Below, one piece after another: positions 1 to 39,075 of a DNA stretch of 39,075 bases. The first letter of the stretch is position 1; each line of letters starts with the position of its first letter. Under the pieces are notes generated by a model, which saw only the letters and a program-made list of their open reading frames with translations, was not told where the DNA came from and did no database searches. Position numbers and translations under genes: made by a program. This stretch comes from Pirellulales bacterium (GTDB lineage: Bacteria; Planctomycetota; Planctomycetia; Pirellulales; DATAWG01). The stretch is taken from the NCBI GenBank assembly GCA_035939775.1, contig DASZFO010000131.1, positions 1 through 39,075 of the forward strand, given 5' to 3'.

Positions 1-2219
1 ATATCGTAGTCTTCGACGAACACCAGCTTGCCGGCGAACCGCGGGTCTTTGGCCAATTCGGAAATCTGCCGCATGATCTCCTTGCCGGGCCGATCTTGCG
101 GATGGGCCTTGCCGGCGAACACGAATTGGATCGGCATCTGCGAATCATTGACCAAGTCGGCGATGCGCTCGATATTCTCGAAGACGAGGCCGGCCCGTTT
201 GTAAGTGGCGAACCGCCGTGCGAAGCCAATCGTCAGGGCGTCGAAGCTGAGCGCCCGCCGCAACTGCGTGACGACCTCTTCCGGCTCGCCGCGGCGCTGC
301 GCCTGTCGGGCCGCATGACGGCGGACGAAATCCAGCAGCCGGGCCTTGAGCGCCTGATGCGTTTCCCAGAGTTCGCGGTCGTCGATCTCGTCGATCTTCT
401 CCCAGAGCTTGAATTCGCCCGCATGGTTCGGCCAATCCGGACCAAGGTGCCGATCGTACACCTGATACATCTGCGGAGCGAGCCACGAGGGGACGTGCAC
501 GCCGTTGGTGATGTGGCCGATGGGCAGCTCTTCCTCGGGACGATTCGGCCAGAGCCCCACCCACATCCCTCGCGACACCTGCCCGTGCAACGACGAGACG
601 GCGTTCGCCCGCCGCGAGAGCCTGAGCGCCAGCACCGTCATGCAGAACTCTTCGTTCGGGTTGTAGCGATCCACGCGCCCCAGCCCCATCAGGTAGTCGT
701 GCGGCATTCCCATCTCATCGCGCAACGGGCCGAGGTGCTCTTCGATCAGATGGGCCGAAAAGCGGTCGTGCCCCGCGGGAACGGGAGTGTGCGTGGTGAA
801 GACCGCTTGCCCGGTGACGCGGCGCATGGCCTCCTCGAGCGGCAAGCCCTCGCTCCCCATTCGCTGCCGCATCAGCTCGAGCGCGGCGAACGCACTATGC
901 CCTTCGTTCATGTGAATCACGCCCGGCACGATCCCCAGCGACTTAAGCGCTCGCACGCCGCCGACGCCCAGCAGCAGCTCCTGCCGAATCCGCACGCGTT
1001 GATCGCCACCATACAGCCGCGAGGTCAGCTCGCGATCTTCGGGCTGGTTGCCTTCGACGTCCGAATCGAGCAAGAGCAGCGTGTTCCGTCCGACCGCCAA
1101 CTGCCAGACGCGGGCGACGATCTCGGCCGTTCGCGTCTGAATCCGTACGCTCACCGGCTGACCATCCTTGCCGATCGCGTGCCGCAGGGGCAGCCGCTGG
1201 CGATCGACATTGAGGTAATCTTCTTGCTGCCAACCGTCGATATCGAGCCGCTGCTTGAAATAGCCCTGGTTGTAGTAGAGGCCGATGCCGACGAGCGGAA
1301 TGTTCAGGTCCGAGGCACTTTTGATATGGTCGCCCGCCAGGATCCCCAGCCCGCCGGAATAGATTGGCACCGATTCATGCAGCCCGAACTCGGCCGAGAA
1401 GTAGGCGACCGGCCGTGCCCAAAGCACACCGGCATGGCGGGCGCCCCAGGTCTTCTCCGAGCCCAGATACTCTTGCATCCGGCGATAGGTGTAGTTGATT
1501 CGCCCGTGCAGCACCAACTGGCTGGCCCGCTCCTCGAGCTGCTCGATCGACGTATCTTCCAAAAGCGCGATCGGGTTGTGATCGAGGGTCCGCCAGCGAA
1601 TCGGATCGAGATCGCGAAAGAGCTGCGCGGCTTCGTCGTCCCAACTCCACCATAGATTCCGGGCGAGCGCCCACAGCCGCTGATACGCCGGCGCGACGAA
1701 CTGCTCGAGCACCCGCGTCTCGCTCACGATCGGGCTGAGCTGCGCCCCGGCGGCGGCGAGCATCCGGACTTCGTCGGAAGAGAACGCACGGGACTCCGCC
1801 GTCTGAACGACCAACACCCCTTGCAGCAGCCCGCGATCGACGAGCGGCACTCCCGCGAACGAACGATAAGGGTCTTCTCCCGCCTCGCGGAAATACTTGA
1901 ATCGCGGGTGCCGCGCGGCATCCTCGACCATGATCGGCTTGATCTGCTCGGCCACCAGTCCGGCCAAACCTTCGTCGAGCCGCATTCGGATCCGGCCAAC
2001 ACCTTCGGGGCTCAGCCCGACGGTGGCCGCCAGCACCAGATTGGCGCGATCCGGCTCGAGCAAATAAACGGAGCAGACGTCGGTTTTAAATCGGTGCTTA
2101 ATCAGCTCGACGATGTTGTCGAGGGTCTTGGCCGGCCGGCCGTTGTGCGAGACCAGTCGACCGATCTCTTCGAGGGTCCACAGCATCGAACCTTCGGCAA
2201 TCGTCTGGGATTCGCTCAT
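1..2219 (-). CDS. glgP: Alpha-glucan (glycogen) phosphorylase with N-terminal GAF domain, 3'-truncated by window edge
   Basis: This enzyme would phosphorolyse alpha-1,4-glucans to glucose-1-phosphate in the cytoplasm. The protein starts MSESQTIAEG at 2219, and the frame stays open to base 1. Residues about 15-160 read as a GAF domain, with stretches such as CSVYLLEPDRANLVLAAT, VGLSPEGVGRIRMRLDEGL and YRSFAGVPLVDRGLLQGVL. After a short linker the phosphorylase begins near residue 173 (LWALARNLWWSWD). It contains FSAEFGLHESVPIYSGGLG, HMNEGHSAF, THTPVPAGHDRF, ITNGVHVPSW and RFATYKRAGL, all typical of the short, DUF3417-type bacterial phosphorylases. The PLP lysine would lie beyond the edge. GGGGA sits about 12 bases before the ATG, a modest ribosome site. 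The GAF fusion is the odd part, since most family members lack it; it may sense a small ligand and control the enzyme, but that is inference. Confidence 0.93.
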   Translation of the reverse strand, partial: MSESQTIAEGSMLWTLEEIGRLVSHNGRPAKTLDNIVELIKHRFKTDVCSVYLLEPDRANLVLAATVGLSPEGVGRIRMRLDEGLAGLVAEQIKPIMVEDAARHPRFKYFREAGEDPYRSFAGVPLVDRGLLQGVLVVQTAESRAFSSDEVRMLAAAGAQLSPIVSETRVLEQFVAPAYQRLWALARNLWWSWDDEAAQLFRDLDPIRWRTLDHNPIALLEDTSIEQLEERASQLVLHGRINYTYRRMQEYLGSEKTWGARHAGVLWARPVAYFSAEFGLHESVPIYSGGLGILAGDHIKSASDLNIPLVGIGLYYNQGYFKQRLDIDGWQQEDYLNVDRQRLPLRHAIGKDGQPVSVRIQTRTAEIVARVWQLAVGRNTLLLLDSDVEGNQPEDRELTSRLYGGDQRVRIRQELLLGVGGVRALKSLGIVPGVIHMNEGHSAFAALELMRQRMGSEGLPLEEAMRRVTGQAVFTTHTPVPAGHDRFSAHLIEEHLGPLRDEMGMPHDYLMGLGRVDRYNPNEEFCMTVLALRLSRRANAVSSLHGQVSRGMWVGLWPNRPEEELPIGHITNGVHVPSWLAPQMYQVYDRHLGPDWPNHAGEFKLWEKIDEIDDRELWETHQALKARLLDFVRRHAARQAQRRGEPEEVVTQLRRALSFDALTIGFARRFATYKRAGLVFENIERIADLVNDSQMPIQFVFAGKAHPQDRPGKEIMRQISELAKDPRFAGKLVFVEDYD

Positions 2220-2632
2220 CGGGACGTTTTCCCCATGTTGAGATGTCGCTCGTTGGGCGCGGATTATCCCCTACATGCCTGCGCGGGGCCTTGGGGAAGG
2301 GCAATTGGCGTGCCGTCGCCGGGCGCGTATTACATTACGATGCCGGGCTGGCAAATCGCCGCAAAAATGCGATCTCGTCGGGCGGATCCAGCCCGTTGTC
2401 GAGGCCGCGTTGCCAAAACGTTCGGCACGGCCTGCGCGAAAAAGTGGATCGTCTCACTGGGAAACGTCGCCGTTCAAACTTCCGGAATCCAATCCTCCGG
2501 AACCTTCGATGCAGCCGGAAATAAATTGCCCGGCTTGAACCGCCGTCATTTCCGCGACCGATGCTCGATAACGGCGCCGTCGGGGGATGGCGCGGATGGA
2601 CCGGCGAACTACGTCACTGGAGGGCGATTTTC
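2220..2632. other. Divergent intergenic region between glgP and the envelope protein
   Basis: These 413 bases separate two divergently transcribed genes and should hold both promoters. Short open frames are present on the plus strand, but their composition is Arg/Pro/Ser-rich as expected from random GC-rich DNA, and none has a convincing ribosome site. I see no RNA gene or strong terminator. The only clear signal is GGAGG at about 2620, nine bases before the ATG at 2633. Confidence 0.6.
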
Positions 2633-3691
2633 ATGTCGAGCAGTCGAGGCGAAGTCGGGTCTCGGTCTCTTGCCATTCGGTTAAGACTCCACCACGTGCG
2701 GGGGTCGGTTCATGCCGCCTTTCGCGCAGCATTCTGGGTCGCCTTAGCCGCGATGGTCGGTAACTATCAGGCGAGCGGTGTCGCCGCCTCTGTTCCGGAC
2801 CAGAATTCGCCCGCAGCAACCATCCAGGCGGCCCAGCCTCTCGATCAGGCGATCGAGGGCAACATGGACTGCCCCGACTGCGATTGTCGTCGCTGGTGCG
2901 ACAATCTTTCCTTCTTCTTGGGGCTGGAGGGTTCCAAACAGCCGCAAGATTTCGGCGTGAACGCCAATTTCGGCGGCCGTTTTTCCGTGAACTGGGGCGC
3001 GCCGATCAGCGAGGACCTGGGCATCGGGTTCCAGATCGGCACGGCCATCAATGCCACGAGCAACGCGGTGCAAGTGTTTCAACGCGTTGACGGCGAAACC
3101 GGGCGAACCCAAAGCTACACGACCATTGGCATTTTCCAGCGCACTCCGTGCGGATGGAAATGGGGAGCAGCCTACGATCTGCTCGAGGAAGAATACTACG
3201 ACGATTTCAACTTGGGTCAGTGGCGCGCCAAGGTTGGCTACGATTGGACTCCCTGCGACGAGATCGGAGGGCAAGCCAGCATCCACGATCACAGCGACTC
3301 GGGCTTCTTCGCCGGAGCGATACCAGTCACGCTGGGCCCAATTACACAGGGCAGCCTCTATTGGCGCCACACCTGGGAGACCCAGGTCGAGACGACCTTT
3401 TGGACCGGCATGGCCGAGGGGCACAGCCGTCCGAACCTGGCGCTCGGCGATCTTGCGCCTGATCGGAATGAATTCGTTTTCGGCGCCGACATTTTCGTCC
3501 CACTGAACGATCATCTCGTCTTGTTCGGCGAGGCCAATTTCATCATGCCGTCGGCCTCTGGCACCGTGGATTCGTACTTGGGGTTCGAGTACTACCCAGG
3601 CGGCGGCGCGAGCCACGCGCGGCAAAATACATTCGCGCCGATGTTCCCGGTGGCCAACAGCACGTCGTTCTCCGTCGATCTGATTCGTTGA
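2633..3691 (+). CDS. Exported outer-membrane beta-barrel-like protein (DUF6666-like)
   Basis: The frame is open from 2561, but the ATG at 2633 is preceded by GGAGGG at good spacing, so I start there (352 aa). Residues about 15-50 form a basic then hydrophobic segment (AAFWVALAAMVGNYQASGVAAS) that looks like a signal peptide. The rest has alternating aromatic and polar stretches and many Gly and Asp residues (FGGRFSVNWGAPISEDLG, WKWGAAYDLLEEEYYDDF, WRAKVGYDWTPCDEIGG, FVFGADIFVPLNDHLVLFGE). This pattern is typical of transmembrane beta strands and resembles planctomycete proteins annotated as DUF6666. A Cys-rich patch (MDCPDCDCRRWCDN) lies just after the signal region. Role unknown; a porin-like or structural envelope role is an inference. 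It stands alone, with 190 bases to the next gene. Confidence 0.8.
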   Translation: MSSSRGEVGSRSLAIRLRLHHVRGSVHAAFRAAFWVALAAMVGNYQASGVAASVPDQNSPAATIQAAQPLDQAIEGNMDCPDCDCRRWCDNLSFFLGLEGSKQPQDFGVNANFGGRFSVNWGAPISEDLGIGFQIGTAINATSNAVQVFQRVDGETGRTQSYTTIGIFQRTPCGWKWGAAYDLLEEEYYDDFNLGQWRAKVGYDWTPCDEIGGQASIHDHSDSGFFAGAIPVTLGPITQGSLYWRHTWETQVETTFWTGMAEGHSRPNLALGDLAPDRNEFVFGADIFVPLNDHLVLFGEANFIMPSASGTVDSYLGFEYYPGGGASHARQNTFAPMFPVANSTSFSVDLIR

Positions 3692-3881
3692 GTCGCCGTT
3701 CCGATTGTGCAGAACATGCCGGCGGCAACGGCAGGCACGATCCATGCTGCCCACCGCCGTACATCGGCGGGCGAGTAAGCAGGTCGGTGCGCGATTATTC
3801 TTAACGCGTGACGGCCAATGGTCGGCATGGAATCTATCCTTGAATTGAACGCTTTGTCCGCGGCTCAATCCCAGGGAATCC

Positions 3882-6800
3882 ATGTCGATCAATCAAAGCT
3901 CGTTCGCAGCCGATTCCGGGCCTCCGTCGTCGCAAACGTTCGCTCTGGGGCCGGCCGGTGGTTCGCCAACTCCAACCGATCTTGCCGCGGCAACTCGGAT
4001 TGAACCCCAAATCGGTGAACCGCTTCCAGTCGAAGACGGCGCTACGGCCGCGGCGCCGGAATTCAACGCAGGGCAAACCGATCCGGACTCGCCGTTGGAT
4101 CCGGCCACCCCGTTTCCAGTGCCCGCGGCGCGCCGCGGGCAATTGGTCCCGGGTCAGCGCCTGGGCAATTACCGCATCGTCGAGAAGCTCGGCGAAGGAG
4201 GCATGGGAGCTGTCTTTAAGGCCGAGAGCCTCGAAGATGGCCAGACGGTGGCGATCAAGGTCCTCAGCCCAGCGGTCATCGGCAATCCCCAAGCTGTGCG
4301 GCGGTTCCAAAAAGAGGCCCGGCTCTTAGCCGCCGTCAACAATCCGTATATTGCGAATCTGCTCGAAGTGAGCGAAGACCAGGGACGCCACTTTCTCGTG
4401 CTGGAATACGTTTCCGGCACGAGCCTCAAGGAAGTCCTCGGGCGGCGAGGCACGCTCGACGAACACGAGGCTCTGGCGATCATGGCCGACGTCGCACGAG
4501 CGCTTGTCGATCCGCACGAGCAGGGAATCGTACATCGCGACGTCAAACCCGAAAATATCTTGTTGACCGCCGTCGGCAGCGCGGACCTTCACGAGGCACG
4601 CCAAGGCACGCGCACGGATTGGCTCAACTCCCGGCCACAAATCAAACTGCTCGATTTCGGCATCGCTCGACAGATGGACCAGTCGGAATCGCTTTGCATC
4701 ACGCAGGCCGGCGCGATCCTGGGCACGCCTTTGTACATGGCGCCGGAGCAATGCAAGGGCAATGCCAAAATCACGCCGCAAACCGACGTGTACGCGATCG
4801 GCGTCACGCTATTCGAGTTGCTCTCGGGAAGGCCGCCGTTTCAGTCGGAAGATTCGCTTAAAATCGCGACGATGCATTGTCTCGAGCCGCCGCCGGCCCT
4901 AGCCAAGCTGAATCCGGCGCTGAGCGAGGGGGTCATTCGGATCGTGGAAACGGCGCTGGCCAAGCGCCCTGAAGCCCGGTTCGCCGACGCCGGACAGATG
5001 CTCCGCGATATCGAGCGTTTGGTCCGCGGCGAGGCGTCGAACATCGATCTCCATCCCCTCGTGCCGCCTCACGATCCGAGCCGATTGTTCCGGTCCGATT
5101 TTGTCTGGGACCTCCAAGCCTCCCCGGAGCAACTATGGCCATACGTTTCCAACACGGAACGGCTCAATCGGGCGGTCGGATTGCCCTCGGTGACATACCA
5201 AACTCAATTCGATGCCGACCGCGGTCCGCGCAAGTTTGGCGCGTTCAGTCTGGCCGGCATGAATATCGCTTGGGAAGAACATCCCTTCGAATGGGTCGAA
5301 GGACAGCGGATGGGAATCCTGCGCGAGTTCACCCGCGGACCGTTCAAATGGTTTTTGAGCATCGTTGAACTGTTGCCACGGCCGGAAGGGGGCACGCGGC
5401 TGAAGCACATCGTTCGTATCGAGCCCCGGAATTGGTTGGGACGCGTCGTCGCCGGCCTCGAGGTCAGTCTCAAAGGCCGGAAGCGACTCGACCGAGTCTA
5501 TCACCGCATGGATGCGGTGCTCACCGGCAAACTGGGCCATGCGCCGGCGCTCGACCCCTACGGCGAGCCGGAACGGCTTCAAGCGGCGCAGCGCCGGCGA
5601 CTCGACGAGCGGCTGGGAACGCTTGCCGCGCTCGGCGTCGAGCGTCCGTTGATCGAGCTGCTGGGCGACTATCTGGCCCACGCGCCCGCTCAAGACCTGG
5701 CCCGAATTCGCCCGCTCACATTGGCCAACCGCTTCGATCTCCCCGGTCAGAATCTGATCGACGCCTGTCTTGCGGCGACGACGACGGGTCTCTTGGAGCT
5801 GCATTGGGATATTCTCTGTCCGACGTGCCGCGTCTCGGCCGACGTGAAGGACACGCTGCGCGAGATTCAACGGCACGCCCGTTGCGAAGTGTGCAATCTC
5901 GATTTCGAGCTGGACTTCGCCAAATCGGTCGAAATGATCTTCCGCGCTCATCCGGAGGTCCGCAAGGCTGAACTGGGGACGTATTGCGCCGGAGGTCCGG
6001 AACACTCGCCCCATGTGTTGGCCCAACTGCGGCTCGATCCAGGAGAATGCATGGAGGCGGAACTCGCTCTGGCGGAAGGGGAATACCTGCTTCGCGGACC
6101 ACAGCTTCCGCAGTCGATCAAGATTCGGGTCCGCCCAAGCGGCGCTCCGAGTCATGAAAACATTCGGCTTAACGCCGAATTTGATCCGCGCACGGTCCTC
6201 AGCCTGCGCGCCGGCAAGCAGCGTCTGGCGATCAACAATGAATACGCTCGCCAACTTCTCGTCCGGATCGAGCGCTGCGTGCCGCGAACGGATGTCGTCA
6301 CGGCGGCCCATGCGTCGACACTCGCCCAATTCCGGGCGCTGTTTCCAGGCGAAATTCTCAAGGCCGGACAGTTGATGCAGTTGGAGACGATCACGCTGCT
6401 CGTGACGGCGGTCGAACGCCTCGACGCGCTGCACGCCGAACTTGGCGACGCGGAGGTCTATCTCCGTCTGCAAGACCACATTCAGACGCTCGAGGCCGCG
6501 GTTCGCCAGGCCGGCGGAACGGTGGTGAAGGTCCAATCGGATGGCGTTGTCGCCGCGTTTAGCGACGTAGCGGCGGCCCTGCACGCGGGGATGACGCTGC
6601 TGACGGGCGATGAATCCATGGCCGAGCCGGACCCCTTGCGAATCAAGGTTGGCATCCACCGTGGCCGAGCGCTCGTCACCACGCTCAATGATCGTTTGGA
6701 TTACTTCGGCGCGACGGCGCGGATTGCAGCTTCGTTGCCGCAATTTGCACGCGGCGGCGAACTGATTCTGACGGAGGCCGTGCATTCCGACCCTCTCGCG

Positions 6801-6953
6801 ACGGCTCTAATCGAACAAAGCGGCCTGGTGACCGACTTGGTTCAGCTCGAATTGCCAGGTTTGGCGCGGCAGTATGCAATACGATTGACCATACCGACGC
6901 GTCAAGGCGCGGAACCGGAATCGAGCACCGTCGAAAAAGCCGCGACAATCTGA
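3882..6953 (+). CDS. Ser/Thr protein kinase fused to SRPBCC, DUF5939 and degenerate class III cyclase domains
   Basis: This 1023-aa cytoplasmic multidomain signalling protein has no obvious membrane segment. After a Pro/Ala-rich 90-residue leader comes a Hanks-type kinase (about 95-385) with GEGGMGAVF at 104-112, VAIK with Lys126, Glu145, HRD at 218-220, DFG at 258-260 and APE at 287-289, so catalysis should be intact. Residues about 403-548 look like an SRPBCC domain (WDLQASPEQLWPYVSNTERL). Residues about 565-800 resemble DUF5939 and carry two CxxC pairs (646/649 and 668/671), probably a zinc ribbon. The end (about 830-1000) is a class III nucleotidyl cyclase fold. There the first metal Asp is Ala843, the catalytic Asn/Arg pair is replaced by Arg947 and Ser951, and only Asp887 remains, so it is probably a pseudo-cyclase. 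The start is supported by AGGGA six bases upstream. An FHA-EAL gene follows after 15 bases, so the two are likely cotranscribed. Confidence 0.92.
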   Translation: MSINQSSFAADSGPPSSQTFALGPAGGSPTPTDLAAATRIEPQIGEPLPVEDGATAAAPEFNAGQTDPDSPLDPATPFPVPAARRGQLVPGQRLGNYRIVEKLGEGGMGAVFKAESLEDGQTVAIKVLSPAVIGNPQAVRRFQKEARLLAAVNNPYIANLLEVSEDQGRHFLVLEYVSGTSLKEVLGRRGTLDEHEALAIMADVARALVDPHEQGIVHRDVKPENILLTAVGSADLHEARQGTRTDWLNSRPQIKLLDFGIARQMDQSESLCITQAGAILGTPLYMAPEQCKGNAKITPQTDVYAIGVTLFELLSGRPPFQSEDSLKIATMHCLEPPPALAKLNPALSEGVIRIVETALAKRPEARFADAGQMLRDIERLVRGEASNIDLHPLVPPHDPSRLFRSDFVWDLQASPEQLWPYVSNTERLNRAVGLPSVTYQTQFDADRGPRKFGAFSLAGMNIAWEEHPFEWVEGQRMGILREFTRGPFKWFLSIVELLPRPEGGTRLKHIVRIEPRNWLGRVVAGLEVSLKGRKRLDRVYHRMDAVLTGKLGHAPALDPYGEPERLQAAQRRRLDERLGTLAALGVERPLIELLGDYLAHAPAQDLARIRPLTLANRFDLPGQNLIDACLAATTTGLLELHWDILCPTCRVSADVKDTLREIQRHARCEVCNLDFELDFAKSVEMIFRAHPEVRKAELGTYCAGGPEHSPHVLAQLRLDPGECMEAELALAEGEYLLRGPQLPQSIKIRVRPSGAPSHENIRLNAEFDPRTVLSLRAGKQRLAINNEYARQLLVRIERCVPRTDVVTAAHASTLAQFRALFPGEILKAGQLMQLETITLLVTAVERLDALHAELGDAEVYLRLQDHIQTLEAAVRQAGGTVVKVQSDGVVAAFSDVAAALHAGMTLLTGDESMAEPDPLRIKVGIHRGRALVTTLNDRLDYFGATARIAASLPQFARGGELILTEAVHSDPLATALIEQSGLVTDLVQLELPGLARQYAIRLTIPTRQGAEPESSTVEKAATI

Positions 6954-6968
6954 AGGCAGGTAACGAGA

Positions 6969-8078
6969 ATGGAAATGAATCCGCCCGTCGAATCGATGTC
7001 GGTCCAATCGGATTGGTTCTTGTGCGAACGAAGCGAATACGATAACACCACGCGCTCGTTGAACATCAACGTCAATCCGTTTCGTATTGGCCGGCTCTCC
7101 AACCTGCCCTTATGCCTGTCCAGCACTTCGGTGTCCAAACTGCACGCCGAATTGATACTGGAGGATGGCCGGCTGACCGTGCGCGATCTGGGAAGCACGA
7201 ACGGAACATTCGTGAACGGCCGGCGTATCGCCGATCCGGCGCCGCTGGCTGACGGGGACCTCCTGCAACTGGCGAATGTGGTTTTTCGGATCGGTCACCG
7301 CCAACTCGTTCCTTGCCCGCGGACGGTCGAAGAGAGCGCCGCCGACTGGGCGCTGGCGCTGTGCCAATTCGATCAATTGATGAGCGATCGCGCGGTCGTG
7401 CCGCATTTTCAGCCGATTGTCGATCTAGCCGACTCGCGCACGATCGGCTTCGAGGCGCTGGGCCGCAGCTACATCAAGGGATTGGAATTGCCGAGCTTGA
7501 TGTTCGCCGCGGCAGAGAAACTCGACCAGGAATGCGCCCTGAGCGACCTATTGCGGGTCGAAGGGATCCAGATTGGAACGGGACTTCCCCAGCGGCCGAT
7601 TCTCTTCGTCAATACCCATCCGGCCGAAGTATTCAACGCGCGGCTCATCGAATCGATCCAGCAGCTTCGCGAGCGGTTCCCAACGCAGCCGCTGGCGATC
7701 GAAATCCACGAAGCTGCCGCGACGGACATCCAGGCGCTCGTTGAATTCCGTGAATGGCTGCGAGACTTGAAGATCCAACTGGCATTCGACGATTTTGGGG
7801 CCGGTCAGGCCAGGCTGTTGGAATTAACGGAGACTTCGCCGGACTACGTGAAATTCGATATCGAACTCATTCGTGGGATCGATCAGGCGACACCCCGTCG
7901 CCGACAGACGCTAGCGGCCCTGGTGCGAATGGTCGGCGACCTGGGCATCGCCACCCTGGCGGAAGGCATCGAGACGAGCGAGGAATCGACGACCTGCCGC
8001 GCGCTCGGCTTCCAGTTGGCTCAAGGCTTCTACTTCGGCCGCCCCGCTCCCCTGTCGAATTACACCGAGCGATCTTAG
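6969..8078 (+). CDS. FHA-EAL protein, predicted phosphothreonine-binding c-di-GMP phosphodiesterase
   Basis: This 369-aa cytoplasmic protein has an FHA domain at about 35-115, with FRIGRLSNLP, the SVSKLHAEL core and DLGSTNGTFVNG, which should bind phosphothreonine peptides. An EAL domain follows at about 140-365. The residues I can match to the catalytic set are all there: Glu162 in FEALGR, Asn215 in FVNTHP, Glu245 in IEIHE, Asp274-Asp275 in DDFGAG, Lys295 in VKFD, Glu332 in AEGIET and Gln351. It should therefore hydrolyse cyclic di-GMP. There is no GGDEF partner domain and no membrane segment. The gene starts 15 bases after the kinase gene ends. The simple reading is that the kinase, or a protein it modifies, recruits the FHA domain and so controls phosphodiesterase activity; that link is inference. 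No terminator was identified downstream. Confidence 0.93.
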   Translation: MEMNPPVESMSVQSDWFLCERSEYDNTTRSLNINVNPFRIGRLSNLPLCLSSTSVSKLHAELILEDGRLTVRDLGSTNGTFVNGRRIADPAPLADGDLLQLANVVFRIGHRQLVPCPRTVEESAADWALALCQFDQLMSDRAVVPHFQPIVDLADSRTIGFEALGRSYIKGLELPSLMFAAAEKLDQECALSDLLRVEGIQIGTGLPQRPILFVNTHPAEVFNARLIESIQQLRERFPTQPLAIEIHEAAATDIQALVEFREWLRDLKIQLAFDDFGAGQARLLELTETSPDYVKFDIELIRGIDQATPRRRQTLAALVRMVGDLGIATLAEGIETSEESTTCRALGFQLAQGFYFGRPAPLSNYTERS

Positions 8079-8228
8079 CCCGTCGGGGACTGGATGGCTC
8101 ATCTCTCGATGCGGTCTATGTCAAACATAAGATGGCGTCCTGCCATTCCGGCGGCTAAAATCCGAGCATCGGCCGGAACAGCTCCGACGACCAGTCCGTT
8201 TGCATACGCCCTTCAGGAGAGATTTGCC

Positions 8229-9056
8229 ATGCGTCGGCGCCGCTCCTCCGCGAAACTCCACTTAGAGCCTATCCGAGAACCGCCTGGGACTGTCCCCCTT
8301 TTGCAAAGTCCGCGGAGCAAAACGGGGACTGTCTCCTTTGCCCCGCGGTTCTCGGATAGGCTCTTAGCCGCAATTCCCCTCGTCGCGTTTCTTTTGATCG
8401 CGCCGCTGCTGCGGGCTGCGGATGCGCCGGCGGATGCCGCGAAACAGGGTCCGCAGTCGCCATCGCCGAGCGCGAAATGGGAGAAGGAAATTCAGGCGTT
8501 CGAGGCGGCCGACAAGAAAAACCCGCCCCCCGAGGGCGCGATTCTATTCACTGGCGCCTCGGGAATTCGGATGTGGAAGACACTGGCTGAAGACTTCCCG
8601 GATCAGAAGGTCATCAATCGGGGCTTCGGCGGCTCGGAGATGGCCGACTCGGTCTACTTCGCCGACCGCATCGTCGTCCCATACAAGCCCCGGCTGATCG
8701 TGATTCAAGCCGGCGGCAACGACATCAACAACGGCAAGACGCCCGAGCAGGTGCTGGCCGACTTCAAGGCGTTCGTCGAAAAAGTGCGGGCGAAGTTGCC
8801 GGATGCTCGCATTGCCTTCCTCTCGATGAACCCCAGCCCTTCGCGCTGGGCGCAGCGCGAGAAGCAACAGCGCGGCAATCAGCTCGTCAAGGAGTACATC
8901 GCCCCGGAGAAGAACCTCGACTACATCGACTTCTGGGCGGCCCTGCTCGGCCCGGACGGCCAGCCGCGCGCGGACCTCTTCATTCAAGACCGCCTGCACA
9001 ACAACGCCGCCGGTTACAAGATCCGTGCCGACGTGGTGCGGCCGCACCTAAAGTAG
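8229..9056 (+). CDS. Exported SGNH/GDSL-family hydrolase with a repeat inserted in its signal peptide
   Basis: The ATG at 8229 follows AGGAGA at good spacing, so I prefer it to the open frame beginning at 8094 (275 aa). The SGNH fold is visible as ILFTGASGIRMW (nucleophile Ser111), RGFGGSEMAD (oxyanion Gly), QAGGNDIN (Asn164) and QDRLHNNAAGY (Asp254, His257). It is probably an extracytoplasmic esterase or acetyl-hydrolase; the substrate is unknown. Residues 12-45 are encoded by a palindromic repeat (8264-8364). Taking out 34 codons between CTTAG direct repeats would give MRRRRSSAKLH followed by LAAIPLVAFLLIAPLLRAADA, a normal signal peptide. As it stands, the basic region is about 45 residues long before the hydrophobic core, so export may still work but is uncertain. 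The next gene starts 43 bases on. Confidence 0.9.
   Translation: MRRRRSSAKLHLEPIREPPGTVPLLQSPRSKTGTVSFAPRFSDRLLAAIPLVAFLLIAPLLRAADAPADAAKQGPQSPSPSAKWEKEIQAFEAADKKNPPPEGAILFTGASGIRMWKTLAEDFPDQKVINRGFGGSEMADSVYFADRIVVPYKPRLIVIQAGGNDINNGKTPEQVLADFKAFVEKVRAKLPDARIAFLSMNPSPSRWAQREKQQRGNQLVKEYIAPEKNLDYIDFWAALLGPDGQPRADLFIQDRLHNNAAGYKIRADVVRPHLK
8264..8364. repeat. Palindromic repeat element, copy A1, inside the SGNH hydrolase gene
   Basis: The ends are perfect 20-bp inverted repeats (8264-8283 and 8345-8364, outer end AGAGCCTATCCGAGA). The interior holds GGGACTGTCCCCCTTTTGC and, further on, GCAAAACGGGGACTGTCTCC. CTTAG occurs at both edges (8261-8265 and 8363-8367), which looks like a target duplication and gives a net gain of 102 bases, 34 codons. 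The core motif recurs at 9612, 20156 and 24533. Confidence 0.88.
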
Positions 9057-9099
9057 CCGGTTCACTCCATGTGCTGTCCAATTGAATCGGAGGAACTGC

Positions 9100-9597
9100 A
9101 TGTTCTGGTTTTGGCTGTTTTTGTTCGGAAGTGCAATTGGAATACTAAGTGGACTGTTAGGGATCGGCGGTGGCGTCCTGTTGGTTCCGGGATTGCTGCT
9201 CTTGTTCGGCTTCAGCCAAACGGAGGCCCAGGGGACCAGCCTCGCCGTGTTGATCCCGCCGATCGGTATCTTCGCCGCTTTAGTTTATTACCAGAACGGC
9301 TTTGTTCGGCTCCCGGTCGTCGGCTACATCGCGCTCGGCTTCGTCGTCGGAGCCTATTTGGGGGCAAAATGCGTTCCCCTCGTGCCGACCAACGTATTGC
9401 GACCGGCGTTCGGAGTGCTGATGCTCTATCTCGGATTTCTCTTCGTCTTTGACGTGACTGGCAGTCGAGGCGCGGTGGCTCTGCCGGCCGGAATTGCCGC
9501 AATTCTCTCCGGTCTTCTGGCCCGAATTCTAGGTCGAAAACATACCGCGAAGCTGATTTTGAAGCCGCCGGGAGACCATCACGAATACCATATCTGA
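9100..9597 (+). CDS. Half-size TauE/SafE (TSUP) family membrane permease
   Basis: This predicted inner-membrane transporter has 165 aa. GGAGGA lies six bases before the ATG at 9100, which decides the start over the upstream frame. The N-terminus (GILSGLLGIGGGVLLVPGLLL) carries the TSUP signature GxxxGLLGIGGG, followed by QTEAQGTSLAVLIPP, which is also typical of the family. Four or five hydrophobic segments are visible. Usual TSUP proteins have about 250 residues in two homologous halves; this is about one half, so it may act as a dimer. TSUP members export sulfite, sulfonates or related organic anions. A sulfite-oxidase-like gene lies convergent just beyond, which makes a sulfur role attractive but not proven. 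The C-terminus is short and basic, ending GDHHEYHI. Confidence 0.88.
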   Translation: MFWFWLFLFGSAIGILSGLLGIGGGVLLVPGLLLLFGFSQTEAQGTSLAVLIPPIGIFAALVYYQNGFVRLPVVGYIALGFVVGAYLGAKCVPLVPTNVLRPAFGVLMLYLGFLFVFDVTGSRGAVALPAGIAAILSGLLARILGRKHTAKLILKPPGDHHEYHI

Positions 9598-9611
9598 CTT
9601 GGACCGCCCAA

Positions 9612-9710
9612 CAAATCCGGCGGGGACTGTCCCCCTTTTGCGGAGCGGGCACCATCGCCGCGATGGTCGGCAGCAAAACGGGGACTGTCCCCTTCTCCCA
9701 GCCGGATTTG
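9612..9710. repeat. Palindromic repeat element, copy A2, between convergent genes
   Basis: Inverted ends CAAATCCGGC (9612-9621) and GCCGGATTTG (9701-9710) enclose CGGGGACTGTCCCCCTTTTG, a central palindrome ACCATCGCCGCGATGGT, and CAAAACGGGGACTGTCCCC. It lies between the stop codons of the TSUP permease and the sulfite-oxidase-like gene, so its transcript would fold strongly on either strand. It could act as a two-way terminator, but there is no clear U-tract. Confidence 0.88.
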
Positions 9711-9720
9711 CTAGGCGCTC

Positions 9721-10959
9721 TTAAATCCCGTCCCCGCCGGCAAACTCCATCTCCAGATCAAGCCCGCGTCGGCTATTTTCCTCGGCAAACGCGTTCATGT
9801 CGTAGAGCAGCGCGTCGCGGTCGTCGAGCGACGCCAGTTCGTGCCGCGCGAGCGGTTCGATCTTCACGGCGATCGGCCGGATCATGTGAATGACGTAGCC
9901 GCCGTTTAGGAGTTCGTGCTGCTCGGGCTGCGTTCGTCCGGATGCCGATGTCGCCCGAACGCGCAGAGTGTAACTCCCTGGCTCGGCCACCTCCCAGCGG
10001 TATCCCCACAACGTCCAGCTATATGGCGCTCGCAACCCGATCAGTTCCGCCGAATTCCAGCTTTCGCCCCCGTCGGTGCTGACTTCCACGCGATCGACCG
10101 GTTCCTCGCCGGCCCAGGCCACACCGGAAATCCGATTCATTCCCGGGCCGAGGACCGCGCCGGTTTGCGGCCGGATGATCTCCGACTTGACCGCCATTGG
10201 TCCGAGGACCACCGTTTCAAGCCCGGTCGGCCCGCGGCGCTGCACGGTGTACTTCACGGTCTGGAAATAGCCTTGGAACGGCTCACTAACCACCTCGATT
10301 CGCTCAAGCCACTTTACCGAGGCGACGCCGTACCAACCCGGAACGAACAGCCGCAACGGATAGCCGTGGCTGGGGGTCAGGAACTCGCCGTTCATGCGAT
10401 AGGCCAGCAAGGTGTTGGGATCGAGGGCTTTTTCCAGCGGCAGACCGCGGGCGAAGTTCATCGGCTCGGGATGGTCGGGTTCGGCGCCGCGGTCGGCGCC
10501 TTCGAAGATAACCTCCTGGGCACCGGATTGAATTCCGGACTTTTCCAGGACGAGGTGCAAGGGGACGCCGGTCCATTCCGCATGGCCGATCGCTCCCGCG
10601 CCCCACTGCACACCGGAAACTTTTTGCTGCAAGAACGACCGCCCGTTGCCAGCACATTCGACCGTCGAGAAGACGCTCCGCTCGGGCAGCGCCGTCAATT
10701 CGTCCCAAGTCCACTCGACCGGCCGATCGACGCAGCCATGAATCCGCAGCCGATAATCATTCCGATTGATCGTCGGCACATCGAAATGATTGCGAACGAA
10801 AAACAGTCGATTAGGAGTGACCCAGCTTTGCACGCTTTCAAGCGGCGTTTCACTGTTTTCGGGAAACGCTGTGACGACCTTTCGCCGCTCGGTTTCCGGC
10901 GATGCCGGGCCTTTAAAGCCTTCGAGATCGCGAGAAAGTGCGTCGAGTCTTTCGGACAT
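9721..10959 (-). CDS. Sulfite-oxidase-like molybdopterin-dependent oxidoreductase
   Basis: This 412-aa protein belongs to the sulfite oxidase molybdenum-cofactor family. The Mo-binding domain (about 45-270) shows HFDVPTINRNDYRLRIHG, the cofactor Cys102 in VECAGNGRSF, and PSHGYPLRLFVPGWYGVASV. The C-terminal part (about 285-385) matches the Ig-like dimerisation domain (ISGVAWAGEEPVDRVEVSTD). There is no cytochrome b5 domain and no twin-arginine signal, so it seems cytosolic, unlike the usual exported bacterial enzymes. Two starts are possible, 10986 and 10959; GGAG five or six bases before the latter favours it. It is the third gene after threonine synthase and a MOSC protein on the same strand; MOSC proteins also deal with molybdenum cofactor. 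The substrate (sulfite or another oxyanion or S-oxide) cannot be told from sequence. Confidence 0.9.
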   Translation of the reverse strand: MSERLDALSRDLEGFKGPASPETERRKVVTAFPENSETPLESVQSWVTPNRLFFVRNHFDVPTINRNDYRLRIHGCVDRPVEWTWDELTALPERSVFSTVECAGNGRSFLQQKVSGVQWGAGAIGHAEWTGVPLHLVLEKSGIQSGAQEVIFEGADRGAEPDHPEPMNFARGLPLEKALDPNTLLAYRMNGEFLTPSHGYPLRLFVPGWYGVASVKWLERIEVVSEPFQGYFQTVKYTVQRRGPTGLETVVLGPMAVKSEIIRPQTGAVLGPGMNRISGVAWAGEEPVDRVEVSTDGGESWNSAELIGLRAPYSWTLWGYRWEVAEPGSYTLRVRATSASGRTQPEQHELLNGGYVIHMIRPIAVKIEPLARHELASLDDRDALLYDMNAFAEENSRRGLDLEMEFAGGDGI

Positions 10960-11050
10960 ATTGCTCCAAGCCTCTCCAAGTGGCATCCTCTCAGTCCAAT
11001 TTACAACAACGGCAATGCCGCGTAGTTTCCTCAGTACGTCGGCAATTATC

Positions 11051-11614
11051 TCAAAGTTTCTTCGCTAAGTCACCAACCTGTATCATGCCAGGTTCGATAA
11101 CTTTGGCGTTGATCCCGCGCAGTTGAAGCTGCCGGCCCAGGGGCGAGTTGACGAACTTGACCGCGTCGGCGCCATATCGCCTCATGAATGACCGGCAGCC
11201 GGTGTGGGGTTCGGCGGTGACTTCGATCAGGGCCGAGCCGATGATCAATCGCGTGCCTGGCGGCAAGTTTTCCACGCTCAGGTCCAGGTCGACGAATAGT
11301 TGATCCCCGGCCAGCGGCCAGCGGTCCTTCGTCCGCGCCAAGAGGCCGATCGCACGGGCGTTCATCACGGCGATCTGCATATCGGGATGCGCCGTGCCGT
11401 CCGAGGTGCTCGAGCTGCCGCGCTCCTTCCAACTGTCCCCGACGAGACCGCGTTCGAGATCGATTTCCGCTTCCTGCAAGACTTCGCGCTCGCCGACTCC
11501 TAGTCGCCGCACGATCATCTCAAGCGGGCCTTCATCCTTCGGCGATTGACGAATCATCTCCAATCCCGCCTCAAGCTCTATAATCGTCAAATGGTTCTCG
11601 TCGGACATTTTCAT
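11051..11614 (-). CDS. MOSC-domain protein
   Basis: This 187-aa protein is a single MOSC (molybdenum cofactor sulfurase C-terminal) domain. Visible hallmarks are the central strand region (MQIAVMNARAIGLLA, GDQLFVDLDLSVENLPPGTRLIIG) and the conserved cysteine in AEPHTGCRSFMRRYG, followed by the typical FVNSPLG. MOSC proteins bind or transfer sulfur to molybdenum cofactor or reduce N-hydroxylated compounds. It starts 26 bases after the end of threonine synthase and its stop is 91 bases before the preferred start of the sulfite-oxidase-like gene, consistent with one transcript. Two in-frame ATGs (11614 and 11608) are possible; AGGG lies about eight bases before the first. Confidence 0.9.
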   Translation of the reverse strand: MKMSDENHLTIIELEAGLEMIRQSPKDEGPLEMIVRRLGVGEREVLQEAEIDLERGLVGDSWKERGSSSTSDGTAHPDMQIAVMNARAIGLLARTKDRWPLAGDQLFVDLDLSVENLPPGTRLIIGSALIEVTAEPHTGCRSFMRRYGADAVKFVNSPLGRQLQLRGINAKVIEPGMIQVGDLAKKL

Positions 11615-11640
11615 CCGTCACCCTGTCACCTTGTCATGCG

Positions 11641-12861
11641 TCATCGCAGCCGCTCCCAATCCACGGCACCTGGATCGCGAATCACCGGCAGATCGAACGG
11701 CGTCACGTGCGGATATTTCTGCGCCGCGCCGCAGTTGAATAGCAAGACCTGCTCGTCGGCGCCGAGCCAGCCCGATGCGGCCAGCTTCTCCGCCGCGCCG
11801 ATGCAGGCGGCCGACTCGGGGCAGAAGGAAATCCCTTCAGCCGCGATTCCGCGCCGCATCCACTCGACGATCCGTCCCTCTTCGACGGCGACCGCGGTGC
11901 CGCCGCTCGCGCGCACGGCGTCCAAGATCATAAAGTCTCCGACGGCCGCGGGAACTCTCAAGCCGCTGGCCACGGTCGCCGCCCCGGCGAATGGCTCGGC
12001 AAACCGCTCTCCGCTCTCGAAAGCCCGCACGATCGGGCAGCAGCCGTTGGACTGAACCGCGACCATTCGCGGCAGCTTCTCCGACTCGAGCCAGCCGAGC
12101 GTCCGCATTTCCGCGAATGCCTTCCACATCCCGACCAGTCCCGTGCCGCCGCCGGTGGGATAGAGGATCACGTCGGGCAGTTTCCAGCCGAGCTGCTCGG
12201 CCAGCTCCAGCCCCATCGTCTTTTTCCCTTCGACGCGATACGGCTCCTTGAGCGTGGAAATGTCGAACCAGCCCATCGGCCCCATCCCGTCGCGGACGAT
12301 CCGGCCGCAGTCGTTGATCAGCCCCTCGACGAGAAAGACCTTCGCCCCGGCGAGCGCCGCTTCGACCTGGTTCACCAGAGGCGTGTCGCTGGGCATGAAC
12401 ACGAAGGCCTCGATCCCGGCCCGGGCCGCGTAGGCGGCCATCGCCCCACCCGCGTTTCCGGCGGTCGGGATGGCGACGCGGCGGATGCCGAACTGCCGGC
12501 ACATCGAGATCGCGGCCGTCTGCCCCCGGGCCTTGAAGCTGCCGGTGGGAAGCTGCGACTCGTCTTTCACCCACAGATTGCGCAAACCGAGCGCCCCGCC
12601 CAGCCGCGGACAGGGCAAAATGGGCGTCATCCCTTCGCCGAGCGTGACGATAGAATCGTCGTCGGCCACTGGAAGCAGCTCGCGATAGCGCCATAACGTC
12701 GGCGGCCGCTGTACAAACATTTCGCGCGTGAGCGCTCGGCCAATCGCCGCCAAATCATACCGCACCCAAAGCGGCCGGCCGGCATGCGTTGTCTGCGGTA
12801 CGGAAGCATCCAGCCGCGTGCCGTCAATCGCGCTTTCGAGATGGGTTACGAAGGATGGCAT
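11641..12861 (-). CDS. thrC: Threonine synthase
   Basis: This PLP enzyme turns O-phosphohomoserine into threonine. The 406 residues include the fold-type II PLP motif PTGSFKARG with Schiff-base Lys110, the phosphate-binding PTAGNAGGAMAAYAARAG, and YPTGGGTGLVGMWKAF in the large domain. VTLGEGMTPI near residue 73 is typical of the long threonine synthase subfamily. Related PLP lyases (threonine dehydratase, cysteate synthase) share these motifs, but length and the GEGMTP region favour ThrC. There is no Shine-Dalgarno sequence. Instead TATAAT ends seven bases before the ATG, so the message may be leaderless. It heads the group with the MOSC and sulfite-oxidase-like genes, whose functions are not obviously linked to threonine. 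Confidence 0.92.
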   Translation of the reverse strand: MPSFVTHLESAIDGTRLDASVPQTTHAGRPLWVRYDLAAIGRALTREMFVQRPPTLWRYRELLPVADDDSIVTLGEGMTPILPCPRLGGALGLRNLWVKDESQLPTGSFKARGQTAAISMCRQFGIRRVAIPTAGNAGGAMAAYAARAGIEAFVFMPSDTPLVNQVEAALAGAKVFLVEGLINDCGRIVRDGMGPMGWFDISTLKEPYRVEGKKTMGLELAEQLGWKLPDVILYPTGGGTGLVGMWKAFAEMRTLGWLESEKLPRMVAVQSNGCCPIVRAFESGERFAEPFAGAATVASGLRVPAAVGDFMILDAVRASGGTAVAVEEGRIVEWMRRGIAAEGISFCPESAACIGAAEKLAASGWLGADEQVLLFNCGAAQKYPHVTPFDLPVIRDPGAVDWERLR

Positions 12862-12867
12862 CGAGCC

Positions 12868-12873
12868 ATTATA
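12868..12873 (-). promoter_or_regulatory. Possible -10 box for a leaderless thrC transcript
   Basis: TATAAT reads on the minus strand from 12873 to 12868. A start site six or seven bases downstream would fall on the A of the thrC ATG at 12861. There is no good -35 hexamer at the expected distance and no ribosome site, so the call rests on the perfect -10 and its position. Confidence 0.45.
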
Positions 12874-12910
12874 AGTGGCGTGGACATGAACGCTATTCCG
12901 GCGTCTCGCT

Positions 12911-13072
12911 CTTTTGCTTAGCCCAGGCGTTCACGCCTGGGACCATGCGCAGCAATGTTAGTTGCGTTCAGCCCCGTTCACGGGGTTTTCCGTCGCGGCT
13001 TTAGCCCCTGAAGGGGCAACAACTTTTTGACTGTCGCGAGTCCCAGGCGTAAACGCCTGGGCTACGCAAAAG
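12911..13072. repeat. Palindromic repeat element, family B (CCCAGGCGT...ACGCCTGGG)
   Basis: Outer near-perfect inverted repeats CTTTTGC(T/G)TAGCCCAGGCGT bound a 162-base element. Each end is itself a hairpin: CCCAGGCGT-TC-ACGCCTGGG at 12922-12941 and CCCAGGCGT-AA-ACGCCTGGG at 13042-13061. The middle contains two smaller palindromes (CCCCGTTCACGGGG and GCCCCTGAAGGGGC). It sits between divergent thrC and tRNA-Leu and encodes no convincing protein. It looks like a non-autonomous mobile palindrome. Confidence 0.8.
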
Positions 13073-13132
13073 CGTCTCTCTCGCAAACATTTGCGCTGCA
13101 TGAAAGCGATTTACGGCCCGAACAAGCGCCGG

Positions 13133-13162
13133 TTGCGAGATGCGGCGGACGACGCTTATAAT
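13133..13162 (+). promoter_or_regulatory. Promoter of tRNA-Leu
   Basis: TTGCGA (13133-13138) and a perfect TATAAT (13157-13162) are separated by 18 bases, a good sigma-70-type promoter. The mature tRNA begins 23 bases after the -10 box. Confidence 0.75.
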
Positions 13163-13185
13163 TGGCCTGCTGTCAATAACAACTC

Positions 13186-13269
13186 GCGAGCGTGGCGGAA
13201 CTGGCAGACGCACCAGCTTGAGGGGCTGGCGGGAGCAATCCCGTGGAGGTTCAAATCCTCTCGCTCGCA
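13186..13269 (+). tRNA. tRNA-Leu (anticodon GAG)
   Basis: The acceptor stem GCGAGCG (13186-13192) pairs with CGCTCGC (13262-13268), followed by discriminator A. The D region GGCGGAACTGGCAGACGC is typical of leucine tRNAs. Anticodon stem CCAGC/GCTGG closes the loop TTGAGGG with anticodon GAG, which reads CUC and CUU. A long variable arm (GGGAGCAATCCC) marks a class II tRNA, and the T arm is GAGG-TTCAAAT-CCTC. The 3' CCA is not encoded. It has its own promoter and a hairpin downstream. Confidence 0.97.
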
Positions 13270-13282
13270 CTCGGACATCGCC

Positions 13283-13310
13283 AAGCCCAGAGGCTCCAAC
13301 CTCTGGGCTT
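13283..13310 (+). terminator. Hairpin downstream of tRNA-Leu
   Basis: AAGCCCAGAGG, a short loop and CCTCTGGGCTT form a perfect 11-bp stem 14 bases after the tRNA. Only a weak T-run follows (TTGTTG), so it may be a poor terminator or another small dispersed palindrome that serves as one. Confidence 0.55.
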
Positions 13311-13374
13311 GTTGCGTTAGAGGATCAACAATTGCCAAAGAAAAACCTCTTCCGCCTTCCGGCGCGCGCGGCGT

Positions 13375-13396
13375 GGAACGCGACGGAGGGCGTTCC
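13375..13396. repeat. Small palindrome GGAACGC...GCGTTCC
   Basis: GGAACGC (13375-13381) and GCGTTCC (13390-13396) form a 7-bp stem with an 8-base loop, right beside the A8 tract that ends the minus-strand terminator. It looks like one more dispersed intergenic palindrome; only one copy is present here. Confidence 0.5.
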
Positions 13397-13400
13397 CTAC

Positions 13401-13439
13401 AAAAAAAATACCCCTTCCGCCCGGCAGAGCGAAAGGGGT
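13401..13439 (-). terminator. Intrinsic terminator of the minus-strand ncRNA candidate
   Basis: On the minus strand, stem ACCCCTT...AAGGGGT (13439-13433 with 13416-13410), extended by a GCG/CGC block, is followed by TATTTTTTTT, with U8 at 13408-13401. It is the clearest Rho-independent terminator in the window. No protein gene on the minus strand lies directly upstream. Confidence 0.82.
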
Positions 13440-13750
13440 TCGCGTTCTTGAGTTGATCTGAGGATCGGGCACGGCGCCCGTCCTCAGCCTAATAAGCCCG
13501 GCGGTTCTAACATGCTTTTCCCCCCAATGATTTAGCACCTTTGAAGGACGAATCGCCTAATCGACCGGTCGGATTCGTTGGCAGCCCGCAATGGGCCGCT
13601 CGAATCCGTGCAGAAATCGGCACGCAGTCAGTAGAGCTATCCCGTAATTGCGTCTCCGGCGCCGGAAACGCTGTTCCCAGCAAAGGGGAGTCTAGTAACA
13701 GCCCATGATGCGACCTGCTCAGCAAGAGCAGGCGGCATCCGTGACTGCGT
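13401..13750 (-). ncRNA. Candidate structured non-coding RNA of about 350 nt, family unknown
   Basis: No convincing protein frame crosses this stretch on either strand. The minus-strand transcript would be highly structured. CACGCAGTCA at its 5' end (13751-13742) pairs perfectly with TGACTGCGTG (13630-13621), enclosing hairpins such as CCTGCTC-TTGCT-GAGCAGG and GCTG-GGAA-CAGC. Next comes CGGATTCG...CGAATCCG (13608-13570) around GCGGCCC/GGGCTGC. Then come a purine-rich single-stranded stretch with GGGGGGAAAA, the hairpin CTGAGGACGGGC...GCCCGATCCTCAG, and finally the U8 terminator. I could not match it to RNase P RNA (no GGAAAGUCC), tmRNA (no tRNA-like ends) or SRP RNA. It lies convergent to tRNA-Leu. 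The start is estimated from a possible -10 box at 13761-13756. Confidence 0.55.
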
Positions 13751-13755
13751 GCGCC

Positions 13756-13786
13756 ATTATCCTAGCAAAAAGCGCCGGGGCAGCAA
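13756..13786 (-). promoter_or_regulatory. Possible promoter of the ncRNA candidate
   Basis: On the minus strand TTGCTG (13786-13781) and GATAAT (13761-13756) are spaced by 19 bases, slightly long. A start near 13749 would place the first helix strand right at the 5' end of the RNA. Confidence 0.4.
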
Positions 13787-13914
13787 CCTGTACAGATGTG
13801 CGTATCTCGCCCCTCGACTGAGCCAGAATCGCTCTAGGTGAAACTCCTTATCTCGGCCTACTATACGGCCGCTATACAGCGTGGAAGTTCCGAGCAAGGC
13901 AGGGAGGCCGTGCG

Positions 13915-16900
13915 ATGGCTGCTGTCTCTTCCGATTCCAATTCTTCAAAGCGATCGACTCGGCCGCACGCCGCCGCCAAGAGCGCCGCGCCGCCGGCCAC
14001 GCGTCCGCGCCGCTGGCCGCGGCGGCTGCTCATCGCGCTGGCCGGCTATGCGCTCTTGATGTGGGTGCTGCCGATCCTGTTGGCCTGGACGCCGCTGCGC
14101 AATCGGCCGCTGGCGATGGCATTGCCGGGGCTCAATGGCACGGTCACATCCGGCGGCGCATCGCTCGGCTGGTTCTCGCCGGTGGTGTTTAGCGATGTCG
14201 AGATTCGCGACGCCGCGGGCAATCTGCTCATCAGCGCCGCGGCAATCCGAACCGACAAGACCTTGCTGCAACTGGCCCTCTCGCAAACCGAACTGGGTAC
14301 GATTCGCATCGAGCAGCCGAATCTCGCGCTCGAGATGCGCCGCGACGGCAGCAACGCCGAAGACGTGCTGCTCCCGTGGTTGAAAAGCGGCAATGGCGGG
14401 GCCGATCTGACGATCGGGCTGGAATTTGTCGATGGCACGATCAATCTGCACGATGTTCCCGCGGATCGCCGCTGGAAGATCGAGCAGTATCAGACGTCGC
14501 TCAAGCTGGGGCCGAAGAATCCGCTGCCGCTGGAATGCGCGATCTCCGGCAATGCGATCATCGACAACAAGCCGGCGCATTTTGCAGTGAGCTACAAGCA
14601 GCAGCCGCGAACTACGAACGGCGCAACTCCAAACAGTTTAGCCGCGACCCAGAGCGCAGCGCCAGGGAGCGCGCCGATCGCCGTTCAGGCGCAGGTCGAA
14701 CCGCTGCCCTTGGAGATGTTCCGCCCGTTGATCGCGCGAATGCTTCCCGATGCGCAAGTGACCGGGCGTCTGTCGGCAAACTTGCAGTATCAAATCGCGG
14801 CCGCGCAGGCCGATGCCAAGACCCTATTGGCCGGGCAAGTGCAAGTGGACGGGCTTAATCTTTCGGCGGCGGCGCTCGGGGCGGATCGGCTGCACCTCGA
14901 CAGCTTGCAAGTTCCCTGCCGAATCGCCTGGCAGGGGCGTCAGATTGATGTCGAGCAACTCGGCATCCGCTGCGATGTGGGGGAATTCTCGATCACCGGA
15001 CAAACGACGCTTCCTGATAACGTGACGGCTCGCTCGTTCGCCGAATGGCTGCACGAAAGCTTCGCCGTTCAGGGAGAACTCGACCTTGCGCAACTGGCAA
15101 AACTATTGCCGGAAACGCTGCACGTCCGCCAGGGAATCCAGATCAATTCGGGAGACGTCAAGCTCGCGCTTGCGAGCGACGGCGGCGGTTCGCATCGCTG
15201 GAGCGGGCAGCTTCAAGCGAGCAATATCATCGCGACCAACGCCGGCCGGCAGATCACCTGGGACAAGCCGGTCAGCGTGAATCTGGCCGCACATGATGCG
15301 GCCGCGGGGCTAGTGGTCGACACGTTCGATTGCCAATCGAGCTTCGTCCACGTTGCGGGCAGCGGCACGCTCGTTCAATTCACCGCCGAGGCCGATTGTG
15401 ATCTGAACAAGCTGGCCACCGAACTCGGACAATTCGTCGATTTGGGGAGCGTGAAGCCCGCAGGGGACGGACAGGCGACGCTCGATTTTCAGCGCTCCGC
15501 GGACGGGGGCTTCCGCGCCGTTGCGAAAGGCCAAATTAGCAACCTTCAGCTAGCGATTCCGAGTCACACTTGGAGCGAACCGTCTTTAGCCGTGACGCTC
15601 AACGCTGCTGGACAGCTTCCGTCCGTCTCGAACTCCGGTTCGCAAGCAAACCGGCTAACGACCGCGCCCGCAGCCGCGGCGCGCGTGGACAAGGCCTCGC
15701 TCGACGTGATCGCCGGGCCGGCCGGCGCGGCTGGAACGGATCATCTGGCCCTGCAACTTCTCGAACCGGCGACCGATGTGGCCTCGCTCGCCGCGAAGGG
15801 AAACTGGCATGTCGCTGTCGCCTTGCAAGGAGATGTCGCCCGCTGGCAGTCGCGGCTGGCAAGTTGGATTCCGCTCGACGCCTGGCAGCTCGGAGGCGCC
15901 TGCGACGCGTCGGCCCAACTGACGTATTCGTCCAAGGGAATCGACATTCAGCAAGCTCATGCGTCGATCAACCGGTTGCATGCCTGGGGCAGCGGCTGGT
16001 TTATCGACGAGCCGGCGATGCAGCTTGAGGGCGCGGCAACTTGGGATTCCGCCGCGCGCTCGCTGAAACTAGCGCCGACGACTCTCACTTCAAACACTTT
16101 GGCGCTCCAAGCCAAAGAGACAACACTGGGGCTGCCCGCGCAAGGACCAGCCGATTTGGTTGGCGCGATCGCCTGGCAGGCCGATCTGGCCCGGCTCGGC
16201 GCCTGGACGCACAACCCGCGCGTCGCGCCGGCTAGCTTAGCGACCGGTCGGTTCAGCGGCCAAGCCAATCTGGCCGAAAGCGGCACGACAACGACAGCCC
16301 AACTCTCCGCGGCGATCGACAACCTGGCCGTCTTTGGTGCCGCTCCCGCAGCGGCACCCACTCAAAACGTGCCTCTGTGGCAAGAGAAAAGGCTGACGAT
16401 CGCCGCCGGCGGCAAATACGATCGCGCCGCCGACCTGCTGAGCCTCGATTCGTTCGACGTCGCCTCGATAGCGCTGCACTTCAAAGGCTCGGGCAAGGTG
16501 GCAGCGCTCACGGGTCGCCAGGAAGCCGATCTGGCTGGCCAGGTCGATTACGACTGGCAGACGCTTAGCCCGCTGTTGCAACCATACTTCGGCACACAGA
16601 TTCAACTCACCGGGCGGCAATCGCGGCAATTCGCCCTTCGCGGACCGCTCGCGGCAACTGCATCGCCGGCCAACAACGCCGACACGTTGGCTTGGCTGCG
16701 GCCGCTGGTCGTCGAGGCGGGTTCCGGCTGGACGACCGCCAGTTTCCGCGGAATTCAACTCGGCGCTGCCCAGTTCGACACTCGCCTGGTGGACGGCACT
16801 CTCAGCTTCGTCAAGCCACTCACGGTCGGAGTGAGCGACGGACAAATGATTCTCGCGCCGCGGCTGCGGCTCTCACCCGGCCCGGCATTGATCATGTTCG

Positions 16901-17565
16901 ACAAAGGTCCGCTCGTGCAGCAGGTGCGGTTGTCGCAAGAGATGTGCAGTCAGTGGTTGAAATATGTGTCGCCATTGGCATCGGAAGCGGCGCGGGCGCA
17001 GGGGCAGTTTTCGATCGACTTGCTGGGCGGGCGCGTGCCGCTGGCCGATCCTTCGACGTGCGACATCGCCGGTAAGCTGACGATCGTCTCGGCCGACATT
17101 AATCCGGGACCGATCATCCATCCCTTCGCCCTGATCGGCCGGCAAGTTCGTGCGATCCTGAACGGCCAACCGCCGCCGCTGACCGCCGGCAGCGATCGGC
17201 CGCTGGTACATTATCCGCAGCAGAGCGTCGATTTCCGCGTCGTCAACCAGCGGGTCTACCACGAGCTGATCGAGATGGACATCGGCGGCATGACCATTCG
17301 CACGCACGGCTCGGTCGGCCTGCTGGACGAGTCGCTCGTGCTCGAAGCCGAAGTGCCGATGAAATCCGCGCCGCCCCTGTTAGGATCGCAGCCGAATCCG
17401 CAGGAGCAAGTTGTTCGCTTTCCGATCGAAGGCACGCTCGGCAGCCCGAAGATAGATCCCCGCGTGATCGAGAAACTCGCCGCCCAAATGCTGAAAAACA
17501 CCACGCGCAACACGCTCCGCGAGGGAATCGACAAGCTCGATAACCTGTTTCGCCCGAATCCGTGA
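13915..17565 (+). CDS. Large AsmA-like envelope protein
   Basis: The start is clear: AGGGAGG seven bases before the ATG. The 1216-residue product has a basic, Ala/Pro-rich N-terminus, one membrane segment (about 37-58, RLLIALAGYALLMWVLPILL), then a very long region rich in beta strand. It begins with phrases such as GTVTSGGASLGWFSPVVFSDVEIRDAAGNLL and LGTIRIEQPNLALEMRRDGS, the pattern of AsmA/TamB/YhdP-type proteins, which form long hydrophobic grooves between inner and outer membrane. The C-terminal portion (VRLSQEMCSQWLKYVSPLASEAARAQGQ to FPIEGTLGSPKIDP) also fits the AsmA-like C-terminus. A role in lipid transport or outer-membrane upkeep is inferred from the family. It stands 118 bases before the next gene and may be cotranscribed with it. 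Confidence 0.78.
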   Translation: MAAVSSDSNSSKRSTRPHAAAKSAAPPATRPRRWPRRLLIALAGYALLMWVLPILLAWTPLRNRPLAMALPGLNGTVTSGGASLGWFSPVVFSDVEIRDAAGNLLISAAAIRTDKTLLQLALSQTELGTIRIEQPNLALEMRRDGSNAEDVLLPWLKSGNGGADLTIGLEFVDGTINLHDVPADRRWKIEQYQTSLKLGPKNPLPLECAISGNAIIDNKPAHFAVSYKQQPRTTNGATPNSLAATQSAAPGSAPIAVQAQVEPLPLEMFRPLIARMLPDAQVTGRLSANLQYQIAAAQADAKTLLAGQVQVDGLNLSAAALGADRLHLDSLQVPCRIAWQGRQIDVEQLGIRCDVGEFSITGQTTLPDNVTARSFAEWLHESFAVQGELDLAQLAKLLPETLHVRQGIQINSGDVKLALASDGGGSHRWSGQLQASNIIATNAGRQITWDKPVSVNLAAHDAAAGLVVDTFDCQSSFVHVAGSGTLVQFTAEADCDLNKLATELGQFVDLGSVKPAGDGQATLDFQRSADGGFRAVAKGQISNLQLAIPSHTWSEPSLAVTLNAAGQLPSVSNSGSQANRLTTAPAAAARVDKASLDVIAGPAGAAGTDHLALQLLEPATDVASLAAKGNWHVAVALQGDVARWQSRLASWIPLDAWQLGGACDASAQLTYSSKGIDIQQAHASINRLHAWGSGWFIDEPAMQLEGAATWDSAARSLKLAPTTLTSNTLALQAKETTLGLPAQGPADLVGAIAWQADLARLGAWTHNPRVAPASLATGRFSGQANLAESGTTTTAQLSAAIDNLAVFGAAPAAAPTQNVPLWQEKRLTIAAGGKYDRAADLLSLDSFDVASIALHFKGSGKVAALTGRQEADLAGQVDYDWQTLSPLLQPYFGTQIQLTGRQSRQFALRGPLAATASPANNADTLAWLRPLVVEAGSGWTTASFRGIQLGAAQFDTRLVDGTLSFVKPLTVGVSDGQMILAPRLRLSPGPALIMFDKGPLVQQVRLSQEMCSQWLKYVSPLASEAARAQGQFSIDLLGGRVPLADPSTCDIAGKLTIVSADINPGPIIHPFALIGRQVRAILNGQPPPLTAGSDRPLVHYPQQSVDFRVVNQRVYHELIEMDIGGMTIRTHGSVGLLDESLVLEAEVPMKSAPPLLGSQPNPQEQVVRFPIEGTLGSPKIDPRVIEKLAAQMLKNTTRNTLREGIDKLDNLFRPNP

Positions 17566-17683
17566 TTTTTCTTGACTGCGCGCCTCGCTCTGCTAAAACA
17601 ATGGCAGGTGACGACATTGCGCATCGGTCTCTCACCGATGGTGCTGAAAGCGGTTCATCACTTTTGCCGCGGAGGTCGCAGCC

Positions 17684-19234
17684 ATGAACGGTCATTCTCG
17701 CCGTAGGTTTCTGGCGGACGTTGGTCGAGGGATGCTCGTGGCCAGCGTGGGCACGACGCTGGCCGCCGATCTGGGGCTCTCGCCGGCTTGGGGCGACGAG
17801 GCATTGCCGGCACTGACGTTTGGCCGGCTCGAGCCGCTCGTCGTGCTGATGCAAGAGGCGCCTCCCGACAAGCTCATCCCCATCGCAATCGAAAAGCTCA
17901 AGGCCGGGACGGAATTGCGCACGCTCGTCGCCGCCGCCGCGCTGGCCAACGCCCGCACCTTCGGCGGGCAGGATTACGTTGGGTTTCATTCGTTCATGGC
18001 GCTTGCGCCGGCTTACCACATGGCGAAGGAACTGCCCGCCGATCGCGCGCCGCTCCCCGTGCTCAAGGTGCTCTACCGCAATACCAGCCGCATTCAGGCC
18101 TTCGGCGGCCGGGCCAACGAGGTGCTGCACCCCGTCGAGCCGACGGAGCTGCCGATCGGCCAAAACGGCGGCGAGTTGATGCAGCAAGCCACTCGCCAAG
18201 CCGACGTAAACGCCGCCGAACGCACCTTCGCTGCCCTGGCGCGCGGCCCGGCGGGCGAGGCCTTCAATCATTTGCAGTATTCCATCGAGGATGAAGTCGA
18301 TGTGCACCGCGTCGTGCTGGCCTGGCGGGCTTGGGCGACGCTCGATTTGACCGGCGAAGAGTATGCCCAATCGCTGCTGCGACAGTCGGTGCGATACTGT
18401 GTGAACTCTGAGCAGCAGATCAAGAGCGGGCAGCGCGCAGCCCCCGCGGTTCGCACCGTTCTGCCGAAGCTCCTCGATCAATTCAAGCTGCTTGGCATGG
18501 CGCCGGGGGATCGTCGGGCTGAAGATGCTTGGATCGCGAACATGGGGCGGCTGATTGCCAACTCGTCGCGCGAGCAGGCGGCCGAGGCCGTCGCCGCCGC
18601 GCTCGCCGATGGCCTGAATGCCGAAGATATCGGCGCGGCCATTTCGCTGGCGGCAAACGAACTCGTGCTGCGCGACCCCGGCCGGGCGAAGGAATGGGCC
18701 TCACCCGAGAAACCCGTCGGGAGCGTGCATGGCGATTCGGTCGGGGTGCATGCGTCCGACGCCGCCAACGCCTGGCGAAATATAGCCCGCGTGAGCAATC
18801 GCCGCAACTCGGTGGCCAGCCTGATCGTCGGCGCGTTCCACACGGCCGGGCAATACGCTCGCTTGAACAAGGAACCGTTCCCGCTTCCCGAGCATCTCGA
18901 CGAGATCGCGGCGGTTGACAAGAAGGCCTTGCTCGACCGGTTGGAGACTGCGATCCGCGGCAAAGACCAGTTCCGCGCGTGCGCGCTGCTACAGCGCTAC
19001 GGCGAACTCGAGCACGAAGCTCGGCCGGCCTTTGATTTGCTCCTCCGCTACGGCATCAGCGAGGACGGCGCGCTGCATGCGGAGAAGTATTACCGCACGG
19101 TGAGCGAAGAATTCTCCACCGCGCGCCCGGCATTCCGCTGGCGACAGTTGATCGCCCTGGCCCGAGTCACCGCCAGCGAATACGGCCGCCCCGCGCCGGG
19201 GTATACGCAAGCCCGCGAGCTGTTGAAGGTGTGA
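17684..19234 (+). CDS. Tat-exported protein of unknown function
   Basis: This 516-aa protein has a strong ribosome site (GGAGG nine bases before ATG). The N-terminus MNGHSRRRFLADVGRGMLVASVG is a twin-arginine signal, with the likely cleavage after a hydrophobic stretch near AWGDE (35-39), so it is probably exported folded and may bind a cofactor. The mature part is almost wholly alpha-helical and Ala-rich, with AAALANARTFGGQDYVGFHSFMAL, HRVVLAWRAWATLDLTGEEYA, and a late conserved-looking block VHGDSVGVHASDAANAWRNIA containing His and Asp that could bind a metal. I do not recognise the family. It may be planctomycete-specific. Its stop lies seven bases from the stop of the convergent sigma factor gene. 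Confidence 0.75.
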   Translation: MNGHSRRRFLADVGRGMLVASVGTTLAADLGLSPAWGDEALPALTFGRLEPLVVLMQEAPPDKLIPIAIEKLKAGTELRTLVAAAALANARTFGGQDYVGFHSFMALAPAYHMAKELPADRAPLPVLKVLYRNTSRIQAFGGRANEVLHPVEPTELPIGQNGGELMQQATRQADVNAAERTFAALARGPAGEAFNHLQYSIEDEVDVHRVVLAWRAWATLDLTGEEYAQSLLRQSVRYCVNSEQQIKSGQRAAPAVRTVLPKLLDQFKLLGMAPGDRRAEDAWIANMGRLIANSSREQAAEAVAAALADGLNAEDIGAAISLAANELVLRDPGRAKEWASPEKPVGSVHGDSVGVHASDAANAWRNIARVSNRRNSVASLIVGAFHTAGQYARLNKEPFPLPEHLDEIAAVDKKALLDRLETAIRGKDQFRACALLQRYGELEHEARPAFDLLLRYGISEDGALHAEKYYRTVSEEFSTARPAFRWRQLIALARVTASEYGRPAPGYTQARELLKV

Positions 19235-19240
19235 GCCGCG

Positions 19241-19870
19241 TCATTCCTCGAGCAACTGCTGCAGCCGCGCGAGCGAGCGCGTGAGCATGACGCGGATGGA
19301 GCCGTCGGTCTTGCCGAGGCGCTCGGCGATGGTTTTCGAGGGGAGGTCTTCGATGTAGCGCATCTTCAGAGCCTCGCGATGTTCCTCGGGCAGCTTCTCG
19401 AGCGCCGACATCAGGCGAATTTGGCGCTGGTCGCGCGAGAAGGCCTGGCTGGCGGAGGTCATGCTGGCCACGAGCAGGTTGATCAGCCCGACGCGGCTCT
19501 GGTCGCCGCCGCCTGCGTCGAGCGGCACCTCGCGGCCGGCGTCGCGCTTCTGGCTGCCGAAGAAGCGGCGATGGGCGTCGATGATCCGCCGCTCGGCGAT
19601 CTGGCAGAGCCAGCCGAAAGGATCGCGCTGGCTCAAGTCCACTTCGCCAAAGCTGCGGACCGCGTCGGTGTTGACCTCTTGCAACAGGTCGTCGGGATCG
19701 ACTTTGCGACGCAACGCCGTGCCGAGCCGCCGCTCGATGAAGGCGATCAGCGGGCCCCGCCGCGCGTTGAGCCATTGGCCGAGAGCGTCGCGGTCGCCGG
19801 CCCGCAGGCGTTCGACCAGTTTGTCTTCCGATTCCAACATCGGCCTCGCCCCGCTTGGAAGTTGCGACAT
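19241..19870 (-). CDS. ECF-type RNA polymerase sigma factor
   Basis: The 209-residue product starts at 19870, where GGAG lies nine bases upstream; the frame extends further upstream without a ribosome site. Sigma region 2 covers about 14-105 (DPDDLLQEV for core binding, FGWLCQIAERRIIDAHRR for -10 recognition) and region 4 about 153-205 (LEKLPEEHREALKMRYIEDLPSKTIAERLGKTDGSIRVMLTR, a clear helix-turn-helix). A rather long linker of about 45 residues joins them, as in several planctomycete ECF groups. No anti-sigma factor gene is next to it, so its control is not visible. It would direct core polymerase to a small set of promoters; the targets are unknown. Confidence 0.9.
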   Translation of the reverse strand: MSQLPSGARPMLESEDKLVERLRAGDRDALGQWLNARRGPLIAFIERRLGTALRRKVDPDDLLQEVNTDAVRSFGEVDLSQRDPFGWLCQIAERRIIDAHRRFFGSQKRDAGREVPLDAGGGDQSRVGLINLLVASMTSASQAFSRDQRQIRLMSALEKLPEEHREALKMRYIEDLPSKTIAERLGKTDGSIRVMLTRSLARLQQLLEE

Positions 19871-19994
19871 GAGTTGGCTCCATCCTAATCGTTTGTGAGT
19901 CCAAAATGAAAGATCCAGCGGCATCAACGCCGGACGCGGCCGACCGAGTCAACGGCGGCCGCGTCAGGCTGCATCGAATTGTTTAGAGCTTAAA

Positions 19995-20132
19995 CTCCGG
20001 GCCGCTCCTTGCTATTGGTCTTGGGCCTGGAAAAGGCAGGCTGGCTTGCGGTTGGCCGAGCAATCGCAGTTCGCGATCTGCTCGGCCGAATCTCCGCTCG
20101 ATTGCCAATAGTTTCCCAGGAACGGCCCGGAG
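19995..20132. repeat. Nested palindromic element, family E
   Basis: Outer inverted repeats CTCCGGGCCG...CTATTGG (19995-20018) and CCAATAG...CGGCCCGGAG (20105-20132) enclose a second stem GGCCGAGCA (20054-20062) with TGCTCGGCC (20079-20087). The whole unit lies upstream of the sigma factor gene, next to repeat A3. It has no coding capacity that I can see. Confidence 0.65.
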
Positions 20133-20155
20133 GTTGATTTCTCCATTTAAGCGTC

Positions 20156-20258
20156 CAACAAATCCGGCCGGGAAAGGGGACAGTCCCCGTTTTGCTCCGT
20201 GACCATCGCGGCGATGGTGCCCATTCGCAAAAGGGGACAGTCCCCGCCGGATTTGTTG
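20156..20258. repeat. Palindromic repeat element, copy A3
   Basis: Perfect 13-bp inverted ends CAACAAATCCGGC and GCCGGATTTGTTG enclose AAAGGGGACAGTCCCCGTTTTG, a central ACCATCGCGGCGATGGT palindrome and CAAAAGGGGACAGTCCCC. The right end lies seven bases from the stop codon of the Cys/His-rich gene (minus strand), so it forms that gene's 3' untranslated end. The ends match copy A2 and not A1 or A4. Confidence 0.88.
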
Positions 20259-20265
20259 AAACGTC

Positions 20266-20844
20266 TCACTCACCATCGACTACGACCGAGCCGTTGTCGT
20301 CGCAACCGTTGTTGTTGACGATGATGACCTGCTCGCCGCAATCGCAGCCGTCGTCGCAATCGCAGCACCCGCCGTCGCATCCGCCGAAGCAGCAGCCATC
20401 GAAGCAGGGGAAATCCCAGCAGAACCCACACGGCCAGCAGTCGTGGCAGCAGTGGTCGTGGCAGCAGTCATGGCAATGGTCTTTGCAGTAGTGATCGTGG
20501 CAATGGTCCTTGCAATAATCGTGGTCGTGGCAATGATCTTTGCAGTAATCGTGATCGTGGCAATGGTCGCACGACTTATCGTGACACTTGTAGTCCTCGT
20601 GACAGTACTGCGAGTCGTCGTGCTTCGAGCTGGTCTTGTACTTGCCAGAATCGTGACTCACTTTGGTGAGCGGGACGGTGTGCATGTTCGACTTGCCGTT
20701 GCTCACCTTGCTTCCACTGGAGTGCGCGATGTTGGTATGACCGCTGCTGCCGCTGTTCTTGGCTTGGGCGGCCAACGGGCAAAGCGCGAAGATCGAGGCC
20801 GCGGCGAAACCGGCCGTCAGCGAGATACGAGCGTTGGTACACAT
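20266..20844 (-). CDS. Secreted Cys/His/Asp-rich tandem-repeat protein, predicted metal binder
   Basis: AGGAGA lies eight bases before the ATG. The 192-aa product has a clear signal peptide (SLTAGFAAASIFALCPLAAQA, cleavage near residue 28) and a Ser/Gly/His/Lys-rich segment. Residues 81-169 then hold 26 Cys and 16 His with many Asp. Within it the ten-residue unit DHCHDHDYCK occurs at 93-102 and 103-112, a shortened form at 113-121 and a degenerate one at 122-136. The later part is dominated by CC, CxC and CxxC pairs (CCFGGCDGGCCDCDDGCDCG). The tail EQVIIVNNNGCDDNGS is different. Such spacing would bind many zinc, copper or cadmium ions, or form dense disulfides, outside the cytoplasm. I know of no named family with this unit. 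No transporter or metal regulator lies next to it. Confidence 0.82.
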   Translation of the reverse strand: MCTNARISLTAGFAAASIFALCPLAAQAKNSGSSGHTNIAHSSGSKVSNGKSNMHTVPLTKVSHDSGKYKTSSKHDDSQYCHEDYKCHDKSCDHCHDHDYCKDHCHDHDYCKDHCHDHYCKDHCHDCCHDHCCHDCWPCGFCWDFPCFDGCCFGGCDGGCCDCDDGCDCGEQVIIVNNNGCDDNGSVVVDGE

Positions 20845-21163
20845 GGACGTTTCTCCTCGTGAAATGAGTGGTTTGATTTGATTTGGCGTTCGGTCCGGCC
20901 CAGCGGGCTGTCCTCACCTCTCTGTTGAGCGTGGAACCGCCTCAACTGTTACAAGAAAAATCGCGAGCTACGGATTCCGCGAGAGAAGGTCGGCGCCATC
21001 TTGGCCCCGAACCGCGCCTTTTGACTTGCGAACTGGCGAAGATTTGCAAAAATAGGCCGATCTTGCGGGATTTTCCGGATTTACGGACAGTTTTGGCCGA
21101 TATTGGCGGCGGGGGGATTGCGCAGGAAGAAACTGTTCCCGCACACTTGCCCCCAGAGTGCCG
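20845..21163. other. Divergent intergenic region upstream of the Cys/His-rich and SulP genes
   Basis: About 320 bases separate these divergent genes. There is an AT-rich patch around 20945-20960 and another at 21040-21090, but no convincing paired -35/-10 boxes and no hairpin terminator. No gene is apparent in it. Confidence 0.5.
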
Positions 21164-22954
21164 ATGTCCCGCTATTTGCCGAAGTCGATCGTTTGCTTTC
21201 GCGAAGGATATAGCCGCGAACGCTTCCTCCGCGACTTGATTGCCGGGCTGACGGTCGGCATCATTGCCCTGCCGCTGGCGATGGCCTTCGGCATCGCCTC
21301 GATTCCCGACGATGTGGCGAAGGTCGCGGGCGTTTCTCCGCCGGCCATGGGGCTCTTCACGGCAGTCATCGCCGGGTTCCTCATCTCGGCGCTCGGCGGC
21401 AGCCGCGTGCAGATTGGCGGGCCGACCGGGGCGTTCATCGTGATCGTCCTGGCCATTGCCAAACAGCACGGCTATGCCGGGCTGGCGACAGCGACGATCA
21501 TGGCCGGCGCGATCCTGATCGTGATGGGGCTCTGCCGCTTCGGGGCGATGATCAAGTTCATCCCCTATCCCGTGACGACCGGATTCACCTCGGGGATCGC
21601 GGTGATCATCTTCTCGACGCAGATCAAAGACTTTTTCGGCCTGAAGATCGACAAGCTGCCGGATCATTTCGTCGAGCAATGGCAATCCTATTCCGAAAAC
21701 GCGTCATCGTGGGCACCGGCGACGTTCGCCGTGGGGCTGGGCTCGTTGGCGGTGATCGTAGCGCTGCGGAGATTCGCCCCGCGAGTGCCGGGGATGATCG
21801 TCGCGGTGATCGCGGCTTCCTGCATCGTGAGTCTGTTCGACATCCACGGCGTGGCGACGATCGGCAGCAAATTCGGCGAAATCCCCCGAGCGCTTCCTAT
21901 ACCCCATCTGCCGCCGTTCAGCATTTCGCTGGTGCGCGAACTGATGCCCTCAGCCCTGACGATCGCGATGCTGGCGGCTATCGAGTCGCTACTGTCGGCC
22001 GTTGTCGCCGACGGCATGACGGGGAACCGGCATAAAGCCGATTGCGAGTTGGTCGCGCAAGGAGTCGCCAACATCGGCTCGATCCTGTTCGGCGGCATCC
22101 CGGCGACCGGCGCGATCGCCCGCACCACCGCCAATATCAAGAGCGGCGGCAAGACGCCCGTGGCCGGCATGATCCACGCCGTGACGTTGCTGGCGATCAT
22201 GATGGCGGCGGCCCCGCTGGCCAGCCACATTCCGTTGGCAACACTCGCGGCCCTGCTGATGGTCGTGGCCTGGAATATGGCCGAGATCGATCATTTCCGT
22301 TCGATTCTGCGGGCGCCGCGCAGCGATGCGGCGGTGCTACTAGCGACGTTCGGCCTGACCGTGTTCACCGATCTAACCGTGGGCGTCGGCGTCGGGATGG
22401 TGCTCGCCTCGCTGTTGTTCATGAAGCGAATGGCCGACGTCTCAAACATCAGCGCGATCACGCGCGAGTTCGATGAGCGCGATGAAGAGCTGGGAGACCT
22501 CAAGGATCCGAATGCCGTCGCCAGCCGCGAGTTGCCGAAGGGGGTCGAGGTGTACGAAGTCAACGGCCCGCTGTTCTTCGGCGTCGCCGATCGGTTGAAG
22601 GACACGCTTAACACGCTGGAGCGTCCGCCGAAGGTATTCATCCTGCGAATGCGGCGGGTTCCGGCCGTCGATGCCTCGGGGATTCACGCGCTCGAGGAAT
22701 TCCACGCCAAGTGCCAGCGCCAGGGGACCGTGCTCTTGCTTTCCGGCGTTCACGCTCAGCCGCTCACCGCGTTTGTCAGGGTGCGGTTCGACGAAGTGCT
22801 CGGCCCGAACAGCATGTTCGGCGGCCTCGACGAGGCGCTCGATCGGGCCCGCGAGATACTCGGCCTGCCGCCGGTCGAGCGGCCGCAAGACGCTGAGCCG
22901 GAAGTCGCCCGCGACCGCGTCAAGGTCGTCCCCTCGCAGGCTAAATCGGCTTAG
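21164..22954 (+). CDS. SulP family anion transporter with C-terminal STAS domain
   Basis: This inner-membrane transporter has about 596 residues. The N-terminal part shows the SulP hallmark LRDLIAGLTVGIIALPLAMAFGIAS, then about a dozen membrane segments, including GGSRVQIGGPTGAFIVIV and FGGIPATGAIARTTANIKSGG, which are both SulP signature regions. From about residue 455 comes a STAS domain with ILRMRRVPAVDASGIHALEEF. Substrates in the family include sulfate, bicarbonate and dicarboxylates; sequence alone does not decide. The frame opens with a GTG at 21158 and has ATG at 21164; neither has a strong ribosome site, and I favour the ATG. A small MscS gene follows after 45 bases on the same strand. 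Confidence 0.93.
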   Translation: MSRYLPKSIVCFREGYSRERFLRDLIAGLTVGIIALPLAMAFGIASIPDDVAKVAGVSPPAMGLFTAVIAGFLISALGGSRVQIGGPTGAFIVIVLAIAKQHGYAGLATATIMAGAILIVMGLCRFGAMIKFIPYPVTTGFTSGIAVIIFSTQIKDFFGLKIDKLPDHFVEQWQSYSENASSWAPATFAVGLGSLAVIVALRRFAPRVPGMIVAVIAASCIVSLFDIHGVATIGSKFGEIPRALPIPHLPPFSISLVRELMPSALTIAMLAAIESLLSAVVADGMTGNRHKADCELVAQGVANIGSILFGGIPATGAIARTTANIKSGGKTPVAGMIHAVTLLAIMMAAAPLASHIPLATLAALLMVVAWNMAEIDHFRSILRAPRSDAAVLLATFGLTVFTDLTVGVGVGMVLASLLFMKRMADVSNISAITREFDERDEELGDLKDPNAVASRELPKGVEVYEVNGPLFFGVADRLKDTLNTLERPPKVFILRMRRVPAVDASGIHALEEFHAKCQRQGTVLLLSGVHAQPLTAFVRVRFDEVLGPNSMFGGLDEALDRAREILGLPPVERPQDAEPEVARDRVKVVPSQAKSA

Positions 22955-22999
22955 TTGGGATTCGGTCGCAGTCCGTTGGATGTTGCAGAGGAATCAAGG

Positions 23000-23590
23000 A
23001 TGATTTTCGGATTCGACGAAACGGTGTGGAAAGCGGCGGTCGAGCGGGCGGTGCTTTTTGTGCCGAGCGTCGCGACTGCGGTCGTGCTGCTGTTGGTCTT
23101 CTGGCTCGTGGCCGCCGGCGTCGAGCGCGTGATCCAGCGAGCCGGCGAGGCTCGCAAGGTCGCCAGCGATGCCATGTTCATACTGTCGCGGGCCGCCAAG
23201 CTCTCGCTTCTGGCTGTGGGGTTCGTGACGGCCCTGGGAACGCTGGGGATCAATGTTACGGCGCTGGTCACGGGCCTGGGGCTGACCGGTTTCGCCGTTG
23301 GCTTCGCCTTGAAAGACATCATCTCGAATACGCTCGCCGGAATCCTGATCCTGATCTACAAGCCGTTTCAGCGGCAGGATCGAATTCTCGTACCCTCGGT
23401 GCCTTTGAATCTCGAAGGGCACGTGGTTCAGGTCGATCTGCGCTACACGACCCTTCAGCTTCCCGACCGCAAGATTCTGATCCCGAACGCGAATCTGTTC
23501 ACGAACCCTATCATGGTGTTCCAAGCGCCGCGTTCGGAAGTCGCTCCGGCGATCTCAACTTCGCCAAATCCGCCGACACCCGTTAAGTAG
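23000..23590 (+). CDS. Short MscS-family mechanosensitive channel
   Basis: This 196-aa inner-membrane protein starts at the ATG at 23000 (AAGGATG context), 45 bases after the SulP gene. Membrane segments lie at about 15-42 and 65-88. The pore-lining TM3 region follows at 92-121 (GLGLTGFAVGFALKDIISNTLAG), the most conserved part of MscS, then a short beta domain (HVVQVDLRYTTLQLPDRKILIPNANLFTNPI). The usual C-terminal alpha/beta cage of about 90 residues is missing; instead the protein ends in a Pro/Ser tail. This looks like a natural short form because the frame ends cleanly, but the last 20 residues run into a repeat region and could reflect an old truncation. It would open on membrane tension during osmotic downshock. 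Confidence 0.9.
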   Translation: MIFGFDETVWKAAVERAVLFVPSVATAVVLLLVFWLVAAGVERVIQRAGEARKVASDAMFILSRAAKLSLLAVGFVTALGTLGINVTALVTGLGLTGFAVGFALKDIISNTLAGILILIYKPFQRQDRILVPSVPLNLEGHVVQVDLRYTTLQLPDRKILIPNANLFTNPIMVFQAPRSEVAPAISTSPNPPTPVK

Positions 23591-23592
23591 CA

Positions 23593-23688
23593 GGCACACT
23601 CCGTGTGCCGTCCGCCGTTCTTCGACTTGGCATGGGTAGTTACGGCACACGGAGTGTGCCTACTACGATGAGGCACGCACAGCGTGCC
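23593..23688. repeat. Palindromic element, family C, between mscS and nadE
   Basis: GGCACACTCCGTGTGCCGT (23593-23611) and its exact inverted copy (23642-23660) bound the element, and each arm is itself a hairpin. Next to it lies a third hairpin GGCACGC-ACA-GCGTGCC (23672-23688) that abuts the nadE stop codon. It separates two convergent genes and may serve as a two-way barrier to transcription. Confidence 0.8.
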
Positions 23689-25785
23689 CTACAGCCCCTG
23701 CACATACTTCTGTAGCTGAGTCAACTCGTAGTCGAAGCCTCCGGAGAGGATCGGAAAGCGGCACCACGTTTTCGGATCGAGGTTCTCGTCGTCCACGTGG
23801 AACGAAGGGGCGTAGCGCTCGCGCTTCCATTGGTTACGGCACCAGAGCCGGAAAAACCGATCGACCCAAACGTGCAACTGTTCGATCGCGTATTGCGGAA
23901 ACTCGGCCCGGATCCGCTTGAAAACTTCCAGCGGGCCGAGTTTGTCGCGGATCGCCGCCCGCTCGATCGCGTCGAGCAGCTCGTACGGCATCAGGTCGGC
24001 CTCGTCGGTCTGGGCCGCTTCGGCAGGGCGCAGCTCGGCGGTCGGCGCCTGGCGGTTCACGGCGCCGAGCGCCGGCAACGGGCCGATCCCCTCGGGACCG
24101 CGCTCTTCAAACCAGCGGAGCCAGCGCCGCAGGAACGCCTTGTCGATCCCCGCGATCGGGCTGATCCCGCCGGAGGTATCGCCATCCATCGTGGCATAGC
24201 CAACCGCAGCCTCGCTCCGATTGCTCGTCGAGACCAAGAGCGCATTGTTTAGATTGGCCAACATCCAAACGCCGGGAGCCCGGGCGCGGGCTTGAATATT
24301 CTGTAGCGCCAGGTCGTCGGTGGTCCATGAAAGCGGTCGGCCGATCGCGCGCGAGACCATTTCAACGTAGTCCCGAACGAGCCCGTCGACGTCGAATTCC
24401 AGAAACGTCGCGCCAATTGCCTCGGCCACTTGGCGCGCGGCGCTGCGCGTCGTTTCGCTGCTATTGCGGGTCGATTGATAAACGCAGGTCAACAGCTCGG
24501 CGACCAATTCGGCGGCGCTCTCTGAGCCTGTCCGAAAACCGCCTGCGGAGAGGGGGACAGTCCCCTTTTGTTCCGCGACCATCGAGGCGATGGTGCCCGC
24601 CACAAAAGGAGACAGTCCCCGGCGGTTTTCGACGGCGGCCTGTGGCACGTGGCTGATCTTGGCCAGGAATTCGTCGCGGCCCAATTCGTCGATCCCGAGT
24701 CGAACGAGCGTGGCGATCAAGCAGCAAACGGCCGCCGAATCCGCTCCACCACTAATCGACACGACGAACCCGCGCGAACGGCTCTTGCGCATATAGTCGA
24801 ACAATCCCAAGGCGATCGCCCGCGTGAATTCCTCTTCCTTCGCATACTGGCCGGTTTCCCAGGCGGCCGGACGCGCGGCGACCGCTTCCGGCTCTTGCGT
24901 CGGATAGTCGAATTCGCCGCGGATGCAGAGATCAGTCTCGGGCAACAGCTCGGGCAGATAGCTGCCGCTGCGGATGCGGCTGAGCCGAGTGGCGTCGACG
25001 TCGACCAGCGCCGTGGTCAGCCGAAAATCGGCGAACGAGAATCTCGGGCCCAGCGCAACCAACTGGCCGAGCGACGCGATGTGCGCCCCTCCGTCATACA
25101 CAATGCGCCCCGCTTCGTTGCCGAGCAGGTTTGCGTAGACATAGCTGACGCCGAAGGCCCGCGAGCCCTCGAGCACGAAGCGATGCCGAACCTCCGCTTT
25201 GCCAAAGGCGAAATGGCTGGCGCTCGGGTTGAGGATCACATCCACACCGCGCAGAGCCAGCTCGCCGCCGGGACGATTGGCGACCCAGGCGTCCTCGCAG
25301 ATCTCGAAGCCGATCTTGATTCCGCCGACGTCAAAGTAGATGTCCCCCAGCGGATAGGACCTCTTGCCGATGGCGAGATCGGCGCGGCGGCCGATCGGCC
25401 AGGGCTTGAACCAGCGCGGCTCATAATGGATTCCGTCGCCGGCCAGAAACCGCTTGGCCGTGAAGCCGAGGATCTTGCCGTCGGCCACGAGCGCGGCTGT
25501 GTTGTAGAGCGCGCTGTTGTGTGGCACCGGCAAACCGAGCGAGACGACGATCCCCGCCGTGCTCGGTACGATCGCTTCGAGCATTTCCCAGGCGGTGCGC
25601 TGGACGGCGGGCGAGAGAAAAGCGTCTTCGCAGCCGTATCCGCTGATGCACAGCTCCGGCAAACAGAGCACGCTCACCCGCTCGCGCCGCGCCGCCTCGA
25701 TGGCGGCCAGAATGTGCGCTTTATTCGACTCCCAGGCCAACGGGGTCTGATTCAGTACGGCGGCACCAACCTTAAGCAACTGCAT
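23689..25785 (-). CDS. nadE: Glutamine-dependent NAD+ synthetase with an in-frame repeat insertion
   Basis: This 698-aa enzyme amidates deamido-NAD using ATP and glutamine. The N-terminal nitrilase-like glutaminase domain (about 1-290) has the triad Glu44 in CLPELCISGYG, Lys111 in TAKRFLAGDG and Cys163 in FEICEDAW. The synthetase domain (about 315-690) carries the ATP loop SISGGADSAAV (343-353), then VYQSTRNSSETTR and LLVSTSNRSEAAVGYATMDGD. Residues about 385-422 are encoded by repeat copy A4 (24533-24631) and lie between the ATP-loop helix region and VYQSTRNSS, which are normally closer together. The reading frame stays open, so it may be an extra surface loop. The gene begins 10 bases after hepT and seems to be the last gene of a GNAT-mntA-hepT-nadE operon. 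Confidence 0.95.
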   Translation of the reverse strand: MQLLKVGAAVLNQTPLAWESNKAHILAAIEAARRERVSVLCLPELCISGYGCEDAFLSPAVQRTAWEMLEAIVPSTAGIVVSLGLPVPHNSALYNTAALVADGKILGFTAKRFLAGDGIHYEPRWFKPWPIGRRADLAIGKRSYPLGDIYFDVGGIKIGFEICEDAWVANRPGGELALRGVDVILNPSASHFAFGKAEVRHRFVLEGSRAFGVSYVYANLLGNEAGRIVYDGGAHIASLGQLVALGPRFSFADFRLTTALVDVDATRLSRIRSGSYLPELLPETDLCIRGEFDYPTQEPEAVAARPAAWETGQYAKEEEFTRAIALGLFDYMRKSRSRGFVVSISGGADSAAVCCLIATLVRLGIDELGRDEFLAKISHVPQAAVENRRGLSPFVAGTIASMVAEQKGTVPLSAGGFRTGSESAAELVAELLTCVYQSTRNSSETTRSAARQVAEAIGATFLEFDVDGLVRDYVEMVSRAIGRPLSWTTDDLALQNIQARARAPGVWMLANLNNALLVSTSNRSEAAVGYATMDGDTSGGISPIAGIDKAFLRRWLRWFEERGPEGIGPLPALGAVNRQAPTAELRPAEAAQTDEADLMPYELLDAIERAAIRDKLGPLEVFKRIRAEFPQYAIEQLHVWVDRFFRLWCRNQWKRERYAPSFHVDDENLDPKTWCRFPILSGGFDYELTQLQKYVQGL
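24533..24631. repeat. Palindromic repeat element, copy A4, in frame inside nadE
   Basis: Inverted ends CGAAAACCGCC (24533-24543) and GGCGGTTTTCG (24621-24631) enclose GGGGGACAGTCCCCTTTTG, the palindrome ACCATCGAGGCGATGGT and CAAAAGGAGACAGTCCCC. The ends, with GAGCCTGTC just outside on the left, match copy A1 and not A2 or A3. It is translated as part of NadE, from about VENRRGLSPF to SAGGFRTGSE. Confidence 0.88.
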
Positions 25786-25795
25786 TTTCGGCCAC

Positions 25796-26131
25796 TTATT
25801 CGTTCAAGAACGTGCGCACCGCGCTTTCAAGTTCACGCACTTTGTTCTGAACCACGTCCCAAAGAATATCCGAATCGATGCGGAAATACTCGTGGGCGAC
25901 TATATCTCGCATTCCAGCAATGCTTGACCAGTCAATGGTCGGCATCTGGGCGCGAATCTCGTCGGGCAATCGTTTGACGGCGATTCCGATGATTTCGAGA
26001 TTCCGAACGACCGCATCGGATGTGCGGTCATCCGAGAGAAACGATTGTTGGGTCATGCCGGCCGTATAACGCCCGATCTTTTCGCAAGATTGCAAAACGT
26101 CTTGAAGATAAAGTTGCCAGTCACGAGACAT
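25796..26131 (-). CDS. hepT: HepT-like HEPN toxin (DUF86)
   Basis: This 111-aa all-helical protein has the HEPN ribonuclease motif RX4HXY as Arg75-DIVA-His80-Glu-Tyr82. Known HepT proteins cut RNA, for example tRNA ends, and are silenced when the partner MntA adds AMP groups to the motif tyrosine. The start overlaps the stop of mntA by 11 bases, which is typical of translationally coupled toxin-antitoxin pairs. The nadE start follows 10 bases after its stop, so toxin and NAD synthetase should share a message. The toxin motif is complete, so it is probably functional. Confidence 0.92.
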   Translation of the reverse strand: MSRDWQLYLQDVLQSCEKIGRYTAGMTQQSFLSDDRTSDAVVRNLEIIGIAVKRLPDEIRAQMPTIDWSSIAGMRDIVAHEYFRIDSDILWDVVQNKVRELESAVRTFLNE

Positions 26132-26414
26132 ATACGGCTTCCTGCTCGATTTGAGGGCGCATCTCGGGGCGCAGCGAGTTCAGCGTGACAAGATCTACGT
26201 GAACACCGCAAAGCCTCTCTAAATACGACTTGAGCTGCATGAACGGATCGAATCGCGCGCGGCCTTCGAACGCCACGAGAATATCCAAGTCGCTGTCGGG
26301 GCGCGCTTCATCGCGGGCGACAGAGCCGAAAACGGCCAATGCCTTCACTCCGAACTGCCGCGCAATATCCTCGCGGTGCGTGTTCAATACGTTGAGAGCA
26401 TCTTGTCGTTTCAT
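26121..26414 (-). CDS. mntA: MntA-like nucleotidyltransferase antitoxin
   Basis: This 97-aa minimal nucleotidyltransferase has the signature LAVFGSVARDEARPDSDLDILV, in which Gly30-Ser31 and Asp42/Asp44 are the active-site residues. A third acidic residue is likely in VHVDLVTL. It should AMPylate the HepT tyrosine. The ATG at 26414 has GAAGGA four bases upstream and is preferred over an upstream TTG at 26426 that overlaps the GNAT stop. It lies eight bases after the GNAT gene and overlaps hepT by 11 bases. Confidence 0.92.
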   Translation of the reverse strand: MKRQDALNVLNTHREDIARQFGVKALAVFGSVARDEARPDSDLDILVAFEGRARFDPFMQLKSYLERLCGVHVDLVTLNSLRPEMRPQIEQEAVYVS

Positions 26415-26422
26415 AAATTCCT

Positions 26423-26896
26423 TCAAGGATTGAGCCGTTTACGGAACACAACCAGATCATCGCCATCGGCATAGAAATCGGGCAGCACGTAGCCCCGCTC
26501 GTAGCTGTGCTTGACATAAAACTTCCGCGTTAAATCATAGTGCGGCAAGGACGAGGTCTCGATGAATAGAATTCGGCCGTTGCTGGCGCGGATGTCGTCC
26601 TCGACGTGCTTGAGCAGCTTGCCGCCGATGCCGCGGGCCTGCGTGTGCCGCGTCACCGCGATCCAGTAGAGATACCAGGAGCGATCGGTCATCGCCGCGG
26701 GGGCATAGTAGGCGAAGCCGAGAATCTGGCCGGCTTGGTCGAATGTGATCGCCCGATGCCCGTGCGCCTGATTGGCCGCGTGATAGTCGTCGAGCACCTC
26801 CCGCAGGGCCTGAATTTCCATCGGCTTGAAAACGCCGGTGGCTTCGGCCAGATCGATCAAGGCCAGGCTGTCGGCCGGCAGAGTGGGACGGATCAT
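26423..26896 (-). CDS. GNAT family N-acetyltransferase
   Basis: This 157-aa cytosolic protein begins MIRPTLPADSLALIDLAEATG, a common GNAT opening. The acetyl-CoA-binding loop is visible as TQARGIGGKLLKHVEDDIRASNG, matching Q/RxxGxG/A. It is followed by LFIETSSLPHYDLTRKFYVKHSYERGY, where the C-terminal GNAT strand and helix lie. The frame is open 28 codons further upstream, but the ATG at 26896 fits the family start. The substrate is unknown. It is the first gene of the minus-strand group with mntA, hepT and nadE; some GNATs are toxins, but this one lacks a DUF1778-like partner and looks like an ordinary small-molecule acetyltransferase. Confidence 0.88.
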   Translation of the reverse strand: MIRPTLPADSLALIDLAEATGVFKPMEIQALREVLDDYHAANQAHGHRAITFDQAGQILGFAYYAPAAMTDRSWYLYWIAVTRHTQARGIGGKLLKHVEDDIRASNGRILFIETSSLPHYDLTRKFYVKHSYERGYVLPDFYADGDDLVVFRKRLNP

Positions 26897-27015
26897 GGAC
26901 GGCTCACGGGTTGGTCTCGCAACGGCGGCTTGCCAGCGCGGGCCGCTTTGGTAAGCTGCTCGTACCCAAAACATCGGCAAACCCTCATTCTACGCTACAC
27001 CACGCGGAACCTGCC

Positions 27016-29964
27016 ATGCCGAACGATGGATGGAAACAGCTTCTGGCCGGCGCCGCGGCGCTGGAGGCGGCGGGCAAGTATCCGATCGCGGCCTACTCTG
27101 AATTCATGCCGCCGCCGCGGCTGGGGATCAAGGCCTATGGCGGCGTCGATTCGCAATTGTGCCACGAAGCCGATCCTTGGGGCTGGCATGTCACGGAATA
27201 CGAGGAGGCATTCGAGCTGCAGCCGGGCTTGGAGTTGTTGGCCCGCGAGCTGTTGCACGTAGCGCACCATCTTGGCCGCCGCGAGCCGGCACACGGCATC
27301 GCGGCGGCCAAATTGAAGGACAATCCCTACTGGCCGGTCGAACTGCACGACGCCGGCGCGCCGGACCAAGAGCGCTACCTGCTGCTCACTCCGCTGGCAC
27401 TCTCGCGCACCCAGGACGACAAAGGGCGAGTACGCTGGACGCTCTTCGGATCGAGCGAGCAAGGCCCCGGCCGCGCGTTCTGGCGGAGCTTCTTTCTCTC
27501 TCCGAAGGAAGAGCTGCCGAACCACGCGGGCCCCGATTTTGTCCGCCGCCTGCTCGCCGCCGCCTATCACGAACCGGCCGACAAGCTGACCGATCTCCGT
27601 CGACTCGGATTTCGCATCATGCCGACCGAGGCCAGCGACGCGTTCCCCTATTGGCACGACGGGCCGCTCCCCTCTTGGGCAAAGCATTTTTTATGGAGCA
27701 AGGGCGATTCGCTCCGGGGAGTGAAGTATCTGCTCACGTTCAATCCGTTCGCGCGGCTGCCGGCGCCGGTGCGCAAAGCGTATCTCGCTGGCGCGCTCCA
27801 CCTATTGCCATTCCCCGGCAGCCTCGTGTTTTGGGGCGCGCAGCCGTACGTAAAGCTCTCGAAAGTACTGCCGCTGGCAATGCACATTCCGCTGCTGCAC
27901 TCGATCGAGCGCCATGAGGCGCCGCGCGGGATTCGCGTGCCGCAGTCGGGATGGATGCACGAGCCGCGCGCCGATGAGCCGACCTTCACGGGCTCGCACG
28001 GCCCATTGCGCAACACTTTCCACCGGACAAATCGCTGGGCGCGGATCCATCGCCATGACGACGAGCTGGCCGCGATCCACATCGGCGACAAAGAAGACAA
28101 AGTGGCTCACGTGCTCTTCAGCGCCGCGGCGGACGACATCGGCCTCTATGGCAAGCCAATGGCCCGCAATGCCCAGGTCTGGACGCCGGATTGCGAACTG
28201 CTGCTGGACGGCCCGCACGCTAGCCGGCAAGAACTGCTCTACGCGGCGAAATGCGTCTGCGGCGGCGGAAAATACGGTTATCGATTCGTCTATCCGGCGA
28301 TGCGGATGGGGTCGCACGAGGTCTATTGGCACCGCCCGCTCGTCGCCTGGCTTGCCGACGACGGTCAACAGTGCAGCCTGCTCCCCGACGCGCCACTCGG
28401 TTATCTCACTGCTTATCGGGCCGATCGGCCGCAACTCGCCAAGCCGATCGAGCTTTGGCCGCGGCTATTGCGGCGCGGACCGCATGAGGCAGCCGTCTCG
28501 GCATTCGATCCCGAACACGATCATCATTACCATCGCACGACGGTCAATATCCACAAGCTGCTCGACGCCTGGCGGACGTTCGGACAGCGGCCCTTGGATC
28601 GCGGCTTTGCCCGCCAGTTGCTTACGCTCCCGCGGCACGAAACGCTCGAAGCTTGGCTCGCGGCCCTTCCCGTGCGCACGAACCATGCCGTCTCGGGCCG
28701 GCAGTTGGTCGATGAACTGGAGCTACGGCTTGGGCCGCCGACAGCTACGGGCGCCAACCATCCTCCGGCCGCGCGGAAGTCGCATTCGCTCACCTACGCC
28801 AAGACGGCCAAAAGGTCTTTTGAAGTCGCCTACTGGCGGACAATCGCCGAATTGGCGACCGGGCAATACGTGAACAAAGACAACGCCGATTGCGTGCTCG
28901 ATCCACAGACGCTGGAGAATCTCGCACACGACCATCGCGATCTCGAGGCGCTGGGTGACCATATCCTGGAATACTACGATCGCGCCATCTCCGAGCAGAA
29001 AATGACGGGCAAGGCATTGGCCGGCGAGTTTCCCTTCGTCTGGCGGACCGATTTCGACTACGACTGGATGGGAGGCTGGAAGCGCAATCAAGCCGGCGAG
29101 ACGCAAGAGCGCGATTTAGTTTGCATCATTCCCGGCCGCGACCGCCGGCAAGCAGTCATCATGGGGGACCATTACGACACGGCCTATATGGAAGACCGCT
29201 ACGGCTACATGCACGGCGGCAAGGGACCGCGGCTAGCCGCGGCGGGGGCCGACGACAATCACTCGGCCACCGCCACACTGATGCTCGCCGCCCCGATCCT
29301 GATGGAACTCAGCCGCGCAGGACAACTGGCCTGCGACATCTGGCTCGTGCATCTCACGGGAGAAGAGTTCCCGGCCGATTGTCTCGGGGCGCGCCATCTC
29401 TGCGAGCGGCTTGTCGAAGGAAATCTGCAAATCCGCCTGACCAACGGTCGCGAGCGCGATTTGTCAAAGGTCCGCATCCGCGGGCTGTATGTGCTCGACA
29501 TGGTGGCGCACAATAACGACGGCGAGCCAGACGTGTTTCAGATTTGCCCCGGCACCAGCCGCGAGTCGATGTGGCTGGCGTATCAGGCCCATTTGGCGAA
29601 CGCCGCTTGGAACGATTCGGCGCCCCAGTGGAATAGCCGAGCCGGGCGGAAAAACTGCCGCCGCGGCAAGCGGAGCGCCGATCCGGCGAGAATTCCCGAG
29701 GTGGCCTTGCACCCGCAGCTCAGCGGCGAAGTGCGTCCCGCCTTCGATCCGCGAAGCACGCTCTTCAATACCGACGGGCAAATCTTCTCCGACGCCGGGG
29801 TGCCCGTCGTGCTGTTCATGGAAAACTACGACATCAACCGCCAAGGCTACCACGACAGCCACGACACGATGGAGAACATCGATCTCGATTACGGCTCCGC
29901 CGTGGCCGCGATTGCCATCGAATCGGTCGCCCGAGCGGCGACGGAAGCGATGCCGTGGGAGTGA
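27016..29964 (+). CDS. M28-type metallopeptidase with a long unidentified N-terminal region
   Basis: The ATG at 27016 starts a 982-aa protein; the frame upstream overlaps the GNAT promoter region and is unlikely to be used. Residues about 690-975 are an M28 aminopeptidase domain: MGDHYDTAY (zinc ligands His719, Asp721), AAGADDNHSATATL (bridging Asp747), TGEEFPADCLGA (catalytic Glu783, zinc Glu784), VLDMVAHNN and GYHDSHDTMENID (His946). All metal ligands are in place. The first 690 residues match no family I know. They contain many His and Trp residues (e.g. AYHEPADKLTDLRRLGFR, FDPEHDHHYHRTTVNIHKLLDAW). There is no signal peptide, so it seems cytosolic, which is unusual for M28. A Lys/Arg-rich insert (AGRKNCRRGKRS) sits inside the peptidase domain. 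Confidence 0.85.
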   Translation: MPNDGWKQLLAGAAALEAAGKYPIAAYSEFMPPPRLGIKAYGGVDSQLCHEADPWGWHVTEYEEAFELQPGLELLARELLHVAHHLGRREPAHGIAAAKLKDNPYWPVELHDAGAPDQERYLLLTPLALSRTQDDKGRVRWTLFGSSEQGPGRAFWRSFFLSPKEELPNHAGPDFVRRLLAAAYHEPADKLTDLRRLGFRIMPTEASDAFPYWHDGPLPSWAKHFLWSKGDSLRGVKYLLTFNPFARLPAPVRKAYLAGALHLLPFPGSLVFWGAQPYVKLSKVLPLAMHIPLLHSIERHEAPRGIRVPQSGWMHEPRADEPTFTGSHGPLRNTFHRTNRWARIHRHDDELAAIHIGDKEDKVAHVLFSAAADDIGLYGKPMARNAQVWTPDCELLLDGPHASRQELLYAAKCVCGGGKYGYRFVYPAMRMGSHEVYWHRPLVAWLADDGQQCSLLPDAPLGYLTAYRADRPQLAKPIELWPRLLRRGPHEAAVSAFDPEHDHHYHRTTVNIHKLLDAWRTFGQRPLDRGFARQLLTLPRHETLEAWLAALPVRTNHAVSGRQLVDELELRLGPPTATGANHPPAARKSHSLTYAKTAKRSFEVAYWRTIAELATGQYVNKDNADCVLDPQTLENLAHDHRDLEALGDHILEYYDRAISEQKMTGKALAGEFPFVWRTDFDYDWMGGWKRNQAGETQERDLVCIIPGRDRRQAVIMGDHYDTAYMEDRYGYMHGGKGPRLAAAGADDNHSATATLMLAAPILMELSRAGQLACDIWLVHLTGEEFPADCLGARHLCERLVEGNLQIRLTNGRERDLSKVRIRGLYVLDMVAHNNDGEPDVFQICPGTSRESMWLAYQAHLANAAWNDSAPQWNSRAGRKNCRRGKRSADPARIPEVALHPQLSGEVRPAFDPRSTLFNTDGQIFSDAGVPVVLFMENYDINRQGYHDSHDTMENIDLDYGSAVAAIAIESVARAATEAMPWE

Positions 29965-30055
29965 TTGTGCGGAAATCCTTGCTCTATTCTCCCGATCCTT
30001 TCCGAGCTAGAATTGAGAGGAAATGCATTTCGGAATAATCTGAAGGGAATTCGCC

Positions 30056-30334
30056 ATGCTCGAGGAAGAACTTGAATTCTTCGCGAAAAATCGGGCTGAA
30101 TGGCTCGCTAAGCACAGCGATCGAGTGGCACTCGTAAAGGGACGGCAACTCATCGGCATGTTCGACAACGAGCAGCAGGCCATCGAAGCCGGTGCGCGGC
30201 AATTTGGGCTCACGTCATTTTTGGTAAAACGAATCACAGCGGATGAGCCGCAATTCATTGCACCGGCGCTAACCTTAGGGCTTCTTCGTGCCGATCATCC
30301 ATCGCGCGGTGTTTCATCCGATCATTGGGCCTGA
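30056..30334 (+). CDS. Small conserved protein paired with a retropepsin-like protease
   Basis: This 92-aa protein has AAGGGA seven bases before its ATG. It begins MLEEELEFFAKNRAEWLAKHSDRVALVKGRQ and continues LIGMFDNEQQAIEAGARQFG-LTSFLVKRI. From memory, similar short proteins (sometimes annotated as DUF5678-like) often sit before a retroviral-type aspartic protease, as here. The C-terminus overlaps the next gene by 47 bases in another frame, pointing to coupled translation. Function unknown; an inhibitor or substrate role for the protease partner is a guess. Confidence 0.75.
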   Translation: MLEEELEFFAKNRAEWLAKHSDRVALVKGRQLIGMFDNEQQAIEAGARQFGLTSFLVKRITADEPQFIAPALTLGLLRADHPSRGVSSDHWA

Positions 30335-30776
30335 CGGCAAGCCGCTCGTTCTGCCCCCGCCGACGGGACTGCATCTCGCCGGTCCGCGCGTTCAGGTGAG
30401 TGTTGGCTTGGCGCAGTCTTTTGCCGAAGCCTTGCTGCTTCGAGGCGAAGTAATTCCTGACGCCGTCGTGGGTGACGCACTCGTTGATACCGGCGCTTCG
30501 CACACCTGCATTGACGATGCGGTTGCCAAGAACATGGGCCTCCCGGTAGTTGGAAGAATCAAAGTCGGTTCGGCTTCGCACCATTCAACAGAACAGAATC
30601 AATATCCCATTCGCATTGAATTCCTAGGGGCTGGAATTACATCGAACGTGCTTCAAGCGCCCGCCGCCGCGCTTGCCGCGCAAGGGCTGACGATGCTGAT
30701 CGGACGTGACATTCTTCAGGAATTCCTCCTTGTTTATAATGGTCCCATCGGCCAGTGGACGATGGTCCTGGCCTAA
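30288..30776 (+). CDS. Retropepsin-like aspartic protease
   Basis: This 162-aa protein starts with GTG at 30288 behind AGGG seven bases upstream. The retropepsin active-site motif is ALVDTGASHTCID, with catalytic Asp67-Thr-Gly. The second conserved region is AQGLTMLIGRDILQEFLLVYNG, the hydrophobic-Gly-Arg-Asp motif seen in retroviral and bacterial single-domain aspartic proteases. A single domain means it must dimerise to form the full active site. There is no signal peptide, so it is probably cytosolic. Its start lies inside the preceding small gene, and 30 bases separate its stop from the next start. Targets are unknown. Confidence 0.88.
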   Translation: MPIIHRAVFHPIIGPDGKPLVLPPPTGLHLAGPRVQVSVGLAQSFAEALLLRGEVIPDAVVGDALVDTGASHTCIDDAVAKNMGLPVVGRIKVGSASHHSTEQNQYPIRIEFLGAGITSNVLQAPAAALAAQGLTMLIGRDILQEFLLVYNGPIGQWTMVLA

Positions 30777-30806
30777 TGGTCCTGCTCCTCGTGGGAACTT
30801 CGTTTG

Positions 30807-31892
30807 ATGACTCGCATGATATTCCGCGCCATGCTGGCAGGATCGTTGCTCCTTGCTTGCTGCGCGCCGGCTCGCGCTCAGACGGATCGAATCAAGGTCT
30901 ATTCGGAGAAGAATTCGGTCCAAGGAACCGTCGAATCGATCACGCGAAACGAAATCGTAGTGTCGGTTCCGATGGCCGGGGCAAGGACCATTTCTTCCGG
31001 CGATATCGAATTGATCCTGTTCGCCGGCGACAATGCCTTGCAAAAAGCGCAGCTCGCCGCGACCAAGGGAGAGTTCAAGGATGCCGCCGATCTGCTCGAG
31101 GGAATTCGTCCCACCGAGTTGAATCGCGAGATGGTCCGCGCGGAGGTCGCCTATTGGAAGGCATACTGCGCCGCCAAGATCGCTTTGAGCGGGCAGAGCG
31201 AATCGGACGATTCGGGCGAGCAAAAAGACCCCGCCGCGGCCGCAAAACAGGCCGGCAGCGAAATGCTGGCATTTCTCAAGGACCATCCCACCACATATCA
31301 CTATTACGAAGCGAACGAAATCGTCGGCGATCTGTTGATGGCGATCGGCCAGTATGAGAATGCTCAGAAATTCTACGATAAGCTGAGCGAATCTCCTTCC
31401 GCCGACGTGAAAGCACGCGCCGATTTGCTGCGCGGCCGCGCGATGCAAATGGAGGGGAAGTACGACGCGGCGCTGGCGGCCTATGATTCCGTGCTGAAAT
31501 CGGACGTTTCGGGCAAACGCGGCGATCAGGAGCTGATCGAGGCCAAGATTGGCCGCACCTATAGTCTCGCGAGTTCCGGAAAGGTGGACGAAGCCGTCAA
31601 GCTGCTGAAAAACATCGTCGCCAATGCCGACGATGATGACACGGAACTGCTCGCCCGTACCTACGACGCCCTAGGCAACTGTTACCGTCAGCTCAAAGAC
31701 AATAAGCAAGCGCTGTGGGCTTATCTGCGCGTGGACACGCTTTACGGCAGCGTCCCCGAGGCCCATGCCGAGGCGCTGGCCAATTTGGTTGTGCTGTGGG
31801 AAGACGCGAAGCATCCCGAGCGTGCCCGCGACGCCCGCGATCGTCTCCAGCAGCGCTATCCGTTCAGCCGTTGGAACAAGCAGATCCGCTGA
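30807..31892 (+). CDS. Exported tetratricopeptide-repeat protein
   Basis: This 361-aa protein begins MTRMIFRAMLAGSLLLACCAPARAQ, a clear signal peptide with cleavage after ARA. A small beta-rich module follows (about 27-75, IKVYSEKNSVQGTVESITRNEIVVS). The rest consists of helical pairs with TPR character: AAKGEF-like repeats, AIGQYENAQKFYDKLSE, MEGKYDAALAAYDSVLK, LARTYDALGNCYRQLKDNKQALWAYLRVDTLYG. TPRs bind other proteins, so it may scaffold an envelope complex. The ribosome site is weak (GGGAA). It may be cotranscribed with the protease upstream; the recombinase gene downstream is convergent, with seven bases between the stop codons. Confidence 0.82.
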   Translation: MTRMIFRAMLAGSLLLACCAPARAQTDRIKVYSEKNSVQGTVESITRNEIVVSVPMAGARTISSGDIELILFAGDNALQKAQLAATKGEFKDAADLLEGIRPTELNREMVRAEVAYWKAYCAAKIALSGQSESDDSGEQKDPAAAAKQAGSEMLAFLKDHPTTYHYYEANEIVGDLLMAIGQYENAQKFYDKLSESPSADVKARADLLRGRAMQMEGKYDAALAAYDSVLKSDVSGKRGDQELIEAKIGRTYSLASSGKVDEAVKLLKNIVANADDDDTELLARTYDALGNCYRQLKDNKQALWAYLRVDTLYGSVPEAHAEALANLVVLWEDAKHPERARDARDRLQQRYPFSRWNKQIR

Positions 31893-31899
31893 CGCGGCG

Positions 31900-32841
31900 T
31901 CAGGCGCGCGGATGGAATTGCTTGTGGACCTTCTTGAGCCGCGCCGGATCGACGTGCGTGTAGATTTGCGTGGTCGTGATGCTGGCGTGGCCGAGCATCT
32001 CTTGAACCTGGCGCAGGTCCGCCCCGCCGGCCACCAGATGGGTCGCAAAACTGTGCCGCATCGTGTGGGGCCCGATGGACGACGGCGCTCCGACGCGCGC
32101 CGCATACCGCTTCATGAGTTCCCAAATCCGCTCGCGGCGCAGCCGTCGACCCCGCCGCGATAAGAGTAGCCAGCCGGCATCCTGCCCAGCAGCTTCGACC
32201 AATTTCGGCCGCTCTTCATCCACATAGACTTGAACGGCGACCGCCGCGCGGCGATTGATGGGCACAATCCTCTGCCGGTCCCCTTTGCCGCGGCACAGAC
32301 AGAAGCCTTCTGCGAGATGCACATCGTTCGTTGTCAAATCCGACACTTCCGAGGCCCGGCAACCCGTAGCATAAAGCAATTCCAAGAGCGCCCGATCGCG
32401 CCGCCAGAGCGTGTCGCCGGCAACGGGACTTGCGAGCAACCCATCGACGGCCTCGACCGAGAGAATCTGCGGCACCCGGTGCCAGAGCCGCTGGCTGCCA
32501 AGCAGCTCCGCCAGATTGTCGCGCAACACCCCTTCCAACTGCAGGTAGCGGAAAAACACTTTGAGCGAAACGATGTGCCGCGCGATGCTCGCCGCGGCGA
32601 GCCCGCGCTGGTGCAGCCAACCTGCATAGTCGGCCAGATCGCGGATCGAGAGCTTCGTCGCGTCGCGGGCGGCCAGCCACGCGGCAAACTTGGCCAGGTC
32701 GCGACGATACGCGGCCACCGTGTTCGCCGAGAGATGGCACTCCGTTCGGGCATAATCGACAAACGCCGCGATCCAGCGCACGGCCGGATTCGCGACCGGC
32801 TTCGGCATCGTTGGCCGCTTCAGTTTCTTGTCGGCAACCAC
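31900..32841 (-). CDS. xerD: Tyrosine recombinase of the XerC/XerD type
   Basis: This 313-aa site-specific recombinase has the length of the housekeeping Xer enzymes. The N-terminal SAM-like DNA-binding domain spans about 20-115. The catalytic residues are all present: Arg162 in ATGCRASEVSDL, Lys186 in GKGDRQR, His259 and Arg262 in PHTMRHSFATHL, His285 in LGHASI and nucleophile Tyr294 in QIYTHV. It probably resolves chromosome dimers at dif with a partner Xer protein. XerC and XerD are hard to tell apart without alignment, so the symbol is tentative. There is no prophage or integron context next to it. Confidence 0.88.
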   Translation of the reverse strand: MVADKKLKRPTMPKPVANPAVRWIAAFVDYARTECHLSANTVAAYRRDLAKFAAWLAARDATKLSIRDLADYAGWLHQRGLAAASIARHIVSLKVFFRYLQLEGVLRDNLAELLGSQRLWHRVPQILSVEAVDGLLASPVAGDTLWRRDRALLELLYATGCRASEVSDLTTNDVHLAEGFCLCRGKGDRQRIVPINRRAAVAVQVYVDEERPKLVEAAGQDAGWLLLSRRGRRLRRERIWELMKRYAARVGAPSSIGPHTMRHSFATHLVAGGADLRQVQEMLGHASITTTQIYTHVDPARLKKVHKQFHPRA

Positions 32842-32949
32842 GCTGTGCTCCGATTGTCACGAGGCACTCCCTTGGTGCATCGGCAATCGGCGAGGCGGGA
32901 CTGGATGAAGCCTGATCGAAGCAGGCTAGTTGTAGCGGTCACGAAGGGT

Positions 32950-33237
32950 TTACCGGCGATCGTACTTCAGCGCCGTTTCGAGCTGATCGATCGCGACATC
33001 GACCGCTTTTACCGCATCGGCGCGGTGGCCTCCGAAATCATGGTCGGCGTCTTTCAGCTCTTTCCGTGCCTCGCGCAACTCGCGAATCGCGCGATGAAGA
33101 TGCGGATGATGCTCTAATTCGTCCGCGTGGGCCGGTGTCGGTGCGATGCCGATGATCCCGTCAGTAAGCAGCGCCGATCCGGCAAGAAACGCGGTTCCCA
33201 ACACGGCGACTCCCGCAACGCGTCCCCAAGCGCTCAT
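32950..33237 (-). CDS. Small exported helical protein
   Basis: The frame is open from 33342, but AAGGA six to seven bases before the ATG at 33237 sets the start (95 aa). It begins MSAWGRVAGVAVLGTAFLAGSALL, a signal peptide that probably ends near AHADE (37-41). The mature part is a short helical, His- and charge-rich stretch (HHPHLHRAIRELREARKELKDADHDFGG) ending LETALKYDRR. Similar small helical exported proteins are common in planctomycetes; I do not know the function. It lies 108 bases from the recombinase start. Confidence 0.75.
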   Translation of the reverse strand: MSAWGRVAGVAVLGTAFLAGSALLTDGIIGIAPTPAHADELEHHPHLHRAIRELREARKELKDADHDFGGHRADAVKAVDVAIDQLETALKYDRR

Positions 33238-33348
33238 AAATTGTTCCTTTTCAAGAAAGTTGACAACTCCCCTGCCCGCGATCCCCCCACGGTCAATAAA
33301 CCCCACGAAATATGCGAAGTATCGCGAGGCGGCTGCGGCCAATTAACG

Positions 33349-33389
33349 CTGGATTGGCGGGGCGCCGACCGGGGCCCCCTCCGATCCAG
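33349..33389. repeat. Intergenic palindrome CTGGAT...ATCCAG
   Basis: CTGGAT-TGG...(GGGGCGCC)...CCG-ATCCAG forms an imperfect hairpin between two divergent genes. Only one copy is present in the window, so family membership is uncertain. Confidence 0.45.
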
Positions 33390-33531
33390 CCCCGGCCACC
33401 TTTCTCGCACAAGCTGAATAAACTACGAACTGGATGGTTGTCGCCCCGCCGATTGGAGTCTGTTGCCGCGGACGCTAGAATGCTGGCTGCATTTTCGGTT
33501 CCCGCCCGTTCGACAGGGAGATCGCCGCGCC

Positions 33532-34404
33532 ATGGAAGAGATCGAAGTCCCAACCGAGCATCTTCACGAAGCCATCCACCACGAGGCCCATCATTCGCAA
33601 GACAACTGGATCACGGCGGTTGCACTGAGCACGGCTTTGCTCGCCGCGCTGGCGGCGGTCGCCGCGTTGTTGAGCGGGATGAATGCCAACGAGGCCGTAA
33701 TCGAACGGGTCACGGCATCCGATCTGTGGAGTGAGTTTCAGGCGAACGGGATCAAGCTGGCTATCCTTCAGGGCAACGCGGAGCTGCTCAAGATGAACGG
33801 CAAGCCGGTGCCGGAAGCGTTCCAAGCGAAAATCGACAAATACAACAAGGAAAAAAATCGCACGTCCAAAGCTGCAACGGAGAAGGAGCAAACTTACGAG
33901 GCGCGTCTCAGTCGCCACGAGAAGCTCGCGATGGGAGTGACGACGTTCCAAATCGCCATCGCAATTGCCGCGATCGCTGTCTTAACGAAGCGTCGCTGGT
34001 TCTGGTATCTCGGACTTGCCTTCGGCGCGGCCGGAATCGGCTGCCTGATTTATGCGCTGGCGTTTTCCTCCGTCGGCGAAGAAAGCACCGAAACCAAGCC
34101 GGAGCAAAAGGAAGGGAATGATAAGAGCAAAGACGCGAAGCCGTCGAAGAGTGAGTCGGGCGGAACCGAGAAATCATCCAAAGAAGTAAAAGAGGCAACG
34201 GAGAAGACGAACGACGGCAAGCAGCCCAAGACTGAGTCCAAATCCGGCGCGGGACTGATCGCTCCTCATGCCATCCGACTCGCCGCCGCAAATCTCGAAA
34301 TGCCGCCCGCTTATTGCTGCTTCGATGTCGCGCTCGCGTCCTCTCTTGCCACCTGTCACTTGCCACTTACGACTGTTTCTCCGCCCCTTGTCCCCGTCTG
34401 CTAA
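33532..34404 (+). CDS. DUF4337-like membrane protein with a charged tail
   Basis: I start at the ATG at 33532 (GGGAGA about 11 bases upstream), giving 290 aa. The protein opens MEEIEVPTEHLHEAIHHEAHH and has a membrane segment at about 25-47 (VALSTALLAALAAVAALLSG). A coiled-coil-like middle follows (FQAKIDKYNKEKNRTSKAATEKEQTYEARLSRHEKL), then two more membrane segments near 140-185. This is the layout of DUF4337 proteins. From about 188 it becomes Lys/Glu/Ser-rich and disordered to about 244. The last 45 residues (from SGAGLIAPHAIRL) look like translated non-coding DNA, ending just two bases before the next ATG. Function unknown. Confidence 0.78.
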   Translation: MEEIEVPTEHLHEAIHHEAHHSQDNWITAVALSTALLAALAAVAALLSGMNANEAVIERVTASDLWSEFQANGIKLAILQGNAELLKMNGKPVPEAFQAKIDKYNKEKNRTSKAATEKEQTYEARLSRHEKLAMGVTTFQIAIAIAAIAVLTKRRWFWYLGLAFGAAGIGCLIYALAFSSVGEESTETKPEQKEGNDKSKDAKPSKSESGGTEKSSKEVKEATEKTNDGKQPKTESKSGAGLIAPHAIRLAAANLEMPPAYCCFDVALASSLATCHLPLTTVSPPLVPVC

Positions 34405-34405
34405 A

Positions 34406-35422
34406 ATGTCCACCAAGACCCTCTCGCTCCTTCCGCTCTCGCAGCTCACTTCCGGCCAAGAGGCCGACCTGTTCGCGCTTCTTTCGGCCAAGGAGGAATT
34501 GACCACGCGCGACGGCAAGCCGTATTTCAAAGTCACCTTCCGCGATCATGCCCGCGAGGTCAGCTTTCCGATCTGGAACGATTCCACCTGGGCCGCCGAA
34601 TGCCGCCAGACTTGGCGGCCCGGCGGGTTCTACAAGCTGCGGGCTATTTACCGCGAAACGAACTACGGTCCGCAGCTCGATATCAAGAAGATTCGCGAGA
34701 CGATCGACGCCGACGCGGCCGACGGTTTCGACCCGCTGATGTGCCAACCGCAAACGCGATTCGATCCGAAGGATATGTTCGCAGAGCTGGTCTCGATCGC
34801 CCGCGAGCGGATCGCCGATCCGGCGCTTCGCGCCTTGGTGACGGACATCCTCGAAGAAAACCACGAGCTTCTGCTCTCGCTCCCCGCCGCGACGCGAAAC
34901 CATCACGCCTTCGTCGGCGGCTATTTGGAGCATGTACTCAGCGTTACGCGCACATGCGTGATGCTGGCCGACAAGTACGACGATTACTATCCCGACATGA
35001 AGCCGCGGCTCGACAAGGGGCTCGTTGTCGCCGGCGGCATTCTACACGATATTGGCAAGCTCCGAGAAATCCGCCAGGAACCGCAAGGGGCGGTCTACAC
35101 AGCCGAAGGGGCGCTCATCGGCCACATGCTCCAAGGCCGCGACATTCTCCGCGAGGCCGCCGCCGGTCGCGGACTATCGGCCGAGACGCTGCTGCGGCTC
35201 GAGCACATCATCATCTCGCACCAGCGGCTTCCCGAATGGGGCTCGCCCAAGCCGCCCATGACCCCCGAGGCCCTCATCGTTCACTACGCCGACGACCTCG
35301 ACGCGAAACTCCAGATGATGTTCACGGCCCTGCGCGACGACACCACGCCGGGACCGCTCACCTCCAAGAAGAACACGCTCTATCAACAGGTCTATCGGGG
35401 AGAAGGAATCGGAGAGCGGTAG
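34406..35422 (+). CDS. YhaM-like 3'-5' exoribonuclease (OB-fold plus HD domain)
   Basis: This 338-aa protein starts at an ATG two bases after the stop of the DUF4337-like gene, without a clear ribosome site, so it may be translated by coupling. An OB-like nucleic-acid-binding domain covers about 15-95 (FALLSAKEELTTRDGKPYFKVTFRD, FPIWNDSTW). The HD domain (about 165-300) shows His176 in GGYLEHVLSV, the pair His214-Asp215 in ILHDIGKLREI, His240, a further His in IIISHQRLPEWG and the Asp in VHYADDLDAKL. This order matches Bacillus YhaM, a metal-dependent 3'-5' exonuclease acting on RNA and single-stranded DNA. It is cytosolic. A palindromic repeat follows directly after its stop. Confidence 0.9.
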   Translation: MSTKTLSLLPLSQLTSGQEADLFALLSAKEELTTRDGKPYFKVTFRDHAREVSFPIWNDSTWAAECRQTWRPGGFYKLRAIYRETNYGPQLDIKKIRETIDADAADGFDPLMCQPQTRFDPKDMFAELVSIARERIADPALRALVTDILEENHELLLSLPAATRNHHAFVGGYLEHVLSVTRTCVMLADKYDDYYPDMKPRLDKGLVVAGGILHDIGKLREIRQEPQGAVYTAEGALIGHMLQGRDILREAAAGRGLSAETLLRLEHIIISHQRLPEWGSPKPPMTPEALIVHYADDLDAKLQMMFTALRDDTTPGPLTSKKNTLYQQVYRGEGIGER

Positions 35423-35424
35423 TC

Positions 35425-35521
35425 GTAGGGTGCGTCAAGTCCGCGCGGACGCACCGGAACCTGCCGCGGAGGCTCATCTCGGATGCACGGTGCATCGGCG
35501 ACGAGCCTCGACGCACCTTAC
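35425..35521. repeat. Nested palindromic element, family D (GTAGGGTGCGTC...GACGCACCTTAC)
   Basis: The outer arms (35425-35436 and 35510-35521) pair with one mismatch. Inside, GGTGCGTC...GACGCACC (35429-35455) and GAGGCTC...GAGCCTC around GATGCACGGTGCATC give further stems. It starts two bases after the YhaM-like stop and lies between convergent genes. Confidence 0.72.
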
Positions 35522-35543
35522 GCTTTACGCAATCAGCATCGCT

Positions 35544-37688
35544 CTATCGCCGATTCGGGCCGTCGAGGCGGCTCGCCAGGTCGGCGAAGCTGCGGGCTTC
35601 GTCGCTGTGGCCTAGTTGGCGGTGCATGGCGGCTAGATTGCCGTAGGGAATCGCGAGGGCCCGTTCGTCGAGCGACTTGGCGGAAACGGCTTTGGCCATG
35701 AGATCGACCCCCTTTTGCGTCAACCGCAGACCCTCGTCGCGCTGGCCGGCCTCCCAATAGGAAATCCCCATCGCGACGAACGACTCGCCGTGCCGCCCGA
35801 GATTCGGAAGCGCCGATAACGGCAACGGTCGATCCAATAGCGGCACGGCCTTGTCGAAACAGGTGACGGCGACGGCGTGGTTCTTTTCCTGCGTGGCGTG
35901 GACGATGCCGAGGTGGGCGTAGAGCCGGCCGAAGAGATAGGCATCGTCGGCCGTCTGCTGGCGGTGCTTCGCCCCTTCTTGAAGATACGTGAGATCGACC
36001 GTCCCGTCGGCCAAGGAATGATCGCTTAAGCCGTGGAGCTGGTCGAGCTGACCGACGTCGAACAGCGCCAAGCCCAATTCCCACTCCAGCCGTTGACGAT
36101 GGAGCGGATCGCCGGCCGCGTCGATCAATTTCGTGGCCGATTCGAGGACCCGGGCCGTCCAATCCGATGAATCCCACTTTCCCTGAATTCCGACGCGGGC
36201 GTCGAGCGCCCGGCGGGCGACGTGCAGCCGCAAGTCGTCGGCGGCCTGTTCCGTTTCAATCATGTTCTTCGCCAGTTCATCAGCCCTGGTAATCCAACGG
36301 GCGGCGATTTGCTCCTTCTGCTGCCAGACGCCAAAGGCAATGTCGCTGGCCGCGCCGAGGTGGGCCTCGACCAGCACGCGCTTGGCTTCGCGGCGGACGC
36401 CCGCGCGGCGATCGGCCGCCAGTTCCCCAGCCGTCTTGATCGCCGACAAGTGCAGTTCGATGGCTTGCTTGTAGTCATGGTCGGGCCCTTCGGCAGTCAA
36501 ATCGGCGAGCGTGTTGAGTGCTTGCGCTTTCACGAGCGACGGCAGCTTCGCGTCCCCAAGCACCTGTTTTGCAATCATGATCCCGTCGGAATGACGATCC
36601 AAATGGCCAAGGATATCGGCCTTGCTCAACAAACACGGAGGCTGCTTTGGATCGAGCCGGAGTGCTTCGTCGATGGATTTCAGCGCATCCTGAAATCGGC
36701 CCATGCCGGCGAGCACCTGGGCACGCAGCCAATGCGCTCGGGCCGATTTGGGATCGAGTTCCAGTGCATAATCGAGATCGCGGAGGCTGCGGCGGACTTG
36801 CGCGTCGGAATCCGCCGCCGCGCGCATCACGAACGGCTCGGCGTCGATCGGCTCCAGCAGCATCTGAGTGACGAGCTTCGTTTCGGGAGCGTAGCTGAAC
36901 AGGATGCCGCGCTCGGGGAACGATTCTCCCAGTGGCTGCCCCGTTTCGTCGAGCACGGGCACGGGAACAATCGCGTCGAGGTGCAGTTGCTTCGCCAAGA
37001 TCTCCGGCTCAAACGGCTTTTCGAGCCGCACGGAGATCGAAGCAACGCGTCGGCCGGCCATCGTCACTTGCACGCGCCGATAAGGCTCGATTTTATAAAT
37101 CCAGCGTGCCTCTCCCTCCTTGCCCGACGCGGCGACACCATCGCCCCACAGCTTGAGCAGGTCGTCGATCGTCGAAGCGCCGGGGGTGATTCCCTTGAAT
37201 GCCGCCGGATCGATCGCCAAGGCCGGCAGCGGCGGCAGGTCTTCGATTCCTTTAAACGCCAGCCCATCGGGGGGCAGGACCGATTTTACGGCAGGCTTCG
37301 TTTCGTCCGACAAGACCGCGGAGCCGTCGGCCAACGGTTTGGAAAGCGGTTTCGTTTCGCGCCGCGGCTCTTTGTTCGCGGCCAATGCGTCGTCGGAATC
37401 GCTGGCCATCGCGGTGCCGGCTTCGTGCGCCGGTTCCGTCGAGGTCGGCTGCGGCTCGGCTTGCGGTTCGCGCTGCGGTGCGACACCGACGACAGGACCG
37501 ACCGGGCGAAGCGCCGGTCCGACTGCTTTGCCGGCATCGGGCTGCTTCGACGCCGATGTTTCGCCCGATTCTTCGCTGCTGGTTTGCGCTGTCAGCGCGC
37601 CCAGAAACCAGACCGCGGCCGCGCAGCCAATCAGCCGCACGCCGAGTCGTGGACCCTCTGCCCAACTTCGGGCCGATGACGCTCTCAC
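35544..37688 (-). CDS. Large TPR-containing protein
   Basis: The start is a GTG at 37688, preceded by AGGAGGA six bases upstream, one of the best ribosome sites in the window; the frame further up crosses non-coding sequence. The 714-aa product begins with one hydrophobic segment (LGVRLIGCAAAVWFLGAL, about 15-32), so it is exported or membrane anchored. A Pro/Ala/Glu-rich linker follows to about 150. A beta-rich module comes next (about 155-285, RRVQVTMAGRRVASISVRL). The rest is TPR-like helices (LRDLDYALELDPKSARAHWLRAQVLAGMGRFQDALKSIDEALRLDPKQP, HLGIVHATQEKNHAVAVTCFDKA, NLAAMHRQLGHSDEARSFADLA). It should be a protein-binding scaffold in the periplasm-like space. Partner unknown. Confidence 0.85.
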   Translation of the reverse strand: MRASSARSWAEGPRLGVRLIGCAAAVWFLGALTAQTSSEESGETSASKQPDAGKAVGPALRPVGPVVGVAPQREPQAEPQPTSTEPAHEAGTAMASDSDDALAANKEPRRETKPLSKPLADGSAVLSDETKPAVKSVLPPDGLAFKGIEDLPPLPALAIDPAAFKGITPGASTIDDLLKLWGDGVAASGKEGEARWIYKIEPYRRVQVTMAGRRVASISVRLEKPFEPEILAKQLHLDAIVPVPVLDETGQPLGESFPERGILFSYAPETKLVTQMLLEPIDAEPFVMRAAADSDAQVRRSLRDLDYALELDPKSARAHWLRAQVLAGMGRFQDALKSIDEALRLDPKQPPCLLSKADILGHLDRHSDGIMIAKQVLGDAKLPSLVKAQALNTLADLTAEGPDHDYKQAIELHLSAIKTAGELAADRRAGVRREAKRVLVEAHLGAASDIAFGVWQQKEQIAARWITRADELAKNMIETEQAADDLRLHVARRALDARVGIQGKWDSSDWTARVLESATKLIDAAGDPLHRQRLEWELGLALFDVGQLDQLHGLSDHSLADGTVDLTYLQEGAKHRQQTADDAYLFGRLYAHLGIVHATQEKNHAVAVTCFDKAVPLLDRPLPLSALPNLGRHGESFVAMGISYWEAGQRDEGLRLTQKGVDLMAKAVSAKSLDERALAIPYGNLAAMHRQLGHSDEARSFADLASRLDGPNRR

Positions 37689-37988
37689 GCTCGTTCCTCC
37701 TGAACCATTGCGTGTGGCGCGGGCTGGCGACCCGCGGATTTGGCAAGTCAGGCAAGACGCCTGGGCCATAAACAAAATACACAATCCCGGCATCCTATGC
37801 TGGGACAAGAAAGATAGCGGCTGGCGCAGATCGGGTCCAGATCGAATCTCGCGTGAAATGCAGTCTCCATAATTCCATTCTTGGGCCAGCGAAACTCCCC
37901 TTGGGAAACTTTGGTCGCCGCGGCTATAATCCCGCCGCCGATCGGTGGCTTGAAGCCAGGGAGATCGGCGAATAATGGAGGTTCAAGG
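37689..37988. other. Divergent intergenic region before the TPR and Tyr/Pro-rich genes
   Basis: These 300 bases contain a hairpin TCCC-G-GCAT-CCT-ATGC-T-GGGA at 37785-37805 and, near 37745-37770, a fragment CAGGCAAGACGCCTGGG that resembles half of the family B palindrome. Open frames across it look like chance. AAGG lies at the start of the plus-strand gene; clear promoter boxes were not found. Confidence 0.5.
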
Positions 37989-38405
37989 ATGAACGTGCAA
38001 CGAGCGTTGATCGGCGGGCTGGCCGCTATGGTGCTGGCCCTGTCGTCGTCGTCGGCCGAGGCGGGGGGCGGCGTTCGCGTGGGCGTGGGAATCGGGATCG
38101 GCATCCCGGCCTATCGGCCGTATCCGTACTACGGCTATCCGTACTATCCGCCGGCGTATTACTACCCGCCGCCGTACTACTCGTATCCGTATTATCCGCC
38201 GCCGACCGCATACTACGCTCAGCCGGCCCCGGGCTATGCTCAACCTGCGCCTTCGTACTACCAGCCAGCCCCGACGAACACGCAACCCGCGCCGACGTAT
38301 TCACAACCAGCGCCGGCAACTTCCCAGCCGGCTTTGCAATCGACGCCGTCGTCTTCTGCATATCCGCTGCCTCCACCGAACCCGACGCCGGTGCCGAGTC
38401 GGTAA
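37989..38405 (+). CDS. Exported Tyr/Pro/Gln-rich low-complexity protein
   Basis: AAGG directly abuts the ATG at 37989 and the preceding frame is unlikely to be used, giving 138 aa. The signal peptide is MNVQRALIGGLAAMVLALSSSSAEA. The mature region is Gly/Val-rich for about 15 residues, then made of Tyr/Pro motifs (YPYYGYPYYPPAYYYPPPYY), then about six QPAP-type repeats (YAQPAPGYAQPAPSYYQPAP). It ends in Ser/Pro. It is probably disordered and on the cell surface or in the envelope, perhaps in a matrix or cross-linked through tyrosines; this is inference. Such proteins are frequent in planctomycetes. Confidence 0.8.
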   Translation: MNVQRALIGGLAAMVLALSSSSAEAGGGVRVGVGIGIGIPAYRPYPYYGYPYYPPAYYYPPPYYSYPYYPPPTAYYAQPAPGYAQPAPSYYQPAPTNTQPAPTYSQPAPATSQPALQSTPSSSAYPLPPPNPTPVPSR

Positions 38406-38484
38406 GTTCATGCGCGACGTGCGTTTTCCGACGGTGGCAGCGTCGGCCACGCGGGCAACGCCAGCAGCGTCGGGTGGTGCGTGA

Positions 38485-39075
38485 TTAAGTGTTGCTGATC
38501 CTTTCCAGCAGTTCGGCCACGGTCCAGGGATGATCGGCCAAACCCGTAGCCATCGCGGGGGTCTGCCCATTCAGGCTACGATGTTTCCGGCAAAAGTTGT
38601 AGTGGGCAAAATAGAGGGACAGGGCTGCTTCGTGGTTTTCCCATCGCTTTGAGAAGCAGTAGGTGAGGCGGCCCATTCTCTTGATGAAGCAGCGCATCGA
38701 CCCGTTGGCACGCTCAGTGTGCGACGTGCAAATCCGATCTTGATCCGGGTTGCCCCAGATAACTTCTTTCTTGATGCTGGTTATTTTCGGTGGGCTGTAC
38801 TGGCGCTGCTCGGTTTGGGTCTGATTACCGAATACCTTGACGATCACTCCGTAGTCGGCCGCATCCCCTAAGTGACGCGGAATCGAGGACTGATATGGCG
38901 TATATCCGTCCGTCGAAACCTGAAATCGGCCGTTCGTCGCCGTTCGCAGCTTGCCGCAGAATTGATCGGTGTCGTTTGGGGTGCGGCGGCCTAAATGCCA
39001 AGCGACCACCAGCTTCGTCGTGCGCTCGACAGCCGTAAAACAATATGAATCTCCAACCGGACCGCCAACGTAGCC
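38485..39075 (-). CDS. IS1-like DDE transposase, 5' end beyond the window
   Basis: The frame is open on the minus strand from the right edge to the stop at 38485. It reads GYVGGPVGDSYCFTAVERTTKLVVAWHLGRRT, then RFQVSTDGYTPYQSSI and DRICTSHTERANGSMRCFIKRMGRLTYCFSKRWENHEAALSLYF, and near the end FCRKHRSLNGQTPAMATGLADHPWTVAELL. These match the catalytic half of IS1-family transposases. An ATG-like start at 39009 exists but cuts into the conserved domain, so the true start lies outside. The frame has no stop or frameshift here, so the element may be active. The right inverted repeat would lie between 38406 and 38484; I could not identify it without the other end. Confidence 0.88.
   Translation of the reverse strand, partial: GYVGGPVGDSYCFTAVERTTKLVVAWHLGRRTPNDTDQFCGKLRTATNGRFQVSTDGYTPYQSSIPRHLGDAADYGVIVKVFGNQTQTEQRQYSPPKITSIKKEVIWGNPDQDRICTSHTERANGSMRCFIKRMGRLTYCFSKRWENHEAALSLYFAHYNFCRKHRSLNGQTPAMATGLADHPWTVAELLERISNT

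Follow-up and report, generated by a model that had tools for sequence, protein, structure and literature searches.

Two neighbouring genes in the DNA of a Pirellulales bacterium raise the question of whether a Hanks-type Ser/Thr kinase can act directly on the breakdown of cyclic di-GMP (c-di-GMP), a second messenger commonly associated with sessile or motile lifestyles. To our knowledge, few direct links between Ser/Thr kinases and c-di-GMP have been documented, DgcB being the best precedent. The stretch analyzed here, referred to as the window, comprises 39,075 nucleotides (contig DASZFO010000131.1 of assembly GCA_035939775.1). As an earlier note based on the letters alone had described, a kinase gene is followed after 15 bases by a gene encoding an FHA-EAL protein, both open reading frames lying on the same strand (Table 1). 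Chance adjacency is excluded, since both frames encode conserved proteins and the arrangement recurs in about 26 genomes. Beyond that note, the present analysis adds the DUF6666 neighbor, the linker threonine Thr119 and the genome-wide pattern of FHA-EAL proteins.

Table 1. Features of the kinase/FHA-EAL locus, in positions of the window
Feature	Position	Strand	Length or residues	Evidence
DUF6666 protein	2561..3691	+	376 aa	ORF; PF20371 (Pfam), E 6e-30
KCYC (Hanks kinase - SRPBCC - DUF5939 - pseudocyclase fusion)	3882..6953	+	1023 aa	
Hanks Ser/Thr kinase domain of KCYC	4170..4985	+	97-368	Pkinase PF00069, E 9e-52
Thr274 codon, KCYC activation loop	4701..4703	+	274	Invariant in 63/63 homologues
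SRPBCC/START-like domain of KCYC	5073..5561	+	398-560	Polyketide_cyc2, E 0.003; AF2 strand/helix order
DUF5939 of KCYC	5655..5969	+	592-696	PF19363, E 2e-16
Degenerate class III cyclase domain of KCYC	6381..6788	+	834-969	Guanylate_cyc, E 2.5e-5, weak
FHA-EAL protein	6969..8078	+	369 aa	
FHA domain	7083..7271	+	39-101	PF00498, E 1e-17; G41 R42 S56 H59 N78 G79
Thr119 codon, FHA-EAL linker (candidate phosphosite)	7323..7325	+	119	Near-invariant Thr, disordered segment
EAL phosphodiesterase domain	7371..8045	+	135-359	PF00563, E 1e-38

The product of the first gene, designated KCYC, begins with a disordered N-terminus (residues 1-82). Its kinase domain contains the Gly loop, Lys, alphaC Glu, HRD, DFG and APE elements of Hanks-type kinases, and G104, G106, K126, E145, H218, R219, D220, K222, N225, D258, G260 and E289 are invariant in 63 KCYC homologues, in agreement with the earlier claim that the catalytic residues are intact. 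Like the activation-loop Thr274, the P+1 threonine Thr282 is invariant in these homologues. A fold search with the kinase domain returned PknB and PknA at the top, the first match being the PknB-GarA complex 6i2p. The SRPBCC region lies below the Pfam cut-off for Polyketide_cyc2 in the window protein and above it in homologue L206; the AF2 model of KCYC (mean pLDDT 85) displays the expected order of strands and helices in this region. Within DUF5939, a zinc-ribbon-like CPxC...CxxC motif (C646, C649, C668, C671) is invariant among the KCYC homologues. Most long homologues (L115, L116, L206-L282) carry an N-terminal pseudokinase in front of the active kinase (hhalign probability 99.9), a tandem resembling that of the JAK kinases; the window KCYC is devoid of a pseudokinase.

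The cyclase domain of KCYC does not possess the class III signature (PF00211; two metal-binding Asp, Asn/Arg). The Me1 Asp position is occupied by Ala in the window protein, and both the Me1 Asp and the transition-state Asn/Arg are missing from 29 of the 29 kinase fusions examined, as the earlier term pseudocyclase implied. With the catalytic residues lost throughout the kinase-fused family, an active cyclase in KCYC can be ruled out. Four relatives lacking the kinase (L107-L110), of SRPBCC-DUF5939-cyclase architecture, retain FTDLTGS/T and VNIANR and hence an intact cyclase active site. In a likely history, fusion of an active SRPBCC-DUF5939-cyclase to a kinase was followed by loss of catalysis in the cyclase part, with proteins of the L107-L110 type as possible ancestors of the fusion. 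Assignment of KCYC to the TOMM kinase/cyclase fusions (TIGR03903), which likewise combine a kinase and a cyclase in one chain, was rejected: the score of 128.6 bits compares with a cut-off of 705.75, and only the kinase part matches.

The second protein displays the GR, SxxH and NG motifs of FHA domains. Across 98 homologues S56, H59, N78 and G79 are invariant, and G41 and R42 are conserved in at least 90%. The EAL domain comprises ExLxR, the Asn, two Glu, DD, Lys, Glu and Gln of the catalytic set. In a 98-row alignment E162, L164, R166, N215, E245, E248, D274, D275, K295, E332 and Q352 are invariant and E335 is at least 90% conserved; the full catalytic set reported earlier is thus invariant or nearly so in 97-98 homologues. 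A fold search matched the domain to solved EAL enzymes, Bd1971 being among the best. The stretches NTHP (residues 215-218; window 7611-7622) and EIHE (245-248; 7701-7712) are family hallmarks, in which His217 and His247 are nearly or fully invariant and replace the usual residues; an additional metal or specificity role of these histidines is possible. A receptor-only EAL domain is disfavored by the conservation of the catalytic set across the FHA-EAL family. Fusion of FHA-EAL to KCYC in a single chain was not seen among the loci examined.

The linker between the two domains is hypervariable with the exception of Thr119, which is Thr in 90 of 98 homologues and Ser or Asp in none; the remaining eight lack Thr at this position. 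Thr is also present here in most of the more distantly related Planctomycetales copies. Entropy at Thr119 is 0.58 bits, compared with 2.5-3.7 bits at nearly all neighboring linker positions. In the structural model of FHA-EAL (mean pLDDT 91), residues 116-121 form the single disordered inner segment (pLDDT < 50). A function of Thr119 as helix N-cap is ruled out, because the subsequent helix begins at residue 124 and the N-cap signature (D/N/S/G) resides in column 123. Because FHA domains recognize phosphothreonine but not phosphoserine, a position that is Thr but never Ser follows the pattern expected for a phosphosite read by an FHA domain. The alignment therefore suggests Thr119 as a candidate for such a site. 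No strict kinase motif was found around Thr119 in the linker.

Conservation of the gene pair, which the earlier note had proposed as a check, was analyzed in two samples. In an order-level sample of 396 genomes, kinase-bearing KCYC homologues occur at 29 loci in 26 genomes, and 13 of these loci contain an FHA-EAL gene directly downstream on the same strand, separated from the kinase gene by about -142 to 271 bases, a figure that varies with the choice of start codons. A scan of named genomes yielded 256 confirmed relatives from Planctomycetota and Myxococcota; among the best 80 of these 256, which were examined, 16 have an FHA-EAL neighbor. Named paired loci include those of Botrimarina colliarenosi, Blastopirellula marina DSM 3645, Gimesia and Schlesneria. 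In a tree of 111 KCYC proteins, the four kinase-less relatives included, the 29 paired rows, which represent about 26 genomes once duplicates are removed, all fall into one clade with 100% support, spanning Pirellulales and Planctomycetales. The pair is thus kept within this clade (29 of 43 rows, 12 being unpaired and 2 undeterminable) and was not observed elsewhere: none of the other 68 rows was seen paired, 10 of them having too little downstream sequence to tell. Many homologues in Myxococcota, Gemmataceae and Isosphaeraceae have no adjoining FHA-EAL. Conservation in all KCYC homologues is consequently ruled out, and the simplest history suggested by the tree would be one gain followed by several losses.

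Protein identity across the retained pairs is 35-50%, and their surroundings are shuffled. A DUF6666 gene, whose product in the window has a hydrophobic leader-like stretch near its N-terminus, adjoins KCYC at many of the homologous loci, chiefly those of the paired clade. Since little else is shared around the paired loci, it appears to be selection, and not recent descent, that has preserved the KCYC/FHA-EAL/DUF6666 set. Some KCYC loci without FHA-EAL also have a DUF6666 neighbor. In a divergent KCYC subclade (L100, L101, L103-L106), the gene of an ECF-like sigma factor adjoins instead of FHA-EAL.

FHA-EAL proteins are far more common in the order than KCYC. When 97 copies were classified by neighborhood, 13 were located next to KCYC, 61 next to a module termed KIN2, and 3 near another kinase; for 20, no kinase was present in the stretch examined. 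The KIN2-type module contains an AAA-type ATPase, a Hanks kinase with a fused tubulin-like domain (Tubulin_2, E 3.5e-37) or, in most cases, both. A Hanks-kinase module is therefore found near FHA-EAL in 77 of the 97 copies, where a rough chance expectation, if each genome has tens of kinase genes and a distance of about 2.5 kb is allowed, would be a few percent; because the FHA-EAL copies are related, this comparison amounts to no formal P value. Gene order and orientation in the KIN2 context vary between families while linkage is kept, and KCYC-linked and KIN2-linked FHA-EALs form largely separate clades. Most Pirellulales FHA-EAL copies are linked to such a kinase-tubulin-ATPase-EAL module (L124-L205, e.g. 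L133:2138-7968), the ATPase of which has a possible winged-helix N-terminus.

The host genome contains only three EAL domains, all in FHA-EAL proteins (the window on C131, C96 and C324); every EAL enzyme found in this host is thus FHA-fused. Both context types are represented, KCYC in the window and the kinase-tubulin type on C96, and the orphan copy on C324 is closest to the window protein (61% identical). EAL proteins outside the FHA-EAL family exist in other genomes of the order. The host further has 10 GGDEF and 10 HD_5/HD-GYP matches, and the HD-GYP enzymes could also degrade c-di-GMP. A PilZ match was not obtained in the host genome.

By analogy with known kinase/FHA systems, we propose, at about an even chance, that the two proteins are a dedicated pair in which the kinase phosphorylates FHA-EAL and capture of phosphorylated Thr119 by the FHA domain alters EAL activity. 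KCYC, a soluble kinase, would be regulated by something bound to its SRPBCC domain, its zinc-ribbon DUF5939 or its dead cyclase. Once active, it would autophosphorylate Thr274 in the activation loop, as inferred from PknB. In the PknB-GarA system, the FHA domain of GarA docks on the phosphorylated loop of the kinase; the FHA domain of the neighboring EAL protein may dock on phosphorylated Thr274 in the same manner. KCYC would then phosphorylate Thr119 in the disordered linker, and the phosphothreonine would be captured by the FHA domain of the same chain or of a dimer partner. This capture would move or re-pair the EAL domains, and c-di-GMP hydrolysis would change, up or down. A route from phosphorylation to c-di-GMP breakdown, as the earlier note had envisaged, remains the best reading in that the pair is conserved in one clade and a second type of Hanks kinase is linked to FHA-EAL; counting against it, many kinase homologues occur without FHA-EAL. 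For this reason KCYC would either have other duties or reach FHA-EAL in trans.

Several known systems share parts of this arrangement. DgcB of Bdellovibrio bacteriovorus is an FHA-GGDEF protein, in which the FHA domain binds a phosphorylated threonine in its own N-terminal tail, thereby activating the GGDEF domain (PMC6733907). Like FHA-EAL, DgcB combines FHA with a c-di-GMP enzyme and has a conserved Thr in a disordered region; this Thr is the demonstrated self-ligand in DgcB and a candidate self-ligand in FHA-EAL. However, DgcB makes c-di-GMP whereas FHA-EAL is predicted to break it down, its self-threonine is N-terminal of the FHA domain whereas Thr119 lies between FHA and EAL, and it is without an identified kinase whereas a kinase gene adjoins that of FHA-EAL. 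A kinase-tail-FHA-GGDEF fusion mentioned for Sorangium cellulosum (PMC6733907) likewise ties a kinase genetically to an FHA-gated c-di-GMP enzyme, but as a single chain with GGDEF rather than two genes with EAL. The actinobacterial PknB-GarA and PknG-OdhI systems resemble the window in a PknB-like kinase with an FHA substrate and an activation-loop Thr, and offer the intramolecular FHA switch as a model. GarA and OdhI, however, are FHA-only regulators of metabolic enzymes that lack an EAL domain and are phosphorylated at an N-terminal ETT motif; the FHA-EAL protein of the window has no ETT motif ahead of its FHA domain. The eight homologues without Thr at position 119 and the lack of a strict kinase motif around it count against the proposed switch. 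The position of Thr119 does so too, as the classic FHA self-peptides of GarA, OdhI and DgcB all precede the FHA domain while Thr119 follows it. Bd1971, also from Bdellovibrio, has a regulatory domain N-terminal of its EAL enzyme as well, but is gated by cAMP binding and not by phosphothreonine. Since its output is an EAL domain and its threonine is C-terminal of FHA, FHA-EAL belongs in neither the DgcB nor the GarA class, although a similar way of working is proposed.

The role assigned to Thr119 separates this proposal from one in which the FHA domain simply docks on the kinase at its phosphorylated activation loop and thereby recruits or allosterically controls the EAL domain, Thr119 being kept for a fold or oligomer contact. 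The invariance of Thr274, the fold match to the PknB-GarA complex and the FHA-EAL members without Thr119 would all agree with docking alone. Yet Thr119 is located in a disordered segment and not at a helix N-cap, and the absence of Ser from this position is what an FHA ligand would require; we therefore consider docking alone unlikely.

The identity of the partner is a separate matter, as one of the many other Hanks kinases of the host (69 first-look candidates) could be the true one. FHA-EAL would then read another kinase or phosphoprotein, with KCYC merely co-expressed from an operon inherited from one ancestor. Such a reading is consistent with the derivation of the pair from a single gain and with FHA-EALs that adjoin other kinases or have none nearby. 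It accounts poorly for pairs that persist at their degree of divergence despite shuffled surroundings, and for the largely distinct clades of FHA-EALs linked to the two kinase types, which are expected of cognate partners; on balance it appears improbable. Information might also flow in reverse, the EAL domain mainly sensing c-di-GMP and gating the kinase via FHA. FHA proteins are able to inhibit or scaffold kinases, and EAL domains act as receptors in LapD and FimX. But receptor-type EAL domains lose catalytic residues, whereas the FHA-EAL family keeps essentially the whole set, and we regard reverse flow as very unlikely.

Limited literature searches returned no matches for DUF5939 or FHA-EAL, which is weak evidence of absence, and only unrelated papers on FHA/EAL c-di-GMP signaling in Planctomycetes. 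Extended from the window to the family, the proposal with Thr119 as switch would mean that EAL-type c-di-GMP breakdown in these planctomycetes is generally run by Ser/Thr kinases, each FHA-EAL having a cognate Hanks kinase (KCYC or kinase-tubulin) that phosphorylates the linker Thr for capture by its own FHA domain; we advance this tentatively, at somewhat less than an even chance. At this locus, a predicted c-di-GMP-degrading enzyme is encoded side by side with its probable kinase, and a single mutable residue, Thr119, makes the proposed switch testable. If general, such a switch would account for the control of c-di-GMP in planctomycetes, which have many Hanks kinases but few EAL enzymes.
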